Source of the DNA: Amycolatopsis endophytica
Lineage (GTDB): Bacteria; Actinomycetota; Actinomycetes; Mycobacteriales; Pseudonocardiaceae
Length of the DNA stretch: 64,000 bases
Direction of reading: 5' to 3'
Assembly (NCBI RefSeq): GCF_013410405.1
Contig: NZ_JACCFK010000002.1
Span: forward strand, 1,426,001-1,490,000
Shown here: in pieces, positions 1-64,000 of the stretch
Layout: every line of letters starts with the position of its first letter
Numbering within the stretch: position 1 is the first letter of the stretch
The notes under the pieces: generated by a model
What the model saw: only the letters and a program-made list of their open reading frames with translations
Databases searched by the model: none
Told to the model about the DNA's origin: nothing
Translations under genes and position numbers: made by a program

Positions 1-2
1 GC

Positions 3-1373
3 CGGCTGCGCAGGCTGGGCTGGGGCGAAGTGCTCGAACCGGGCGGCATCGAGGACCGGTTCGGCGGCCGCGCGGAGATCCGGCGGGGCAACAGCATCGA
101 AGTGCTGGTGGACGGCGAGGAGGCGCTGCCCGCGATCCGGGACGCGATCGCGGGCGCCCGGTCGCACGTGCACATCGCCAACTGGCACGCCAGCCCGGAC
201 TTCCGGCTGACTCGCGAACCGGACGCGCCCACGCTGCGGGACCTGCTCGCCTCGACCGCGCGGCGCGGCGTGGACGTGCGGGTGCTGCTGTGGGCGGGAC
301 CGCCGGTGCCCGCCTTCCAGCCGACGCGCGGCCTGGTGCGGTCGGAGCAGCGGAAGTTCACCGAGAACACCGCCGTCCAGTGCGTGCTCGACGCCCGCGA
401 ACGGACGTTGCACTGCCACCACGAGAAGCTCGTGATCGTCGACGACACGGTGGCGTTCGTGGGCGGCGTGGACTTCACCGCGCTGGAGGGCGACCGGCAC
501 GACAGCACCGAGCACCGGGCGGACCGGCCGATCGGCTGGCACGACCTGATGACGCGGCTGCGTGGCCCGGTCGTGGCCGACGTCGCGGACCACTTCCGGC
601 GGCGGTGGAGCGAGATCGCGGGTGAGGACCTGCCCTCGCCCGCGACGCCGGAGCCGGCGGGCGGCAGCAACGCGCAGCTGCTGCGCACGGTGCCGGACGG
701 GACGTACGGGTTCGCACCGAAGGGCGAGTTCACGGTTCTCGACGCCTACCTGCGCGCGCTGCGTTCGGCACGGCGGCTCGTGTACCTGGAGAACCAGTTC
801 CTGTGGTCACCGGAGATCGCGGAGGTGCTGATCGGCAAACTGTGTGATCCGCCGTCCCCGCAGTTCCGCGTGGTGTTGTTGTTGCCACGCAAACCCAGCA
901 ACGGCGCGGACACCACACGCGGTCAGCTCGGCAGGCTTCTCGACGCGGACGACGGCAACCACCGTCTGCTGGCGACGACGATCAGCAGCCACGACGGCGA
1001 ATCCTCGGCGCCGGTGTACGTGCACGCGAAGCTCGGCATCGTGGACGACGAATGGATGACCATCGGCTCGGCGAACCTCAACGAGCACTCGCTGTTCAAC
1101 GACACGGAGGTCAACATCGCGACCGACGACCGGGACCTGATCCGCGCCACGAGGCTGCGGCTGTGGTCGGAACACCTGCGCCGCCCGGCGGACGCGGTCG
1201 ACGGTGACCCGGCGGACGTCGTGGACGGCCTGTGGCGCCCCATCGCGGAGGAACAGGCGGACCTCGAACGCCGCGGTGCGCGGCGCACGCACCGGCTGGT
1301 ACTGCTGCCGGGCGTATCGCGCCGCGCGGAACGCCTCGAAGGCCCCCTGCGGGGCCTGCTCGTGGACGGCTGA
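3..1373 (+). CDS. Phospholipase D-family protein, 5' end probably outside window
   Basis: Contains two HKD (HxKxxxxD) motifs, the PLD-superfamily catalytic pair. The first is H131-E-K133...D138 counted from the GTG at 30; the second is HAKLGIVDD followed by GSANLN about 200 residues later. Such enzymes hydrolyse or transfer phosphodiesters, usually of phospholipids or cardiolipin, through a phospho-histidine intermediate. No signal peptide or membrane segment is visible in the part present. The frame is open to the left edge, and the residues before the GTG (RLRRLGWGEV) read smoothly, so the true start probably lies upstream and the GTG is only a fallback. The specific substrate cannot be told. 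Confidence 0.85.
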   Translation, partial: RLRRLGWGEVLEPGGIEDRFGGRAEIRRGNSIEVLVDGEEALPAIRDAIAGARSHVHIANWHASPDFRLTREPDAPTLRDLLASTARRGVDVRVLLWAGPPVPAFQPTRGLVRSEQRKFTENTAVQCVLDARERTLHCHHEKLVIVDDTVAFVGGVDFTALEGDRHDSTEHRADRPIGWHDLMTRLRGPVVADVADHFRRRWSEIAGEDLPSPATPEPAGGSNAQLLRTVPDGTYGFAPKGEFTVLDAYLRALRSARRLVYLENQFLWSPEIAEVLIGKLCDPPSPQFRVVLLLPRKPSNGADTTRGQLGRLLDADDGNHRLLATTISSHDGESSAPVYVHAKLGIVDDEWMTIGSANLNEHSLFNDTEVNIATDDRDLIRATRLRLWSEHLRRPADAVDGDPADVVDGLWRPIAEEQADLERRGARRTHRLVLLPGVSRRAERLEGPLRGLLVDG

Positions 1374-1391
1374 CGCACCCGTAACGTTTGA

Positions 1392-1523
1392 CGTCGTCAA
1401 CGCCGCCGTCGAGCCGGTGATCGGGTCGGCCAGCACGGCATCCGCGTCAACGGCCAATGGCGAATCTGCTTCAGATGGACGGAGGCAGGCCCCGAAGACG
1501 TCGAGATGTGCGACTACCACTGA
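1392..1523 (+). pseudogene. higB: HigB-type toxin remnant (C-terminal part only)
   Basis: A short frame after a TGA at 1389 reads GQHGIRVNGQWRICFRW and ends EDVEMCDYH-stop at 1521. This is the characteristic C-terminal half of RelE/HigB mRNA interferases (IRVN.QWRICFRW...VEI.DYH). Intact HigB proteins are about 90 residues; only about 40 remain and no start codon or N-terminal core is present. It lies just upstream of the HigA-like gene on the same strand, the usual higBA order. The toxin is therefore almost certainly dead. No frameshifted N-terminal half could be recovered upstream, where the PLD gene ends at 1373, so a deletion is more likely than a simple indel. Confidence 0.8.
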
Positions 1524-1546
1524 CCCACACCGGGGGGACACGACCG

Positions 1547-2023
1547 ATGAGCGACCTACTCGAACCGATCCACCCTGGCGAGATCCTCCTTGAGGAGTTC
1601 CTCGCCCCGCTCGGCATCACGCAGCACAAGCTGGCCGTGCTCATCCACGTACCGCCGCGCCGGATCAACGAGATCGTGCACGGCAAGCGCGCCGTCACCG
1701 CGGACACCGCGCTGCGGTTGTCCCGGTTCTTCGGCACGTCCGACCAGTTCTGGATGAGCCTCCAGGCCCGGTACGACCTGGAGAGGGCGCGGGACAGGAT
1801 CGGCCCGGAAGTCGCCGACATCCACCCGCTGAACGAGACCGGCCTGGCCAAAGCCTGGCCCCGGACGGCCGACGCGCCCCGCGGGGGCGGCCGGTGCGGG
1901 ACCGGCCACCCCCGCGCGGGGGTCACATCGTCGGTGCGGCGCCCGGCGTCGCGGGGCCCACGTGGATCTCGTGGCTCTCCGGCGTCGCGTCGACGGAGCC
2001 CAGCGTCCAGTCCGTGGTCATGA
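1547..2023 (+). CDS. higA: HigA-family antitoxin (XRE helix-turn-helix), probably with damaged 3' end
   Basis: Starts at ATG 1547 behind a G-rich ribosome site. Residues 1-100 match HigA antitoxins: PIHPGEILLEEFLAPLGI, then an XRE HTH (TQHKLAVLIHVPPRRINEIVHGKRAVT) and TALRLSRFFGTSDQFWMSLQARYDLE. Family members stop soon after this point at about 95-105 residues. This frame instead runs on for about 50 Arg/Pro/Ser-rich residues, through a terminator hairpin (1881-1915) and into the convergent gene at 1923. That tail looks like read-through after loss of the normal stop. With its HigB partner reduced to a stub, it is an orphan antitoxin that may still act as a repressor. Confidence 0.8.
   Translation: MSDLLEPIHPGEILLEEFLAPLGITQHKLAVLIHVPPRRINEIVHGKRAVTADTALRLSRFFGTSDQFWMSLQARYDLERARDRIGPEVADIHPLNETGLAKAWPRTADAPRGGGRCGTGHPRAGVTSSVRRPASRGPRGSRGSPASRRRSPASSPWS
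1881..1915. terminator. Strong hairpin between convergent higA and secreted-protein gene
   Basis: Arms GCGGGGG-C-GGCCGGT and ACCGGCC-A-CCCCCGC pair with one mismatch around the loop GCGGG. It can serve both strands as a bidirectional terminator. There is no U-tract, as is usual in high-GC actinomycetes. Its position inside the extended higA frame supports the idea that higA once stopped before it. Confidence 0.65.
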
Positions 2024-2444
2024 ACGGGCCCTCCGGGTGACCGGGCGTGTCGACGCTGACGGCCAGCGGCGTCTGCTGCTGCTCGGGCGGCGCGATGGCC
2101 GTCCAGGTCAGCTGCACGTACGCCGAACCACCACTGCGCAGGTAGATCATCGGCGCGTCGGCGGGCGCGTCGTTGGTCACCAGCACGTTGTCGGCGCCCA
2201 CCAGGTTCACCGGCACCGAGCCGCCCAGGTAGCAGGCTTCACCCGGCTTCGCGGTGAACTGCAGGTAGCCGCCGTGGGTGCCGGCGGCGCCCGGGCCCTG
2301 GATCAGGGTCGTGTCCACCTGGGTGGCGGTGCAGCCCAGGTCGGTCGGCTCGGCCTGCGCGGTCCCCCCGGCGAACGCGAACGCCCCTGCGGTCACGGCC
2401 GCCACGGCGACAGCAGCCCCGGTACGCGTGATGCGGTTGGTCAT
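1923..2444 (-). CDS. Secreted DUF4232-like protein
   Basis: 173 residues. The N-terminus MTNRITRTGAAVAVAAV has a hydrophobic core and a likely signal peptidase I site after AQA (about residue 31), so the product is predicted to be exported. The mature part (LGCTATQVDTTLIQGPGAAGTHGGYLQFT, then an internal Cys, then TWTAI) resembles the DUF4232 beta-sandwich proteins common in actinomycetes, whose function is unknown. Two cysteines (GCTA and EACYLGG) may form a disulfide. The 3' end meets the bidirectional hairpin at 1881-1915. Confidence 0.8.
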   Translation of the reverse strand: MTNRITRTGAAVAVAAVTAGAFAFAGGTAQAEPTDLGCTATQVDTTLIQGPGAAGTHGGYLQFTAKPGEACYLGGSVPVNLVGADNVLVTNDAPADAPMIYLRSGGSAYVQLTWTAIAPPEQQQTPLAVSVDTPGHPEGPFMTTDWTLGSVDATPESHEIHVGPATPGAAPTM

Positions 2445-2638
2445 CGGTCTCCCCTTTCCGTGAGGCTTTCACCTCGTTGACTCTCACCCGGTAAGACGCT
2501 CACGGCCGGATGGGGATGCGCCCCGGTGGGATCGATCGCAGAAACGCAACCCATCGCGGTCACACACGTCCAACAGTGCGGTCAGGGAGAACGCCTCGTT
2601 CCGCGCGCACCGGCCGCGGGAGCGCTAGCGTCTGCAGG

Positions 2639-3502
2639 ATGCGCGTGGCGACCTGGAACGTGAACTCGGTGAAGCAGCGGGGGCCGAGGCTCCTGCCGTG
2701 GCTGGACCAGCGGCAGCCCGACGTGGTGTGCCTGCAGGAGACCAAACTGGCCGACGACGCGTTCCGCGACCTGCTCGGTGACGAACTCGCGCGACGCGGC
2801 TACGAGGTGGCCCTGGCCGGGGAACCGCGCTGGAACGGCGTCGCGATCCTGTCCAGGGCCGGACTGGACGACGTGGTGACCGGGGTGGCGGAGGCGCCGG
2901 GCTTCCCGCACCCGGAGGCGCGCGCGGTGGCCGCGACCTGCGGCGGGATCCGAGTGCACTCGCTGTACGTGCCGAACGGCCGCACCCCGGGTTCCGAGCA
3001 CTACCAGTACAAACTGGCGTGGCTGGCGGCGCTGCGCGAGGTGGTGGCGGGCGGCCCGGACGCGGTGATGCTGTGCGGCGACATGAACATCGCCCCGGCC
3101 GACGCTGACGTCTTCGACCCCGGCGCCTACGAGGGCCACACCCACGTCACCGCCCCGGAACGGGCCGCGCTCGCCGCACTGACCGGTCTCGGCCTGCACG
3201 ACGTCGTGCGCGACCGCTGGCCGTCCGAACGCGTCTTCACCTACTGGGACTACCGTGCCGGGATGTTCCACCAGGACCTCGGCATGCGCATCGACCTGGT
3301 GCTGGCCTCGGCTCCGGTGGCGGGCCGGGTCGCCGCCGCGTGGGTCGACCGGCACGCCCGCAAGGGCACCGCACCGAGCGACCACGCCCCCGTGATCGTC
3401 GACCTGGACACCGCTCCGGACGGCGACATCGGCCCGGTCGTACCGCCACCATCGGCACCGCGCGGACGGAAGCGGCCGGTCAAGCTGCCGCAGTCGAAGT
3501 GA
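2639..3502 (+). CDS. xthA: Exodeoxyribonuclease III (AP endonuclease)
   Basis: 287 residues from ATG 2639 (MRVATWNVNSVKQR), the standard start of the family; the longer upstream frame has no family similarity. Endonuclease/exonuclease/phosphatase fold with diagnostic motifs: NVNS, VVCLQETKL (metal-binding Glu), LYVPNGR, CGDMNIAP and the terminal SDHAPVIVDLD (catalytic Asp-His). It cleaves 5' of abasic sites and trims 3' ends in base excision repair. It stands alone between convergent neighbours. Confidence 0.93.
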   Translation: MRVATWNVNSVKQRGPRLLPWLDQRQPDVVCLQETKLADDAFRDLLGDELARRGYEVALAGEPRWNGVAILSRAGLDDVVTGVAEAPGFPHPEARAVAATCGGIRVHSLYVPNGRTPGSEHYQYKLAWLAALREVVAGGPDAVMLCGDMNIAPADADVFDPGAYEGHTHVTAPERAALAALTGLGLHDVVRDRWPSERVFTYWDYRAGMFHQDLGMRIDLVLASAPVAGRVAAAWVDRHARKGTAPSDHAPVIVDLDTAPDGDIGPVVPPPSAPRGRKRPVKLPQSK

Positions 3503-3507
3503 GCCCC

Positions 3508-4999
3508 TCAGGGCACGACGCGCACCACCGTGCCTTCGCCGTTGGCCGACACGTACAGCGAGCCGTCCGGGGCCGCCGCCACACCCGCGAAACGGCGTGG
3601 CACTCCGGGCATCCCGTACGCGAACAGGCCCGGTGACTCCACCGGCGGCGCCACCGCCAGGTCCTCCGCGACCACGCGACACTCTCCCGTCGCCAGGTCG
3701 AGTGCGTGCAAGCGGCCGCGGCCGGATTCCACCACGTAGAGCGTGCCCTCGTGCAGGGTCAGACCTTGCGGGGCCGCGAGATCGGCCAGCAGCGGCTCCT
3801 CCTGGCCGATCCGGAAGACCGCTCCCCGTGCCTCGTCGGTGAACCAGCAATCCGAGTCGTCCACGGTGACGTCCACCGGGTGGTCGAAACCCTCCGCCAG
3901 AACCGTGATCCCGTCGACCTCGCCGATCACCACGATGCGTCCGGCTCCGGCTTCGGCGACCACCAGGGTGCCCGCGCGGGCGGCGAGGCCCATCGGCTGG
4001 TCGAGGCCGCTCGCCCTGGTCCGGGTGGTGCGGTCGAGCGGGTCGTAGGTGCGCACGTCGCCGTACTGCGAGGTGACATGCAGGAGATCACCGTCGGCCG
4101 CGACGCCGTGGGTGAAGACCAGCATCTCGCGCATCGTCACCGCATCGCCGTCGACACTGGTGACGCGGTAGTGATCGCCCGCGAACACGGTGCCCGCCCG
4201 GTACACCGCCACGCCGAAGGGTCCGGCGAAACCCTGCGGCACGATCTCCCGCGTGCGGCCGTCCGGGTGCAGTTCGGCGATCCCGCCGCCCGCGAAACTG
4301 GACACGAACATCCGGTTCTCGCTGTCGAACGCGGCGTTGTCCAGTCCGGGCAATCCACTCTCGACCAACTCGCGGCGGCCGGTGGCGAGGTCGATGCGCG
4401 TGACGATGCCCGCCACCCCACGCGACAGCACCAGCAACGTGCCGTCGAGGTCGAACCGCACCGCGACCGGCTCGTGCACGCCGGACGCCACCAGCTCGGG
4501 CGCGCCGCCGTCCGGGGACACCCGGTGCACCTGCCCGGTCATCATGTGCGGGTAGTACAGGAACCCGTCCGGCCCGAGCTGCATCGCGTTGCCCATCGCC
4601 AGCCCCTCGGCCAGCACCACCGGCTCCCCGCCGTCCGGGAACAGCTCGAACAGCCTGCCGCCCATCCGCATCTCGTTGACGAACAACCGGTCCCCGGCAC
4701 ACGTGATCCCGTTGGCCAGCGCGACCTCACCGGACACGAGGCTGTACTCGCCACCCGGATCGCGTCGCCACACGCGACCCGGCACCAGATCCGTGATGTA
4801 CATCGAGCCATCCGCCCCGAACGCGAGGTCGTCCGGCGACCGCACCGGCGACCCGGCGTCCACCACGGTTTCGACGTCACCCGTGGAGATGTCGACCGCG
4901 CTGATCAGTCCACTGAGGAACTGCGCGACGTAGAGCCGCCCGTCCGGCCCGAACGCGACCCCGTTCGACCCGCGCATCGGCCCGTGCGCGGCGATCCGG

Positions 5000-5007
<8 letters not shown>
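3508..5007 (-). CDS. SMP-30/gluconolactonase-like beta-propeller protein
   Basis: 499 residues made of repeated NHL/SMP-30-type blades, visible as recurring GPDGRLYVAQ, GADGSMYITD, GPDGFLYYP, DGTLLVLSRG and APDGSLYVSAN. The repeats fill the whole length, about twice a single six-bladed SMP-30 propeller, so two propellers or one large one are possible. There is no signal peptide, so it is likely cytoplasmic. The start overlaps the end of the upstream Baeyer-Villiger monooxygenase by 8 bp, implying translational coupling. A lactonase or ester hydrolase acting on the monooxygenase product is a reasonable inference, since BVMO products are lactones or esters, but it is not proven. Confidence 0.78.
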
Positions 5008-6787
<1,780 letters not shown>

Positions 6788-6807
6788 GTGAATCCTTCCC
6801 AGTTAAA

Positions 6808-6823
6808 TCAATCAAGTGATTGA
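6808..6823. promoter_or_regulatory. Perfect palindrome upstream of the BVMO gene (TetR operator candidate)
   Basis: TCAATCA-AG-TGATTGA has 7-bp perfect arms and lies 21 bp upstream of the BVMO ATG, in the 55-bp gap after the TetR gene. AT-rich symmetric sites of this size are typical TetR-family operators. It may be bound by the adjacent TetR protein or by another regulator; no second copy was found in the tetR/MFS gap. Confidence 0.6.
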
Positions 6824-6842
6824 AGAATACCAGGAAGCGGCG

Positions 6843-7427
6843 TCACCGGCTCGCGAGGAAGTCGTCCACCAGCCGGGCGCAGAACTCCTCGTCACTGGTG
6901 CGCCGCGTGATCAACGCGTTGAACAGCAACGGGCCCACGAGCCGGGCTGCGGCGAAGTCGATGTAGTCCTCCCCAGGCCGCAGATCGGCCAGCACCGCGT
7001 CGAACGGGCGGCGATAGGTGTCCACGACGTGCTCGCGCAACGCGGCGAGCCTGCCGGGCTCCCCGTCGTCCGGCGAACCGGACAGGCCGACGGCCGCCAT
7101 CCACACCAGCGCGGCCAGCGACGGCGCGCGTTCGATCTGCCCGGCCTGCGCGAGCACCAGCCGCAGCAGGCGGTCGCGGGGCGTGCCGCCCTCGGGCGGG
7201 CTCAGCGGCGGGATCAGCTCCTGGAAGGCCGCCGCCAGCAGCTCGGTGCTGTTCGCGAAGTGCCGGTACAGCGTCGACCGCGCGACCCCGCTGCGCGCGG
7301 TGACCGCCTCGATCGTCACCTGCCGGACGCCGCCCTCGGCCAGCAGGGCGACCGCCGCCGACAGGATCGCCGAGCGCGACCGGTCCAGCCGGGGGTCACG
7401 GCGTCCGGGCACCTGCTGTGTCGTCAC
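6843..7427 (-). CDS. TetR-family transcriptional regulator
   Basis: 194 residues from GTG 7427 (VTTQQVPGRRDPRLDRSR). The longer upstream frame has no family similarity and crosses the divergent promoter region. The N-terminal HTH is clear: ILSAAVALLAEGGVRQVTIEAVTARSGVARSTLYRHFANSTELL. The C-terminal ligand domain (LVLAQAGQIERAPSLAALVWMAA) is of the TetR_C_11-like kind. It sits between the BVMO operon (same strand, downstream) and a divergent MFS exporter, so it could control either or both. Confidence 0.9.
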   Translation of the reverse strand: MTTQQVPGRRDPRLDRSRSAILSAAVALLAEGGVRQVTIEAVTARSGVARSTLYRHFANSTELLAAAFQELIPPLSPPEGGTPRDRLLRLVLAQAGQIERAPSLAALVWMAAVGLSGSPDDGEPGRLAALREHVVDTYRRPFDAVLADLRPGEDYIDFAAARLVGPLLFNALITRRTSDEEFCARLVDDFLASR

Positions 7428-7524
7428 GACCGGATTCTCCCTCACGCGAACGAAAGAACAGGATTCAGAACTGCCGGTACTGCTACGATACTGTCGGTTT
7501 CGTTTCTCGTCGAAGCGAGGTGGG
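7428..7524. promoter_or_regulatory. Divergent tetR/MFS promoter region
   Basis: A 97-bp gap between the divergent starts. It contains two direct repeats, ACTGCCGGT (7470-7478) and ACTGTCGGT (7490-7498), spaced 20 bp apart (two helical turns), with a TACGAT hexamer between them that could be a -10 element. Symmetry is weak, so operator assignment is tentative. Confidence 0.4.
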
Positions 7525-9039
7525 ATGCGGGTGGACGCGCAGCTGGAGGTCACGGCGCTGTCCACCGCACGCCGGGGCGGGACGGTCGGGCTGATGTGCT
7601 CCGCGGTGGGCCTGGTCATCGCCATGGTCACGATCGTCAACACCGCTCTGCCCGCGCTCGCCGCGGACACCGGCGTCACCCAGGCGCAGCAGACGTGGAT
7701 CGTCGACGTCTACACCCTGGTGCTGGCGGCGCTCGTGCTGCCGATGGGCGCGCTGGGCGACCGTTACGGCCGTCGCGGCGTGCTGATCGCCGGACTGGCG
7801 GTGTTCGCGGTCAGCTGCGCCGCTCCCCTGCTCGCCGAATCACCGGAATGGCTGATCGCCGCCCGCGCGCTGACCGGGCTGGGCGCGGCGATGATCATGC
7901 CCGCGACGCTGTCGATCATCAACGCGAGCTTTCCGCCGGAGCGGCGCGGCCGGGCCATCGGCATCTGGGCCGCGGTCGCCGGTCTCGGCGGCCTGGGCGG
8001 TCTGGTGCTCGCGGGCCTGCTGCTGCGGCATTTCTCGTGGCACTCGGTGTTCCTCGGCCCGGCCGTGCTGTCCGCGTTGTTCGCGCTCGCGTGCCTGACG
8101 GTGCCGACGTCACGGGAACTGGTGCACCGGCGGTTCGACACGGTCGGCGCCGCGCTCGGAGCGCTGGCGATCGGGTCACTGGTGTTCGGCATCCTGCGGG
8201 CGGCGGATCTGGGGTGGAGCAGCGCCGAGGTCATCGTGGCGCTGGTCGCCGGTGTGGTGCTGATCGCGGCTTTCGCCTGGTTCGAGGCGCGGCACCCGGC
8301 GCCGTTGCTGGACGTGCGGCTGTTTCTCAACCGCGCCTTCGCCACCGGCTCGCTGTCGGTGACCGTGCAGTTCACCGCGGCGTTCGGCTCGCTGTACGCG
8401 CTGGCGCAGTACCTGCAACTCGTGCAGGGCTACGACGCGTTGAAGTCGGGGCTCGCGCTGTGGCCGATCGCGTTGTCGACGCTGCCGTTGTCGATGCTGT
8501 CGGCATGGCTCGGGCAGCGGATCGGGTTGCGCCTGCTGACCTGCGCCGGGCTGGCCGTCGTGGTCGCCGGTGTCGTGCTGCTGGGGCGGCTCGACGCCGG
8601 CAGCGCCTACCCGGAGCTGGCGATCGCGGTGTGCGTGCTGGGTGGCGGCCTCGGTCTGACCGCACCCGCGGCGACGAGCGCCATCCTGGACAACGTGCCG
8701 CCGGACAAGTACGGCGTGGCCTCCGCGGTCAACGACGCGACCCGCGAAATCGGTGCCGCGCTGGGGATCGCGCTCGCCGGGAGCGTGCTGTCGGCGACCT
8801 ACACGTCGTCGGTGGAGCCCTCGACGGCGGCGCTCCCGGCGGCGGCGCGCGAGGCCGCGGACGGCTCACTCGCCGGGGCGCTCGCGGTCGCGGAACGGTC
8901 CGGCCCGGCGGGCGCCCAGCTGGCGGCGGCCGCGCGTGACGCGTTCTCCGAGGGAATGTGGTTCAGCCTGCTGGCCCTGGCCGGGATCGTCGCGGCGGGC
9001 ATCGTCGCCGCCGCGTGCCTGCGCCCGGCCAGGACCTGA
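7525..9039 (+). CDS. MFS drug/proton antiporter, DHA2 (14-TMS, EmrB/QacA) type
   Basis: 504 residues from ATG 7525, preceded by a GAGGTGGG ribosome site; the longer frame extends back into tetR. About 14 hydrophobic segments. Motif A-like LGDRYGRRGVLIAG follows TM2, and QTWIVDVYTLVLAALVLPMGAL plus LTGLGAAMIMPATLSIINASFP are hallmarks of the DHA2 family. It is predicted to export hydrophobic or cationic compounds. It is divergent from a TetR gene, the usual arrangement for repressor-controlled efflux. Its stop and that of the convergent alcohol dehydrogenase lie only 3 bp apart within a short palindrome (CCTGAG-C-CTCAGG). Confidence 0.9.
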   Translation: MRVDAQLEVTALSTARRGGTVGLMCSAVGLVIAMVTIVNTALPALAADTGVTQAQQTWIVDVYTLVLAALVLPMGALGDRYGRRGVLIAGLAVFAVSCAAPLLAESPEWLIAARALTGLGAAMIMPATLSIINASFPPERRGRAIGIWAAVAGLGGLGGLVLAGLLLRHFSWHSVFLGPAVLSALFALACLTVPTSRELVHRRFDTVGAALGALAIGSLVFGILRAADLGWSSAEVIVALVAGVVLIAAFAWFEARHPAPLLDVRLFLNRAFATGSLSVTVQFTAAFGSLYALAQYLQLVQGYDALKSGLALWPIALSTLPLSMLSAWLGQRIGLRLLTCAGLAVVVAGVVLLGRLDAGSAYPELAIAVCVLGGGLGLTAPAATSAILDNVPPDKYGVASAVNDATREIGAALGIALAGSVLSATYTSSVEPSTAALPAAAREAADGSLAGALAVAERSGPAGAQLAAAARDAFSEGMWFSLLALAGIVAAGIVAAACLRPART

Positions 9040-9042
9040 GCC

Positions 9043-10161
9043 TCAGGAATCGTGCAGGATCACGCCGCGGATGTTGCGCCCGGCGTGCATGTCGGCGTAG
9101 GCCTGGTTGATCTCGTCGAGCTTGTAGGTCGTCGTGATCAGCTCGTCCAGTTTGAGCGTGCCCGCCTGGTACATCCGCGCGAGGCGGGTGATCTCGAACG
9201 ACGGCGTGCCCATCCCGAAGATCACTCCCTGGATGCGCTTCTGCATCATCGACAGCGCCCACAGGTTGATCGGCAGGCCCTCGTCCTTGACGTCGCCGAT
9301 GCCGGTCACCACGACCGTGCCGAACTTGCCGATCGCGTTGACGGCCTGCGCCACGTGGTCACCGGTCGTGACGCCGACGGTGACGATCGCCGAGTTCGCG
9401 CCCTGCCCATTGGTGACCGAGCGCGCGAAGTCCGCCGCCTCGTCGATGTCCGCGAACGCGTGCGTCGCACCCAGCTCCAGGGCCTTCTCCCGCTTGAACG
9501 CCACCGGATCCACGGCGACGACGTGGGCCGCGCCGCGGGCCCGCGAGCCCTGCACGGCGTTGATGCCCACACCGCCGACGCCCATCACGATGACCGTGTC
9601 GCCTGCCTTGACCTCCGCCGCGTACTCGGCCGAGCCCCACCCCGTCGGCACGCCGCAGGACAGCAGCGCCGCGACGTGGAACGGGATGCCCGGGTCGATC
9701 TTCGTGAGCGAGAACTCGGGAACGATCGCGTGCCGCGCGAACGTGCCGACCATCGTCATCTGCGCCGCGTCCGCCCCGTCGTGGTGCGCGCGGTAGGTAC
9801 CGTCGGCCATGCAGCCGCTCAGGGCGTACATGCCAAGATCACACAGGTTGCCGCGCCCGGAGGAACACGCCTCGCACCGCCCGCAGGAGGGCACGAACTG
9901 GGCCACCACATGGTCACCCACCGCGAGGTTGCGCACCCCCGGCCCGACCGCCTCCACCACGCCCGCACCCTCGTGCCCGCCGATGAGCGGCAGATGCGGC
10001 GTCGGCATGTCACCGGTCGTGGCATGGTCGTCCGAGTGGCACAGCCCCGCCGCGTGGAACTCCACCCGCACCTCGTGGTCCGACGGCTCGTCCAGATCGA
10101 TGTCCACGACCTGCCATTTGCCCGGCTGTTCGAGCAGCGCGGCCGCACGGGTTCGCATCAT
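9043..10161 (-). CDS. NDMA-dependent alcohol dehydrogenase (zinc MDR, mycofactocin-associated type)
   Basis: 372 residues. Catalytic zinc motif GLCHSDDHATTGD, GGHEGAGVV, a structural zinc lobe CGRCEACSSGRGNLC, and cofactor motif GVGGVGINAVQG. The sequence, including LCDLGMYALSGCMADGTYRAHHDG, matches the NDMA-dependent alcohol dehydrogenase family, in which NAD stays tightly bound and mycofactocin is thought to be the physiological electron acceptor. Substrate unknown. A KstR-like palindrome lies 40 bp upstream of the start, suggesting control with steroid or cholesterol genes. No mycofactocin biosynthesis genes are in the window. Confidence 0.88.
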   Translation of the reverse strand: MMRTRAAALLEQPGKWQVVDIDLDEPSDHEVRVEFHAAGLCHSDDHATTGDMPTPHLPLIGGHEGAGVVEAVGPGVRNLAVGDHVVAQFVPSCGRCEACSSGRGNLCDLGMYALSGCMADGTYRAHHDGADAAQMTMVGTFARHAIVPEFSLTKIDPGIPFHVAALLSCGVPTGWGSAEYAAEVKAGDTVIVMGVGGVGINAVQGSRARGAAHVVAVDPVAFKREKALELGATHAFADIDEAADFARSVTNGQGANSAIVTVGVTTGDHVAQAVNAIGKFGTVVVTGIGDVKDEGLPINLWALSMMQKRIQGVIFGMGTPSFEITRLARMYQAGTLKLDELITTTYKLDEINQAYADMHAGRNIRGVILHDS

Positions 10162-10200
10162 CGCCCACCTTCCACCAGTACAACGCCGACTGGCCGAAGG

Positions 10201-10214
10201 TAGAACAGGTTCTA
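10201..10214. promoter_or_regulatory. KstR-like operator (TAGAAC-AG-GTTCTA)
   Basis: Perfect 6-bp arms around AG, matching the published KstR consensus TNNAACNNGTTNNA of the actinobacterial cholesterol regulon. On the minus strand a TTGACG hexamer lies just upstream, consistent with a promoter element overlapped by the operator. It should control the NDMA-dependent alcohol dehydrogenase. A different TetR protein with the same half-site is the alternative. Confidence 0.6.
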
Positions 10215-10414
10215 TTTTGCGTCAAGGAGGCGACGCGCTGCAGTAACCCCGGAGCTGGGTGGTCATCCCGTCGCCAGACCAGCCGCTGGGCGCGCTGGCG
10301 GGCAGTAGTCGGTCGCCTCGGGTTCGACCGCCCCCGCCCCTCCTCGCGGATGGTTCCAGTCGCCGAGCAGGCTGGGGATGAGGGGCGGGAGGTCCGGGCC
10401 GGTCGTGGGTCGGC

Positions 10415-10582
10415 TTGCGTTGCCGGGCGGCGGTTCCGGAAGGGCCAACACGGCAGCGGGAACGGCCAACACGCTGACCGGAAGGGCCAACACGCCGACG
10501 GGAACGGCAAACACGGCCGTGTTTGCCGCTCCGGGCGGCGTGTTTGCCGCTCCGGGCGGCGTGTTGGCTGCTGCGGGGCGGG
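10415..10582. repeat. Intergenic 21-nt-period repeat array with central inverted palindrome
   Basis: The 525-bp gap between the alcohol dehydrogenase and the RHS gene holds no credible ORF. A core TTGCGTTGCCGGG (10415-10427) is followed by seven 21-nt units. Four (10436-10519) share GGAAnGGCcAACACG and three (10520-10582) are its inverse, TGTTTGCCGCTCCGG. The two orientations meet at a perfect 22-bp palindrome (arms GGCAAACACGG / CCGTGTTTGCC, 10506-10527) that could form a cruciform or hairpin. The 13-nt core recurs at 20813-20825 (inverted), 42554-42566 and 51191-51203. The rest of the gap (10215-10414, 10583-10640) shows nothing recognisable. Confidence 0.85.
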
Positions 10583-10640
10583 CGGGCGCGTGTTCGGCTT
10601 GCGTGCCGGGTGGCGGTGCGGGGACGGGGGCCGGAACGAC

Positions 10641-10675
10641 GGTGCCCGGCCCCCTGGAAGGGGAAGCCGGGCACC
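10641..10675 (-). terminator. Terminator of the RHS toxin operon
   Basis: Perfect 10-bp stem GGTGCCCGGC / GCCGGGCACC with an inner CCCCT...AGGGG pairing. It lies 12 bp past the stop of the RHS gene. It implies transcription ends directly after the toxin, leaving no cotranscribed immunity gene. Confidence 0.8.
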
Positions 10676-10686
10676 GAACGTCACGA

Positions 10687-13600
10687 TCAGCCGCTCATGT
10701 CCACGTCGCCGTCGTTGTCGACGCGCGGGCGCTTCGCCGGGGGTGTGTCCGGGACCGCCGTCAGCGGCGAGTCGGGGGAACCCGGACCCGCACCCGACGG
10801 GCCGGGCTGCGGGCCCTGGATCTTCTGCCACGAGTGCCACGGACCGCCCTGGTCGGGGAACCGTGGGTCGCCGCGGTCCCAGAAGGAGCGGTCCGCCCCG
10901 TTGTCCGGGCGAGGGCTGAGGTAGGGCTCCTCCGACGAGCCGCTCGCGTCCGACCGGCTGCGTTCCTCGATGCCGTGGTAGGTGCTGGTCTCCCGGTTGT
11001 GCTCGAAGTTGTCCTGGCGGGTGCTCTGCATACCGCCGTGGCTGTTCCAGTGCGTGCTGGCCGACGGCTCGTGCCCGAGCACGCCCTTGCCGTGTCCCTT
11101 GATCTCGTTCTGCGGCAGGCCGGCGTAACCGGGGTCTCCGGGCTCCTTGGTGTCGAAGCGCCGGTTCTTGTCCATCAGCCAGTCCTTGAGCTGCTTGCCC
11201 TCGATGTCCTTGCCGGTCTTCGGATCGATGGGGATCGGCGACTTCGCGGCGTCCTGCCACAGCGGGAGCATCTTGCTGTGGTCGTGGCTCGGGTTGTCAT
11301 ACCCCGCCGCGTCGCGGCGCGAGTAGAACTGCGGCTTGCCGGTCTTCTTGTCGAACTTGGGGTTGCCGTTCTTGCCGGTCTTCTGCGTGCCGTACTTCCC
11401 GCCCGGCGACATCTGCTGGTACAGGCTGCCGCCCGGCGAGTTCGCCGTCACCGGCGTCGAGGGCAGGTTCTGCGTCTGCACCGTGAGATTGGGCCGCTTC
11501 CGCTTGCCCGCCGTCGACGTGCTCTGCGTCGTCGTGTTGTTCTTCTTGCAACTGGTCGGAGCCAGCCCGAGCGGGTCCGCGAACGCGTGCGGGTTGCCCA
11601 CGTAGGCGTAGTGGTTCGGGCCCGCGTCCAGACCGAGCGGGTCCGGGCTCAGGTACCGCCCGAGCGCCGGGTCGTAGTAGCGGTGGAAGTTGTAGTGCAG
11701 CCCGGTCTCGGCGTCGAAGTACTGGCCCTGGAACCGCAACGGCGTGTCCACGGACGTCGCGGGCCGCTCGATCACCGCGCCGAACACGCTCGTGCGCGCG
11801 AACCAGGCGATCGCGCCCTGGTCGGTCACCAGCTCGGCGGGAGCACCAGAGGGATCGGTGACGACGGCGTGGAACTGCTCGTCGGCCCACTGTCCCCCGC
11901 CAAGCGGGACGCGATCCCGTTGCAGGAGCGGGCGGAACGTGCCCGGCTCGTAATCCCACACCGTGACACGCACACCATCCGAAGTGGACCTCGCCTGTTC
12001 GACGAGAAGCTGCCCGTCCCAGGTGAAGTCGACCCGCTCCAGCACCTGGACACCGTCAGCGGCGAAGTGCTCCTTGGCGGTGCGCCTGCCGAGCGGATCG
12101 TAGGAGTAGCGCCACGACGTGCCGTCCGGGACGCGCACCCCGGCGAGGCGGCCACGCGCATCCCAGAGGAACTGCCACACCTGCCCGCCACGCTCACGCA
12201 GCACGACGCGGCCCTGCGCGTCGTGGGTGTAGCGGGCCTGACCGGCCGCGGTGACAGCCGTCCCGGCGACCTCGCGGGGCCCGACGAGATCGGCATCGGC
12301 CGTGGTGGGCCAGACCGCCTCGGTCAGGTTGCCCGCGAGGTCGTAGGCGTAGCGCTCGGTCCACCGCGGCGACTGCACCCCGGTGACCCGGCCCCGGTTG
12401 TCCAGCGCGAACGCGCGGGGTCCGGTGAGCTGGTCCTGCACCGCGGTGAGCAGCCCGTCCGGCCGGTAGCTGTAGGAACGCTGCTGGCTCGGCTGCCCGC
12501 CCGGTCCCGCGACGGTCTGCGCGGCCAGCTGCCCGCCGGGCAGCCAGCTCTGCGTGATCACCGCACCGGCGGACAGTTCCCGGCGGATCTCGCGTCCGGC
12601 CAGGTCGTGGGCGAACCGCAGGCTCCGCCCGGCGGCATGCACCGCGACGGGCTGATCGCTCCCGTCGAACTCCCACACGCTTTCCGCACCCGAAGGCGTG
12701 CCCCGGCGGACGCGGCGGCCCTGGGCGTCGTAGGCGGACCGCACGGTGCGGCCGTTGATCGTCTCGGCCAGCACCCGGCCCGCGGCGTCCCGTTCGAACT
12801 CGATCCGGCTCGTACCGTCGTCGGCCGAGAGCACCCACCCCAGCGTGCTGTAGGTGTAGCGGGTGGTGACCCCGCCGGTCGTCTCCTCGGCCACGTTGCC
12901 CGCGGCATCGTACCGGCGCGTCGTGACCTGACCCGAGCCGTCGGTGCGCTCGACCATCTGGTCGGCCGCGTCGTAGGCGTAGGTGGTGGTGACGCCCGCG
13001 AAGTCCGTTTCCCGCACCAGGTTCCCGGCCGGGTCGTAGGAGTAGCGCCAGACCAGCCCCTGCTCGTTGGTGACGGCGGTCAGGCGCCGCTCGGTGTCGT
13101 AGGCGAACTCGACCCGGCTGCCGTCCGGCCGGATCTCCGCCGAGGGCAGGTCGAAGTGCGTGACCTCGGCCCGGGTGACCCCGGACACCGGATCGGTGTG
13201 GGCGCGGTTGTTGCCCTCGCCGTCGTAGATCCACTGCTCCAGCGCGCCGTCGGCATGCCGGTGCCAGGCCAGCTGCCCCTCGACGGTGTAGCCGAACCGT
13301 TCCACCGCGCCGAGCGGGTCGGTGACGGCGACGACCCGGCCGAACCGGTCGCGCTCGTAGCGCGTCACGCCGCCCTGCGGGTCCGTCACGGCCACCGGCA
13401 GTCCACCGGCGTCCGACTGGACCGTCAGCGTGTTGCCCAGCGCGTCGGTCACCGCCGCGACGTCGCCGCGCCCGTCGTGACCGTAGGTCGTGGTCGCGCC
13501 GTCGGGTTCGGTCACGCGGACGAGCTCGCCGGTCGCGTCGTACTCCCAGCGCGTGACCACACCGGGCGCCTCGGACATCGTCACCGGCAGGCCGAGAGCG

Positions 13601-15774
13601 TTGCGTTCGAAGGTCGTCACACTGCCGTCCGGTTTGGACAGCGTGATCAGGTTGCCCTCGTCGTCGTACTCACGACGGGTGGTGCGGCCGAGCGCGTCGG
13701 TGGTGCTCACCAGCCGGTCCGCGGAGTCGTAGGAGAACACCGTGGCGTGGCCGAGCGGGTCGGTCTCCCGGATCACCCTGGCGTTCTCGTTCAGGTGGTA
13801 GACGGTGACGTGGCCCAGCGAGTCGGTGGAGTAGGTGATCCGGTTCTCGGTGTCGTACTCCATCGTCCCGGCGAGGAACCCGCCGGACCCCTCGGTGCGC
13901 ACGACCCGGCCCGCGTGGTCGTAGTGGTAGCGGTACCACTCGCCGTTGCGGTCGGTCCACCCGGTGATCCGGCCCGCCGCGTCGTAGTCGTAGCGGAACG
14001 GGCGGCCGGACGCGTTGGTCACCTCCGTGAGGCGCGCACCGGTGTAGCCGTAGCGGACCAGTTCCACCTCGCTGCCGTCGGCGGCCACCGAGTGCATCGC
14101 CGTGACCAGCCCACCGTCGGACTCCACGCGGACGCGGTGGCCGGCGCTGTGCCGGATTTCGACGGGCACACCGGCGTCGTCGCGGAGGTAGGAGATCCGC
14201 CTGCCGGCGCGGTCGCTCTCCGACGTCAGCGGCAGCGCACCGGCGCCCGGCGCGAAGTACAGCAGCCGGTCGGTCTCGCGGTCCCCGAGCAGGTAACCGC
14301 CGTCGTCGGCGCGCGTGAGCTGCCGGTTCGGGCCGGCCGGGGACGCCACCCAGGTACCGGCCTCGGGGTGCGGGAAGTGCTGCAGGGTGCCGTCGGAGGC
14401 GGCGAAGCTGACGCCCTCCTCGTGCACCTCGACCCGCTGGTCCACAGTGGACACCCAGGCGGTGCCCAGCGCGCGGCCGGCGCGGAAGGAGGAGAAGTGC
14501 GAGCGCTGGAACACCAGTGGCAGCGCGCCGAGGAACTCGAAATCGGTCTCGGTCATGATCATCTGACCGGTCGCGACGTCGATCGGGTCCTTGCAGTCGA
14601 CGACGTCGTCGAGCGAGCGCGGGTTCGAGCCCTGGTCCTTCAGGGGCGGCGGTTCCTCGACCTTCGGCACCTTCGGCGCGGCGCCACCCGCCGACGACGC
14701 GTTCGTGGTGTCGTTCAGCTTCGGCGGCGGCGCCACCGCGGGCGTGTCGGCCGGGGGCGGCGGCTTCGGGGGGTTCGCCGGAGGGTCGGCGTCCAGCTTG
14801 GGCGGTGGCGCGACCTTGTCGACGTCCGGTGTGGACGATGCGCGAGTGGTGTCGCCGGGGGTGTCGTTGAGCTTCGGCGGCGGCGCGACCTGGTCGGAGT
14901 CCTTCGGCGGGTCCTTCGGCTTGGTGTCCGGGATGTCGCCGCCGCCCTTGCCCTCCATCGGGTCCACGCTCTTCGGCCCGGCGGGCAGGTCGTTCTGCTT
15001 CTTCGGCGTCGGCGGCTTGTCGGCCTTGATCTTGTTGAGCTTGCCCGCGGTGTCGGTGAAGATGCCACCGGCCTTCTTCAACAGCTCCGACAGGGCCTTG
15101 AGCGCGTGGGTCAGCTTCCCGGTGACGTCGGCGATCTTGGCCGCGGTCTTGGCGACCTCGCTGATCACCTGCGGCACGACCCACGCCAGCGCGATGCCGA
15201 GCGTCGCGATCACCTGCAGCGCCCACGAGATCATGTGGCCGACGACCTCGGCGATGATGTCGCGCACCAGGGTCCGCACCGCGGCCACGACCGTGCCCGC
15301 GGTCTCGATACCGCTGGCGGTGCCGCTGCTGGCCTCCTTCGCCGCGGCCAGCAGGTCACCCACGTCCTTGGCCTGCTGCCGGTAGGTGTCGGCGGACGGG
15401 CCGGTCCAGCCGGTCAGGTCCGCGGTGACCTGGTTGGTCAGGTCGACCCCGACCTCGCCCAGCTCGTTCGCGATGTTCTTCCAGGTCTCCGAATGCGCCT
15501 TGACCGCATCCGGGTTGCCTGCCAGCGCGTCGAGGGCGTCCTTGAGCGGGCCGATGTGCTCGATCAGCCAGCCCACGCCCGCGGCGAAGATCGAGCCGAA
15601 CGGGTCGAGCACGAAACCGAGCGCGTCCAGGCCCGCCGCGGCCGCCCCGAGCGCGCCCGAGGCCCAGTCGCCGCTTTCGATGGCCTTGCGGAGATCCTGC
15701 GCGCCCTCCAGCAGGGAGATGCCCGAGATCGCGGTGGTGGAACTTTCTTCCTGGGCGACGAGGGGGTTCACCAC
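10687..15774 (-). CDS. RHS/YD-repeat polymorphic toxin with WXG-like N-terminus (type VII secretion substrate)
   Basis: 1695 residues. Residues 1-250 are helical with a WXG signature (GWTG, W123-x-G125), typical of ESX-secreted LXG/WXG toxins. Residues 255-385 are a Pro/Asp/Lys linker with VAPPPKL repeated three times. A DUF6531 domain begins near 396 (DPIDVATGQM), followed by roughly 40 RHS/YD repeats (YDAAGRITGWTD, YDPLGRRT) and the core-closing LGRYLSPDPLGLDAG...PLGL near 1380-1404. The variable tail (about 1405-1695) is Lys-, His- and Asn-rich and lower in GC. It includes SHDHSKMLPLWQDA, KGHGKGVLGHEPSASTHWNS and NFEHNRETSTYHG, suggesting an HNH/EndoVII-type nuclease (GH-E-like), which is inference only. 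It ends with a KRPR motif and an acidic tail. It overlaps the upstream YbaB-like gene by 7 bp and is followed at once by a terminator, with no immunity gene. Confidence 0.9.
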   Translation of the reverse strand: MVNPLVAQEESSTTAISGISLLEGAQDLRKAIESGDWASGALGAAAAGLDALGFVLDPFGSIFAAGVGWLIEHIGPLKDALDALAGNPDAVKAHSETWKNIANELGEVGVDLTNQVTADLTGWTGPSADTYRQQAKDVGDLLAAAKEASSGTASGIETAGTVVAAVRTLVRDIIAEVVGHMISWALQVIATLGIALAWVVPQVISEVAKTAAKIADVTGKLTHALKALSELLKKAGGIFTDTAGKLNKIKADKPPTPKKQNDLPAGPKSVDPMEGKGGGDIPDTKPKDPPKDSDQVAPPPKLNDTPGDTTRASSTPDVDKVAPPPKLDADPPANPPKPPPPADTPAVAPPPKLNDTTNASSAGGAAPKVPKVEEPPPLKDQGSNPRSLDDVVDCKDPIDVATGQMIMTETDFEFLGALPLVFQRSHFSSFRAGRALGTAWVSTVDQRVEVHEEGVSFAASDGTLQHFPHPEAGTWVASPAGPNRQLTRADDGGYLLGDRETDRLLYFAPGAGALPLTSESDRAGRRISYLRDDAGVPVEIRHSAGHRVRVESDGGLVTAMHSVAADGSEVELVRYGYTGARLTEVTNASGRPFRYDYDAAGRITGWTDRNGEWYRYHYDHAGRVVRTEGSGGFLAGTMEYDTENRITYSTDSLGHVTVYHLNENARVIRETDPLGHATVFSYDSADRLVSTTDALGRTTRREYDDEGNLITLSKPDGSVTTFERNALGLPVTMSEAPGVVTRWEYDATGELVRVTEPDGATTTYGHDGRGDVAAVTDALGNTLTVQSDAGGLPVAVTDPQGGVTRYERDRFGRVVAVTDPLGAVERFGYTVEGQLAWHRHADGALEQWIYDGEGNNRAHTDPVSGVTRAEVTHFDLPSAEIRPDGSRVEFAYDTERRLTAVTNEQGLVWRYSYDPAGNLVRETDFAGVTTTYAYDAADQMVERTDGSGQVTTRRYDAAGNVAEETTGGVTTRYTYSTLGWVLSADDGTSRIEFERDAAGRVLAETINGRTVRSAYDAQGRRVRRGTPSGAESVWEFDGSDQPVAVHAAGRSLRFAHDLAGREIRRELSAGAVITQSWLPGGQLAAQTVAGPGGQPSQQRSYSYRPDGLLTAVQDQLTGPRAFALDNRGRVTGVQSPRWTERYAYDLAGNLTEAVWPTTADADLVGPREVAGTAVTAAGQARYTHDAQGRVVLRERGGQVWQFLWDARGRLAGVRVPDGTSWRYSYDPLGRRTAKEHFAADGVQVLERVDFTWDGQLLVEQARSTSDGVRVTVWDYEPGTFRPLLQRDRVPLGGGQWADEQFHAVVTDPSGAPAELVTDQGAIAWFARTSVFGAVIERPATSVDTPLRFQGQYFDAETGLHYNFHRYYDPALGRYLSPDPLGLDAGPNHYAYVGNPHAFADPLGLAPTSCKKNNTTTQSTSTAGKRKRPNLTVQTQNLPSTPVTANSPGGSLYQQMSPGGKYGTQKTGKNGNPKFDKKTGKPQFYSRRDAAGYDNPSHDHSKMLPLWQDAAKSPIPIDPKTGKDIEGKQLKDWLMDKNRRFDTKEPGDPGYAGLPQNEIKGHGKGVLGHEPSASTHWNSHGGMQSTRQDNFEHNRETSTYHGIEERSRSDASGSSEEPYLSPRPDNGADRSFWDRGDPRFPDQGGPWHSWQKIQGPQPGPSGAGPGSPDSPLTAVPDTPPAKRPRVDNDGDVDMSG

Positions 15775-16283
15775 GGGTTGTTCTCCTCATCGTCGTCCGC
15801 GGGACGCGCGGGCGGCTGCTGCTCACCCGGGGTCTGTCCGGTCTCCCCGGTCGCCTCGTCCTCGTCCTCGTCCTCGTCCTCGGCGTCCGGATCGGGGAAG
15901 CGGCTGCGCAGGTTGTCGACCAGCAGCGACCGGGTCTGCGGGTCCTCGTCGCCGACCTCCTCGGTCATCACCTGCGCCACCTGCGACGCGATCCCGGCCT
16001 GCGCACGCCGCATGGTGCCGAGGATCTGCGCGGACAGCTCGTCCAGCGGCATGGTGCGCGCCCGGCCGGACAGGCCCAGATCGGTCACGCTGCCGTCGGC
16101 GCGCACCGTGACCCGCACCGAACCGTCGGTGTTGGCCGAGGTCAGCCGGATCTCCTCGGTGCGCGCCTGCGCGGCGCGGTAGCGCTCCGCCTTCTGCGCC
16201 AATCCCTGTGCCCACGCGTCCACGCGCGCGGCTGCCTCGTCCGGGTCACGCATCAGATCACCCAGACCGTTCGCCGAGGTCAC
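15768..16283 (-). CDS. YbaB/EbfC-family protein of ESX-type loci
   Basis: 171 residues. The central region (TSANTDGSVRVTVRADGSVTDLGLSGRARTMPLDELSAQILGTMRRAQ) is the YbaB/EbfC fold, a small nucleoid-associated DNA-binding family. Divergent copies accompany ESX/WXG genes in actinomycetes. The C-terminal 45 residues are a long acidic stretch (DAEDEDEDEDEA) ending in NPW, presumably disordered. It overlaps its neighbours by 4 bp (upstream) and 7 bp (downstream), so it is translationally coupled to the toxin. A chaperone or partner role for the RHS protein is plausible but unproven. Confidence 0.75.
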   Translation of the reverse strand: MTSANGLGDLMRDPDEAAARVDAWAQGLAQKAERYRAAQARTEEIRLTSANTDGSVRVTVRADGSVTDLGLSGRARTMPLDELSAQILGTMRRAQAGIASQVAQVMTEEVGDEDPQTRSLLVDNLRSRFPDPDAEDEDEDEDEATGETGQTPGEQQPPARPADDDEENNPW

Positions 16284-16627
16284 TGGACCACCCCGCCGAC
16301 CCGCGGGGTCACCGTGGTGGCCTCGCGCAGCTGCCGCTGGAACGGCTCGGCGTTGGTCTGGTCCTGCTCCTCGTAACTGGTGGCCGCGGTGCGGACGTTG
16401 TCCGCCGTGATCTGCACACCCTCGACCGCCGCCTTGAGAGCCGCGACCGCGTCGTCCTGCGTCGTCGCGTTCACGATCGGGGGCAGGAAGGCACAGAGCA
16501 GGCCGTAGGCGGAATCGTCCATCGCCACGGTGTTGGCGGCGTCGACGGCGGTGTTGAGCCGGTCCGTCAGGCCGTCCAGGTGGCTGGCGTGGGTGCGTAG
16601 TTCGTCGGGATCGACTTCATAGGACAT
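16280..16627 (-). CDS. EspC-like ESX secretion-associated protein
   Basis: 115 residues. MSYEVDPDELRTHASHLDGLTDRLNTAVDAAN is the classic opening of the EspC-like (T7SS_ESX_EspC) helical-hairpin family, and YEEQDQTNAEPF lies near the C-terminus. Such proteins are small type VII secretion substrates or co-secreted partners. The gene overlaps the next by 4 bp (GTGA/ATGA type) and follows the large PPE-like gene by 6 bp, so all are one transcript. Confidence 0.82.
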   Translation of the reverse strand: MSYEVDPDELRTHASHLDGLTDRLNTAVDAANTVAMDDSAYGLLCAFLPPIVNATTQDDAVAALKAAVEGVQITADNVRTAATSYEEQDQTNAEPFQRQLREATTVTPRVGGVVQ

Positions 16628-16633
16628 ACGGGG

Positions 16634-18478
16634 CTACTTCTTCTCTTCCTTCTTGTTCTTCTTCCAGTCGCCGATGACCGGCGGGGCGACGACGTCGGCG
16701 CCCTCGAACAGCTCGGGCTCGCCCTCGATGTAGTCCGCGACCCGGTGCTCCTTGTCCTCCGCGCCCTGCCCCTTGGCGCCGTGCGCGCCGCCCATCCCGG
16801 CGGCGGGCATGCCGGCGCGGCCGGCCGCACCCGCGGCACCCGCGGCACCCGTGGCACCGCGGCCCGCGGCGGCCTCCTCCGCGGCCAGCGCCGCGGCACC
16901 GGAACTGGCACCGCCGGACAGCCTGCCCGCGTTGGTGCCACCCGCGCCGCCGAGCCCGCCGCCACCGGCACCACCGCCGAAGCTCTTGAGGGCCGGGGCA
17001 CCAGCGCCGCCGCCGCCCGCGCCGCCGAGCCCCTTGGCGCCGGTCGTGCTCCCGCCGCCGAGCGGGGTGCCGCTGCCGGTCACCGAGTCCAGCCCGGTCA
17101 ACGGATTGCCACTGACGGCCGGGCCGCCGAGGCGGCTGGCGATGCTGTCGCCGTTGACGCCGCCCCCGTAGCCGATGGTCGGGATGCGGGTGGACGAGCC
17201 GCCGGACGAGCTGGGGTCGACGGCCGAGGACGCCACCGTGCTGTCCGGGATGTCGAGATCCGGTACGGAACTGTGGTCCTGCAGCGTGCCGCCGCCGAAG
17301 GTGGTCGGCGAGCCCGCCGGGTAGTCCGGGGTGGACAGCCCGGGAACCTGGCTGCCGACCGTGCCGTAGTCGCCGGAACCGGTGTCCGCGCCGTAGGTGT
17401 TGAGCGCCGGCGTGTTCGCCCCGGCACCGCTGCCCGCCGTGTCCAGACCGGGCACCTCGCCCTGCGGCAGTGACGGGCTGTCCAGGTTGGCGGCCAGGGC
17501 GGAGTTGACGTCCCCGGTACCCACCGGGGTCCCTTGCGCGGCCGGGGTCGCGACCGAGCGCAGGTTCGCGGCCTGCTGCGCACCGGCCGCGGTGTCCGGG
17601 ATGCCCGCCTCCGACCGCATCGCCTGCGCCTTGGACAGCGTCGCGGTCTGGGCCCGCGTGCCGCCGAGCTTGGGCGGCGCGGTGAAGGCCGGCGTGAGCG
17701 TGGCCCCGGCGACGGTCTCGTCGTACTGGGTCATGATCCGGGCGGCCTGCTGGCGCGCGACCTCGGACTGCTGCATGGCCTGCTGGTCGAGCTGCGCCTG
17801 CTGCGCGTAGACGACCGGATCGGTGATGGTCTGCAGGTGGGCGTTGGCGGCCTGAACGTCGAAGTTGACCGGCGGGTTGGCCGCCATCTGCTTCTGCGTC
17901 TCGTTCAGCGCCTGCGAGTGGATTTCCTGCTGGCGGCCGGTGAGCGTGGCGCCCTTGGCGGTGTTGCCCAGCCACTGGCCGACGTCGGCGAGGTGTTTGC
18001 GGGCGGCGTCACCACCGTCGCCCTGCCAGTCGGCGACGCTGGCGTTGATGGCGTCGGCCAGGTTCTGCTGGTGCTCGGTGAGGTCCTTGCCCAGCCGCAC
18101 CCACTCCTCCGAGGTCACCGCGATCGCGGCCGAATCCGCGTTGTCGTTGATGACCTGCAGCATCTGCGCGTGGCTGGCGTTGTCCCAGACCGAACTGGGC
18201 GCGGTGCCGTTGTCGCGGATCTCCACGCCGTCGTCGACCTGGTCGCGGATCTGCACGATCCGCTGCTCGTACCGGCGCTGGATGGTCTCGTCGCGGAAGA
18301 GCGGGGTGACCACGTCACCCAGCCAGCCCTTCGCGATCTCGTCGTCGACCTGGCGGGTGACCTCGGCGCGGATCTCGTCGCCCGAGGTGGTGTCGTGGCC
18401 GATGGGGCCGATGTAGTAGGGCGAGTTCGGGTCCGCGGTGACGTCCTCGATGCCGCCGCCGACGTCGGACAGCTCCAC
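16634..18478 (-). CDS. PPE/WXG-like ESX substrate with Gly/Ala-rich C-terminal half
   Basis: 614 residues. Residues 1-260 are mostly helical and contain a WxG turn (VADWQGDGGDAARKHLADVGQWLGN), resembling the PPE-like helical domain of actinobacterial ESX substrates. The middle is low-complexity (APPKLGGT, PDTAAGAQQAANLRS). The last 200 residues are extremely Gly/Ala/Ser-rich (GAGGGGAGAPALKSFGGGAGG, AGAAGAAGAAGRAG), ending in a charged DWKKNKKEEKK tail. Lys-rich tails after Gly/Ala-rich stretches recur in such substrates. It sits second to the hypothetical protein in the operon and just upstream of the EspC-like gene. The function is likely structural or as a toxin-delivery partner. Confidence 0.75.
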   Translation of the reverse strand: MELSDVGGGIEDVTADPNSPYYIGPIGHDTTSGDEIRAEVTRQVDDEIAKGWLGDVVTPLFRDETIQRRYEQRIVQIRDQVDDGVEIRDNGTAPSSVWDNASHAQMLQVINDNADSAAIAVTSEEWVRLGKDLTEHQQNLADAINASVADWQGDGGDAARKHLADVGQWLGNTAKGATLTGRQQEIHSQALNETQKQMAANPPVNFDVQAANAHLQTITDPVVYAQQAQLDQQAMQQSEVARQQAARIMTQYDETVAGATLTPAFTAPPKLGGTRAQTATLSKAQAMRSEAGIPDTAAGAQQAANLRSVATPAAQGTPVGTGDVNSALAANLDSPSLPQGEVPGLDTAGSGAGANTPALNTYGADTGSGDYGTVGSQVPGLSTPDYPAGSPTTFGGGTLQDHSSVPDLDIPDSTVASSAVDPSSSGGSSTRIPTIGYGGGVNGDSIASRLGGPAVSGNPLTGLDSVTGSGTPLGGGSTTGAKGLGGAGGGGAGAPALKSFGGGAGGGGLGGAGGTNAGRLSGGASSGAAALAAEEAAAGRGATGAAGAAGAAGRAGMPAAGMGGAHGAKGQGAEDKEHRVADYIEGEPELFEGADVVAPPVIGDWKKNKKEEKK

Positions 18479-18506
18479 GATCGTTCTCCTCCGGGTCGTG
18501 CTCGGT

Positions 18507-18917
18507 TCAGGCCTGGTCGGCGCGCAGCCGGCTCAGCGCCGTGCCGGTGTCGCCGTCCTGGGACTCGTAGTTCTTCTGCGCCAGCCGGATCGCCTCGATG
18601 TAGGTGGGCAGCTCCGCCTTGGCCTGCTGGAGCTGCGTGAGCAGGCCGCGGTCGTCGCTCGCGGTCTTCACCATCACGTCGGAGACCCAGGTGGCGGTGG
18701 CTCCGCTGCTCATTGGCGGTGCGTCGCCGAACGCCTGCAGCGTGGACCAGCGCTCCTCGAGCGCGTCCACCATGCCCTGCAGGGCCTGGATCATCTTCTC
18801 GCCGGTCTGCTCGTCGACGGCGAACCCGCCCTCGGTGGCCATCTTCTTCAGCGCGACGGCGTGCACCGCCCGCATCATGCTGACCGCCTCCACTGGCTTC
18901 TGCGCGTCCTCGCTCAT
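18507..18917 (-). CDS. Small helical protein of the ESX/RHS operon, unknown function
   Basis: 136 residues (MSEDAQKPVEAVSMMRAVHAVALKKM). Predominantly amphipathic helix with no Cys and no signal peptide. The spacing of hydrophobics and a W-S-T-L turn near residue 57 suggest a helical-hairpin fold like other WXG-superfamily ESX proteins, but no exact family was recognised. It is flanked by the EspG-like gene (20 bp upstream) and the PPE-like gene (28 bp downstream) on the same strand. A secreted partner or assembly factor is the likeliest role. Confidence 0.7.
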   Translation of the reverse strand: MSEDAQKPVEAVSMMRAVHAVALKKMATEGGFAVDEQTGEKMIQALQGMVDALEERWSTLQAFGDAPPMSSGATATWVSDVMVKTASDDRGLLTQLQQAKAELPTYIEAIRLAQKNYESQDGDTGTALSRLRADQA

Positions 18918-18937
18918 CCCTGTTGCCTCCCCGAATC

Positions 18938-19783
18938 TCAGTAGACGGACGCGATCATGTCCCGGACGGCTTCGGCGACTCCGGGGAACCCGGCCGGCAC
19001 GTACCTCGCGGTGATCGTGCCAGCCCCGTCGGTTCCGGTGCTGACCAGGTAGCGCCCGTCCTCACTGTCCAGCCACGTCACCGGTGTGGCGGACCGGCGC
19101 TCCCCGTGCCTGCCGCGGCCGTGGGCGGTGAAGTAGCCGCCGCCCCGCCGCGGCGCGGCGAGGATCTCTTCGAGCCGTTCCTCCTCGCTCACCGTGCGCG
19201 TGCGCGCGGGCCGCCGCGAGCGGACGACGCTGGTGACCTGGAGGCTGCCGAACGCCTCGGTCTCCTCGTCGTCGAACTCCTCCTCGGCCTGGCGCAGCGC
19301 CGCCAGCGCCGAGCGCGGGCGTTCCCCCTCCTGGCGGGAGACCGACAGCGGCCCGCCCGGCGGGGCGTCGGCGGGCGGGAGCGAGCCGACCACGCGGGGC
19401 ACCAGGTCCTCGTCCGGGAACAGGGAGAACCACAGCTGGTCCGCACCGGGCGCCTGCCGGATCGCGAGAGCCTGGGCGCCGTCGGTGGCGGCGAACACGG
19501 CCAGGTCACCGGTGCGGGAGTCGGAGCCGCTCGCCGTGACGGACACACGGTGGTCGCCGAGCAGCTCGAACGCCGTCCGCACGTTCGGGTCCAGCTCGCC
19601 GCGCACGGACAGCTTGCGGTCCTCCAGATCGTGGTAGACCTGGATCGCCAGTCTGGCGAAGCGGACGGGGTCCACGGTGGTGTGGCTGATGCGCAACGGG
19701 AAGACGCGGACGTCGACGTCCAGCGCGCGCCCGACGACGACGGCCTCCACACTGCCCAGCGTGAAGTCGAACCGAGACACCAT
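18938..19783 (-). CDS. EspG-family ESX secretion chaperone
   Basis: 281 residues from ATG 19783 (MVSRFDFTLGSVEAVVVGRALDVDVRVFPLRI), preceded by AAAGGTGAGAAGAG; a GTG at 19798 in the same frame is an alternative. EspG-like features include the N-terminal beta-strand pattern, LFPDEDLVPRVVGSLPPA, and the closing TWLDSEDGRYLVSTGTDGAGTITARYVPAGFPGVAEAVRDMI. EspG proteins bind PPE-type substrates in the cytosol before ESX export. It is the first gene of the six-gene operon ending in the RHS toxin. No ESX core components (EccB/C/D/E, MycP) are in the window, so export must use a system elsewhere. Confidence 0.82.
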   Translation of the reverse strand: MVSRFDFTLGSVEAVVVGRALDVDVRVFPLRISHTTVDPVRFARLAIQVYHDLEDRKLSVRGELDPNVRTAFELLGDHRVSVTASGSDSRTGDLAVFAATDGAQALAIRQAPGADQLWFSLFPDEDLVPRVVGSLPPADAPPGGPLSVSRQEGERPRSALAALRQAEEEFDDEETEAFGSLQVTSVVRSRRPARTRTVSEEERLEEILAAPRRGGGYFTAHGRGRHGERRSATPVTWLDSEDGRYLVSTGTDGAGTITARYVPAGFPGVAEAVRDMIASVY

Positions 19784-20081
19784 CGACGCTCTTCTCACCT
19801 TTCAGGTTCCGCCGCGGAGGCGGGGCCGTGAAACATGGACGGCCAGTTCGGGTTGTTCGTTGATCAGTGTCCGCGCCCGGAGGGACCGCTGTCGAGCGGC
19901 ACACCGGTGCCCGGTGGAGATCACAACGCACCCGGATGATCCCGGACCGCCGGTTTCCGCTCAACACTGCCCCAAAGGCTGACAAAGTCAGGGCATCCGG
20001 GCAGATGCTCATCTGAGCAGGAGAGGTCCACACGGGAGCGCCGCATGCGACACCACCACACCCGGCTTACCGGGGCCGCCC
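19784..20081. other. Gap upstream of the ESX/RHS operon
   Basis: About 300 bp with no credible ORF. It must hold the promoter of the espG-to-RHS operon (minus strand), but no clear -35/-10 pair or strong palindrome was recognised. Confidence 0.5.
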
Positions 20082-20096
20082 GCTCCCCGCCCGCAG

Positions 20097-20663
20097 GACG
20101 AGGTCGCCGACCAGGGTCTGTCCTTCGACATCGCGCTCACCGCGTGCGGCACCGCGTCCGTGCGGGGAGGCCCCCGGCGAGACGGCGGGCCCGTACCGGG
20201 TGACGGTTCCAACGGACCGGGCGAGCATCACCGACTCCACCGACGCGATCGCCACCTCGAGCCCGTCGGCTGCGGGAAGTCGGGCACCGACGTCGTCTTC
20301 ACCATCACGAAGATCACCACCAACGGCCGCTGCACCGAACAGTTCGCCGAGAAGTCGCGCAATGGCCACTACCTGTTCCCGGAGGTTTCGGTCACCACGT
20401 CGCCGTCGATGGACCGCGGCCTCTCCCCCGGCGTGCTCAACCCAGTCACCTTCTCGGTGATCGGCCAGGACGGCGTCACCGAGACCGGGAACAGCCTCGT
20501 CACCAACCGCACGTTCGGCTGCCTGGCGCACGGCAAGCGCCTGCCCGCCGCGCTGGGCCCCGGTCAGGCCGACCGCGGCACGATCGTCCCGGACTCCCGC
20601 AACGCCACCGGCAGGCTCGTCCTGACGCCCTACGGGCTCGACGGTTTCGACGGCTGTGAGTGG
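20097..20663 (+). pseudogene. Decayed secreted (DUF4352-like) protein gene
   Basis: The frame GKSGTDVVFTITKITTNGRC, then EQFAEKSRNGHYLFPEVSV, TTSPSM, LNPVTFSVIGQDGVTE and later RLVLTPYGLDGFDG has the beta-sandwich pattern of actinomycete exported proteins (FTVTKITTNPKCTEQFAEKPKNGHF type). No signal peptide or start fits this frame. A possible earlier segment (EVADQGLSFDIALTACGT) lies in another frame at about 20097. Beyond 20663 the frame runs into intergenic repeats without the normal stop. The gene is therefore broken at both ends by frameshift or deletion. It ends where the 21-nt repeat array begins. Confidence 0.6.
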
Positions 20664-20715
20664 GACCTCGGAACCGCGATCCGAGCCGTCGCACCCCGTA
20701 CGGGGGACTCGCGCA

Positions 20716-20825
20716 CGCCATCGGCGAGTCCCCCGTTCCTCCGGACGGGTCCCACTTTCCGGACACCGAGTCCCACACTCAGCACACCGAACCCCACGCT
20801 CGCCAACCGCCACCCGGCAACGCAA
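20716..20825. repeat. Second 21-nt-period repeat array with GCGTTGCCGGG core (inverted)
   Basis: Four consecutive 21-nt units (20716-20799), each containing a version of CCGAGTCCCACAC (CGAGTCCCCC, GGGTCCCACTT, CGAGTCCCACAC, CGAACCCCACGC), lead to the core CCCGGCAACGCAA (20813-20825), the inverse of TTGCGTTGCCGGG. The unit sequence differs from the array at 10436-10582, but the period and the core-plus-array layout are the same. From 20826 to 20968 there is only GC-rich repeat-like DNA and no gene. Confidence 0.75.
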
Positions 20826-20968
20826 CGCCCCCCGAACCACACCTCCCCCGCAACCCGATCCCCCCGGGCGCGCCAGCGCCCAGGCGCCGGGACGTAGCGT
20901 GCGAAGCCGGCGCCCGAGTTACGCGCGTAGCGTCAAGCGCGCGCAGCGCAAAACCCCCACCCGAGAAC

Positions 20969-21871
20969 TCACCCCAGCCGCAGATGATCCCGCAACCGCC
21001 GCGCCACCTGGGCCATCACGGCTTCCGCCCCGGGCTGGTTCGCGGCGGGCACCCGGGACTCGGTAAGAGCAGCCACCGCGAAGACCTGCCCGTCGGCATG
21101 CTCGACAACCCCGATCTCGTGCCGCAGCGTCAGCAGAGTGCCCGTCTTGGACGACCACGTCGAAGCATCGGAAGCGAAATCGGGAGCCAGCCGCTGCCGC
21201 AACACGTTGTGCCGCATCAGTTCCCGCACACCTCCGGCGACCGGCGCGGGGATCGGGGACGGTGTCCACAGCGCCTGCAGCAGGTCCGCGAACGCCCGCG
21301 CGGAACCGGAACTGGCCCGCGTCACGTCCAGTTGCGGGATGCGGTGCCCGCGCCCCGCCGTGCCCGTCTCCACCGCGAGCGCGTAGGCCAGGTGCCTCTC
21401 GCCGCGGTCGAACCGTTCGGCGGGTGTCTCGGTCAGCTCCCGCACCGGGTGGCGCACGGTGATGCCGTCGATGCCGAAACCCTTGAGGATGCGGGCAACC
21501 TCGGGCGGCGGGGTGAGGCCGAACAGGGCGTCGGTGGCGGCGCCGTCGCTGATCGTGATGCTCAGGTGCAGCAGGTCGTCGACGGCGACGCGCGCCGGGT
21601 GGCGGAACCGGCTCAGCCCGGTCGGACCCGCGGTCTCGATCCGGCCCGGCGTGATGTCCAGCTGCGTGGCCCCGTCGAGCTCGCCGAGCCGGATCCGTTC
21701 CAGCGTGGCGATCGCGAGCGGCACCTTGACCAGCGACGCGGACGGCCACTGCGCGTCCGGCTCGATGCCGGCCTCCTCGCCGGTGGCCAGGTCCCGCACC
21801 AGGAACGATCCGCGCAGCCCGGCGTCGTCGAGCACGTCCCGCAGTTCGCGCAGCAGCTCCGGTGTCCTCAC
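20969..21871 (-). CDS. Beta-lactamase-fold serine hydrolase, BlaB-like
   Basis: 300 residues from GTG 21871, overlapping the stop of the LysR gene by 4 bp. Class A beta-lactamase fold with SLVK (S46-K49), SDG in place of SDN (108-110) and KTG (242-244). No recognisable ExxLN omega-loop glutamate is present, so deacylation and true beta-lactamase activity are doubtful. There is no signal peptide, so it is predicted to be cytoplasmic. In Streptomyces cacaoi a LysR regulator (BlaA) and a penicillin-recognising-fold protein without lactamase activity (BlaB) are divergent from the beta-lactamase gene and both are needed for its induction. The layout here matches, so a sensing role is likely. Confidence 0.82.
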   Translation of the reverse strand: MRTPELLRELRDVLDDAGLRGSFLVRDLATGEEAGIEPDAQWPSASLVKVPLAIATLERIRLGELDGATQLDITPGRIETAGPTGLSRFRHPARVAVDDLLHLSITISDGAATDALFGLTPPPEVARILKGFGIDGITVRHPVRELTETPAERFDRGERHLAYALAVETGTAGRGHRIPQLDVTRASSGSARAFADLLQALWTPSPIPAPVAGGVRELMRHNVLRQRLAPDFASDASTWSSKTGTLLTLRHEIGVVEHADGQVFAVAALTESRVPAANQPGAEAVMAQVARRLRDHLRLG

Positions 21872-22776
21872 TCGTCCCCCTCGCGCGCCCCGAGGCAGTG
21901 GGCGATGGCCCGCGACAACGGCCCGAGGCGCTCTCCGTCGTCACTGTAGGTGGCGGCCAGCGCGTAGCCGCGGACGAGCCCGATCTCGCCCAGCGGCCGC
22001 CAGTGCAGCTCCAGCTCCGCCGCCTGCGCCGCCGAGCACACCAGCAGGTCCGCGGAACCGAGGACGTCGGCCACCGCGGTGACCAGCGATTCGGCGATGA
22101 CGACCTGCGAGGGCCGCAGCCCGAGGCTGTCGCGCAGGTGGACGAGCCGGTCCCGGATGTGCGGCACGTCGTCCTCCGGCTGCAGCAGCACCCGCCGCGC
22201 CGGACCGTCCGCGCCGCGACTCACTCGCAAGGTCTCCAGGTAGACGGTGTGCGCGGATGGCGGCACCGCGGCCGCCACCCCGAGCGGCACGCGCCAGCGG
22301 GCCTCCTCGTCGGCGGGCACGGCGGTGAGCGCGACGCGGACCTCCTGGGTGCGGACGAGGTCGGCGCGCCGCGCGGGCCGGGCGGGCCGGAAGTCGAGGA
22401 CGAGGTCGTGGTCGCGAGCCTCGGCGTCGAGGTGGGCGAGGTCTCGGGCGCCGCACCAGTCGGGGACCGCGAGCCGCAAGGGACGGCGGCGGGCGCGCCG
22501 CGCGTCGTGCTCGAAGGCGTCGGCGAGGCCGACCAGACGTTGCGCCGCGGGCAGGACGTCGCGGCCGAACGGGGTGAGCACCGCGCGCCGGGTCGAGCGG
22601 TCGAACAGCCGGTCGCCGAGGTGCTGTTCGAGCGCGGCGATGCGGCGGCTGGCGACCGGTTGCGGGATGCCCGCGGCCGCCGCGCCGAGGGTGAAGCTGC
22701 CCCGCTCGCTGACGCTGACGAAGGCCCGGCAGGCACCGACGAGATCCACGCGGTCGATCTTATGCCGGATCCGCAT
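21868..22776 (-). CDS. LysR-family regulator, BlaA/AmpR-like
   Basis: 302 residues. N-terminal winged HTH: VDLVGACRAFVSVSERGSFTLGAAAAGIPQPVASRRIAALEQHLGDRLFDRSTRRAVLTPFG. The C-terminal effector domain is Ala/Arg-rich. An internal GTG at V10 (VDLVGACRAF) is a possible shorter start. It is divergent from the class A beta-lactamase across a 56-bp gap and coupled by a 4-bp overlap to the BlaB-like hydrolase. It is the probable activator of the beta-lactamase. Confidence 0.9.
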   Translation of the reverse strand: MRIRHKIDRVDLVGACRAFVSVSERGSFTLGAAAAGIPQPVASRRIAALEQHLGDRLFDRSTRRAVLTPFGRDVLPAAQRLVGLADAFEHDARRARRRPLRLAVPDWCGARDLAHLDAEARDHDLVLDFRPARPARRADLVRTQEVRVALTAVPADEEARWRVPLGVAAAVPPSAHTVYLETLRVSRGADGPARRVLLQPEDDVPHIRDRLVHLRDSLGLRPSQVVIAESLVTAVADVLGSADLLVCSAAQAAELELHWRPLGEIGLVRGYALAATYSDDGERLGPLSRAIAHCLGAREGDE

Positions 22777-22832
22777 GGAAGCACTCAGTTCGGTCTTCGA
22801 CAGTATGTGATCGGGACGGGAAGCTGGTCCGC
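22777..22832. promoter_or_regulatory. Divergent lysR / beta-lactamase control region
   Basis: Only 56 bp separate the two start codons, so both promoters and the LysR site must overlap. The stretch around TTCGGTCTTCGACAGTATG has T-N11-A spacings of the LysR type, but no convincing dyad can be fixed by eye. Confidence 0.4.
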
Positions 22833-23714
22833 ATGTTGGTACGAACCCTGTCCACCCTGACCGCCGCCCTCGCGTTCGGGCTGGTCACCGCCTGCGCGAC
22901 CGAGACCGTCCCGCCACCGCCCGCCACCTCCGCCGCGTCGCCCGCCCCGGTCCAGGTGGACTTCGGCGATCTGGAGAAGCAGTTCGACGCGCGGCTCGGC
23001 GTGTACGCGATCGACACCGGCACCGGCCGGGAAATCACGTCCCGCGCCGACGAGCGGTTCGCCTACTGCTCGACGATCAAGGTCCCGCTGGCCGGTTCCC
23101 TCTTGCGGCGCGGCGCCGACCTGAACGAGGTGCTGCGCTACACGAGCGCCGACGTCGTGGCCAACTCGCCCACCACGAAGGACCGCACGAGCGTGACCGT
23201 GCGCGAGGCGGTCGAGGCCGCGCTCACCCAAAGCGACAACACGGCGGCGAACCTGATGTACCGCGAACTGGGCGGGCCCGCGACGGTCGGCGACGTGCTC
23301 CGCGAAATCGGCGACACCACGACGCACGTGGACCGCACCGAGACCGACCTGAACTCGGCGGTGCCCGGCGACATCCGCGACACCAGCACCCCAAGGGCCC
23401 TGGCGACGACGCTGCGCGCGTTCGTCCTCGGCGACGCGTTGCCCGCGGACGAACGCGATCTGCTGACCGGCATCATGCGCCGTAACACCACCGGCGCCGA
23501 GACGATCCGCGCGGGCGTGCCCTCGGACTGGACCGTGGCGGACAAGACCGGTTCCGGCTCGTACGGCACCCGCAACGACATCGGTGTCCTCTGGCCGCCC
23601 TCCGGCGCGCCGATCGTCATCGCGGTGCTGACGAGCCGGGCCACCGAGGACGCGGCGTACCAGAACGCGCTGCTCGCCCAGGCGACGGCGCGGGTGGTCG
23701 AAGCGTTGCGGTAG
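22833..23714 (+). CDS. bla: Class A beta-lactamase, lipoprotein
   Basis: 293 residues. A lipoprotein signal with lipobox VTAC (Cys21) is followed by a Pro/Ala linker, so the enzyme is membrane-anchored outside the cell. All class A motifs are present: STIK (S80-K83), SDN (134-136), the ETDLN omega-loop glutamate (E170) and KTG (238-240). It hydrolyses penicillins and probably cephalosporins. It is divergent from a LysR regulator and a BlaB-like hydrolase, suggesting inducible expression. The Cys at position 79 just before the active-site serine is found in some actinomycete class A enzymes. Confidence 0.95.
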   Translation: MLVRTLSTLTAALAFGLVTACATETVPPPPATSAASPAPVQVDFGDLEKQFDARLGVYAIDTGTGREITSRADERFAYCSTIKVPLAGSLLRRGADLNEVLRYTSADVVANSPTTKDRTSVTVREAVEAALTQSDNTAANLMYRELGGPATVGDVLREIGDTTTHVDRTETDLNSAVPGDIRDTSTPRALATTLRAFVLGDALPADERDLLTGIMRRNTTGAETIRAGVPSDWTVADKTGSGSYGTRNDIGVLWPPSGAPIVIAVLTSRATEDAAYQNALLAQATARVVEALR

Positions 23715-23720
23715 CCGGTC

Positions 23721-25211
23721 TCAGTGACCGCCGCCCAGTGCACCGGTGAGCCGGTTGTGCATCGTCGCGCTGTACTGGTTGAGGCCGATGATCTCGACGG
23801 TCTTGCCGCGCGCTTCGTACTTCGTCGTGACGGCGTCGAGCGCGGCGACCGTGGAGGCGTCCCAGATGTGCGCGCCGGTCAGGTCGATCACCACCTGGCC
23901 GGGATCGCCCGCGTAGTCGAACCGGTGCACGATGTCGTTGCTGGAGGCGAAGAACAGCTCACCGGTGACGGCGTAGACGACCTGGCCGCCGTCCGGATCG
24001 GTGACGGAGGTGACCTCGACCAGGTGCGCGACCCGCCGGGCGAAGATGATCATCGCGGTGACGGAGCCGACGACCACGCCGATCGCGAGGTTGCTCGTCG
24101 CCACCACGACGACGACGGTGATCACCATGACGCCGATCTCGCCCGGCGGCATGCGCCGCAGCGTCGCCGGGCGGATGCTGTGCCAGTCGAACGTGCCGAA
24201 CGCGACCAGCACCATGACGGCCACGAGCGCGGCCATCGGGATGTCGGACACCACCGGGCCGAGCGCCAGGCACAGCACCATCAGGAACGAGCCGGCCAGG
24301 AACGTCGACAACCGGGTGCGCGCGCCACCGGCCCGCACGTTGATCATGGTCTGCCCGATCATGGCGCAGCCGCCCATGCCGCCGAAGAAGCCGGTGACGA
24401 CGTTCGCGACGCCCTGCCCGATCGCTTCGCGGGTCTTGCTGGAGCGGGTGTCGGTGATGTCGTCGACGAGCTTGGCCGTCATCAGCGATTCCATCAGGCC
24501 GACGAGCGCGAACGCCAGCGCGTACGGCGCGATGAGGGTCAGGGTGTCCAGGGTGAACGGCACGTCGGGCACGCCCGGCACCGGCAGGGTCGAGGGCAGG
24601 GCACCCTTGTCGCCGACGGTCGGGACGGTGATCCCGGCGGCGACGGTCACGACCGTGAGCGCCACGATCGACACGAGCGGCGCGGGCACCGCCCTGGTGA
24701 GCCTCGGGAACAGCACCATCAGCACGAGCCCGGCCGCGAAGAGCGGGTACACCGGCCACGGCACGTCGATCAGTTCCGGCACCTGCGCGAGGAAGATCAG
24801 GATCGCCAGCGCGTTGACGAAGCCGGTCATCACACTGCGCGGCACGAACCGCATCAGCCGCGCCACGCCGAGCGACCCGAGCACGATCTGGAACAGTCCG
24901 CCCAGGACCACGGTCGCGACGAGGTAGCCGAAGCCGTGCTCGCGGGCCAGCGGCGCCACCACCAGGGCGATGGCCCCGGTCGCGGCCGAGATCACCGCAG
25001 GCCGCCCGCCGACGACGGAGATCACGACAGCCATCGTGAACGACGCGAACAACCCCACGCTCGGATCGACCCCGGCGATGATCGAGAACGAGATCGCCTC
25101 GGGGATCAACGCGAGAGCCACGACGAGCCCGGAGAGGATCTCGGTGCGGGCGACCTTGGGCGAGAGCCACGACGGGCGCGCGAGGGTGAGGGGCACTACA
25201 ACACCTGACAT
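23721..25211 (-). CDS. SulP-family anion transporter with STAS domain
   Basis: 496 residues from ATG 25211 (MSGVVVPLTLARPSWLSP). The frame stays open further upstream into merR, but the family starts here. About 12 membrane segments, with SulP signatures EAISFSIIAGVDPSVGLFASF, AATGAIALVVAPL, FFGGMGGCAMIGQTMINVRAGGARTRLSTFLAG and GVVVGSVTAMIIFARRVAHLV. A C-terminal STAS domain follows (GELFFASSNDIVHRF...VVIDLTGAHIWDASTVAALD). It transports sulfate, bicarbonate or a related anion. A MerR-type gene lies 143 bp upstream on the same strand. Confidence 0.9.
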   Translation of the reverse strand: MSGVVVPLTLARPSWLSPKVARTEILSGLVVALALIPEAISFSIIAGVDPSVGLFASFTMAVVISVVGGRPAVISAATGAIALVVAPLAREHGFGYLVATVVLGGLFQIVLGSLGVARLMRFVPRSVMTGFVNALAILIFLAQVPELIDVPWPVYPLFAAGLVLMVLFPRLTRAVPAPLVSIVALTVVTVAAGITVPTVGDKGALPSTLPVPGVPDVPFTLDTLTLIAPYALAFALVGLMESLMTAKLVDDITDTRSSKTREAIGQGVANVVTGFFGGMGGCAMIGQTMINVRAGGARTRLSTFLAGSFLMVLCLALGPVVSDIPMAALVAVMVLVAFGTFDWHSIRPATLRRMPPGEIGVMVITVVVVVATSNLAIGVVVGSVTAMIIFARRVAHLVEVTSVTDPDGGQVVYAVTGELFFASSNDIVHRFDYAGDPGQVVIDLTGAHIWDASTVAALDAVTTKYEARGKTVEIIGLNQYSATMHNRLTGALGGGH

Positions 25212-25354
25212 TGGTTCGGGCGGCCGACCGGCCGGACGGATGTGCGGGAGCGTCGGTGCCCCTCGTGGCCGGCGACCCGGCCGCGCAAACTCTACCCTGA
25301 CGTGAGGTGAGAGATCGGCGGGGTGGCCCCCATGCCACAGGGGGGAAGCATCGA

Positions 25355-25768
25355 TCAGTGTGCCGGGCGGGTGGCGCCCGGCTGGCCGCGGCGAGCCGCG
25401 TCCAGGCTTGAGCGGAGTGAGGCGGCGAACTCCTCCGCGATCGTGAGCTTCGCGCGCAGTTCCGCGCACCGCTCCTCGGCCGTCTCGGCGAATTCGGTCA
25501 GTCGCGCGACCGGGTCGTCGATGCGGGGCGAGCCGGGGGCAGGGTCGAGGATCGCGAGCAGGTCGCGCATCTCCTCCAGCTGGAAACCGAGCGGCTTCAT
25601 CCGCTTGATCACCTGCAAGCGGTCCACGTCCGGATCGGTGTAGAGGCGGAACCCGCCCTGGCTGCGGGCGCTGGGCACGACCAGCCCCACTTCCTCGTAG
25701 TACCGGATCGTGCGCAGGGACAGCCCGGTGCGGTCGGCGACCTCGCCGATCTGCATCTGTTCGCTCAC
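25355..25768 (-). CDS. MerR-family transcriptional regulator
   Basis: 137 residues from GTG 25768, placed 7 bp behind GAAAGGA; an ATG at 25756 is internal. N-terminal MerR winged HTH QIGEVADRTGLSLRTIRYYEEVGLVVPSARSQGGFRLYTDPDVDRLQVIKRMKPLGFQLEEM, followed by a coiled-coil dimerisation helix. No conserved Cys cluster for metals is seen. It lies upstream of sulP. An imperfect dyad at 25290-25313 (CTCTACC...GGTGAGAG), in the gap before sulP, is the likely target. Confidence 0.88.
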   Translation of the reverse strand: MSEQMQIGEVADRTGLSLRTIRYYEEVGLVVPSARSQGGFRLYTDPDVDRLQVIKRMKPLGFQLEEMRDLLAILDPAPGSPRIDDPVARLTEFAETAEERCAELRAKLTIAEEFAASLRSSLDAARRGQPGATRPAH

Positions 25769-25890
25769 CCCGGGTCCTTTCGCCGCCTCCGGCACAGGGT
25801 TCCACAGGACACGGTCGGCCGCGGCGGGAGGCCTGCCGGTTCCTGCCGCACCACGCCCACGCCGCGTCCGGCTGCGCTAGCGTCCGTCAG

Positions 25891-26484
25891 GTGAAGCGGA
25901 TGATGCTCGCGATCCTGGCGGCCGTCGGGGCGACGGCGTGCGGCGCGGGACCCACCGGGACACCCGCGGCCACCAGCTCGGAGCCGTTCACCGCGCCCCC
26001 GCGCCCCGCGCCGCTGCCGGGCTCCACTCCCCCGGGCACGGTGCTGCGGTTCGGGGAGAAGGCGGTGATCACGGTCGGCCGGGCGGAGGACCCGCACCGG
26101 GTCGGCGTCATCGTCACCGGCGTCGACAGGGCCACCGAGCAGGAGATGGCGTCGATCCCGTCCGGGTCCCCGGACGAGCCCGGCCGCTGGGCGTACCTCA
26201 TTCGCCTGATCGTGGTCAACGAAGACGGCGCCGGGAACTTCAGCGGCTACAGCGGGCCGAACGTGTACGGCGATGTGGGTGAGCCGGGCTTCGGCGGTGA
26301 CGCGGGCAGCCTCCGGCTCCTGAACACGGACCTCGTGCTGTCGAGCTGTACCGACTACAGCAGCCCGCCGCCCGGCTGGGACACCCCCGGCGCCCGCTTC
26401 GAAACCTGCCGGATCGTGTTCGCCGAGCCCGATCGGGTGCGGGTGCCGATCGAGGACGGCGGCGGCGTCTTCTGGCAGCCCTAG
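25891..26484 (+). CDS. Lipoprotein of unknown function (DUF4352-like)
   Basis: 197 residues from GTG 25891. Signal MKRMMLAILAAVGATAC with lipobox ATAC predicts a lipid-anchored exported protein. A Pro/Thr-rich linker follows, then a beta-rich domain (VLRFGEKAVITVGR, VGVIVTGVD, WAYLIRLIVVNEDGAGNFSGYSGPNVYG) like DUF4352 immunoglobulin-type proteins. Two further cysteines (SSCTDY and ETCRIV) may be disulfide-bonded. It is convergent with the response-regulator gene 5 bp away. Confidence 0.8.
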   Translation: MKRMMLAILAAVGATACGAGPTGTPAATSSEPFTAPPRPAPLPGSTPPGTVLRFGEKAVITVGRAEDPHRVGVIVTGVDRATEQEMASIPSGSPDEPGRWAYLIRLIVVNEDGAGNFSGYSGPNVYGDVGEPGFGGDAGSLRLLNTDLVLSSCTDYSSPPPGWDTPGARFETCRIVFAEPDRVRVPIEDGGGVFWQP

Positions 26485-26489
26485 CCCGG

Positions 26490-27131
26490 CTACTCCCCCG
26501 GTCCCGCGGTGCTCAGCGCGTACCGGACCGCGTCCGCGCGGGAGTGGAAACCGGCCTTGGCGAAGAGGTTGTTGATGTGCGTCTTGACCGTCGCCTCGCT
26601 GATCACCAGGCGGCGCGCGATCTCGGGGTTGCGCAGGCCCTCGCCGATCAGCGTCAGGACTTCCTCCTCGCGCGCGGTCAGCGTGAACGTCGGCTTGACG
26701 GGCCGGGCACGGCGGGTCGCCAGGGTCAGCAGCCGCCGCTGCACCTCCGGTGCCAGGACGACCTGCCCGGCGCCCGCGCTGCGCACCGCCTGCTCGATCT
26801 TCGCCCGGTCGGCCTCCTTGGTGAGGTAGCCGCTGGCCCCGGCCTCCAGCGCGGCCAGGATCGACTCGTCGTCGTCGAAGGTCGTCAGCACCACGACCTG
26901 CACGTCCGGCGCCGCGGTCTTGATCCGGCCGGTCGCCTCGACCCCGTCCATCACCGGCATGTGCAGATCCATCAGCACGACGTCGGCCGCGTGGGCGGCG
27001 ACGGCGTCGACGGCTTCCGCGCCGTTGGTGGCGGTCGCGACCACGTCGATGTCGTCGGCGAGATCCAGCATCACCGCGAGTGCCTCCCGCACCGAAGCCT
27101 GGTCGTCCACGACCACGAGGGACAGGGTCAC
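26490..27131 (-). CDS. NarL/LuxR-type response regulator
   Basis: 213 residues. Receiver domain with phospho-acceptor Asp in VVLMDLHMPVMDG and the conserved Lys near GYLTKEAD. The C-terminal LuxR HTH reads LTAREEEVLTLIGEGLRNPEIARRLVISEATVKTHINNLFAKAGFHSRADAVRYAL. Its start overlaps the stop of the sensor kinase by 4 bp, so the pair is cotranscribed. The regulon is unknown. Confidence 0.93.
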   Translation of the reverse strand: MTLSLVVVDDQASVREALAVMLDLADDIDVVATATNGAEAVDAVAAHAADVVLMDLHMPVMDGVEATGRIKTAAPDVQVVVLTTFDDDESILAALEAGASGYLTKEADRAKIEQAVRSAGAGQVVLAPEVQRRLLTLATRRARPVKPTFTLTAREEEVLTLIGEGLRNPEIARRLVISEATVKTHINNLFAKAGFHSRADAVRYALSTAGPGE

Positions 27132-28234
27132 CGGGGTACCTCCACTTCCACGATCCAGCCGCCCGCCGCGTCCGGTCCGGCCCGCAGGCTGCCACCCAGC
27201 AGGGCGATCCGCTCACGCATGCCGACCAGGCCCATTCCGCCGCTGAGCCCGGGAGCCGTCCCGCCCTCCGACGGATCGTTGCGCACCACCAGCGCGAGCC
27301 CGTAGTCCCGAAAGGACAGCGTCATCGACCGCTCCGCTCCGGGCGCGTGCTTCGCCGCGTTGGTCAGCGCCTCCTGCGCGACGCGGATCACCGCGTGCGC
27401 GACCTCGGACGGCACCGGCGCGGGCTCACCGGTGATCTCCAGCGCGGACGCGCCCTCGGCCATCAGTTCCAGCGTCCGTTCCAGCGGAAGGGCGCCGTCA
27501 CGCAGTGCCTCGATCGCGCGCCGGGTTTCGCCCATGCTGCCCACCGCCAGCGCGCGTGCCCGCCGCACGGCTGCGTTCGCCTCCTCGTCCCGGCCCTTGG
27601 CGTGCAGGGCGTCGGCCATGTCCAGTTGCAGCGCGACCCCGGACAGCGAATGCCCGAGCACGTCGTGGATCTCCCGCGCGATGCGGCTGCGCTCCAGCAG
27701 GGTCGCCTCCCGGACCTCCGCCTCCGCGGCGCGTTGGGCGTTGCGCACCGCGTCCCGGCGGTCCCGCCGTCCGATTCCGGCGAACACCGGGGCGACGACG
27801 GCGAGACCGAGCCACAACGGCCAGCCCGCGCGCAACGGGGGCAGGCCCCACACCAGCCACACCGACACCGCGGTGGCCACCGCCCCGGCCCCGGCGACCG
27901 CGAACGCCGCGCGGCGGGACCCGAGCTTCTCCCCCGCGACGGCGGAGGCCAGGAACGGGAACGCCGGGGCGACCGTGGACTGCGCCAGCGGCAACAGGAT
28001 CGCCGCCAGTACCGCGAACACCAGCGCCAGGACGAACCGCCACATCTCGCTCAGACCGGACCACGGCACCAGGCTGCCGAGCGCGAGTGCGGCGACCACC
28101 ACGAACAACGGCACGGTCCAGGCCGGGAAAGCAACCTGCTCGTAGGTGAGTTGCACCGCGACGACCACGACGAGCGTGCCGAACAAGAGCGGCCGCAGCA
28201 GCTCGTCGGTGTAGCGGAACGGCCGCGTGGTCAT
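27128..28234 (-). CDS. Sensor histidine kinase (HisKA_3 family)
   Basis: 368 residues. Five or six N-terminal membrane segments (about residues 15-150) are followed by the dimerisation/phospho-acceptor helix LERSRIAREIHDVLGHSLSGVALQLDMA (His in REIHD). The HATPase domain has VIRVAQEALTNAAKHAPGA and GMGLVGMRERIALLGG. Partner of the overlapping NarL-type regulator. A membrane protein gene lies 9 bp upstream on the same strand and may take part in sensing. Confidence 0.92.
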   Translation of the reverse strand: MTTRPFRYTDELLRPLLFGTLVVVVAVQLTYEQVAFPAWTVPLFVVVAALALGSLVPWSGLSEMWRFVLALVFAVLAAILLPLAQSTVAPAFPFLASAVAGEKLGSRRAAFAVAGAGAVATAVSVWLVWGLPPLRAGWPLWLGLAVVAPVFAGIGRRDRRDAVRNAQRAAEAEVREATLLERSRIAREIHDVLGHSLSGVALQLDMADALHAKGRDEEANAAVRRARALAVGSMGETRRAIEALRDGALPLERTLELMAEGASALEITGEPAPVPSEVAHAVIRVAQEALTNAAKHAPGAERSMTLSFRDYGLALVVRNDPSEGGTAPGLSGGMGLVGMRERIALLGGSLRAGPDAAGGWIVEVEVPR

Positions 28235-28243
28235 GACAGCACC

Positions 28244-28753
28244 CTAGCGACCCGTGCGGAACCGGCGCTGCAGATCGTCCAGCAGTGGCGAAGTCCGGTG
28301 CGGCGCACCGCCACGGCCCTTCGCCCAGACGATCCGGTCGCCGGTGCGCAGCGCCCGGCCCAGCACGACAACGCCCTCGACCAGCACGCCCAGTCCCAGC
28401 GTCAGCAGCAGCGAGTCGGCCACGCTTCCGAAAAGGACGCCCAGCCCCAGCTTGGCGCCGATGTTGACCAGCCACAGCACCACGGTGAGCGCGGTGTAGC
28501 GCAGGAACACGACGCCGCCCGAGGAGTAGAGCCGGATGCTCGCACCTCGCGCACCGCCGAGCACCACGCTCAGCGCCCCGGACGTGATCAACTCGAGCGC
28601 GTCGACCTGGTGGAGCTTGGTCACGCCGAGCACCACCAGCACCGCGGGCAGGAGCAGTATCCGCTTGCCCTGGGCGGGCACCCCGCTCAGACGCCGGGTC
28701 AGGATATATCCGATGATCAGGACGATCAGGACGATCTGCACAGGGCCACTCAT
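28244..28753 (-). CDS. DUF1453-like integral membrane protein
   Basis: 169 residues with four or five hydrophobic segments. It opens MSGPVQIVLIVLIIGYILTRRLSGVPAQGKRILLLP, the pattern of DUF1453/CcdC-like membrane proteins. The C-terminal 35 residues are cytosolic and basic. It lies 9 bp upstream of the histidine kinase in the same operon, suggesting an accessory role in that two-component system. Molecular function unknown. Confidence 0.75.
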   Translation of the reverse strand: MSGPVQIVLIVLIIGYILTRRLSGVPAQGKRILLLPAVLVVLGVTKLHQVDALELITSGALSVVLGGARGASIRLYSSGGVVFLRYTALTVVLWLVNIGAKLGLGVLFGSVADSLLLTLGLGVLVEGVVVLGRALRTGDRIVWAKGRGGAPHRTSPLLDDLQRRFRTGR

Positions 28754-28829
28754 CTTCCGCTCCTCGTTTCGGCTGTGCCTCGAAACTAGGTCCGGAATGG
28801 ACTCCCGTCGTGCGGCGAGCGCCCTATTT

Positions 28830-28854
28830 CCGGGTGGAGAAAAACTCCACCCGG
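28830..28854 (-). terminator. Terminator closing the ten-gene ARH/ABC operon
   Basis: Perfect 10-bp stem CCGGGTGGAG / CTCCACCCGG around a five-base loop (AAAAA), starting 1 bp after the stop of the CitE-like gene. It separates that operon from the two-component operon that follows on the same strand. Confidence 0.82.
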
Positions 28855-28855
28855 A

Positions 28856-29674
28856 CTACTCCCCGGCCAGCGCCAGCACCGTGCGGGCCCCCTCGATCAT
28901 CGCCACGTCGAGGAACGTTCCGTCGGCCAGCGCGATCGCGCCGACCCCGGCCGCGGTCGCGTCGTCCAGGCGGGCCAGCACTTCGCGGGCGCGTTCGACT
29001 TCCTGTTCGCTGGGCCGGAAAGCGGCGCGAATGGTGTCCAGTTGGGACGGGTGGATCGCGGTCCGGCCGCGGAACCCCAGCGCGCGCCCGGCCCGGCAGG
29101 ACGCGGCCAGCCCGTCGAGGTCGCGTACATTGGTATAGGCCGACATCACCGGCGGCACCAGGCGCGCGGCCCGCGCCGCGACGACGATGCGGCTGCGTGC
29201 CCAGGTGAGCCCGGCGTCATCGGTGACGCCCAGGTCGGACCGCAGATCCGCCTCGCCGAGCCCGAGCGAGGCGACCTGCGGCGACGCCGTCGCGATGTCC
29301 AGCGCCCCTTCGACGCCGAGAGCCGACTCGATGAGCGGGTGCAGCTCGCGACCGGGCAGCGCGGCGGCCAGCGCGCGGATCTCCCCGGCCGACTCGACCT
29401 TCGGGATCCGGGCACCCACCTCCGGCGGAAGACCGGCCAGCGCGGCGAGGTCGTCGGCATGCCAGGGCGTGCTCACGTGATTGATCCGCACCTGCACGCG
29501 CCGCTCCGCCGCCGCCAGCAACTCCACGGCGTTCACGCGCGCCTCGGCCTTCCGCGCCGGTGCGACCGCGTCCTCCAGATCGACGAGCACGACGTCCGCC
29601 GTGGACCGCAACGCTTTCGCCACGCGGTCCGGCCGGTCGGCGGGCACGTAGAGCAGGGTCAGGGCGGCACTCAT
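28856..29674 (-). CDS. CitE/HpcH-family CoA-ester lyase-like protein
   Basis: 272 residues from ATG 29674, overlapping the stop of the CoA transferase by 4 bp. HpcH/HpaI TIM-barrel fold: TLLYVPADRPDRVAKALRSTADVVLVDLEDAVAPARKAEARVNA, RINHVSTPWHADDL, IPKVESAGEIRAL, a metal-binding Glu region PLIESALGVEG, and GFRGRTAIHPSQLDTIRAAFRPS. Stand-alone CitE-like enzymes cleave or hydrolyse malyl-CoA or citramalyl-CoA-type esters. It is the last gene of the ten-gene operon, directly after a CaiB-type CoA transferase, so it probably acts on the CoA ester that enzyme makes. Confidence 0.87.
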   Translation of the reverse strand: MSAALTLLYVPADRPDRVAKALRSTADVVLVDLEDAVAPARKAEARVNAVELLAAAERRVQVRINHVSTPWHADDLAALAGLPPEVGARIPKVESAGEIRALAAALPGRELHPLIESALGVEGALDIATASPQVASLGLGEADLRSDLGVTDDAGLTWARSRIVVAARAARLVPPVMSAYTNVRDLDGLAASCRAGRALGFRGRTAIHPSQLDTIRAAFRPSEQEVERAREVLARLDDATAAGVGAIALADGTFLDVAMIEGARTVLALAGE

Positions 29675-30879
29675 ACCGCGCCCTCCTCCCGCAGTTTCGC
29701 CACGCGCGCCGGGGAAAAACCCAGTTCCCCCAGCACTTCGTCGGTGTCGGCGCCGTGCGGGCGACCCGTGTGGCGGATAACGCCGGCGTGGCCGGACAGG
29801 CGGAACAGCGGTCCCTGCATCAGCGTCGGCCCCAGCTCCGGGTCCTCGATCTCGTGGATCGTGCCCAGCGCGCGGAACTGCGGGTCGGAGACGATGTCCT
29901 CGGCGTCGTAGATCGGGGCCACCGCGGCCTGCGCCGCCTCGAACTCGGCGACCACCTCGTCCCGGCTGCGCTGCGCGATCCAGCCGCCGACCGCCTCGTC
30001 GAGGACGTCGGCGTGCTTCGCCCGCTCCGCGCCGCTGGCGAACCACGGCTCGTCCACCAGATCGGGCCGCCCGACCAGGTGCATGACCCGCTCGGCGATC
30101 GACTGCGCCGACGTGGACACCGCCACCCACTGCCCGTCCCCGGTGCGGTAGGTGTTGCGCGGCGCGTTGTTCACCGACCGGTTGCCGGTGCGCGGTTGCA
30201 CCGACCGCAGCTGGTCCCACCGGGTGATCTGCGGCCCGAGCATCGCCAGGATCGGCTCGACGATCGCGGTGTCCACCACCTGCCCGCGCCCGTTGCGCTC
30301 CCGCGCGGACAACGCCACCATGACCGCGTACGCCGTGGCCAGCGAGGCGATCCCGTCGGCCAGCCCGAACGGCGGCAGCGTCGGCGGCCCGTCCGGTTCC
30401 CCGGTCGCGGCCGCGAACCCGCTCATCGCCTCGGCGAGCGTGCCGAACCCGGGACGCCGGCGGTACGGCCCGATCTGCCCGAACCCGGTGACGCGGGCCA
30501 GCACCAGCCCCGGGTTGCGCGCGGACAGCACCTCGTAGCCCAGGTCCCACCGCTCCAGCGTGCCGGGCCGGAAGTTCTCGATCACTACGTCCGCCTGGTC
30601 GGCCAGCGCCAGGAACACCTCGCGCCCGCCCGGTTTGCCCAGGTCGGCGGTGACGGTGCGCTTGTTGCGACCGAGCGTCTTCCACCACAGGTTGACGCCG
30701 TCCTTCGCCACGCCGTGGCTGCGCGCCGGATCGGGGCGGCCGGGGTGCTCGACCTTGATCACCTCGGCGCCCATGTCGCCGAGGTGCATCGCCGTCATCG
30801 GCCCGGCGAACAAGGTGGACGCGTCGATCACCCGCAGACCGGACAGCGCACCGGCGGCGGGGTCACGGGAGACGGTCAT
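29671..30879 (-). CDS. CaiB/BaiF-family (class III) CoA transferase
   Basis: 402 residues from ATG 30879, overlapping the upstream stop as ATGA. Signatures: LRVIDASTLFAGPMTAMHLGDMGAEVIKVEHP, NLWWKTLGRNKRTVTADLGKPGG, ADVVIENFRPGTLERWDLGY and GFGTLAEAMSGFAAATGEPDGPP. The catalytic Asp is expected in the segment FGLADGIASLATAYAVMVAL. These enzymes move CoA between carboxylic acids. Here it is coupled to a CitE-like lyase, hinting that a carboxylate released in this pathway is CoA-activated and then cleaved. Confidence 0.9.
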   Translation of the reverse strand: MTVSRDPAAGALSGLRVIDASTLFAGPMTAMHLGDMGAEVIKVEHPGRPDPARSHGVAKDGVNLWWKTLGRNKRTVTADLGKPGGREVFLALADQADVVIENFRPGTLERWDLGYEVLSARNPGLVLARVTGFGQIGPYRRRPGFGTLAEAMSGFAAATGEPDGPPTLPPFGLADGIASLATAYAVMVALSARERNGRGQVVDTAIVEPILAMLGPQITRWDQLRSVQPRTGNRSVNNAPRNTYRTGDGQWVAVSTSAQSIAERVMHLVGRPDLVDEPWFASGAERAKHADVLDEAVGGWIAQRSRDEVVAEFEAAQAAVAPIYDAEDIVSDPQFRALGTIHEIEDPELGPTLMQGPLFRLSGHAGVIRHTGRPHGADTDEVLGELGFSPARVAKLREEGAV

Positions 30880-32783
30880 GCGGTCACCTCCGGGAGGTCC
30901 CACGCGCAGCGGAACCCGACGGTCGCGCCGCGGGCCAGGCCGAGGCCCGGCAGGAGCAGTTTCACGCTGTGGTCCGGCTCGTGGCGGCCGCCCTCGACGT
31001 ACCAGTCGGACCCCTCCGCGCGGTAGTCGCTGCCGCCCTTGAGCATCACGAACCGGGTGCGGCCGTCGGAGTGCTCGCTCTCCGTCCAGTTCCACACCGC
31101 TGGTTCGCCGCGCCGCAGCAACCCCGTCTCACCGGCGAGCTGCCATTCGTCCTCCGTGGGCAGTCGCCCGCCGCGCCACGCGCAGTAGGCGCGGGCGTCG
31201 TCGAGGTCCACATACGTCACCGGCTCGTGGTCGGCACCGCTGCCCGCCAGGAACCGGTGCGACTCGGCGGGCCGATAGCCGGTGGCGCGCACGAACCCGG
31301 CGAACTGCGCGTTCGTCACCTCGGTCGCCGCGATCGCCACCGGGTTCGCCAGGACACCGTCCCGCTGGAGGGTCCGCGCGTCGTGCAGCCGTGGTGGCAA
31401 CGGTTTCCACTCGTCGACGTAGGGCGCACCCTGGTACATTCCGGTTTCCCGCGCGCGGTACCGCACGGTCAGGACGTACGGCCCGGCGGGCACGACCACG
31501 GCGTCCGGCTCCGGCTCCCCGGTGCTCTTCGCCGGCTGACGGCGCACGGCGAGCCGGTGCGGGAACCGGGCGTCGGGATCGTGCGGCAGGCCGGGAAGTT
31601 CCGGAACCCATCCGCGCGTGAACGCCGCGATGCCCCGCGCCGGAACACTCTCGCCCAACAACGGCGTGCCGTCCACGACCGGACCGTCGTAGTCCTCGTC
31701 GCTCCGGTTGACGACCGTCCACAGTATCCGGTCGCCGAGATCCCACCGGGACCCGTACACGCCCGCCTCTTCGGCACCGGGCGCCAGCTCGGCCAGCGGC
31801 GTCCACTCACCGTGCAGCAACAGGTCTTCGGCCGCGCGCTGCACGGTCACCATGCGCGACACGGTCGCCGCGTCGCGCCGGGACCACCCGACCCACACGC
31901 CGAACACGACCTCCCACACCATGACGCCGACCCCGTTGAGCCACGCCGACTGCAGCTCCTCGGTGTGATCGCGGTGCCAGCGGCGGACGTGGTGCTGCAT
32001 GTGCCGCCGCTCGTAGAAGTGCGCGCGCAGCACGCCGGGAACCGGCGAATCGGCGAAGAACTGGGCCCACGACGAGGCGTGGTCGGCGATCCGCTCGACC
32101 GGCAGCTTCGACTCGCCCTCCAGCACGATCCCGGGCTTCGCGCGTTCCAGCGCCTCGACGAACTCCGGTTCGGCCTTCTTGAGCGTGTCCAGGAAGACGC
32201 CGTCCGCGCCGAGGCCGGCGACCAGCGAGGCCAGTTCGGTGAGGTCGTCCCCGCCGCGGCGGGTGCCGACGTCCCACGGGTTGTAGTCGACGAACACGTG
32301 CAGGCCCGCGTCGTGGAACTGCCGCACGAGGCCGGTGAGACCGGGCACGTCGCGGTAGAAGTCCCACTGGTTGCGGTCGTCGAGGCCGATCACCGGGTAG
32401 GCGTGCCACAGCACGACGGCGTCCAGACCGGCGAAGCGTTCGCGGGCGTCGGCGAGGAACCGGTCGGGCGTGAACCGGTGCTGCTCGAAGTCGTAGAGCA
32501 GTTCGTCCCACAGCCACACCTGCGCGACCGTGCGGCAACGCGCCGCCCAGGCCGCGCCGGGCCGCTCGTAGGCCCCGCCGGTGTAGCCGTGACGGGCACG
32601 GGAGTCCTCGCGCCACTCGCGCAGGCGCTCGCGCCAGGCCGGACGGTCGGCGGGGTCACCGGGCGCGGCGAAGATCTTCGCCTCGTCCAGCGCGACCAGC
32701 TGCTCCTCGGTGAGCGGCCCGAGCGGCACCTCCGTCGGCCGGTCGATCGGGCGCGGCACCAGCGGGTCGAAGGCATAGGTCAT
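30876..32783 (-). CDS. TIM-barrel protein fused to an FGE/SUMF1-like domain
   Basis: 635 residues. Residues about 60-330 look like a glycosidase-type TIM barrel (FAGLDAVVLWHAYPVIGLDDRNQWDFYRD, FHDAGLHVFVDYNPWDVGTRRGGDD, GADGVFLDT, IVLEGESKLP). A beta-rich middle follows. Residues 500-635 are an FGE-sulfatase domain (EVTNAQFAGFVRATGYRPAE, YVDLDDARAYCAWRGGRLPTEDEWQLAG, GFRCAWD). The Cys pair that makes formylglycine in true FGE enzymes is not visible, so the domain more likely binds substrate or has another role. It is coupled by ATGA overlaps to the ribokinase-like gene upstream and the CoA transferase downstream. A hydrolase or lyase step on the imported sugar conjugate is inferred. Confidence 0.72.
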   Translation of the reverse strand: MTYAFDPLVPRPIDRPTEVPLGPLTEEQLVALDEAKIFAAPGDPADRPAWRERLREWREDSRARHGYTGGAYERPGAAWAARCRTVAQVWLWDELLYDFEQHRFTPDRFLADARERFAGLDAVVLWHAYPVIGLDDRNQWDFYRDVPGLTGLVRQFHDAGLHVFVDYNPWDVGTRRGGDDLTELASLVAGLGADGVFLDTLKKAEPEFVEALERAKPGIVLEGESKLPVERIADHASSWAQFFADSPVPGVLRAHFYERRHMQHHVRRWHRDHTEELQSAWLNGVGVMVWEVVFGVWVGWSRRDAATVSRMVTVQRAAEDLLLHGEWTPLAELAPGAEEAGVYGSRWDLGDRILWTVVNRSDEDYDGPVVDGTPLLGESVPARGIAAFTRGWVPELPGLPHDPDARFPHRLAVRRQPAKSTGEPEPDAVVVPAGPYVLTVRYRARETGMYQGAPYVDEWKPLPPRLHDARTLQRDGVLANPVAIAATEVTNAQFAGFVRATGYRPAESHRFLAGSGADHEPVTYVDLDDARAYCAWRGGRLPTEDEWQLAGETGLLRRGEPAVWNWTESEHSDGRTRFVMLKGGSDYRAEGSDWYVEGGRHEPDHSVKLLLPGLGLARGATVGFRCAWDLPEVTA

Positions 32784-33670
32784 GACGCCTCCTCGACCTC
32801 GGCCAGTGCCGGGACCGCGTCCTGCGCGCCGGGCCGCGTCACCGCGAGCGCGGCCGCCACCCCGGCGAGCCGGGCCGCTTCGGGCAGGGCCAGGCCACGG
32901 GCCAGCCCTGCGGCGAGCACCCCGCAGAACGTGTCCCCGGCGCCGGTCGTGTCGACGGCCTTCACCTCGACGCCCGGCACGCGCACCGGTTCGCGGTCCC
33001 GTTCGGCCACCAGCGAACCCTCCGCGCCGAGCGTGATCACCACGGCGGGCACGCGCTCCAGCAGGGCCGCGGCCAGCTCTTCGGGCGCGGCCTGGGCGTG
33101 GGCGAGGTCCGCGGCCTCGTACTCGTTGACGATGAGCAGGTCCAGCGCGGCCCAGATGTCGTCCGGCAGGTCCTGCGAGGGCGCCGCGTTGAGCACCATC
33201 ACCGCGCCCGGACGCCGTGCCGCCGCGGCCGCGCGCACCATGTCCAGCGGGATTTCCAGCTGGGCCAGCACGACATCGGCATGCGCGATGCGGTCCACGT
33301 GCCCGGCGGTCAGCTCCAGGCGGAGGTTCGCGCCCGGCGCCACCACGATCGCGTTCTCCCCGTCCGGGGACACCGTGATCAATGCCGTCCCGGTCGGAGC
33401 GTCCACACGGGACACGAGATCGGTGCGGACCCCGGCCCGATCCAGCGATTCCAGCAGCAGCGCGGCCGAGTCGTCCGCACCCAGAGCGGCGGCGAAGGTG
33501 GTGTCCGCTCCCCCGGCCCGCGCCGCGGCCACCGCCGAGTTCGCGCCCTTGCCGCCGGGGCTGCGGCGCAGGTCGCCGCCCAGGATGGTCTCCCCGCCTC
33601 CGGGGTGACGGGGCACGTCGACGACGAGGTCGACGTTGGCCGAGCCGACGACCACGACCTGCCCGGTCAT
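32780..33670 (-). CDS. rbsK: PfkB-family carbohydrate kinase, ribokinase-like
   Basis: 296 residues. Ribokinase signatures: VVVGSANVDLVVDVPRHPGGGETILG, SPGGKGANSAVAAARAG (PfkB signature 1), NAAPS, NEYEA, and DTTGAGDTFCGVLAAGLARG with the catalytic Asp of GAGD. It closely follows the RbsK pattern, so D-ribose or a similar pentose or nucleoside is the likely substrate. ATGA overlaps link it to the ADP-ribosylglycohydrolase-like gene upstream and the TIM-barrel/FGE gene downstream. It probably phosphorylates the sugar freed by those hydrolases. Confidence 0.85.
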   Translation of the reverse strand: MTGQVVVVGSANVDLVVDVPRHPGGGETILGGDLRRSPGGKGANSAVAAARAGGADTTFAAALGADDSAALLLESLDRAGVRTDLVSRVDAPTGTALITVSPDGENAIVVAPGANLRLELTAGHVDRIAHADVVLAQLEIPLDMVRAAAAARRPGAVMVLNAAPSQDLPDDIWAALDLLIVNEYEAADLAHAQAAPEELAAALLERVPAVVITLGAEGSLVAERDREPVRVPGVEVKAVDTTGAGDTFCGVLAAGLARGLALPEAARLAGVAAALAVTRPGAQDAVPALAEVEEAS

Positions 33671-34959
33671 GCGGCACCTCGTTCCACGGTCAGCGCGGCC
33701 GTGCGGGCCGCGAGGTCGGTGATGCGCTGCTCGCCGCCGGGCAGCGAGGTCGCGATGCGGTTGTCCAGCGGTTTCGCCCACTGCTCCGGCACCCCGTGCA
33801 GGGCGCCGACGACCCCACCGACAGTAGCCGCCGCCGAATCGGTGTCCCATCCGGCCGTCACGGCCAGCGACACGCTCGGGCCGAACTCCCCGCCACCGCG
33901 GGCCAGCGCGTGCGCGATCACGGCCGCGTTGTTGAGCACGTGGACCCAGTGCAGGCCGCCGTACTCCTCGTGCAGGCGGTCGAGGCTGTCCGCCGACCGT
34001 CCGAAGCGGATCGCATTCGCCAGGGCACTTCCCGGCGGGACAACGGTTTCCGCCGCATCGAGCACCTCGTCGACGGTGTCGCAGACCATCGACGCCGAAG
34101 CCAGCGCGGCGGCCCACATCGCGCCGTAGATGCCGTTGCGCGTATGGCTGAGGCGGGCATCGGTCCACGCCATTCGCGCCGCCGCACGCACGTCGCCCGG
34201 CGAGACCCAGCCGAACACGTCGGCGCGGATGAGCGCCCCGATCCACTCGCGGAACGGGTTGTGGTGCGTGGCGGTTTCGGGCACCGGGCGGGCGTCGAGG
34301 ATGTTGCGGTAGGCCGCGCGCTCGGCCGTGAACACCCGCCCCGCGGGCAGGTTGTCCAGCCACAGCTGGGCGACATCGTCGGTGGTGAACAGGCGGCCGC
34401 GCTGTTCCAGCAGGGTCAGCGCGAGCATCGGGTAGTTGAGGTCGTCGTCCTCCGGCATCCCGTCGATGTTCTCTTCCAGGGAGGTCGGGGCCGAGCGGCG
34501 GTTCCACGGCCACCGCGCGGCGACCTCGTCCGGCAGGCCGACGGCGGTGAACCAGCGGTCGAGCGGCCAGCGTCCGGTCGCGCGCAGGATCTCCTCGATG
34601 CCCTCACGCGGGATCTTCTCCACCGGCTTGCCGAGCAGACATCCCGCGGCACGGCCGGTCCACGCGTCGAGCACGCGGTCGCGTCCGGCGGGCAGGTCCG
34701 GCGCGGGCGGCAGCAGCGCGACGATGGCGTCCCAGTCGTCCGGTCCCGTCGGCGCGGCCAGCTCGTCGAGCAACTCACGCGCCAGCGCCCGCCGTTCCGG
34801 CGGCGCCGGGTTCGGCCCGGCGCCGCTGACCGCGGGCACCGGGTCGCCACCGGCCGCGACCCAGCGGTCCCGGATCGCGGTGACGTCCCGGCCCTCCGCG
34901 GCGGACTGCACCAGCTCGTGGGCCAGCAGGTCCTCGGGCTGGGCCCAGGTCAGCCTCAC
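33667..34959 (-). CDS. ADP-ribosylglycohydrolase-family protein, long variant
   Basis: 430 residues. After a unique N-terminal extension of about 100 residues, the ARH/DraG fold begins at VLDAWTGRAAGCLLGKPVEKIPREGI. The first metal motif reads EDDDLNY rather than the usual TDDT, and the second is GWDTDSAAATVGGVVGAL, so both acidic clusters for a bi-metal site remain. The family cleaves ADP-ribose N- or O-glycosidic bonds, but many bacterial members act on other ribosides. Within the operon it overlaps the second ARH gene by 4 bp, suggesting the two act together or as a heteromer. Confidence 0.85.
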   Translation of the reverse strand: MRLTWAQPEDLLAHELVQSAAEGRDVTAIRDRWVAAGGDPVPAVSGAGPNPAPPERRALARELLDELAAPTGPDDWDAIVALLPPAPDLPAGRDRVLDAWTGRAAGCLLGKPVEKIPREGIEEILRATGRWPLDRWFTAVGLPDEVAARWPWNRRSAPTSLEENIDGMPEDDDLNYPMLALTLLEQRGRLFTTDDVAQLWLDNLPAGRVFTAERAAYRNILDARPVPETATHHNPFREWIGALIRADVFGWVSPGDVRAAARMAWTDARLSHTRNGIYGAMWAAALASASMVCDTVDEVLDAAETVVPPGSALANAIRFGRSADSLDRLHEEYGGLHWVHVLNNAAVIAHALARGGGEFGPSVSLAVTAGWDTDSAAATVGGVVGALHGVPEQWAKPLDNRIATSLPGGEQRITDLAARTAALTVERGAA

Positions 34960-36122
34960 GACGCCGCCTTGTCGAGCGCGTCGAGGTCCCGCAGCCGCGC
35001 GAGGGCCCGTTCCCGGTCCGCTTTCAGGATGTCCGCGGCGGCCGAGGCCATCAGGCGCCCGGTCTCGCGAAGGTCCATCTTGCTGGCCTCCCCGATCGCG
35101 TCGACCCAGTCCGCGGGCACCACCGCGGTGCCGCCGAGACCGGCGCAGAGGGCACCGGCCATGACGGCGATCGAGTCGGCGTCCCGCCCGTAGTTGACCG
35201 CCCCGAGCACCGCGCCGCGGTAGTCGCCGCGATGTCCGAGGACGAACCCGAGCGCGGCGGGCAGCTCCTCGATCGACTTGGTGCGCGACGGGCGCCGCGC
35301 GTCCATCGACATCTGCCGGTAGGCCGGGCCCACCGAATCGAACGGCGCGACCGTGTCCCGGATCAGCCGGGCCAGCTCGCGCTCCTCGTCGTCGTTCCGC
35401 GGAGCGCTCGTCCAGCCCTCGAACGCGTCCACCACGGCGTGCAGGGCCGCGGCGGTCCCGTCGTGCGCGACGTCGAGCGCCGCCGTCACGACGTCGTCGA
35501 CCGTCGCGCCGGGGGCGACCGACGCCGCGACCATCGCCGCGAACACGCCGGCCGCCTCACGACCGTAGCTGGACTGGTGCGCGCCGGTCAGGTCGATCGC
35601 CTCGGCGTAGGCGTCCCGCGGGTTGCCCGCGTTGGCGATCCCGACCGGCGCCACGTACATCGCCGCGCCGCAGTTGACGACATTGCCGACCCCGGCCTCG
35701 CGGGGGTCGACATGTCCATAGTGAAGCCTGGCGACGATCCACTTCTCCGCCAGGAAGACCCGCTGCAGCAACAGCGCGGTCGACTCCAGCTCGGGAACCC
35801 AGCGCGGCTCCCCGATCATCAGCGGCACCAGGTCCTCGGCCATCGCGTACGCGTCGAGGTGCGCGCGGCGCTTCGCGTACACCTCGACGAGCGCGCGGGT
35901 CATCAGGGTGTCGTCGGTGACATGCCCGTCCCCCTTGTGGTAGGGCGCGATCGGACGCGCGTCCCGCCAGTTCGGGAACCACGGGCCGACGATTCCGGCC
36001 ACCCGGCCGCCGTGCCGTTCCTCGATCTGCTCCGGGGTCCACCCCTCGGTGGCACCGCCCAGCGCGTCCCCCACGGCCGCCCCGGTGATCACCGCCACCG
36101 CTCGGTCTTCCAGCCAGGTCAC
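34956..36122 (-). CDS. ADP-ribosylglycohydrolase-family protein, short variant
   Basis: 388 residues. Canonical family layout: AVAVITGAAVGDALGGATEGWTPEQI, then HVTDDTLMTRALVEVYAKRR (TDDT metal motif), SSYGREAAGVFAAMVAAS and NYGRDADSIAVMAGALCAGLGG (second acidic cluster). It cleaves an N- or O-linked ribosyl bond in known members; the natural substrate here is unknown. It lies 45 bp after the ABC solute-binding protein and is coupled by a 4-bp overlap to the longer paralogue. A role in intracellular hydrolysis of an imported riboside is inferred from the importer and ribokinase-like neighbours. Confidence 0.88.
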   Translation of the reverse strand: MTWLEDRAVAVITGAAVGDALGGATEGWTPEQIEERHGGRVAGIVGPWFPNWRDARPIAPYHKGDGHVTDDTLMTRALVEVYAKRRAHLDAYAMAEDLVPLMIGEPRWVPELESTALLLQRVFLAEKWIVARLHYGHVDPREAGVGNVVNCGAAMYVAPVGIANAGNPRDAYAEAIDLTGAHQSSYGREAAGVFAAMVAASVAPGATVDDVVTAALDVAHDGTAAALHAVVDAFEGWTSAPRNDDEERELARLIRDTVAPFDSVGPAYRQMSMDARRPSRTKSIEELPAALGFVLGHRGDYRGAVLGAVNYGRDADSIAVMAGALCAGLGGTAVVPADWVDAIGEASKMDLRETGRLMASAAADILKADRERALARLRDLDALDKAAS

Positions 36123-36167
36123 CGGCTCACGTTTCCCTTCTGAGATGGTCTCGGACTCGGCCGCCCG

Positions 36168-37442
36168 CTACCGGTTGATGGAGTCCCAGCCGTCGGACAG
36201 TTCCTTGGACAGGCCGTTCGCGTCGATCTGCTGTGCCAGGAACTTCTGGTAGGCCGGGGTCGCGACGGTGTCCTTCCACTGCGCGTACTTGTCGACGAAC
36301 AGGTAGGGCGCCGAGGTGAGGTACTGGCCCGAGGCCAGGATCTCCTTCCAGCCGTTCTGCGCGCCGAGCTTGGTGTCGAGCGCGTCGCGGGCCGAGGTGG
36401 TCGCCGGGATCAGCGCGTCGGCCTCGTTGAGGGCGGCCAGGTTCTCGGTGCTGGTGAAGAAGTCGATGAACTGCGCGGCCTGCTCGACGTGCTCGGAGTC
36501 CCTGTTCACCGACAGCGTCTGCGGGTTCGCGGCCTGCGCGGGACCGGCGGGCCCGGCCAGCGGCGGCAGCACGACCCAGTCGAACCCGGCGGGTGCGTCC
36601 TTGGCGATGTTGGCCGCCTGGAACGAACCCTGGATCGTCATCGCGGTCTGGCCCGCGTAGAACGGCGCGAGCGCCTTCGATCCGGACTGGGTCAGCGTGA
36701 CCGGCAGGATCGAGTTGTCCTGGTGCGCCATGGCGTCGACGAGCTGCGGCAGCGCCATCTCGCCCTGGCCGATGGAGATCTTCGCGTCGGTGCCGGTGCC
36801 CTCGAAGTACTGGCCGCCGAACGCGGGCGCCAGCGCGACCATCGACGCGGTCGGGCTGGACAGGCCCCAGCTCAGGCCGTAGGCGCCGTCACGGGTGGTC
36901 GCCTTGGCGATGTCCCGCAGCTGGTCCCAGGTCATCGTGTCCCCGGTCGGCACGGCGACCCCGGCCTTGTCCAGCAGCGACTTGTTGGCGAAGACCACGT
37001 AGGACTGCAGCTCGGTCGGCTGGGCGATCACCTGGCCGTCGACCGTGACCGAATCCAGCACGCCCTTCGGGATGTCGGCCTTTTTCGCCTCCGTGAGGTA
37101 GGGCGACAGATCGGCCAGATAGCCGTCGCGGGCGAACGGGACGACCCCGGCCGCCTCGTAGTGGATGATGTCCGGCGCGCTGCCCGCGTTGAACTGGGTG
37201 ATCAGCTTGTCGTAGACGCCGTCCCAGCCCGCCTGCACGACCTCGACGTGCACGTCGGGGTGGGCCTTGTTCCAGTCGTCGACGATCTTGTTCGTCGCCG
37301 CGATCGCCGCCGGCTGGTCGGACAGGGACTGGAACTTCAACGTCACCGGACCGCCGTCATCACCGCTGCCACCGGAGCACGCGGCGAGCACCAGGCTCGT
37401 GACCGCCGCGAGCGCGGCGGCCACGACACGTCGAGACTTCAT
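36168..37442 (-). CDS. ABC sugar transporter solute-binding lipoprotein (family 1)
   Basis: 424 residues from ATG 37442 (MKSRRVVAAALAAVTSLVLAAC, lipobox LAAC, Cys22). Family 1 sugar-binding fold: KIVDDWNKAHPDVHVEVVQAGWDGVYDKLITQFNAGSAPDIIHYEAAGVVPFARDGYLADLSPYL, and later AGQTAMTIQGSFQAANI. It is membrane-anchored and delivers substrate to the two permeases encoded just upstream. No ATPase gene is present, so a shared MsiK-type ATPase elsewhere is expected, as is usual in actinomycetes. Ligand unknown; probably a glycoside or sugar conjugate. Confidence 0.92.
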   Translation of the reverse strand: MKSRRVVAAALAAVTSLVLAACSGGSGDDGGPVTLKFQSLSDQPAAIAATNKIVDDWNKAHPDVHVEVVQAGWDGVYDKLITQFNAGSAPDIIHYEAAGVVPFARDGYLADLSPYLTEAKKADIPKGVLDSVTVDGQVIAQPTELQSYVVFANKSLLDKAGVAVPTGDTMTWDQLRDIAKATTRDGAYGLSWGLSSPTASMVALAPAFGGQYFEGTGTDAKISIGQGEMALPQLVDAMAHQDNSILPVTLTQSGSKALAPFYAGQTAMTIQGSFQAANIAKDAPAGFDWVVLPPLAGPAGPAQAANPQTLSVNRDSEHVEQAAQFIDFFTSTENLAALNEADALIPATTSARDALDTKLGAQNGWKEILASGQYLTSAPYLFVDKYAQWKDTVATPAYQKFLAQQIDANGLSKELSDGWDSINR

Positions 37443-37468
37443 TGACCGACCTTTCGTTTTCCGAGGGT

Positions 37469-38296
37469 TCATCCCTTCACCGCCCCGGCCATCAGCCCAC
37501 TGGTGAGCCTGCGGCGCAGGAGGGTGAAGAAGACGATGCTGGGGATCGCGGCGAGCACGGCGCCCGCGGCCAGCGGCCCGAGCGCGACCTTGCCCTCGCC
37601 GCCGATGAACATGTTCAGCGTGATCGGCAGGGTGTAGTTCTCGGGCGACTGCAGGAGGACGAGCGCGAAGAAGAACTCGTTCCAGGAGGAGACGAAGCTG
37701 AACATCGCGGTGGCCACGATGCCCGGCATCAGCAGCGGGAAGACGATCCGCCGCAGCACGGTCCACCGGCCCGCGCCGTCCATCGCGCCGGCTTCCTCCA
37801 GGTCCACCGGGATCGCGGTGACGTAGCCCTGCAGCATCCACAGCGCGAACGGCAGCGTGTACGTGGTGTGGACGAGCGTCAGCCCGGCCAGGCTGTCGGA
37901 CAGCCCGATGGTGCGCAGGATCAGGAACAGCGGCAGGATCACCAGCACGACCGGGAACACCTGCGAGGTCAGGATCCAGCCGACCCCGGCGGCGCGGACC
38001 TTGCCCCGCAGCCGGGCGAGCACGTAGGACGCGGGCAGCGCGATGACGATCACCAGCGCGGTGGACACCAGCGCGACGATCAGGCTGTTGCCCGCCGAGT
38101 GGATCAGGCCCTGCCGGTCGAGCGCCTCGGAGTAGTTGCTCCAGTGCCACTGGTCGGGCAGCAGGCTGACGGTGAGCGAGTTCAGCTCACCCGAGGACTT
38201 CACCGACGCCGAGACCAGCCACAGCAACGGGAAACCGAGGAACAGGATGTAGGCGGCCAGTGCCAGGTACTGGGCGGGACGCAGGAGGACTCGCAT
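37469..38296 (-). CDS. ABC sugar permease (MalG/ThuG-like)
   Basis: 275 residues with six membrane segments. The binding-protein-dependent permease motif reads EEAGAMDGAGRWTVLRRIVFPLLMPGIVATAMFSFVSSWNEFFFALVLL, typical of the MalG side of the CUT1 family. It follows the MalF-like permease by 2 bp and precedes the solute-binding protein by 26 bp. Confidence 0.92.
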   Translation of the reverse strand: MRVLLRPAQYLALAAYILFLGFPLLWLVSASVKSSGELNSLTVSLLPDQWHWSNYSEALDRQGLIHSAGNSLIVALVSTALVIVIALPASYVLARLRGKVRAAGVGWILTSQVFPVVLVILPLFLILRTIGLSDSLAGLTLVHTTYTLPFALWMLQGYVTAIPVDLEEAGAMDGAGRWTVLRRIVFPLLMPGIVATAMFSFVSSWNEFFFALVLLQSPENYTLPITLNMFIGGEGKVALGPLAAGAVLAAIPSIVFFTLLRRRLTSGLMAGAVKG

Positions 38297-38298
38297 GG

Positions 38299-39252
38299 TC
38301 ACCGCCCCTGCCCGGCGCGGTCGTCGCGGAACTGCGACCGCAGGTAGATCGCCAGCAGCGCCACGACGATGATGACCAGCACCAGTCCCATCGCGGCCGC
38401 GTATCCGATGTTGCGGTTCTTGAACGCTTCGAGGTAGATGAAGAGCACCGGCACCATGGTCTTTCCGCCCGGCCCGCCCTCGGTGAGGACGTAGACCAGC
38501 GAGAACGAGTTGAAGTTCCAGATGAAGTTCAGCGACGTGATCGAGGCGACGATCGGCCGCAGGCTGGGCCAGGTGACGGCCGTGAACCGCCGCCACGCGC
38601 CCGCACCGTCCACCGACGCCGCTTCGTGCAGGTCCTGCGGGATCTGCTGCAACCCGGCCAGCAGCGTGACCGTGGTCTGCGGCATGCCGACCCACACGCC
38701 GACGACGATCACCGCGGGCAGGGCCGTGGAGAAGTCGCCGAGCCAGTTGATGTCGTCGGGCAGGCCGACGCTGCCCAGGAACGCGTTGAGCGGCCCGCCG
38801 TTGGCCGAGTAGATCATCTGCCACATGATCGCCACGACGACCGGCGGCATCGCCCACGGGATCAGGGCGAGCACGCGGGTCAGGCCCTGCAGTTTCAGCC
38901 CGGAATTCAGCAGCAGCGCCAGGCCCATCGAGGCGGCCAGCTGCAGTACCGTGACCCCGACCGTCCAAATCAGACCGATGCGGAGGCTGTCCCAGAAGAA
39001 CGAGTTGCCCGCCAGGCGCGTGAAGTTCTCGATGCCGGTGAAGTCGTAGTCCGGGTTGCGGACCAGGCGGGCGTCGGTGAACGCCAGCGCCAGGCCCATC
39101 ACCAGTGGCGCGACGCTGAGCACGAGGATCGGGATCAGCGACGGCATCACCAGCGCGATCGCTTCGCGGCGGCGGGAACGCGCCTGGGCGCCCTTGCGCC
39201 CGCGGGGCGCCGGTGCGGGTGCGGGGGCCCGGGTGGCCGGGGCCAGGGTCAT
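38299..39252 (-). CDS. ABC sugar permease (MalF/ThuF-like)
   Basis: 317 residues. A long cytosolic N-terminus (APAPAPRGRKGAQARSRRREA) precedes six or seven membrane segments. The permease EAA loop reads LHEAASVDGAGAWRRFTAVTWPSLRPIVASITSLNFIWNFNSFSLVYVLTEGGPGG. Partner of the MalG-like permease. The start overlaps the stop of the LacI gene by 4 bp, so regulator and importer share one transcript. Confidence 0.92.
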   Translation of the reverse strand: MTLAPATRAPAPAPAPRGRKGAQARSRRREAIALVMPSLIPILVLSVAPLVMGLALAFTDARLVRNPDYDFTGIENFTRLAGNSFFWDSLRIGLIWTVGVTVLQLAASMGLALLLNSGLKLQGLTRVLALIPWAMPPVVVAIMWQMIYSANGGPLNAFLGSVGLPDDINWLGDFSTALPAVIVVGVWVGMPQTTVTLLAGLQQIPQDLHEAASVDGAGAWRRFTAVTWPSLRPIVASITSLNFIWNFNSFSLVYVLTEGGPGGKTMVPVLFIYLEAFKNRNIGYAAAMGLVLVIIVVALLAIYLRSQFRDDRAGQGR

Positions 39253-40274
39253 CGCTGACCTCCCTCGATGAGACCGCCTGCGGCGGGAACGGTGGATCCG
39301 CGCACGATCAGCTCGGGACCGACGGTGACCTGCTGCGCGTCGTGGTCGCCGTCGTCGGCGAGGCGGAGCATGAGCCGCGCGGCGGCGCGCCCGCGTTCGG
39401 TCGAGCCGAGGGACACGCTGGTGAGCGTGGGGTGGAAGACGCGGCCCAGCTCGGTGTCGTCCATGCCGGTCACCGCGATGTCGTCCGGGACCGAGAGGCG
39501 GAGTTCGCGCGCGGCGTGGATGGCGCCGATGGCGAGAAGATCGTTGGCGGCGACGATCGCGTCGAGCCGTTCCGGTGCGTTCGCGAGGAGACGGCGGGCG
39601 GCGACGAGGCCCGCGGCGACGGTGAAGTCCTTGGCGGTCTCGGTGGTGTGGTTCCCGCCCGCCGCGGCGTGGAAGCCCCGCTGGCGGGCTTCACCGGGGG
39701 TGGTGTCGAGTGGCCCGTTGAGGAAGCCGAGCCTGGTGCGGCCGAGTTCCTGCAGGTGCCGGACGGCCTGGCCGATGCCGCCCGCGGAGTCGGTGGAGAC
39801 CGAGCTGATGCCGTGGGCGTCCAGCGCGCGCCCGATCACGACGACCGGCACCGGGGTCTGCCGGATTTCCCGGATCAGCCGGTCGTCGGTGCGCAGCGGG
39901 CTGACGATCATGCCGTCGACGAAGCCGCTGTTCAGGCTGCGGACCAGGTCGGTGGTCGAGGTGGAGGTGTCGCCGGTGGTCATGACCACGACGCGGTACC
40001 CGTGCGGTGCGAGAACCTCGTGGATGGCCCCCATCATCTCGACGTAGACCGGGTTGCCGATGTCCGCGACCGCGAACGCGATCTGGAAGGTCTTCTTCAT
40101 CCGCAGCGAGCGGCCGATGGCGTCCGGGCTGTACCCCAGCTCCTCCGCGGCGGCCCGCACGCGCTCGATCATCGCCGGGCTCGCGCCGGTCCCGTGCAGG
40201 GCACGCGAGGTCGAGGCCAGTGACACCCCGGCCCGCTCGGCCACCTGCAGCAGCGTGGCCCGTGTAGACGTCAT
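39249..40274 (-). CDS. LacI-family repressor of the ten-gene operon
   Basis: 341 residues from ATG 40274 (MTSTRATLLQVAERAGVSLASTSRALHGTGASPAMIERVRAAAEELGY, classic LacI HTH and hinge). The periplasmic-binding-like effector domain includes IAFAVADIGNPVYVEMM, DGMIVSPLRTDDRLI and AIVAANDLLAIGAIHAARELRLSVPDDIAVTGMDD. The longer frame upstream would overlap the operators and is rejected. It is first in the operon and therefore autoregulated through the twin operators just upstream. Confidence 0.93.
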   Translation of the reverse strand: MTSTRATLLQVAERAGVSLASTSRALHGTGASPAMIERVRAAAEELGYSPDAIGRSLRMKKTFQIAFAVADIGNPVYVEMMGAIHEVLAPHGYRVVVMTTGDTSTSTTDLVRSLNSGFVDGMIVSPLRTDDRLIREIRQTPVPVVVIGRALDAHGISSVSTDSAGGIGQAVRHLQELGRTRLGFLNGPLDTTPGEARQRGFHAAAGGNHTTETAKDFTVAAGLVAARRLLANAPERLDAIVAANDLLAIGAIHAARELRLSVPDDIAVTGMDDTELGRVFHPTLTSVSLGSTERGRAAARLMLRLADDGDHDAQQVTVGPELIVRGSTVPAAGGLIEGGQR

Positions 40275-40301
40275 CGTCGCTCCGTCGTTCCTGAGATCCG
40301 T

Positions 40302-40348
40302 TGGAATCGTTTCCAGCTCACTCTGAGTCCCGGTTGGAAACGATTCCA
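40302..40348. promoter_or_regulatory. Twin LacI operators upstream of the ten-gene operon
   Basis: TGGAATCGTTTCCA (40302-40315) and TGGAAACGATTCCA (40335-40348) are exact reverse complements of each other. Each is a near-perfect LacI-type palindrome centred on CG, with TGGAA/TTCCA arms. Their centres are 33 bp apart, about three helical turns, which would suit cooperative binding. They sit 28-74 bp upstream of the lacI start and face the divergent LLM oxidoreductase gene. Confidence 0.85.
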
Positions 40349-40405
40349 AGGGGGTAGGAGCGATAGTGTCACTCGATCAGAGCAGTGTCAACACCCGCCC
40401 CCGCG

Positions 40406-40470
40406 CGCGAGTTCCACGTTCCCGTACGCGAGTTCTGCACTGGCGGGGTGCGGAGCCGTCGCGCGGCTCC
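40406..40470. repeat. Intergenic 21-nt tandem pair plus hairpin
   Basis: Two 21-nt units starting CGCGAGTTC (40406 and 40427) lie in tandem, followed by a hairpin GGAGCCG-TCGCG-CGGCTCC (40452-40470). The unit sequence is unrelated to the arrays at 10436 and 20716 but the period is identical. The element separates the LacI operators from the LLM gene. The remaining 75 bp before the LLM start show only GC-rich repeat-like DNA. Confidence 0.6.
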
Positions 40471-40545
40471 CGCAGGTGCGGCGGTAGCGGTGCCCGCCAC
40501 ACCGCGAAGGGGAACACCACCGCCGCCGGAACTGTCTTACCTGGC

Positions 40546-41550
40546 GTGAAGAAAATCGGGTTCCTGTCGTTCGGGCACCACCAGCCCGGCACACCCACCG
40601 CGACAGCCGGGGAAGCCCTGCGGCAGATGGTCGAGCTGGCGGTCGTGGCCGAGGAGCTGGGTGTGGACGGCGCCTACCTCCGCGTGCACCACTTCGCGCC
40701 GCAGTTCTCGACGCCCTTCCCGCTGCTGGCGGCGATGGCGGCGCGCACGGAACGCATCGAGCTGGGCACCGGCGTCATCGACATGCGCTACGAGAACCCG
40801 CTGTACATGGCGGAACAGGCCGCGGCCACCGACCTGCTCAGCGGTGAGCGCCTGCAGCTGGGCATCAGCCGCGGCTCCCCCGAGCCCGCGCTCGACGGCG
40901 CCGCCGCCTTCGGGTACGTCCCGGCCGAGGGCGAAACCGACGCCGACCTGGCACGCCGGCACACCGGGATCTTCCGCGCCGCCCTCACCGGCGCCGGCGT
41001 CGTCCGGGCCGATCCCCGGACGGGCCGCCGCGGTCTGCTGGCCGTCGAACCGCGGTCGGCGTCGCTGCCGGAACGCATCTGGTGGGGCAGCGGCACCCGT
41101 GCCACCGCGAAGTGGACCGCCGCGCAGGGCATGAACCTGATGAGCTCGACCCTGCTCACCGAGGACACCGGCGTGCCGTTCGACGAACTGCAGGCCGAGC
41201 AGATCGCGCTCTTCCGCGAGGAATGGGCCAGGGCCGGTCACCTCCGCGAGCCGCGGGTGTCGGTGAGCCGCAGCGTCATCCCGATCACCACCGACACCGA
41301 CCGCCGCTTCTTCGGCCGCGAACGCGACAGCGAGGACCAGGTGGGCTGGCTCGACGGCGGGATCGCCCGCTTCGGCAAGTCCTACGCCGGCGAACCCGAC
41401 GTGATCGCCAAGCAGCTCGCCGACGACGCGGCCGTGCAGGCCGCCGACACGGTTCTCGTCACGGTGCCCAACCAGCTCGGCGTGGACTACAACGCGCACC
41501 TGCTGGAGTCCATCGTCCGCGACGTCGCGCCCGGAGCCGGCTGGCGCTGA
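40546..41550 (+). CDS. LLM-class (bacterial luciferase-like) flavin oxidoreductase
   Basis: 334 residues from GTG 40546 (VKKIGFLSFGHHQPG). Luciferase-like TIM-barrel features: MVELAVVAEELGVDGAYLRVHHFAPQFSTPFPLLAAMAARTERIELGTGVIDMRYENPLYMAEQAAATDLLSGERLQLGISRGSPEP. It probably uses FMNH2 or F420H2. It stands alone, divergent from the LacI operon. Regulation by the twin operators 200 bp upstream is possible but uncertain. Confidence 0.87.
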   Translation: MKKIGFLSFGHHQPGTPTATAGEALRQMVELAVVAEELGVDGAYLRVHHFAPQFSTPFPLLAAMAARTERIELGTGVIDMRYENPLYMAEQAAATDLLSGERLQLGISRGSPEPALDGAAAFGYVPAEGETDADLARRHTGIFRAALTGAGVVRADPRTGRRGLLAVEPRSASLPERIWWGSGTRATAKWTAAQGMNLMSSTLLTEDTGVPFDELQAEQIALFREEWARAGHLREPRVSVSRSVIPITTDTDRRFFGRERDSEDQVGWLDGGIARFGKSYAGEPDVIAKQLADDAAVQAADTVLVTVPNQLGVDYNAHLLESIVRDVAPGAGWR

Positions 41551-41615
41551 AACGTTCGCCACGCGTTCACCGTGGCCTCACCGGCCGGGCGCCCGCGCGG
41601 GCGAAGATCCCCGGC

Positions 41616-42428
41616 ATGCGCAGAACACTGGCGGTCGTGCTGATGCTGAGCGGGATCCTGCTGACCTCGGTGCTGCCCGCGAACGCGGGCGAGCACCGGC
41701 AGCGGGTGCTGTCCGTGCTGACCTTCAACATCCACCACGCCCAGGGCACCGACGACGTGCTCGACCTGGCCCGCGTGGCCGGGGTGGTGCGGGACAGCGG
41801 AGCCGACGTGGTCGGACTGCAGGAGGTGGACCGGCACTACTCCGACCGCAGCGAGCAGGCCGACCAGGCCGGCGAGCTGGCCCGCATGCTCGGCTACCAC
41901 GTGGTGTTCGGCGCCAACATCGACCGCGATCCGCCCACCGCGGGCAGCCCGCGCGTCCAGTACGGGACCGCGATCCTGTCCCGCTACCCGATCACCGCGT
42001 GGGACAACACGTACCTGTTCCGCTCCCCCGACCAGGAGCAGCGCGGGCTGCTGCACGCCGAGCTGGACGTCCACGGTGTCGCCGTGCACGTCTACGACAC
42101 GCACCTGGCCGCGAGCTCGCAGACCGACCGCCTGGAGCAGGCCCGGCAGATCACGGCGCTGATCGGCCGCACCCGCCCGGCCGTGCTCGTCGGCGACCTC
42201 AACGCGCTCCCGGACGCCCCGGAAATCGCGACGTTGAACGGTGTCTTCACGGACGCGTGGACGGTGTCCGGCAAGGGCGGCGGTCCGACCTACCCGGCCG
42301 GGGCCCCGGATCGCCGGATCGACTACGTCTACACGTCCCGGTCGGTGTCACCGCTGGTCACGCGGGTGCTGCCGACCGATGCGTCGGACCACCTGCCACT
42401 GCTGAGCCGGGTGCTGGTCCGGCACTGA
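41616..42428 (+). CDS. Secreted endonuclease/exonuclease/phosphatase-family protein
   Basis: 270 residues from ATG 41616. Signal peptide MRRTLAVVLMLSGILLTSVLPANA with cleavage after ANA. EEP fold: VLTFNIHHAQGTDDVLDLARVAGVVRDSGADVVGLQEVDRHY (metal Glu), YDTHLAA, LVGDLNALPDAPEI and SDHLPLLSRVLVRH (catalytic Asp-His). Exported family members include phosphodiesterases, sphingomyelinase-like enzymes and DNases, and the substrate is open here. Confidence 0.88.
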   Translation: MRRTLAVVLMLSGILLTSVLPANAGEHRQRVLSVLTFNIHHAQGTDDVLDLARVAGVVRDSGADVVGLQEVDRHYSDRSEQADQAGELARMLGYHVVFGANIDRDPPTAGSPRVQYGTAILSRYPITAWDNTYLFRSPDQEQRGLLHAELDVHGVAVHVYDTHLAASSQTDRLEQARQITALIGRTRPAVLVGDLNALPDAPEIATLNGVFTDAWTVSGKGGGPTYPAGAPDRRIDYVYTSRSVSPLVTRVLPTDASDHLPLLSRVLVRH

Positions 42429-42744
42429 GCTGCGCGGGTTCTGGCGACACGCGGGTTTCTCAAGCGTCGGCTTCGCTTCGCTACGCCCCGATTGTGGCCG
42501 CCCCGGTTTTTGATTCTTTCCCCGGAACTGGGCTGTGTATCGGGGTGGGTGGGTTGCGTTGCCGGGTTCCGGTGTGTGGGTGGGGGCGGCGGGTGCGCGA
42601 ATGCCACGCTCGCCCGGCACCGGCAACGGAAGGCGACCCAGCACTCTGCCTACCGGGCTTTCCTCTCCCGCAACCGGGAGGGAAATCCGTTGCGAGCTTG
42701 CGAGCCCGGCGCCTGAGGTATCCGCGTAGCGGCTACGAAAGACC
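42429..42744. repeat. Gap filled with mosaic dispersed-repeat elements
   Basis: 316 bp without a gene, between convergent genes. It contains an element beginning GGTTCTGGCGACACGCGGG with CTTCGCTTCGCTACGCC (about 42440-42510), the core TTGCGTTGCCGGG (42554-42566), a hairpin CTCCCG-CAAC-CGGGAG (42665-42680), and a closing imperfect hairpin CTGAGGT...ACCTCAG (42713-42748) that overlaps the stop of the HD gene and may act as its terminator. Confidence 0.65.
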
Positions 42745-43560
42745 TCAGACGGCGGTGAGCCGCGCGCCGGACCACAACAGTTCCTCGGTCCGCCGCACCG
42801 CCGCGGCCCGTTCGTCACCGTTCACGTCCAGTGCCCGCACGACCGGATCGTCCGGGCCGCGGCGGGAGCGGATCTCCCGCATCCGGTCGGCGAACACGAC
42901 GGGGTCACCGTCCGGACTGGTGGTCATGTCGCTGTACCAGAGCGCGTCCCGCACCGCGGACCGTTCGTCGTCGAACTCGGCCAGCTGCGGGGCCAGCCCG
43001 CGCAGCTCGGCGACGGCCGCGGCGCCGGCGTGGTGCGCGACGAGGGCGCACACCCGCACCGGAATGCCTTCGCGGCGCAGGAAACGAGCGCCGTCGAGCT
43101 GGTGGAAGCCGGTGTCGATGAGGTCCTCGGCGTAGCCGATGTCGTGTAGCCAGGCCGAGGCGATCAGGATCTGCCGGTCCGCCAGCGGGAGCAGCGGGGC
43201 GATGCGCGCGGCCGTCGAGGCGACCCCGCGCGTGTGCGCCCAGCGGCGCGGAAGCTCCCGCTCGAGCAGGCGTTTCGCGGTGAACCACGCCCACGTGCGC
43301 AGCGACATCGGTTCAGCGTAAGGAGAATCCAGCGCGAAAGCCTGGCCGCGCGGAAGATCGACCCGATCGGGTCGTGGCGACGGCTTCATCCGCGCTCGGA
43401 CCCGGCGTTCGACCAGGATCGGCACGAAAGCGCTCACCCGAGCGCCGGTGAACCGGGACAGCGCCTCGTCCACGAAACTGTGCACGACCTCGGGCGGATG
43501 CTCCTCGTGTTCCCCCGAGAGCCGCGCCTCCAGCCGACGGAGCTGCTGACCCACGTCCAC
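42745..43560 (-). CDS. HD-domain phosphohydrolase-like protein with N-terminal helical domain
   Basis: 271 residues from GTG 43560, chosen for a GGAAA ribosome site; the frame is open to GTG 43617. The N-terminal 60 residues (GQQLRRLEARLSGEHEEHPPEVVHSFVDEALSRFTGARVSAFVPILVERRVRARM) resemble the small three-helix-bundle dimerisation proteins of actinomycetes. The HD part begins at an internal ATG (43308, MSLRTWAWFTAKRLLE) and has WAHTRGVASTAARI, ASAWLHDIGYAEDL (HD) and VAHHAGAA. In related genomes these are usually separate genes, so this is either a fusion or two genes read in one open frame. Substrate unknown. Confidence 0.7.
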   Translation of the reverse strand: MDVGQQLRRLEARLSGEHEEHPPEVVHSFVDEALSRFTGARVSAFVPILVERRVRARMKPSPRPDRVDLPRGQAFALDSPYAEPMSLRTWAWFTAKRLLERELPRRWAHTRGVASTAARIAPLLPLADRQILIASAWLHDIGYAEDLIDTGFHQLDGARFLRREGIPVRVCALVAHHAGAAAVAELRGLAPQLAEFDDERSAVRDALWYSDMTTSPDGDPVVFADRMREIRSRRGPDDPVVRALDVNGDERAAAVRRTEELLWSGARLTAV

Positions 43561-43715
43561 GGTTTCCAGTGTGCGTGGGGGCCGGAATCGCGGCAAGAGT
43601 CTCCCGGGCAACCTCACAGGTACGCCGGTGAAAGGGACAACCGGGACGCATCGTCAGACGTGGCCCACGCCGCGTTGGCGCCGGGCTCACGAACCGTTCA
43701 CCACCGGCGGCGAGG

Positions 43716-44828
43716 GTGTGCGACGTGCGAATCCTCATCGTGGGCGGCGGCGTGCTCGGAACCCTGCACGCCCGGGAGGCCGTCCGCCGCGGCCATGACG
43801 TGGTGCAGATCGAGCGCGAGGCCGAGGCGCGTGGTGCGTCGGTGCGCAACTTCGGGCTGGTCTGGGTCAGCGGCCGCGCTTCCGGCGCCGAACTGGACAC
43901 CGCGATGCGGGCTCGCCACCTGTGGGAGCGGATCGGCGCCGAGGTGCCCGGGCTCGGTTTCCGCGCGAACGGCTCGCTCACCGTGCTGCGGACCGAAGCC
44001 GAGTACGCGGTGGCGGCGCAGGCGCCGGCCGACCGCGAGTTCGAACTGCTCGACGCGGCCGAAGCCCGCGCGTTGAACCCCGTTCTGCGCGGCGATTTCC
44101 TCGGTGCGCTGTGGTGCCCGCGGGACGCGGCGGTCGAACCGCGCACCGCGCAACCCGCGCTCCGCGCCGCGCTCACCGGCAGCGGCCGCTACACGTGGCT
44201 GCCCGGGCGTGAAGTGCGTGCGCTGACGAGCACCGGCATCGTCGACGACCGCGGTGAGCGGCACGACGGTGACCTCGTCCTGCTGTGCACCGGCGCGTGG
44301 CTCGGCGGGTTCGTGCGCGAGCTGACCGGCGACCTCCCGGTGCGCCGGGTGCGCTTGCAGATGGCGCAGACCGAACCGCTCGGCGAGGCCCTCACGACGT
44401 CGGTGGCCGACGCGGACAGCTTCCGCTACTACCCGGCCTTCCGCGGCGACGCGCTGACCACGCTGAACCGGGACCAGCCGCAGCCGGAAACCGCGGCGGC
44501 ACACGCCATGCAGCTGCTGATGGTGCAGCGCCGGGACGGTGGCCTGACCATCGGCGACACCCACGCCTACGACGAGCCGTTCGGTTTCGATGTCGAGGAG
44601 GCCCCCTACGAGCACCTGAGCTCGGTGGTCTCGGCGATCCTCGGCAGGCCCGTGCCGCGGATCACGCGACGCTGGGCGGGCGTGTACGCGCAGGCGACCG
44701 ACCCGTCGCTGGTCGTGCACCGCGCCCGGATCGCGGACAACGCCTGGCTGGTCACCGGTCCCGGCGGCCGCGGGATGACCTGCGCGCCGGCGATCGCCGA
44801 GGACACCGCCGAGGAGGCCGGGCTGTGA
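43716..44828 (+). CDS. FAD-dependent amine oxidoreductase, TIGR03364-like
   Basis: 370 residues from GTG 43716; a second GTG at 43725 (VRILIVGGGVLG) fits equally well behind GGCGAGGG. DAO-fold FAD motif ILIVGGGVLGTLHAREAVRRGHDV, then ASVRNFGLVWVSGRA, and a C-terminal GPGGRGMTCAPAIAEDTAEE. The sequence and its partnership with a phosphonatase-like HAD hydrolase match the TIGR03364 group, reported next to phosphonate-degradation genes. It could oxidise an aminophosphonate-type amine to an aldehyde. It overlaps the HAD gene by 4 bp (GTGA). Confidence 0.85.
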   Translation: MCDVRILIVGGGVLGTLHAREAVRRGHDVVQIEREAEARGASVRNFGLVWVSGRASGAELDTAMRARHLWERIGAEVPGLGFRANGSLTVLRTEAEYAVAAQAPADREFELLDAAEARALNPVLRGDFLGALWCPRDAAVEPRTAQPALRAALTGSGRYTWLPGREVRALTSTGIVDDRGERHDGDLVLLCTGAWLGGFVRELTGDLPVRRVRLQMAQTEPLGEALTTSVADADSFRYYPAFRGDALTTLNRDQPQPETAAAHAMQLLMVQRRDGGLTIGDTHAYDEPFGFDVEEAPYEHLSSVVSAILGRPVPRITRRWAGVYAQATDPSLVVHRARIADNAWLVTGPGGRGMTCAPAIAEDTAEEAGL

Positions 44829-45490
44829 AACCCGAACTGGTCGTACTGGACATGGCGGGCACCACGGCCGCCGACGACGGGCTCGTCGAGCAGTCCTTCA
44901 TCACGGCGATCACCACCGTCGGCGTTCCCTCCGAACGCCACCCGGAGATGCTCCGCTACGTCCGGGAAACGATGGGACAGTCGAAGATCACCGTCTTCCG
45001 GGCGCTGCTCGGTGAGGAATCCTCGGCGCGGCGGGCGGACGACGAGTTCCGCCGGGTCTACGAAGGACTCGTCCACAGTGGCCGGTGCGTGCCGCTGCCC
45101 GGCGCCGAGGACACCGTGCGCCGCCTGCGCGCGGACGGGATCAAGGTCGCGTTCACCACGGGCTTCGCCGCCGGGACCCAGCACGCGATCCTGGACGCGC
45201 TCGGCTGGCAGGACCTGGCCGACCTCGCGCTCGCGCCAGGGCCCGGCGTGCGGGGACGCCCCTACCCGGACCTGGTGCTGACGGCCGCGCTGCGCCTGGG
45301 CGTCACGGACGTGCGGGCGATCGCCGTCGCGGGCGACACCCCGTCCGACGTGCTGGCCGCGGCGCGTGCGGGCGCCTCGGTGGCCGCCGGGGTGCTGACC
45401 GGCGCCGGGACTGTCGACGACCTGCGGGCGGCGGGCGCCACCCACGTGCTCGGCTCGGTCGCCGAACTTCCCGCCGCCGTCCAGGGTTGA
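44825..45490 (+). CDS. Phosphonatase-like HAD hydrolase
   Basis: 221 residues from GTG 44825, coupled to the FAD oxidase. HAD motif I is degenerate: LVVLDMAGTTAADDG, the DMAGTT form typical of phosphonoacetaldehyde-hydrolase relatives. Motif II is AFTTGFAAGT, and motif III/IV includes GRPYPDLVLTAA and IAVAGDTPSDVLAAARAGA. Known phosphonatases form a Schiff base with a Lys of the cap domain. Hydrolysis of a C-P or C-O phosphate formed after amine oxidation by the upstream enzyme is inferred. Confidence 0.87.
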   Translation: MKPELVVLDMAGTTAADDGLVEQSFITAITTVGVPSERHPEMLRYVRETMGQSKITVFRALLGEESSARRADDEFRRVYEGLVHSGRCVPLPGAEDTVRRLRADGIKVAFTTGFAAGTQHAILDALGWQDLADLALAPGPGVRGRPYPDLVLTAALRLGVTDVRAIAVAGDTPSDVLAAARAGASVAAGVLTGAGTVDDLRAAGATHVLGSVAELPAAVQG

Positions 45491-45528
45491 CCGGGCAGTT
45501 CCGGAGCCGGGCGGACCACAGTGGATGG

Positions 45529-46260
45529 TCACCGCCGCCGCAGCGCTTCCTCCAGCCGGCCCGCCTCGTGCGCTTCCACGAGCGCCGCCGCGACCGCGCG
45601 CAGCTTCACGTTTCCCTCCTGCGACAGGCGTTTCAGCACCGCATACGCCTCTTCCGCGGTCTGGTCGTGGTGGCGCATCAGCAGTCCCTGCGCCTGCGCG
45701 ATCACTGTGCGGGTCCGCAGCGCCGTCTGCACGTGCGCGAGCAGACGCAGGTTGTCGTGGTAGAGGGTGCTGTTGTCGAAGGCGACACCGGCGTGCAGGG
45801 TGAACAGCAGCGCCAGGTCGTGCGAGTCTTCGCCGAACCGGCCCGGCTCCGTGGAGAACACGGTGAACGCCGCGTCCGAGGTGGGCAGCGGCAGGGTCAG
45901 GCAGCTGCCGAACCCGTGCCGCCGCAGGTGCGCGCTGAACGGGGGCCAGCGCTCGTCCGCCGCGGTGTCGTCCAGTCGCCGCGGTTCGCGGTACCGCAGC
46001 GCCTCGGTCACCGGGTCCGGGCCGGAACCGTCGGTGGGCGGCTCCGGCAGGGGTTTCCCGGCGGAGGCGAGCACCTCCGTCCCGGCCGGGGCCGACGCGG
46101 TGATCGCGGCGCGGTCACATCCCGGCACCAGCGTGACGGCCCGCGCCACGTAGCGGCTCAGCGTCGCGGGAACGTCGTCGTCGTCCACGAGCCTGCCGAT
46201 CTCGGCCAGCTCCTGGGCGATCGTGATGACTTCGGGGGCGGACAGGGTCGTCTCGCTCAT
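45529..46260 (-). CDS. GAF-ANTAR domain RNA-binding antiterminator
   Basis: 243 residues from ATG 46260 (MSETTLSAPEVITIAQ). The N-terminal GAF-type sensor domain (residues 15-165) is followed by a C-terminal ANTAR: NLRLLAHVQTALRTRTVIAQAQGLLMRHHDQTAEEAYAVLKRLSQEGNVKLRAVAAALVEAH. ANTAR proteins bind dual-hexaloop RNA in leaders to prevent termination. No matching leader was found in the window. It is divergent from a STAS-domain gene 187 bp away. Confidence 0.88.
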   Translation of the reverse strand: MSETTLSAPEVITIAQELAEIGRLVDDDDVPATLSRYVARAVTLVPGCDRAAITASAPAGTEVLASAGKPLPEPPTDGSGPDPVTEALRYREPRRLDDTAADERWPPFSAHLRRHGFGSCLTLPLPTSDAAFTVFSTEPGRFGEDSHDLALLFTLHAGVAFDNSTLYHDNLRLLAHVQTALRTRTVIAQAQGLLMRHHDQTAEEAYAVLKRLSQEGNVKLRAVAAALVEAHEAGRLEEALRRR

Positions 46261-46447
46261 GCACACCTCGTCTTCTTCCGAGGCGTCGTCTGCCGCCTTC
46301 GTCCCGCCAGCCTAACCGGGCCATGCGGTAAGGTCGGCGAAGTCACGGTTATACAAGCAGCTGTGGCTCGCCCTTGTTCCCGCGGCGGCGTGTGATCATC
46401 GCGTCCCGCCCGACCTCGCGAGCCGGAATGCTTGCCCAGGAGACCGC

Positions 46448-46783
46448 GTGACCAACCTGAAGGCGGAGTGGGCCTACCGCCCCGATGCCCTCGTCGTGAC
46501 CGTGATGGGTGAACTCGACGCCGGGACCGTCGTGCACCTGCGCGAGGACTTGGCGGCCGCCCGCGCGGGCGCGCCCGTACCACCACCGCCTTCCGTGGTC
46601 CTCGACCTGTCCGGTGTCGGGTTCCTCGACTCCGGCGGCCTCGCGCTGCTGCTCGAGATCGCCAAGGAGTGCGAGGAGGCCGGGCAGCGGCTCACGCTGG
46701 TGTGCACCCACCGCCCCGTACTGCGCCCGCTGGAGCTGACGGGCCTCGACCGGGTCTTCAGGATCGTCGGCACCGTGCCCTGA
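46448..46783 (+). CDS. STAS-domain anti-sigma-factor antagonist-like protein
   Basis: 111 residues from GTG 46448. STAS/SpoIIAA fold: ALVVTVMGELDAGTVVHLREDL, then PPSVVLDLSGVGFLDSGGLALLLEIAKECEEAGQRLTLVCTH. The FLDSGG motif carries the serine that is phosphorylated in SpoIIAA-type antagonists. It probably controls an alternative sigma factor through an anti-sigma kinase encoded elsewhere. Its last 26 bp overlap the convergent monooxygenase pseudogene. Confidence 0.88.
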   Translation: MTNLKAEWAYRPDALVVTVMGELDAGTVVHLREDLAAARAGAPVPPPPSVVLDLSGVGFLDSGGLALLLEIAKECEEAGQRLTLVCTHRPVLRPLELTGLDRVFRIVGTVP

Positions 46784-47888
46784 GATCCCGGCGGTGTGCG
46801 TCCGGCTCGTGTTCGCGGGCGCGGAGCACCGGCCCACCGGGACAGGGCGGCTTCGAGCCCCGCCGTGTCGGGAGTGTCGGCGGCGTCGGCCACGGTGCGA
46901 CCCGGCCGTCCCAGCCCGCCGCGACCCGGGCGAACACGCCGTCCGCGGTGCGGTCCAACAGCAGGAAACCACCGCCGTGACCGTGGCAGGCGAGGCGGGA
47001 ACCGTCGCCCAGCCACAGGTCCGGGGCGAACCGTCCGGTCAGCGGGTGGCCGCCGGGCAGGTCGATGCGCCGGCCGACCCCGAAGATCTTCTTGACGGCG
47101 TGCGTCGTGCCGTCCCTGGTGGCCAGCAGATCGGCCACGACCTGGCGCAGCCCGGCCGATTTCGCATCGCCGCGCAGCACCCCGATCTGGGCCCGCGTCC
47201 AGTCCAGCACCCACGCCCGATCGGACGGCGCTCCGTCTCGTAGGTGCCAAGCAGGCCCTCGGACGCCCACCCGGCGATCACGGCGCCGAGCTTCCAGCCG
47301 AGGTTCATCGCGTCGCCGACCCCGAGGTTGAGCCCCTGCCCGCCGAACGGCGGGTGGACGTGCGCGGCGTCCCCGGCGAGGAACACCCGTCCCGCGCGGT
47401 AGGCCGCGGCCTGGCGGGTGTTGTCGGTCCAGCGGGTCGGGGTGGCGCGCAACGCGGTCAGCGTGACGTCGGCCCCCGAGACCCGGCGCAGACTGGACTG
47501 CACCTCGTCGAGGGTGACCGGCGCCGAACGGTCGGCGGGACCGCCGTCGAACTCCACAGTGGCCACTCGCCCGGGCTGCGGACCGTACCGGTAGGCGCCC
47601 CGCGCCGACCACGTCCACCCGTCCGCGAGCTGCTCCGCGCCGTCGATGTCGGCGACCGCCTGGTACCCGGTCGGTTCCGGATCGGTGCCGGGGAAGCCGA
47701 TGCCGGCGAGGCGGCGCACGGCGCTGTGCCCGCCGTCGCAGCCGGCCAGCCATCCGCGCCCCCGACGCCGCGGTGTGCGCGGCGAAGTCGGGATCGGACC
47801 AGTCCACGAGATCGGGATCGAGGACCATTCCGGCGAAGTGCCCGGTGAACCGCGTCGCGTCCACGCTCCCGTGCACCTTCCGCTGCAC
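46758..47888 (-). pseudogene. FAD-binding aromatic monooxygenase (PHBH/PheA family), multiply broken
   Basis: Family pieces occur in different frames. The first is TGHFAGMVLDPDLVDWSDPDFAAHT (near 47800). The next is CDGGHSAVRRLAGIGFPGTDPEPTGYQAVADIDG through RVFLAGDAAHVHPPFGGQGLNLGVGDAMNLGWKLGAVIAGW (about 47760-47230). The last is VLDWTRAQIGVLRGDAKSAG to VARVAAGWDGR (about 47215-46900). The N-terminal FAD GxGxxG region is missing entirely and at least two frameshifts separate the rest. Intact relatives of about 500 residues hydroxylate aromatic compounds, some inactivating antibiotics such as rifampicin. It faces a TetR pseudogene across a perfect operator. Confidence 0.82.
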
Positions 47889-47934
47889 CGCTTCGACGGC
47901 GGGCAGCAGACCGCGGCGATCGAACGCCTCGGTT

Positions 47935-47969
47935 CACGAACACCGTTCTACTTACGAACGGTGTTCGTG
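47935..47969. promoter_or_regulatory. Perfect long palindrome between dead monooxygenase and dead TetR
   Basis: Arms CACGAACACCGTTC and GAACGGTGTTCGTG (14 bp each, perfect) around the 7-bp spacer TACTTAC. This is a textbook TetR-family operator in the divergent gap. It is unmutated although both flanking genes are degraded. Confidence 0.85.
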
Positions 47970-47987
47970 TCAACGCAGAGTGATTCC

Positions 47988-48556
47988 GTGAACCCGCACG
48001 AGCGACGCGCGGCGCGCAACCGGCCGCCGGATCCGCCTCCCTCTACGCGCACGTGGTGAACAAGGCTGCCCTCGACGAGCTGCTGATCGGGCGGCTGTGC
48101 GCGGAACTCACGCTGCCCGAGCCCGACCCCGCGCGGTGGCGCGATCAGATCCGCGAGGTGTGCGCGCAGATCCGCGACCAGTACCTGAGGTACCCCGGGA
48201 TCTCCCGCGCCGCGCTCGCCATGGCCCCCACCGACCTGGAAACCGTGCGCGTCTGCGAGGGGATGCTGGCGATCCTGCTGGCCGGCGGCGTCGCCCCGCA
48301 GGCCGCCGCGTGGGCCGTCGACGCGCTCCTGCTGTACGTGGCCGCCTACTGCCTGGAGGTGTCGACGGTGCGGCGGCGGTCGGCGCGGGACGACGCCGTC
48401 TGGGTGGTCGACCGCGACGATCTGCTGCGCCGGTTCGCCGCGCTGCCCGCGGAAACGTTTCCCCACACCAGGCGGCACGCCACCGAACTCACCGCGGGCG
48501 AGGGCCACGACCGGTTCGACTTCACCCTCGGGCTGATGGTCGACGGCCTTCGCTAG
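47988..48556 (+). pseudogene. TetR-family regulator lacking its DNA-binding domain
   Basis: The GTG at 47988 opens VNPHERRAARN and hits a stop within 24 codons. The real C-terminal domain is in another frame: SLYAHVVNKAALDELLIGRLCAELTLPEPDPARWRDQIREVC, then YLEVSTVRRRSARDDAVW and FDFTLGLMVDGLR. Only the end of the HTH (SLYAHVVNKAAL) is left; most of the DNA-binding region is deleted. The C-terminal domain is the TetR_C (tetracycline-repressor-like) type. It cannot bind DNA as written. Confidence 0.8.
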
Positions 48557-48656
48557 GACTGTTTCGGCAGTGGCTTGCGTGGCGGTGCGGGTGGCGGCGG
48601 TGCCAGCGCACGGCCCACGGCAAGCGGCTCCGCCGCTGAGAAAACGGGCGCTACAG
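48557..48656. repeat. Intergenic repeat-like element
   Basis: GC-rich block containing GGCTTGCGTGGCGGTGCGGG, CACGGCAAGCGGCTCCGCCG and a final CTGAGAAAA. It resembles dispersed intergenic elements of Amycolatopsis-type genomes, with a small GCGGC-TCC-GCCGC hairpin. It may terminate both convergent neighbours. Confidence 0.45.
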
Positions 48657-49649
48657 CTAGGCGACGGCCGTCATGGCGTCCGCGGTCAGCTCGACCGAGC
48701 GCACCCGGTCCTCGACGTTCGTCGCGTGGTGGGCCAGGATCAGCTCGTCCGCGCCGGCCTCGGTGGCGAAGTTCTCCAGGTAGGCCCGCACGTCCTCCGG
48801 GGTGCCGACGGCCGTGTAGCGGGTCATGCCCGCCAGGCCGCGGCCGTTGGGCGAGGCCAGGAAGGCGTCGACCTCGGCGTCGGTGAAGTTCGCGCCGGAG
48901 CGGCCCTGCGACAGCATCGAACGGGTCCGCGCCCGGTAGGCGATGGTGCGCTGTTCGGCGGCTTCGTCGCGGTCCCGCGCGGCGAACACGTTGGCCCCGG
49001 CGATCACGTACGGCTCGGCCAGCTGCTCGGAGGGCTGGAATCGATTCCGGTACACCTCGACCGCCTGGTGCAGCGAGTCCGGCGCGAAGTGCGACGCGAA
49101 CGCGTAGGGCAGGCCGAGCTGTGCCGCCAGCTGCGCCCCGAACAACGACGAGCCCAGGATGTAGAGCGGCACGGCGCTTTCTCCGGTGGGCACCGACCGC
49201 ACGCCCTGCACCGACTTGCCGCCGAGGTAGGCCTGCAGTTCCAGCACGTCCTGCGGGAACGAGTCGGCCGACATCGGGTCGCGGCGCAGCGCCACCATGG
49301 TCCGCTGGTCGCTGCCCGGCGCGCGGCCGAGCCCGAGGTCGATCCGGCCGGGGAACAACGTTTCCAGCGTGCCGAACTGCTCGGCGATCACCAGTGGCGA
49401 GTGGTTGGGCAGCATGATCCCGCCCGCGCCGAGGCGAATCGTCGAGGTGTGCTCGGCGACGTGCCCGATCACGACACTGGTGGCGCTGGAGGCGATCGAC
49501 GCCATGTTGTGGTGCTCGGCGTACCAGACGCGGCGGTAGCCACCGCGCTCGGCGGCCTGCGCCAGCGCGACGCTGGCCTCGAAGCTCTCGCGCGCGCTCC
49601 GGCCGGGCGCGATCGGCGCGAGGTCCAGTACGGACAGGACTGGGGACAT
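48657..49649 (-). CDS. LLM-class flavin-dependent oxidoreductase (MsnO8/YhbW-like)
   Basis: 330 residues from ATG 49649 ([49 protein letters not shown]). Luciferase-like group 2 features are [51 protein letters not shown], and [24 protein letters not shown]. It is probably FMN-dependent. An ArsR-type gene lies 20 bp upstream on the same strand and likely controls it. Confidence 0.88.
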
Positions 49650-49669
49650 GACGGGTTCACCTTTTCCGG

Positions 49670-49984
49670 TCACAGGTCGCGGTGCAGTCGCTCGGTGAAG
49701 GCGCGGATGCGGTCTTCGTCGCGCCGGTAGTAGGTCCACTGGCCGCGCCGGGTGGCCAGCAGGAACCCGGCGCGCTGCAGGATCGCCAGGTGGGCCGACA
49801 TGGTCGACGCCGAGGTCCCGGCCTTCTGCTGGAGCAGGCCGACGCACACCCCCAGACCTGCCGTCTCCCCCGCGCTCGCCGGGAAGCTGACCTCCGGGTC
49901 CTTGAGCCACTCCAGGATGCGCAGCCGTGTCTCGTTCGCCAGGGCCTTGCACTCACCGAGCAGCACCGCACCGTCCTTCGACAT
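49670..49984 (-). CDS. ArsR-family transcriptional regulator
   Basis: 104 residues. Winged [30 protein letters not shown], then [39 protein letters not shown]. No metal-binding ELCVCDL motif, so it is probably not a metalloid sensor; a Cys (GVCVGLL) sits before the recognition helix. It precedes the LLM oxidoreductase in one operon. A symmetric site overlaps its start codon, suggesting autorepression. Confidence 0.9.
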
Positions 49985-50002
49985 TTCGCTAAAACACGAA
50001 AT
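49983..50002. promoter_or_regulatory. ArsR operator candidate overlapping the arsR start
   Basis: ATTTCG-N8-CGAAAT, with perfect arms and an AT-rich centre, overlaps the start codon (49982-49984). A TAATTT hexamer just upstream on the minus strand could be a -10 element, so the transcript may be nearly leaderless. Confidence 0.6.
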
Positions 50003-50033
50003 TACTCTCGGCGGGCGGCCACCCGCACCATGA

Positions 50034-50066
50034 CGCCGCTCACGGGCACGCGGCCCGTGAGCGGCG
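50034..50066 (-). terminator. Terminator after fgd
   Basis: Perfect 14-bp stem CGCCGCTCACGGGC / GCCCGTGAGCGGCG with loop ACGCG, 5 bp past the fgd stop. It isolates fgd from the ArsR/LLM operon downstream. Confidence 0.85.
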
Positions 50067-50071
50067 GTGCG

Positions 50072-51076
50072 TCAGCCCAGCGCGCGCAGCCGCGGCAGCA
50101 CGTCCTCGGTGAACTGGGACAGGAACCGTTCCTGGTCGTGGCCGGGGCCGTGGAACACCAGGTGGTTGAGGCCGGCGTCCAGATACGGCTTGATCTGGGC
50201 GAGCGCCTCGTCCGGGTCGGAGGCCACGATCCAGCGCTTGGCGACCTGCTCGATCGGCAGCTCGTCGGCCAGCCGCTCCATCTCCACCGACGAGGACACC
50301 GAGTGCTTCTGCTCCGGGGTCAGCGACAGCGGCGCCCAGAACCGGGTGTTGTCCAGGGCCTTGTCCGGGTCGCGGTCGTAGGACATCTTGATCTCGATCG
50401 TCTTGTCGATGGCGGCGGCGTCGCGCTCGGCGGCCTGCGCCCCTTCCGCGACGGCGGGCATCAGCTTGTCGTTGTACAGCTCCATGCCCTTGCCGGAGGT
50501 GCAGATGAACCCCTCCCCCGCACGGCCCGCGTACTTGGCCACGACCGGCCCGCCCGCGGCGACGTACACCGGAACCGGCTGCTCCGGGCGGTCGTAGATA
50601 CTGGCGTTGACCAGCGTGTAGTAGTCACCCTCGAACGACACCTCGTCCTGGGTCCACAGCTCGCGGATGAGCTTGATCGCCTCCCGCAGCCGCGCGAACC
50701 GCTCCTTGAACTCGGGCCACTCCCGGCCCGACACCGCGATCTCGTTCAGCGCTTCACCGGTACCCACACCGAGGATCACCCGGTTGTTCGACAGCAACGA
50801 CATCGTCGCGAACGCCTGCGCGATCACCGCCGGGTTGTACCGGAACGTGGGAGTCAGCACACTGGTGCCGATCTGCACCCGCTTGGTCCGCTCCGCCACC
50901 GCCGACATCCACGTCAACGCGAACGGCGCGTGCCCGCCCTCGTGCCGCCAGGGCAGGAAATGATCCGACACCCACACCGAGTCCAGGCCCAGCTCCTCGG
51001 CGCGCACGGCGTACTCGACCAGATCACGCGGACCGAACTGCTCCGCCGAGGCCTTGTAGCCGACTTTCAGACCCAC
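50072..51076 (-). CDS. fgd: F420-dependent glucose-6-phosphate dehydrogenase
   Basis: 334 residues. It matches FGD throughout: [93 protein letters not shown] and [17 protein letters not shown]. It oxidises glucose-6-phosphate to 6-phosphogluconolactone and reduces cofactor F420, feeding F420H2-dependent reductases. It is monocistronic with its own terminator. Its presence marks the host as an F420-using actinomycete. Confidence 0.95.
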
Positions 51077-51214
51077 GATCGTCCTCCCTCACTGGTTGCT
51101 CCCCTCCAACCTACTGCGCTGGAGTGGGAGGTGCGGTGTGGCGGGCTTGGAATGGGGGGCGGGGGCGGTCCGGGCCGGTCTTGCGCCGGCTTGCGTTGCC
51201 GGGCGACGGGTGCG
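51077..51214. repeat. Gap with dispersed repeat core
   Basis: A GC-rich gap upstream of fgd containing TCCGGGCCGGTCTTGCG and the core TTGCGTTGCCGGG (51191-51203). This matches the block at 10391-10427 (GGTCCGGGCCGGTCGTGGG...TTGCGTTGCCGGG), so the two share more than the core. It must also hold the fgd promoter. Confidence 0.6.
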
Positions 51215-52033
51215 TCAGGGCAGCAGCATCAGGCGTCGTGCTTGAACCACTGCCTCGTGGCGCGTGTGGGCGTTCAGTTTGCGCATCGCGGACTGCAGGT
51301 AGGCCTTCACCGTTTCCCGTCCCAGCGACAGGCGTTCGGCGACCTCGGCGTTCGTGCACCCCAGGGCGACCTGGGCCAGTACGTCGGTTTCCCTTGTGGT
51401 CAGGCGAATCCGCGAAGGAGCGGGTGGGGTGCCGAGGTCGATGAGGCGCTGGGCGGCCGCGTAGAGGCGCCGCCGGGTTTGCGGGTCCGGGAGGGTGCCC
51501 GCGATCACCCTCAGTTCCGAGTGGACGGAGCGCAGTTCTTCGCGGGTGGCGGCCGCTTCCACAGAGAGCGCGTCGGCGAGGGCGAGGCGCGCTCCGAGGT
51601 CCTCCCGGACGCTCAGGTCGCGCGCGAGGCGCTTCCCGGACGTCACGAGCGCGTCCCGGACCCGGTCACCGAACGCCACTGTCTGCCGTGCGGCGCCGTA
51701 CAGCACACCGCGGCACCGGTCGCCCGCGCGGACCGGCACGGCGATGATCGAACCGAGGCCCTCGGCGAGTACCGGGCGGTCGTAGTCGTGGGTGATGGAG
51801 CGTGCGCTGCCGTAGTCGGCGACCGCGATCGGATGACCCCGCATCAGCACCCGGCCACCCAGGCCCGCGCCGGGCAGCACCTCCAGATCGTGCAACGCCG
51901 CGGTACGGGTGCCGACGAACCCGGACAACCGCAGGCGCCCGCCGGTCACCTCGCCACCGAACACCACCGGCAGCCCGGCGGCACCAGCCGCATCCCGCAA
52001 CTCGGCGTGCAGGACCGAGCGGGCGTCAGACAT
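51215..52033 (-). CDS. GAF-like / LuxR HTH transcriptional regulator
   Basis: 272 residues. Residues 20-150 form a GAF-type sensor (GLPVVFGGEVTGGRLRLSGFVGTRTAAL, GLGGRVLMRGHPIAVADYGSA, SIIAVPVRAGDRCRGVLYGAAR). The C-terminal LuxR HTH is RLTTRETDVLAQVALGCTNAEVAERLSLGRETVKAYLQSAMRKLNAHTRHEAVVQARR. There is no receiver domain, so it responds to a ligand rather than phosphorylation. Such GAF-LuxR proteins in actinomycetes often control catabolic genes. No linked target is obvious. Confidence 0.85.
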   Translation of the reverse strand: MSDARSVLHAELRDAAGAAGLPVVFGGEVTGGRLRLSGFVGTRTAALHDLEVLPGAGLGGRVLMRGHPIAVADYGSARSITHDYDRPVLAEGLGSIIAVPVRAGDRCRGVLYGAARQTVAFGDRVRDALVTSGKRLARDLSVREDLGARLALADALSVEAAATREELRSVHSELRVIAGTLPDPQTRRRLYAAAQRLIDLGTPPAPSRIRLTTRETDVLAQVALGCTNAEVAERLSLGRETVKAYLQSAMRKLNAHTRHEAVVQARRLMLLP

Positions 52034-52201
52034 CGGCGTCCGTCCTCCTCGCCAACCACATCATCGTCGGTCGCCACACGCTACCCGCCCCACCTTCGCG
52101 ACGTCGACCACCGTCACCCCCGTCCGGGGGTGGCGAGGATCCGTCGGCTTCCGGCCGTCCGGCCGCTCCTTCCAGCCCCGAACCGCGCACGGCGCCGGCG
52201 C

Positions 52202-52455
52202 ATGCGCACAGATCGTCCCGTTCGACGGCTTCGATCCGCTCGACGACGTCGCCCCTACGAGGTGCTGCGCGCCGGTGGCGTCACGGTGGGACGGGTGTCC
52301 ACGGAAGGACCGCGCGAAATGCCCAGCGGAACCGCAACCTTGAGCTCGCACGGGACCGCCGCCCTGGATCCGGGACGTGCCGGGCTCGTCGTCGTGCCCG
52401 GCACCTCAGGCCGCATGGACGATTCGGGAGACGACGGCATTCCCGTCATGCTCGG
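52202..52455 (+). pseudogene. DJ-1/PfpI-family gene fragment
   Basis: QIVPFDGFDPLD is read in one frame (52210-52245). EVLRAGGVTVGRVSTEGPRE, GTATLSSHGTAALDPGRAGLVVVPGTSGRMDDSGDDGIPVMLGRT follow in another. Together they give the N-terminal third of a DJ-1/PfpI (GATase1-like) protein with a frameshift. The catalytic Cys elbow and the C-terminal two-thirds are absent. The fragment ends abruptly at the RNase remnant. From 52034 to 52201 no gene is seen. Confidence 0.7.
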
Positions 52456-52663
52456 CCGCACTTCTCCGGCAACACGTCATACCAGAACAGCACGGGATTG
52501 CTACCCGCCGGTGGCGATTACCTTGAATACGACATTCATCCACCCGGCCCTAATGGACGCCTGAGCCAGCGACTCGTCGTGTAACAGGAGTAACGTGCAG
52601 GGAAATTCTTGGTACTCGCCCGACCACTACAACTCGTTCGCGCAATTCTACGTCCTGCCCTAG
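52456..52663 (+). pseudogene. Barnase/RNase Sa-like ribonuclease toxin fragment, frameshifted
   Basis: The frame from about 52462 reads FSGNTSYQNSTGLLPAGGDYLEYDIHPPGPNGRLSQRLVV and stops at 52584. Shifting by one base (an extra T at the stop) continues it as NRSNVQGNSWYSPDHYNSFAQFYVLP, stop at 52661. Both parts match microbial guanyl-type RNases (N1/T1/barnase): a catalytic Glu in YLEYDI, Arg in the QRLVV strand, and His in the final DHYNSF strand. The N-terminal half is missing. The DNA is lower in GC than its surroundings, as usual for polymorphic toxin tips. An intact barstar-like gene follows 83 bp later. Confidence 0.72.
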
Positions 52664-52746
52664 CACCCCCGGAACTTCGTAAGAGGGGTGGGTGCGTCAG
52701 GTCGGCACACCCACCCCTCAAAACAGTCAATCGGAAAGGACGATCC

Positions 52747-53265
52747 ATGGCCGCCGCACCGGGTGGGAGTTTCTCGTGGGGCGGGCACTTCCCGGACGAG
52801 TACGGCGGCCGACCCCTCCCGGCGTGGGTCCGCTTCGCGCCGGCCGGTGAAGCCACCCGGCGAGCGGTGTTCGACCTGTCGGCGCGGGACGCGGTGCATT
52901 CCGTCCTGGTACAGGGGCGGCGATGCCAGACGATGGAGGGGTTGCTTGCCACCTGGGGCGACGCACTGGAGTTCCCCTCCTACTACGGCGGGAACCTCGA
53001 CGCCTTCGACGAATGCCTGACCGACCTCCTGGACCTCTCCGGCGGCGGACTCGGGAGCGCCTTCGGAGACCGGGCGGGCCGCCCGGCGCGGACAGTGCTC
53101 GTCACCGTGCAGGAGTCGGATCGGTTGCTGGCACGGGAAAACGACGCCGTGGGCGCGTTCCTCTCCCTGCTCGACCACGCGGCACGAGAGGGCACGGCGG
53201 CACTGCGCGTGCTCTTCGTCGAGCCCTCGCGACGGTTGCCCGAGGCCGTGGTCAGCCGATCTTGA
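52747..53265 (+). CDS. Barstar-family RNase inhibitor (immunity protein)
   Basis: 172 residues from ATG 52747 behind a strong GGAAAGGA site; the longer frame upstream lacks similarity. The barstar signature is clear: VHSVLVQGRRCQTMEGLLATWGDALEFPSYYGGNLDAFDECLTDLLDLSGGG. It aligns with barstar PEYYGENLDALWDCLTGW, keeping Y29 and D35 (here Y79, D85) and replacing D39 by Glu89. A C-terminal extension forms the rest of the fold (VLVTVQESDRLL). It would bind and block a barnase-type RNase. The cognate toxin upstream is dead, making this an orphan immunity gene. It overlaps the convergent hydrolase by 14 bp. Confidence 0.85.
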   Translation: MAAAPGGSFSWGGHFPDEYGGRPLPAWVRFAPAGEATRRAVFDLSARDAVHSVLVQGRRCQTMEGLLATWGDALEFPSYYGGNLDAFDECLTDLLDLSGGGLGSAFGDRAGRPARTVLVTVQESDRLLARENDAVGAFLSLLDHAAREGTAALRVLFVEPSRRLPEAVVSRS

Positions 53266-53974
53266 GCAGCAGTTCGGTCAGCTCGGCCGGCGCGGTGACC
53301 ATGCAGTCGTGGCCGGTCGCGAGTTCGAACACCTCCGACGGCGTTCCGTTGGGCTGGATCGCGGGGACCGGGCGGCGGTCGAAGCCGTCGGGCTTGACGG
53401 TGCAGTGGATGTGCGCGCGGGGGATCGCGGCCGTCGCCGGGTTGTCCAGCCGGACCGGTTCCTGGAGGCAGCGCACCGACTGGTCGGACAACATCGGGCG
53501 CAGCCACGCGAGGTCCGCCGGATCGGTCACCCCGAACAGACCGAACGGTGGCGGCAGCTCGGGCAGCGGCGGGACCCGCCAGCCGCTTTCGGACTCCAGC
53601 GTGCGCTCGATGAGGCCGCGAGTGGGGGGCATGACATCGGCCGCGGTCTCGCCGTGCTCCGGCACCATCGCGTCGAGGTAGACCAGCCGCGCGATCCGGT
53701 CCGGCACCGCGTTCGCGGCCGACGAGATCACCAGCCCCGCGTAGCTGTGGCCCACGAGGACCACGTCGGTGAGATCTTCCGCGGTGATCAGCCGGACGAT
53801 GTCGTCGACGTGCGTGTCGAGCCCGACCTCGGGGCCGAGCAGGTGCTTGGTCTCGCCGTAGCCGGTCAGCGTCGGGGTGAAGACGCGGTGCCCGGCCTGC
53901 TCCAGCAGCGGGACCACCCGCTCCCAGGCCCGCCCGGTGTGCCAGGCGCCGTGAACCAGCAGGTATGTCGTCAT
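53252..53974 (-). CDS. Alpha/beta hydrolase, esterase type (HNL/salicylate-esterase-like)
   Basis: 240 residues from ATG 53974 (MTTYLLVHGAWHTGRAWERVVPLLEQAGHRV). Nucleophile elbow VLVGHSYAGLVIS, later Asp region and the terminal catalytic His in ELATGHDCMVTAPAEL. The HGAWH oxyanion motif is typical of small actinomycete esterases. It is divergent from a TetR gene across two palindromic operators and is thus the likely repressed target. Confidence 0.9.
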   Translation of the reverse strand: MTTYLLVHGAWHTGRAWERVVPLLEQAGHRVFTPTLTGYGETKHLLGPEVGLDTHVDDIVRLITAEDLTDVVLVGHSYAGLVISSAANAVPDRIARLVYLDAMVPEHGETAADVMPPTRGLIERTLESESGWRVPPLPELPPPFGLFGVTDPADLAWLRPMLSDQSVRCLQEPVRLDNPATAAIPRAHIHCTVKPDGFDRRPVPAIQPNGTPSEVFELATGHDCMVTAPAELTELLLKIG

Positions 53975-54011
53975 GGTGGTGCGCTCCGTCCGGGTCCCTG
54001 GCATGATGGGT

Positions 54012-54057
54012 AAACGGGACCCTGTCCCGTTTGACGTTACGGGACACCGTCCCGTTT
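54012..54057. promoter_or_regulatory. Two TetR operators in the hydrolase/tetR gap
   Basis: AAACGGGAC-CCT-GTCCCGTTT (54012-54032) is a perfect palindrome. A second copy, ACGGGAC-ACC-GTCCCGT (54039-54055, flanked by TT), is spaced 26 bp centre to centre. They lie midway between divergent starts, so binding would repress both genes. Confidence 0.85.
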
Positions 54058-54082
54058 AGGCAACCCGGGAAGGAGGTGCGGG

Positions 54083-54646
54083 GTGAACGACCGGCCCCAG
54101 CGCGCGGACGCACGGCGCAACAAGGAGGTACTGCTGGACGCGGCCGCCGCGGTCTTCGTCGCGTCGGGAGTGGAGGCGCCGATCCGGGCCATCGCGGCCA
54201 AGGCAGGCGTCGGCACCGCCACGATCTACCGGCACTTCCCGACACGCGCGGACCTGATCGTCGCCGTCTACCGGCATCAGGTCGAAGCGCTCGCCGAGGC
54301 GGGCCCGGATCTGCTCGCGGCCTGCGAGACGCCCTACGACGCGCTGGCCCGGTGGATCGACCTGTTCGTCGATTTCGTCGTCACCAAGCAGGGACTCGCG
54401 ACCGTACTGCAGTCCGACGACCCCTGCTACGACCCGCTGCACGAGTATTTCCTCGACCGGCTCGAACCGGTGTGCACGCGACTGCTCGGCGCCGCGGCGG
54501 CTTCGGGCGAGATCCAGTCCGGCCAGGACGCGCGCGAGCTGATGCGCGGTGTCGGCGGCCTCTGCGCGGGCGCGAGCACGACTCGCCACTACGACGCACG
54601 ACGGCTCGTCGGGCTCCTCGTCGCGGGGCTGCGCACCCCGGGGTGA
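54083..54646 (+). CDS. TetR-family transcriptional regulator
   Basis: 187 residues from GTG 54083, behind GGAAGGAGG. HTH: RRNKEVLLDAAAAVFVASGVEAPIRAIAAKAGVGTATIYRHFPTRADLIVAVY. The C-terminal domain (LDRLEPVCTRLLGAAAASGEIQSGQDARELMRGVGGLC) is of the common TetR_C type. It likely represses itself and the alpha/beta hydrolase via the CGGGAC palindromes. Its stop lies directly against the convergent GntR gene. Confidence 0.92.
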   Translation: MNDRPQRADARRNKEVLLDAAAAVFVASGVEAPIRAIAAKAGVGTATIYRHFPTRADLIVAVYRHQVEALAEAGPDLLAACETPYDALARWIDLFVDFVVTKQGLATVLQSDDPCYDPLHEYFLDRLEPVCTRLLGAAAASGEIQSGQDARELMRGVGGLCAGASTTRHYDARRLVGLLVAGLRTPG

Positions 54647-55315
54647 TCATGGTCGGTCGGCCGCGGAACTGCTGCGCAGCGCCACCTTCAACCGCGCGAT
54701 GTGCTCCCGCGCCGCGCGCTCGGCACGGTCCGGGTCGCCGGACTTGATGCCCTCGAGGATGCGCTGGTGATCCTCGACCGCGTAGGACGGGCCGGAGGTG
54801 ACGGCCGTGGTGACCATCGCCAGCCGGACCTGCGCCTGAATCTCGTCGAGCTGGCGGATCACGTGCTGGTTGCCGCTGGCGACCCGGATCGCGGTGTGGA
54901 ACTGGATGTCCAGCTTGGTGTGCCGCTCGACGTCGTCCAGGCCGACCGCCTGGATGTGCTGGCGCAGCAACTGCTCCAGTTTCGGGACGAGACCGGAATC
55001 GCCCCGCTGCACCGCGAGGCGGGTGGCAACCCCCTCCAGCGCCTCCCGCACCTCGTACAGCTCGGCGAGGTCCTGCGGGTCGATGCGGGCTACCACCGCG
55101 CCGCGACGCGGTTCATCGACCGCGAGCCTGTCCCACGTCAGCCGCACCACCGCTTCGCGAACCGGGCTGCGGCTGACGTCCAGCCGCAGCGCGAGGTTGG
55201 GCACGCTCAGCTTGGTACCGGGGGGCAGGGTCCCGGACAGGATCGCCTGCCGCAGCGACTCGTAGACCGCGTCGGTGATGCGCTCCGACGCACGCACCGG
55301 TGGGAGCTCACCCAT
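54647..55315 (-). CDS. GntR-family (FCD) regulator of the sugar-acid cluster
   Basis: 222 residues. Winged HTH: RITDAVYESLRQAILSGTLPPGTKLSVPNLALRLDVSRSPVREAVVRLTWDRLAVDEPRRGAVVARI. The C-terminal FCD domain (LYEVREALEGVATRLAVQRG, LDIQFHTAIRVASGNQHVIRQL, EDHQRILEGIKSGDPDRAERAAREHI) has the His residues that bind metal in this subfamily. It lies downstream of the dehydratase and dead aldehyde dehydrogenase on the same strand. The two ACATGTAA sites in the dehydratase/MFS gap are its probable operators. Confidence 0.9.
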   Translation of the reverse strand: MGELPPVRASERITDAVYESLRQAILSGTLPPGTKLSVPNLALRLDVSRSPVREAVVRLTWDRLAVDEPRRGAVVARIDPQDLAELYEVREALEGVATRLAVQRGDSGLVPKLEQLLRQHIQAVGLDDVERHTKLDIQFHTAIRVASGNQHVIRQLDEIQAQVRLAMVTTAVTSGPSYAVEDHQRILEGIKSGDPDRAERAAREHIARLKVALRSSSAADRP

Positions 55316-55357
55316 CTGCCCACCCCTTTCCGTTCCGCCCAGCCTGCCATGCCGAAC

Positions 55358-56167
55358 CTAGCGGCAGGCGAGGGCGATCGTCTGCGGGGCGAGAAACGCG
55401 TCGAGGCCGGCCCGACCTCCTTCCCGCCCCAGTCCGCTCAGCTTGCGTCCGCCGAAGGGAACCCGCGGCGTGTTCGGGGTCGTCGAACGCCACCATCGGC
55501 GCGTCGCCGCCGAGTTCCGGCACCCACCGCGTCAGGTGCGTGCGACCCTGTTCGGCGACGAGCACGCCGACCCGCGTGGAGCCCAGCGTCCCCGAGCATC
55601 GAGCACAGCACGCCCCCGGGCACGTGCCGCTCCACGGTCCCGGCGAAGCGCGGAGCCGAGCCCTCGCGGCCACTTCGGACGGCTCGAACAACACCGTCCA
55701 TCCCGCCGCGATCTTGCGCGCCGGGATGGACGGTGGGAAGTTCCACGGCGACGGCACGGCGACGACACCCAGCGGACGATCGCTGATCTCATGCTCGATG
55801 CCCGGGACGACGCGCGGCGTCGCGCCGGTGCGCGCAGCACGGCGGGGGCGATCCGTTCGGCGAAACCGGCGGACATCCAGGCCCCGGCCCGGGCTTCGGT
55901 GACGCGCTTGCCGGTCTCCAGCGCGGTGAACTCCTCCGCGACGGCCGGATCGCGCGGCTCCGCGGCGATGGCCGGCAGGGCCGCGGCCCGCCGGGGCGCG
56001 GGCGTGCCCGACCAGCACGGCAGCGCGGCCGACGCGACGTCGGCCGCGCGCTCGGCATCGCAGGTCGCGAGCACGGCTCCGGTCGCGGGCTCGAGGACGT
56101 CGACCGGCCACGGCTGCCGGGGGCGGCCGGTACCGCGCACCCGGTAGCCGCGGATCGTGGTGTTCAC
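55358..56167 (-). pseudogene. Aldehyde dehydrogenase, frameshifted and shortened
   Basis: Starts at GTG 56167 (VNTTIRGYRVRGTGRPRQPWPVDVLEPATGAVLATCDAERAADVASAAL). It then shifts frame to EHEISDRPLGVVAVPSPWNFPPSIPARKIAAGW, later to WVPELGGDAPMVAFDDPEHAAG, and ends VPFGGRKLSGLGREGG...FLAPQTIALACR at 55358. The catalytic Cys segment is missing and total length is 810 bp against about 1400 for a whole gene. It is dead, with at least two frameshifts and internal deletions. It overlaps the dehydratase stop by 4 bp, showing it was once part of that operon. Confidence 0.85.
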
Positions 56168-57294
56168 GGGGTGGCCGCCATCAGGCGGTCGAGGGCCGCC
56201 CCGTCGAACTCGGCGCCGAGGCCGGGGCCGGCAGGCAACGCCAGCCGGCCGGACACGGGTTGCGGCGGATCGCACAGGAGCGGGTCGCGCAGCGGGTTGT
56301 CCCGCACGTCGTACTCCACGACCGACACCGCAGGAGAGAGGGCGGCCAGCTGCAACGTGGCCAGGTACGCCACGGCGCCGCCGTAGAGGTGCGGCGCGAC
56401 CTTCTTGCCGCGCGCCTCGGCGAGCGCGCACACCGCCAGCGCCTCGGTGAGACCTCCGGTCTTGGACACGTCCGGCTGCACGACGGCGACCGCGGGCGAC
56501 TCCACGTAGGACCAGAACGCGGCGCGGCCGTAGACGTTCTCGCCGGTGGCGATGGCCAGGCCGGTCGCTTCGAACAACCGCTCCAGGTCCTCGACCCGGT
56601 CACCGCGCACCGGCTCCTCGATCCACGCGACGCCGTGCTCGCGCAGCATCGGAGCCGCCGCGACCGCCTCCTCCACCGACCAGGCCTGGTTGGCGTCACC
56701 ATAGACCTCGACATCGTCCCCGCAGATGCGGCGCACGGCGGCCAAGTTGGCGTCGTCGGTCTCCGAGCCGAACCCGAGCTTCACCTTGACCGCCCGGAAG
56801 CCGCGATCCCGGCAGCGCGCCGCCAGCTCCGCGACCCCGGTGGGGCCGAGACTGCTGGCGTAGACGTCGACCTCGTCGCGGACCCGGCCACCGCCGAGGT
56901 CGGCGATCGCACTCCCCTGGCGCCTGCCGCGCAGGTCCCACAACGCCACGTCGACCGCGCTGATCGCCTGCGACACCGGTCCCGGTGCACCCCATTGCCG
57001 CCCGAGCGGCGCCAGGGCGCCCACCAGTCGCCGCTGCACCGCGATGATCCGTTCGGTGTCCTGCCCGTCGAGCAACGGGAGCACACCTTCACGCAGGGTG
57101 GCGACGCGTTCGGTCGATGCCCATCCGGGGAAGTTCACCCAGCTCTCGCCGCGCCCGACCACCCCCGTCGCGTCCTCCAGCTCGACCAGCACCATGGTCC
57201 GGTACGGCAGCGCCGAGAACGACATCGCGATCCCGTCGCGAACCGGAGCCCGCAGCACTCGCACCCGGCTCTCCGCGATTCGTGACTCGCCCAC
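56164..57294 (-). CDS. Mandelate racemase/muconate lactonizing enzyme family sugar-acid dehydratase
   Basis: 376 residues. Enolase-superfamily catalytic set: AVKVKLGFG (K170, K172), metal ligands D200 (YGDANQAW), E226 (WIEEP) and E252 (TGENVYG), and H302 (KVAPHLYGG). The N-terminal capping domain covers residues 1-130. Such enzymes dehydrate acid sugars (galactonate, gluconate, fuconate and similar); the exact acid cannot be named. It is the first gene of the minus-strand arm and diverges from the MFS symporter. Confidence 0.9.
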   Translation of the reverse strand: MGESRIAESRVRVLRAPVRDGIAMSFSALPYRTMVLVELEDATGVVGRGESWVNFPGWASTERVATLREGVLPLLDGQDTERIIAVQRRLVGALAPLGRQWGAPGPVSQAISAVDVALWDLRGRRQGSAIADLGGGRVRDEVDVYASSLGPTGVAELAARCRDRGFRAVKVKLGFGSETDDANLAAVRRICGDDVEVYGDANQAWSVEEAVAAAPMLREHGVAWIEEPVRGDRVEDLERLFEATGLAIATGENVYGRAAFWSYVESPAVAVVQPDVSKTGGLTEALAVCALAEARGKKVAPHLYGGAVAYLATLQLAALSPAVSVVEYDVRDNPLRDPLLCDPPQPVSGRLALPAGPGLGAEFDGAALDRLMAATP

Positions 57295-57320
57295 AGGCCC
57301 CTCCTGACCTTCGAAGTCTC

Positions 57321-57400
57321 CATATTACATGTAACATGTCGTCAATTCAAGCTCGACCACCCGAGAAATAACCTTGCATCCCGGAACTACATGTAACATG
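57321..57400. promoter_or_regulatory. Two GntR-type operators in the divergent sugar-acid promoter
   Basis: Site 1 CATATTACATGTAACATG (57321-57338) is palindromic around TTACATGTAA with one mismatched pair. Site 2 TACATGTAACATG (57388-57400) repeats its right half and centre. AT-rich DNA of this kind stands out sharply in the window. They lie between the divergent dehydratase and MFS starts, matching a single FCD-type repressor controlling both arms. Confidence 0.82.
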
Positions 57401-57459
57401 ATGCATGGAGTACCGCTGCGACGACGGCGCGGATACCGTGCGAGATTGGGTGCCCAACG

Positions 57460-58776
57460 ATGAGCAAAGCGACGAGCATGCGGCGAACCACCGCCGCGAG
57501 CCTCATGGGCTCGGTCCTGGAGTGGTACGACTTCTACCTGTACGGCACGGCGGCCGCACTGGTACTGGGCAAGCTGTACTTCCCGAACTCCGACCCCTCG
57601 ACCGCGACGATCCTGGCACTGCTCACCTTCGCGTCGGGATTTCTCACCCGGCCGGTCGGGGCGGTGATCTTCGGCCACTTCGGTGATCGCGTGGGACGCA
57701 AGTCCATGCTCGTGATCACGATGATGATCATGGGAGTCGCGACGCTCGGCATCGGTCTCGTACCCACCTACGAAACGTGGGGCATCTGGGCGTCAGTCAC
57801 GCTGGTCACCCTGCGGCTGGTGCAGGGCGTCGCGATCGGCGGCGAGTGGGGCGGTGCCACCCTGCTGACGGTCGAAAGCTCCCCCGCCGACCGCCGCGGC
57901 TTCTACGGTTCGGTGCCGCAGCTCGGAGCGCCGATCGGGCTGCTGCTGTCCGCGGGTGTCTTCGCTCTCGCTTCGCTGCTGCCCGACGCGCAGTTCGAGT
58001 CCTGGGGCTGGCGGATGCCGTTCCTGCTCAGCGGGCTGCTGCTGGCCGCGGGCCTGTGGGTGCGACTGGGCATCACCGAGACCGAGGCCTTCGCCGCCGT
58101 CACCGAGAAGGGCCACAAGACGGCGATGCCGATCGTGACGCTGCTGCGTCACCACTGGAAGGAGACGCTGCTCGCGCTCGGCGCACGCCTGGCCGATGCC
58201 GCGACCTTCAACGTCATCAACGTGTTCGCGATCTCCTACGCCGCGTCGACCCTGAATCTCGGCGGTGGGGTCGTGCTCACCGGGTTCACCGTGTCCTCGG
58301 CGGTGCAGATCGTGCTGATCCCGTGGTTCGGTGCGCTGTCCGACCGGCTGGGCAGGCGCCCGGTCTACGTAGCGGGCGCCGCGCTGTGCGGGGTGGGCAT
58401 CTTCGGCTACTTCTGGGCCCTGTCCACCGCGTCCACGGTGGTCATCTGGGTCGCGATCATCGTGATGCACGCCGTGGGCACCGGACTGATGGTCAGCATC
58501 CAGTCCTCGTTCTTCGCCGAGATGTTCGGCACCAACGTGCGGTACTCCGGGATCTCGGTCGGCTACCAGATGGCGGCACTGGTCGGTGGCGCGCCGACAC
58601 CGGCCATCGCCGCGGCACTGGTGGCCTGGGCCTCGGGCGCGTCCTGGCCGGTCAGCATCTACCTGCTGATCATGTGCGCGATCACCATCGCGTGTGTCTT
58701 CGCGGCGGGCGAGACGCGCCGGCGTGACCTGGTCGGCTCATCCGGTGCGCGGACCCCGGAGGCAGTGTCCCAGTGA
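57460..58776 (+). CDS. MFS metabolite:H+ symporter (MHS family)
   Basis: 438 residues from ATG 57460 (MSKATSMRRTTAASLMGSVLEWYDFYLYGTAAAL). The LEWYDFYLYG motif in TM1, FLTRPVGAVIFGHFGDRVGRKSMLV, RLVQGVAIGGEWGGATLL and GALSDRLGRRPVYV identify the MHS/ShiA-KgtP type of organic-acid importer. Twelve membrane segments. It probably takes up the sugar acid processed by this cluster. Its stop overlaps the next start as GTGA. Confidence 0.92.
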   Translation: MSKATSMRRTTAASLMGSVLEWYDFYLYGTAAALVLGKLYFPNSDPSTATILALLTFASGFLTRPVGAVIFGHFGDRVGRKSMLVITMMIMGVATLGIGLVPTYETWGIWASVTLVTLRLVQGVAIGGEWGGATLLTVESSPADRRGFYGSVPQLGAPIGLLLSAGVFALASLLPDAQFESWGWRMPFLLSGLLLAAGLWVRLGITETEAFAAVTEKGHKTAMPIVTLLRHHWKETLLALGARLADAATFNVINVFAISYAASTLNLGGGVVLTGFTVSSAVQIVLIPWFGALSDRLGRRPVYVAGAALCGVGIFGYFWALSTASTVVIWVAIIVMHAVGTGLMVSIQSSFFAEMFGTNVRYSGISVGYQMAALVGGAPTPAIAAALVAWASGASWPVSIYLLIMCAITIACVFAAGETRRRDLVGSSGARTPEAVSQ

Positions 58777-59882
58777 CCCGCTACGCGATCCTGCAGGCGG
58801 GCGCGCCGAGCCCGGTGATCAACGCGAGCCTGGCCGGTTTCCTGCACCACCTCGACGGTCTCGCCGAGGTCGTCGGCGTGCACGGCGGAGCAGGCGGTCT
58901 CGTCGCGGGCCGGCTGGCGCCGGTGCCCGTGGAAGACCTCGCCGCACTGGCCGCCCGGCCGGGCGCGGCGCTGGGGGCCGGCCGCTACCTGCCCGGCCCG
59001 GACGAGCTGGCCGCGGCCGCCGAACGGTTGCGGGACAACGGGATCGAGGGCATCGCGCTCAACGGCGGCAACGGGACGATGGGCCTGGCGGCCGCCCTCG
59101 AAGCGGCCGCCGCACGGACCGGTGTTCCCCTGCGCGTCGCCGGGATCCCCAAGACCATCGACAACGACCTGCTGGGCACCGACCGCTCCCCCGGTTTCCT
59201 CACCGCGGGCACCTTCGTGGCGCACGCCGTGCAGGCGCTGGGCGCCGATCTGCGGGCGATGGCGCCGCTGGAGAAGGTTCGCGTGGTCGAGGTGCTGGGC
59301 CGCAACGTGGGCTGGCTCGGTCTGGCGGCGTCGCTGTTCCGCGGCAACCCGCAGGACGCGCCGCACCTGGTCTACACGCCCGAAGCGCCACTGGTGTTCG
59401 GCGAGTTCGCGGCGGCGGTCGACGCGGTGGTGCGCCGCGAGGGGCACGCGCTCGTGGTGGTCGCCGAGGGCGCGGCACCCGAGATCAGCGGGGACGAGTT
59501 CACCGTCGCGCGCCCGGATCGCCTGCTGCGCAACGGGGTGTCGCGGATCATCGCCGATCGCCTCGCCGCGGAAACCGGTCTGCCGGTGCGGGCCGAGGTG
59601 CTCGGCATGGTCCAGCGAGCGGCTTCGTGGATGGCGCCCGGCCGTGACCGCGCCGACGCCTGGGCAGTCGGCGCCGCGGCGGCGGGCCTGCTGCACGAGG
59701 GCGCCTCCGGCGTCATGGCCGGGCTCGATCCGGTGGACTCCCCCGGCGCGGCGAGCACCTGCTCGCCGGTGCCGCTCGCCGGGGTGGCCGAGCTGACGCG
59801 CTCGGTCCCCTACGACCTCGCCCCCGGCTGTCCGGACGCGCCCGCGGACTTTCGCGCGTGGTGGGAGAGGCTCACGGCGTGA
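58773..59882 (+). CDS. PfkA-family (phosphofructokinase-like) protein with altered motifs
   Basis: 369 residues from GTG 58773. The PFK catalytic segment GIPKTIDNDLLGTD (124-137) is intact, including the base Asp of TIDND. The nucleotide/PPi-binding motif GGDGT is instead GGNGT (N100), and the first Gly-rich loop is LQAGAPSPVINASL rather than the usual GGDAPGMN. PPi- versus ATP-dependence cannot be read with confidence. It may phosphorylate a ketohexose or keto-deoxy sugar before aldolase cleavage. It is coupled by 4-bp overlaps on both sides. Confidence 0.8.
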   Translation: MTRYAILQAGAPSPVINASLAGFLHHLDGLAEVVGVHGGAGGLVAGRLAPVPVEDLAALAARPGAALGAGRYLPGPDELAAAAERLRDNGIEGIALNGGNGTMGLAAALEAAAARTGVPLRVAGIPKTIDNDLLGTDRSPGFLTAGTFVAHAVQALGADLRAMAPLEKVRVVEVLGRNVGWLGLAASLFRGNPQDAPHLVYTPEAPLVFGEFAAAVDAVVRREGHALVVVAEGAAPEISGDEFTVARPDRLLRNGVSRIIADRLAAETGLPVRAEVLGMVQRAASWMAPGRDRADAWAVGAAAAGLLHEGASGVMAGLDPVDSPGAASTCSPVPLAGVAELTRSVPYDLAPGCPDAPADFRAWWERLTA

Positions 59883-59899
59883 ACGGAAAGGAGATCGCG

Positions 59900-60907
59900 G
59901 TGGACACGATGACCGTCGCCAGGTTCCCCGGAGGCGGGAGCGTCCGCTTCGAACGGAGTCCCGTGCCGGCGCTGGCACCAGGCCTGGTCCGGGTGCGCGC
60001 GGAGTGGGTCGGGCTGTGCGGTTCGGACAAGCGCCTGCTGCGCGACGGCACGAGGTTCGTGCCCGGGCACGAGATCGCGGCGCGGGTTGTCGAGGCGGGT
60101 GAGTCCGGTTTCGCCGTGGATGACCGGGTGCTGGTCTACATCCCGCTGTACTGCGGGGAGTGCCGGCTCTGCCGCGCCGGCGACACCAACCGGTGCCTGC
60201 GCCTGGACACCCTGGTCGGCTGGCAGGCCGACGGGGGGTTCCGCGAGTTCCTCGACCTGCCCGCCCGCAACCTGATCCCGGTGCCCGACGACATCGGGTC
60301 CGACGTCGCGGTGCTGGGGCTGGACACCGTGGGCACGGCCGCGCACGGCCTGCGGATGGCCGTCCGCGCCCTGTCCGGGGCGCCGGAGCGGACCGTGGTG
60401 ATCGGGTGCGGTCCGCTGGGCCTCGGCTCGGTCGCGGTAGCGCGGCGCCTGTTCGGCACCCCGGTTCTGGCGAGCGACCTGGCCGCCAACCGGCTGGCCG
60501 CCGCGACCTCCCTCGGCGCCATCGCGATGCCCGAATCCTTGCCGCGCAACGACAACCCGCTCGTCGTCGAAGTGACGGGCTCGGAGGCCGGGCGACGGCT
60601 GGCGTGGGAGCTGGTGGAGCCCGGCGGGGTTCTGCTGCTGCTCGGTGAGGGTGGCACCGACGTGACGTTCCCGATGGGGCCGCGCTGGCGGCGCACCGAC
60701 ATGACGATCGTGCGCTCGTTCTACTTCCCGCTGCGCGAAGTCGCCCAGAACTGGGACCTGCTGCGCGCGATCGGCCCCGAACTGGCGCAGACGTTGTTCG
60801 TAACCACCGACTTCGACGACCTCGAACAGACCTACCGGTCCTTCGGTTCCGGTCAGCACCTCAAACCCCTCGTCCGTATGACCGTCGCGAATGGAGAGAC
60901 CCGATGA
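59900..60907 (+). CDS. Zinc-dependent (MDR) dehydrogenase
   Basis: 335 residues from GTG 59900, 6 bp behind AAAGGAG; the earlier GTG 59879 overlaps the PFK stop but precedes the ribosome site. Catalytic zinc motif GLCGSDKRLL and GHEIAARV, structural zinc CGECRLCRAGDTNRC, cofactor motif GCGPLGLGSVAVARRL. It resembles sugar/polyol dehydrogenases of the threonine dehydrogenase group. It probably oxidises a hydroxyl of the sugar acid or its keto-deoxy product. The stop overlaps the aldolase start by 4 bp. Confidence 0.88.
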   Translation: MDTMTVARFPGGGSVRFERSPVPALAPGLVRVRAEWVGLCGSDKRLLRDGTRFVPGHEIAARVVEAGESGFAVDDRVLVYIPLYCGECRLCRAGDTNRCLRLDTLVGWQADGGFREFLDLPARNLIPVPDDIGSDVAVLGLDTVGTAAHGLRMAVRALSGAPERTVVIGCGPLGLGSVAVARRLFGTPVLASDLAANRLAAATSLGAIAMPESLPRNDNPLVVEVTGSEAGRRLAWELVEPGGVLLLLGEGGTDVTFPMGPRWRRTDMTIVRSFYFPLREVAQNWDLLRAIGPELAQTLFVTTDFDDLEQTYRSFGSGQHLKPLVRMTVANGETR

Positions 60908-61809
60908 CGCCCCTGTACACCCTGGCGATGGATCAGCGGCTGTGGTTGAAGAAGGCGGTGTTCGGCACCCTCGACCTGGACACCGCGCAGACCGCCGAAC
61001 TGACCGGACTGAAGCAGGTGATCGCCGACGGCGCCATCGAAGCGGTGCGGCGTGGTGGAGTCGCCGCGGAGTCGGCGGCGGTGCTGATCGACGAGGAGCT
61101 CGGCGGGGAGGCGCCGGCCCGGATCAAGCAGGCCGGCCTGACACTGTCGATGGCTCTGGAGAAGTCCCAGGACTGCGTCTACGAGGAGGAGCCGCGCTCG
61201 GCCAGCGGTGAACTGCTGGCACAGCACCGTCCGGACCTGCCGAAGGTCCTGGTCCGCTACAACCCGGAGACGGCGGACGCGACGGCCCGCGAGCAGCTGG
61301 TCGCGCTGGCGTCCACGGCGGACCGGGTGCGCGCCGCCGGGCTGCCGTTCCTGGTGGAGCTGCTGGTCGTCCCGACCGAGGAGCAGGTGCGCCGGGCCGG
61401 TTCACCCGAGCGTTTCGAGACCGAGGCACTGCCCGGTCTGACGCTCTCCGCGATCGACGACATCAAGGCGGCCGGTGTGCACGCGCAGTGGTGGAAGGTC
61501 GAGGGCATGCCCGACGCCGACCGGTTCGCGCAGGTGCTGGATCGTTGCCGCACCGGGGCCGACCACCGGGTCGAAGCCGTCGTGCTGGGCAAGGCCGCGC
61601 CGCAGGAGCGGGTCGAGCGCTGGCTCAGTGACGCCGCGGCGGCCGGGTTCGCGGGGTTCGCGATCGGCCGCAGCATCTGGTGGGAGGCGGTGCGGCAGCT
61701 GCGCGCCGGAACTCTCGACCGCGCCGCGGCGGTGGACCGCATCGCGACCCTGTACCTGCGCAACTGCGCGGTGATGTCCGCCGCACTCGGCGAGCACGCC
61801 GGAGTGTGA
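60904..61809 (+). CDS. DUF2090 / IolC C-terminal-like sugar-phosphate aldolase
   Basis: 301 residues. YTLAMDQRLWLKKAVFGTL, then GAIEAVRRGGVAAESAAVLIDEELGG, PKVLVRYNPETADATAREQLVALAS, LVELLV, WWKVEG and VVLGKAAPQERVERWLSDAAAAGFAGFAIGRSIWWEAV. This is the TIM-barrel of DUF2090, related to the aldolase half of 5-dehydro-2-deoxygluconate-6-phosphate metabolism. K in WWKVEG is a candidate Schiff-base lysine. It is the last gene of the plus-strand arm and ends the pathway by C-C cleavage. A terminator lies 100 bp downstream. Confidence 0.85.
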   Translation: MTPLYTLAMDQRLWLKKAVFGTLDLDTAQTAELTGLKQVIADGAIEAVRRGGVAAESAAVLIDEELGGEAPARIKQAGLTLSMALEKSQDCVYEEEPRSASGELLAQHRPDLPKVLVRYNPETADATAREQLVALASTADRVRAAGLPFLVELLVVPTEEQVRRAGSPERFETEALPGLTLSAIDDIKAAGVHAQWWKVEGMPDADRFAQVLDRCRTGADHRVEAVVLGKAAPQERVERWLSDAAAAGFAGFAIGRSIWWEAVRQLRAGTLDRAAAVDRIATLYLRNCAVMSAALGEHAGV

Positions 61810-61908
61810 CCCGGCCGGGCTTCACCCGCTCGGCAGCGAGACCCCCGCCGGCGCGAGCAATTCCAGCCGCTCTTACTCCGGGGCATCGTGCCGTTTTCCG
61901 CATCGGGC

Positions 61909-61945
61909 CCCCGGTGCCGGACCCCGGGCACGTCCGGCACCGGGG
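61909..61945 (+). terminator. Terminator of the sugar-acid plus-strand arm
   Basis: Perfect 13-bp arms CCCCGGTGCCGGA / TCCGGCACCGGGG around an 11-base loop. It lies 100 bp after the aldolase stop and at the 3' edge of the convergent TetR pseudogene, so it can serve both strands. Confidence 0.8.
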
Positions 61946-62511
61946 ATGTCGGCACGCCCCGGCGGCGCGGCGCCACGCCGTCATCACCTCGGTCCCCTCC
62001 GGATCACGCAGCCATCTGCACACCGTCCATCAACGCCCCCACCCGGCGCGAACGACTCCGGCTCCGGCATGCGACCGGACACCCTCGCGATGAACTCCGC
62101 CGGCACCCGCCGCCGACGGGACGCACAGCAGCCCACCGCCGGGTGGCCGGGCGCCAGTGATCCGGTTTGCAGCACGGAGAACCGCCGCACCATCTCGGGC
62201 CGGGTGGCGTTGCGCCGCACGAGCGCGTCGCACGTGTCGGCGGTGGATGCTTTCCGGCCGGCCATCACGGAGGTTCGCCGCCCCGGCCGCGCGGCCGGTG
62301 AACGGAATGCCTCCGCGTCGCGACGATCGAGCACGGCCGGCAGCAGCCCGTCCTCGGGCCCGGCGGGGCGTAGCAGGCCGGGCACGGCAGACCACAGGCA
62401 TCCGTCCCGCATCGACAGCGACCGGAACCCGCCCTCGCCGATCAGGCGGTCGGCTTCGTGCGGGATCCGACGTCGCTGCCGCGCGACGGGCGGGCACGTC
62501 CCTTCCCGCAT
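61935..62511 (-). pseudogene. TetR-family regulator pseudogene
   Basis: Starts at ATG 62511 (MREGTCPPVARQRRRIPHEADRLIGEGGFRSLSMR), a TetR N-terminal helix, then loses the HTH core. Later pieces in other frames are recognisable as a TetR C-terminal domain: ATRPEMVRRFSVLQTGSLAPGHPAVG, RVPAEFIARVSGRM and CRWLRDPEGTEVMTAWRR (near 61990). At least two frameshifts. The regulator is dead. It probably belonged with the aldehyde dehydrogenase upstream or the sugar-acid cluster downstream. Confidence 0.7.
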
Positions 62512-62859
62512 GCGCCCACCCTTCGCCCTGACCGCGGGAACTGGTGGACCACATCTCGAATACGGCACCGAGCAGGCCACGGGCGACGGCGTCGAGGTCG
62601 GGGTACCGGTCACGAACACCGGCAACGGGACGGCCTCGAGGTGATGCCGGTGTTGGTGAGCCCGCCCGGCTCCGCCGTCGGGGAGCGCCACGCGAACTGA
62701 AAGCGTTCGCGAACGTGCCGACCCGTCGACCATCAGGCGGGCGCCCTCGGGCGGACATCGCAGGGACCGCACGCGGGCAGGGACGTGAACACGACGTGCT
62801 CGTCCGGGTGGCACGGACCTGACACGGCGAGCGTCGCTCCTCCTTGAGCCGAAGTGTCC
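62512..62859. other. Gap with unresolved coding remnants
   Basis: About 350 bp without an intact gene. One minus-strand stretch (YPDLDAVARGLLGAVFEMWS, near 62560) has a helical, TetR-C-terminus-like look and may be another fragment, but no family could be fixed. Confidence 0.35.
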
Positions 62860-64000
62860 TTACAGGACGACGGTGACGACCTTTTCCTCGGTGTTGGCCA
62901 GGATGCCGCTCCAGCCGAGTTCGCGGCCGACACCACTGGACTTCATGCCGCCCCACGGCAGGGCGGCGTCGATGGGCGCCCAGCCGTTGACGCCGACGGC
63001 ACCGGCGCGCACCTGGCCGGCGAGCGCGTGCGCGGCGCTGACGTCTCGGGTCCAGATGGTCGCGGCGAGCCCGTAGGTGGTGGTGTTGGCGATCCGGATC
63101 GCCTCGGCCGGGTCGTCGAACGGGATCACCGAGCCGACCGGGCCGAAGATCTCCTCGCGGGCGATCGTCATGTCGTTGTGGACGTCGGCGAAGATCGTCG
63201 GCTGCACGAAGTAGCCGGGACGCTCGGGGCGCGCGCCGCCGGTGACGAGGCGGGCACCTTCGGACCGGCCCTTCTCGATGTAGCCGAGGACGCGGTCCTG
63301 CTGCTTCTTGCTGACCAGCGCGCCCATCGTGGTGGCCGGATCGAGCGGGTCGCCGAGGACCTGCTGCGACGCGGACCCGGCGAGCGCGTCGACCACGTCG
63401 GTGTACAGCGAGCGGTGCACGAGCACGCGGGTGCCCGCCGCGCACACCTGGCCCTGGTTGAAGAACAGGCCCATCGCGGTGCCGCCGATGGCGGCTTCGA
63501 GGTCGGCGTCGGCGAGGATGATCTGCGGCGACTTGCCACCCAGTTCGAGGGTGACGCGCTTGAACGACCGGGCCGCGGCGACGCCGACGTGCCTGCCCAC
63601 CTCGGGGCTGCCGGTGAAGCTGATCTTGTCGACGCCCGGGTGGTCGATCAGCGCCTGGCCGGTCACGTTCCCGAGACCGGGCAGCACGCTGACCACGCCG
63701 TCGGGGACACCGGCTTCCTCGATCAACTTGGCCAGGTGCAGGATCGACAGCGGCGCGTCCTCCGGCGGCTTGACGACCACGGTGTTGCCCGCGGCCAGCG
63801 CGGGCGCCAGCTTCCACGCGGTGATCATCAGCGGCGTGTTCCACGGGATGATCGCGGCGATGACGCCGACCGGCTCGCGGCGCGTGTAGGAGTGGGCGGG
63901 ACGGCCGAGGTAGCCGTCGGTGGGGATGACCTGGCCGGTGATCTTGTCCGCCCAGCCGGCGAAGTGGCGGAAGGTGCGGGCCGCGTTGGGCAGGTCGAGC
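62860..64000 (-). CDS. Aldehyde dehydrogenase, 5' end outside window
   Basis: 380 residues are present and continue past the right edge. ALDH features: REPVGVIAAIIPWNTPLMITAWKLAPALAAGNTVVVKPPEDAPLSILHLAKLIEEAGVPDGVVSVLPG, the general-base Glu in VTLELGGKSPQI, the catalytic Cys in FFNQGQVCAAGTRVLVH, and EEIFGPVGSVIPFDDPAEAIRIAN. It ends normally at 62860 (LGWSGILANTEEKVVTVVL). It oxidises an aldehyde to an acid with NAD(P). The missing part should be about 100 N-terminal residues. Confidence 0.92.
   Translation of the reverse strand, partial: LDLPNAARTFRHFAGWADKITGQVIPTDGYLGRPAHSYTRREPVGVIAAIIPWNTPLMITAWKLAPALAAGNTVVVKPPEDAPLSILHLAKLIEEAGVPDGVVSVLPGLGNVTGQALIDHPGVDKISFTGSPEVGRHVGVAAARSFKRVTLELGGKSPQIILADADLEAAIGGTAMGLFFNQGQVCAAGTRVLVHRSLYTDVVDALAGSASQQVLGDPLDPATTMGALVSKKQQDRVLGYIEKGRSEGARLVTGGARPERPGYFVQPTIFADVHNDMTIAREEIFGPVGSVIPFDDPAEAIRIANTTTYGLAATIWTRDVSAAHALAGQVRAGAVGVNGWAPIDAALPWGGMKSSGVGRELGWSGILANTEEKVVTVVL

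Follow-up and report, generated by a model that had tools for sequence, protein, structure and literature searches.

The ten genes listed in Table 1 appear to form a self-contained operon, repressed by LacI, for the catabolism of a glycoside that contains ribose and bears a 3-hydroxy(di)carboxylic acid, a reading that we consider about evenly balanced between right and wrong. They were analysed within a window of 64,000 nucleotides (the whole stretch of DNA under study) from Amycolatopsis endophytica, and sequence comparison, which established the unit together with its operators, conservation and protein families, supports the view that they are one co-regulated unit conserved also in other actinomycetes. 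The operon is best read as a new pathway built from known protein families. The initial annotation knew of no described pathway that combines these steps, and in the open-licence literature we likewise found no described pathway or operon with this gene combination. One candidate paper, PMC10434189, was rejected, as in the accessible portion of its text the terms occur in unrelated places.

Table 1. Predicted features of the operon and of its borders, in positions of the window.
Feature	Position	Strand	Remarks
Possible promoter hexamers TTGACA-N17-CACTAT	40363..40391	-	read by eye, ahead of operators; weak
LacI operator 1, predicted (TTGGAAACGATTCCAA)	40334..40349		conserved 5' of lacI in relatives
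LacI operator 2, predicted (TTGGAATCGTTTCCAG)	40301..40316		conserved 5' of lacI in relatives
LacI-family regulator, 341 aa	39249..40274	-	PF00356, PF13377
ABC permease 1 (UgpA/MalF type), 317 aa	38299..39252	-	PF00528; NCBIfam under cut-offs
ABC permease 2 (GlcU/MalG type), 275 aa	37469..38296	-	PF00528; NCBIfam under cut-offs
Solute-binding lipoprotein (SBP_bac_1), 424 aa	36168..37442	-	PF01547, PF13416; lipobox-like LAAC
ARH1, ADP-ribosylglycohydrolase-family, 388 aa	34956..36122	-	PF03747; invariant TDDTLMT
ARH2, ADP-ribosylglycohydrolase-family, 430 aa	33667..34959	-	PF03747; invariant PEDDDL and GWDTDS
Ribokinase-like PfkB kinase, 296 aa	32780..33670	-	PF00294
TIM/FGE two-domain protein, 635 aa	30876..32783	-	N-terminal barrel (model); C-terminal SUMF1/FGE-like PF03781
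Family III CoA transferase (CoAT), 402 aa	29671..30879	-	PF02515, 386.9 bits
CitE-type acyl-CoA lyase, 272 aa	28856..29674	-	PF03328
Perfect hairpin, 11-bp stem, TTTTT loop	28829..28855	-	directly 3' of CitE stop codon

The unit comprises ten intact open reading frames on the minus strand (28856-40274) with no internal stops, and their protein families were confirmed with Pfam. The junctions measure, in gene order, -4, +2, +26, +45, -4, -4, -4, -4 and -4 bp, so that 7/9 are either gaps of 2 bp or overlaps of 4 bp; the claim that nearly all genes are joined in this manner holds, with the two larger gaps, on either side of the solute-binding protein gene, remaining as exceptions.

The initial annotation had proposed a search for the same gene order in other actinomycetes and named a failure of the genes to co-occur as evidence against its reading. 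Among 70 eligible loci of other actinomycete genomes (those long enough to show the whole module), all ten genes were found in identical order in 62, and 7 loci were without the kinase only, the other nine genes being present; the condition named against the initial reading thus did not arise. Judged by sequence comparison, this order is far beyond chance, and, since it is kept while the flanking genes vary (the four genes flanking the operon in the window recur in no more than 3/80 loci), the operon is a conserved module maintained in dozens of actinomycete species. As for the flanks, 25 recurrent groups were listed, many of which are, by reading, overlapping frames of one stretch. Two extra ARH genes are carried by 14 of 21 further loci, and TIM/FGE is absent in 11 of these 14. 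In locus L139 an insert lies between the CoA transferase and CitE genes, in which no hydratase was seen by reading. Matches to ARH1 occurred in 10/396 genomes of a phylum sample and in 48/296 of a class sample, the own genome being counted in both; the TIM/FGE profile found the own genome alone among the 396 of the phylum sample, a weak result with two candidates scored per listed genome.

The twin LacI operators claimed ahead of the operon were borne out: at up to two mismatches, two matches were observed in the window versus 0.04 expected, a number reached in 0/100 shuffles. The operator was present at one mismatch or fewer in 62/73 relatives' loci, with 0 in 20 rounds of shuffling; the looser threshold of three mismatches raised this to 69/73 loci, but the shuffles then averaged 7. 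In eight relatives' genomes, 15/15 operator sites found sit in front of lacI, and the only two perfect matches in the own genome are both at this operon. The operator therefore looks local and dedicated to this operon, as far as its distribution in these genomes can tell. It should be added that, with two mismatches allowed, no operator was matched in five loci that have lacI (L114, L138, L139, L141 and L179), and that in Glycomyces loci the sites were weak or none. With its HTH and ligand domains and a palindromic operator 5' of its own gene, LacI has the predicted features of a local regulator and would repress the operon. The promoter hexamers are graded weak because the promoter scan made no call there. 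At the opposite end, the perfect hairpin on which the operon was said to stop is indeed present after CitE, but it has no T tract and was not called by the terminator scan; stems of at least 9 bp 3' of CitE occurred in 7/76 relatives vs 1.6% of 380 control windows, and the hairpin was not upheld as a conserved terminator.

The composition of a CUT1 importer, an SBP_bac_1 lipoprotein with two BPD_transp_1 permeases, was found. The nearest solved relatives of the solute-binding protein are Lmo0181 and then YesO, which we take to be linked to pectin. Pfam revealed no ABC ATPase among the ten operon genes, and three MalK-type ATPase (OB_MalK) matches lie elsewhere in the own genome, in line with the earlier suggestion of a shared ATPase.

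Both ARH proteins match PF03747 over nearly its full length, ARH1 with 157.3 bits (profile positions 2-286 of 287) and ARH2 with 152.9 bits (positions 2-281), the cut-off being 26.2. ARH proteins bind metal through the acidic motifs TDDT and DxDT/S, and proteins of this fold have been described for ADP-ribosylated targets. Across 75 sequences, TDDT of ARH1 is invariant and its DADS mostly at least 90% conserved, and ARH2 has PEDDDL in place of TDDT together with an invariant DTDS. No close solved relative was found for either protein.

The kinase scored 267.6 bits against TIGR02152, below the equivalog cut-off of 299.65, and is for that reason named ribokinase-like only; its best solved relatives are ribokinases. 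In 66 sequences GSxNxD, GGKGxN and the E of qlExP are invariant at the named letters, and the DTTGAGDT stretch is invariant or at least 90% conserved. The ribose- and ATP-site residues were those that we assume from E. coli RbsK, and conservation of the ribose-site ones agrees with the kinase assignment made initially. Furthermore, 6/7 genomes whose operon lacks the kinase have a TIGR02152 match elsewhere, which would fit plain ribose as the product; locus L064, where the operon kinase is missing, had no other match at E 1e-40.

In the TIM/FGE protein, PF03781, the SUMF1 domain of formylglycine-generating enzyme (FGE) and EgtB, matched residues 474-558, the best stretch covering profile positions 30-127 of 255. 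FGE catalysis uses a conserved cysteine pair; in an alignment of 75 sequences, none of the 154 invariant positions is a cysteine. The SUMF1-like domain is probably non-catalytic. The full-length model from 16 sequences was poor (pLDDT 51.5) and was set aside. Modelled alone with 65 sequences, the N-terminal domain, hitherto without annotation, yields a glycosidase-type barrel (pLDDT 85.6), a prediction new here. Its best folds are of the alpha-amylase/GH129/alpha-galactosidase type, which resemble the model in fold only, with TM-scores of 0.41-0.54 and roughly 9-14% identity. In retaining alpha-glycosidases the barrel carries two acidic residues, one following strand 4 and the other at strand 5; here D199, which follows strand 4, and E222/E224, located at strand 5, are invariant in the 65 sequences. 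The barrel had no Pfam relative, its profile gave nothing below E 0.07 against PDB sequences, and a viral fold library returned only weak matches.

The CoA transferase belongs to family III by PF02515, and against NF041294 (succinyl-CoA:mesaconate CoA-transferase) it scored 213.2 bits, under the cut-off of 700. The best NCBIfam score of the CitE-type protein was with RipC (NF038242, citramalyl-CoA lyase), 168.6 bits under a cut-off of 375; its nearest solved relatives are 8khl/9nzb, and where relatives have a glutamate and an aspartate it has them too, the former invariant and the latter nearly so. The two genes, paired already in the initial annotation, occur together in 69/70 eligible and 16/21 further loci. 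Pfam detected neither a hydratase nor a dehydrogenase in the operon, so the acid is expected to carry its hydroxyl group from the start. A CE1-type, feruloyl-esterase-like esterase adjoins the operon in 22/101 loci, in three of them under the same operator; a search of the own genome, run without a positive control, did not find it.

From these families we infer the following catalytic steps and substrate. The first step, in some relatives, would be the trimming of an ester outside the cell by a secreted CE1-type esterase under the same operator; the lipoprotein and two permeases would then import the glycoside, powered by the shared MalK-type ATPase. The TIM/FGE barrel, acting like a retaining alpha-glycosidase, may take off a glycosyl unit, and ARH1 and ARH2 would hydrolyse furanosyl (ribosyl) bonds, leaving D-ribose and an acid. 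The kinase would convert ribose to ribose 5-phosphate, the CoA transferase would activate the released acid, and the CitE-type lyase would split it into acetyl-CoA and an oxo acid (e.g. glyoxylate, pyruvate or acetoacetate). The route drawn initially, i.e. import, ribosyl-bond cleavage, pentose phosphorylation, CoA activation and lyase cleavage, survives in its importer, kinase, CoA transferase-lyase pair and conserved unit; it was incomplete, since it took no account of a glycosidase-type fold in the TIM domain, of the esterase that some relatives have under the operator, or of the additional pair of ARH genes in others. More tentatively, and with somewhat less than even confidence, we propose that the ARH fold was recruited to provide furanosidases in tandem, from two to four in each operon, for carbon catabolism of a widespread acylated ribosyl glycoside, its hydroxy acid passing through the CoA transferase and CitE, alongside a new barrel-plus-SUMF1 glycosidase family.

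The same catabolic logic could serve another furanose, e.g. apiose or arabinofuranose, with the ARH proteins as general furanosidases and the kinase a ribokinase relative of other specificity. The kinase score below the equivalog cut-off, the general sugar type of the solute-binding protein with YesO second-nearest, the plant material to which the feruloyl-esterase-like protein points, and hosts that include genera we presume to be plant-biomass degraders would all fit, but the conserved ribose-site residues and the ribokinase-family matches in kinase-less genomes weigh for ribose, and we regard this alternative as unlikely, if still a serious one. Rather improbable, in our estimate, is a combination of two pathways under one regulator, in which importer, ARH, kinase and TIM/FGE form a sugar branch and CoAT-CitE a separate acid branch, its acid entering otherwise (e.g. 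released by the esterase, which would set free acid and sugar outside the cell). Locus L040, which retains only the permeases, solute-binding protein, ARH2 and TIM/FGE (it lacks both CoAT and CitE, a search of its genome did not find ARH1, and the best CoAT matches outside the locus share 37-38% identity), and locus L142, with CoAT-CitE as a separate group in front of lacI, speak for such a division; against it, the TIMFGE-CoAT gap is 20 bp or less in 60/60 measured loci and the CoAT-CitE gap in 56/60. L040, together with locus L179, in whose 25 kb no CoAT or CitE was seen, also counts against the main reading, as do the 11 loci with extra ARH genes that lack TIM/FGE.

The ARH family name also invites salvage of nucleosides, NAD or ADP-ribose derivatives, with ARH stripping ribosyl groups and the kinase recycling ribose. 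The best NCBIfam scores of LacI include GntR/RbsR/CytR and UriR, none above its own cut-off, and in E. coli yegTUV (PMC10819704) an ARH protein and a putative sugar kinase accompany a transporter of nucleoside type. However, the importer resembles sugar importers, no Nudix, phosphatase or deaminase family occurs among the ten genes, and salvage would leave the CoA transferase, lyase and glycosidase-type barrel unexplained, so that we give it only a small probability. A role in stripping ADP-ribose from the cell's proteins or DNA, instead of carbon catabolism, draws on the family name only and has no place for a sugar-type importer, LacI control, a CoA-dependent lyase or a linked esterase; we judge it very improbable. 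Bacillithiol, mycothiol, queuosine, alpha-ribazole and apiose oxidation were considered and set aside on general grounds.

If the catabolism of a ribosyl glycoside is correct, dozens of actinomycete species, plus the four-ARH genomes, would share a pathway for a natural compound unlisted as bacterial food in the papers searched, which would suggest that soil or plant matter contains a ribose-hydroxyacid glycoside so far overlooked. The large ARH family would gain a metabolic role outside ADP-ribosylation, and the barrel-plus-SUMF1 protein would represent a new enzyme family, one whose barrel has no relative in Pfam and no close one among PDB sequences.

In actinomycetes, sugar-import operons of the CUT1 type that are controlled by LacI run on a shared MsiK/MalK ATPase, and the present operon is similar to them in lacI, two permeases, lipoprotein solute-binding protein, glycosidase-like protein and the lack of its own ATPase, whereas it differs in having between two and four ARH-family genes and, besides these, a CoA transferase and a lyase of CitE type. 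Ribose utilisation (Rbs) systems have a kinase under a LacI-type regulator and an RbsABC-type importer; the ribokinase-like kinase and the regulator type are common to both, but here the importer is of CUT1 type and ARH, glycosidase-like and acid-branch genes are added. In the itaconate ict/ich/ccl operons, as far as the accessible portions of PMC12599236, PMC12290011 and PMC6689899 describe them, a CoA transferase likewise feeds a citramalyl-CoA lyase, in keeping with RipC as the best match of CitE; the present operon, in contrast, is without a hydratase and its CitE is far under the RipC cut-off. Finally, E. coli yegTUV (PMC10819704) differs in its nucleoside-symporter-type transporter, GntR-family regulator, single ARH and lack of CoA transferase, lyase and glycosidase, but likewise unites a transporter, an ARH-family protein (YegU) and a putative sugar kinase (YegV) in one operon with a dedicated regulator.

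In the window, the operon comprises ten intact genes in series, with families assigned by Pfam and NCBIfam. Its nine junctions measure -4, +2, +26, +45, -4, -4, -4, -4 and -4 bp; the initial annotation, which described nearly all of them as 2-4 bp gaps or overlaps, is correct, the two wider gaps being those of +26 and +45 bp. Among 60 relatives measured, median gaps were -4 to 3 bp, apart from both sides of the solute-binding protein (SBP) gene, with 38 and 82 bp. The scanned neighbours, a luciferase-like monooxygenase upstream and, downstream, a protein without Pfam match and a histidine kinase, look unrelated to the operon. Among named proteins, those of Amycolatopsis are the closest relatives.

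Coordinates of the operon and its operators in the window, and related loci with four ADP-ribosylglycohydrolase-family (ARH) genes
Feature	Location	Strand	Content
Gene order	40274..28856	-	LacI, permease, permease, lipoprotein SBP, ARH1, ARH2, PfkB kinase, TIM/FGE, family III CoA transferase (CoAT), CitE-type lyase
Twin operators	40301-40316 and 40334-40349		2 matches in window vs 0.04 expected
Four-ARH loci	L108, L135 to L140, L142 to L147, L179		ARH1 and ARH2 plus the extra ARHa and ARHb

The search for the same gene order in other actinomycetes, proposed as a check in the initial annotation, was run as a GTDB genome scan with the TIM/FGE family, which confirmed 140 relatives; the best 80 were retained, and the sample is therefore biased to the nearest. 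Ten of these loci were too short by the length rule (three of them nevertheless with all ten genes), leaving 70 eligible, and in 62 of the 70 all ten genes were found in the same order and on the same strand. The kinase alone was missing in seven (L015, L044, L057, L058, L064, L068 and L074), and one, L040, was reduced to the permeases, SBP, ARH2 and TIM/FGE. TIM/FGE identity across the kept relatives ranged from 91 to 55 percent, with hosts including Amycolatopsis, Saccharopolyspora, Prauserella, Promicromonospora, Cellulosimicrobium, Oerskovia, Georgenia, Cellulomonas, Microbacterium, Nocardiopsis, Glycomyces and others. As a control, four window genes flanking the operon recurred in 3, 2, 0 and 2 of the same 80 loci, the two hits for the fourth gene being at 32-34 percent identity. 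The distribution is patchy: of 100 genomes, 19 had an ARH2 match (E 1e-20 or better), a count that includes the own genome. For ARH1, 48 of the 296 genomes of the class gave a match at E 1e-40, again counting the own one.

Twenty-one further loci were collected: thirteen regions from the ARH1 search, seven from the ARH2 search and one Nonomuraea record. In 14 of them a further pair of ARH genes (ARHa, ARHb) brought the number to four per cluster, many of these genomes falling in one single family; none of the 80 loci from the TIM/FGE scan carried this pair. All ten ARHa/ARHb ORFs scanned, from seven loci, matched PF03747. The TIM/FGE match was missing in 11 of the 14 four-ARH loci, and L140, L145 and L146 carry TIM/FGE together with the extra ARH genes. 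L113 was complete for the ten genes of the window, L114 and L141 lacked only the kinase, and in L109 to L112 ARH2 stood by itself or was accompanied by ARH1 or a kinase; CoAT and CitE were present in 16 of the 21. The steady core consists of ARH1 and ARH2, in most cases together with CoAT and CitE; TIM/FGE and ARHa/ARHb are accessory.

It should be added that in L110 (4164-12418) divergent ARH2 and ARH1 relatives lie near a GFO/IDH/MocA oxidoreductase, a UPF0261 protein and a LarA-like protein, possibly another ARH pathway. In L109 (151-5268) an ARH2 relative and a kinase are flanked by genes for a mannitol-dehydrogenase-like protein and an APH-family phosphotransferase. In L139 (13714-14435), two small antisense ORFs separate CoAT from CitE and look, on our reading, like a toxin-antitoxin module. 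Outside the operon, PF03747 matches of the own genome lie at C1:64163-65050, C1:3595175-3595999 and C1:1815216-1817230, one of them below cut-off.

With at most one mismatch allowed, sites of the TGGAANCGNTTCCA type preceded lacI in 62 of 73 loci, against 0 in 20 rounds of shuffling; allowing three mismatches raised the count to 69, against a shuffled average of 7. The four loci without a site even at three mismatches were all Glycomyces. Paired sites were spaced by 31-35 bp in 44 of the 50 loci having exactly two sites at one mismatch. Genome-wide, TGGAAACGTTTCCA at up to one mismatch gave two sites in seven relatives and one in an eighth, all 15 located by coordinates before lacI, whereas the backwards control pattern gave a single site in one of these genomes and none in the other seven. 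With a looser pattern, the own genome had only two perfect matches, both before the window lacI; at one mismatch it had 20 sites vs 22 for the backwards control, so that one-mismatch sites there are uninformative. The LacI regulator thus looks local, given sites only before lacI in the eight relatives and the only perfect own-genome matches here. Of the loci L135 to L147, only L140, L142, L145 and L146 had operator matches when two mismatches were allowed, and these lay solely beside lacI or a linked esterase gene. In L138, L139 and L141 of that range, and also in L114 and L179, the regulator's site has changed or been lost, because lacI is present but no operator match was found at up to two mismatches.

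This esterase, a CE1-type PF00756 protein adjoining the operon in some relatives, has a beta-propeller repeat in two of the first three scanned and, from its N-terminus, a predicted secretion signal; feruloyl and carbohydrate esterases make up most of its solved relatives. Of 101 loci, 22 matched the catalytic part. The gene lies downstream and on the operon's strand in 18, is convergent in one (L077) and divergent from lacI in three (L140, L145, L146). In these three, an operator copy with one or two mismatches immediately precedes the start of the esterase gene, in addition to one or two operators before lacI. In L077 (4245-6941), TGTAAACGTTTACA (two mismatches) lies directly upstream of the esterase ORF, on a contig stretch without lacI. 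A search of the own genome, run with no positive control, gave no esterase match.

The simplest reading, to which we give an even chance, is that the operon would encode the catabolism of a ribosyl glycoside carrying a hydroxy acid. Against it stand chiefly the assignment of each putative activity by family membership, the fact that ARH proteins are known for ADP-ribose, and the variation of accessory parts among lineages. The operon kinase scored 267.6 bits against the ribokinase profile TIGR02152, under its cut-off of 299.65; its nearest solved relatives are ribokinases, and the ribose-site residues of ribokinase are conserved in operon kinase sequences. Six of the seven genomes with a kinase-less operon have a TIGR02152 match elsewhere at E 1e-40, one exceeding the cut-off; that of L064 has none at this threshold.

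For the acid branch of the proposed catabolic route, the substrate is likely a 3-hydroxy acid already, since Pfam found no hydratase or dehydrogenase among the ten genes. The top NCBIfam score of CitE was RipC at 168.6 bits, far below the cut-off of 375. In the CitE family the glutamate of the I-E-S-A stretch is invariant and the aspartate of the G-E-A-D-L stretch is conserved at 90% or more, both aligning with identical residues of related solved lyases. They are taken as the putative counterparts of Glu112 and Asp138, the Mg ligands of Rv2498c according to PMC6689899, Rv2498c itself lying outside the compared alignments.
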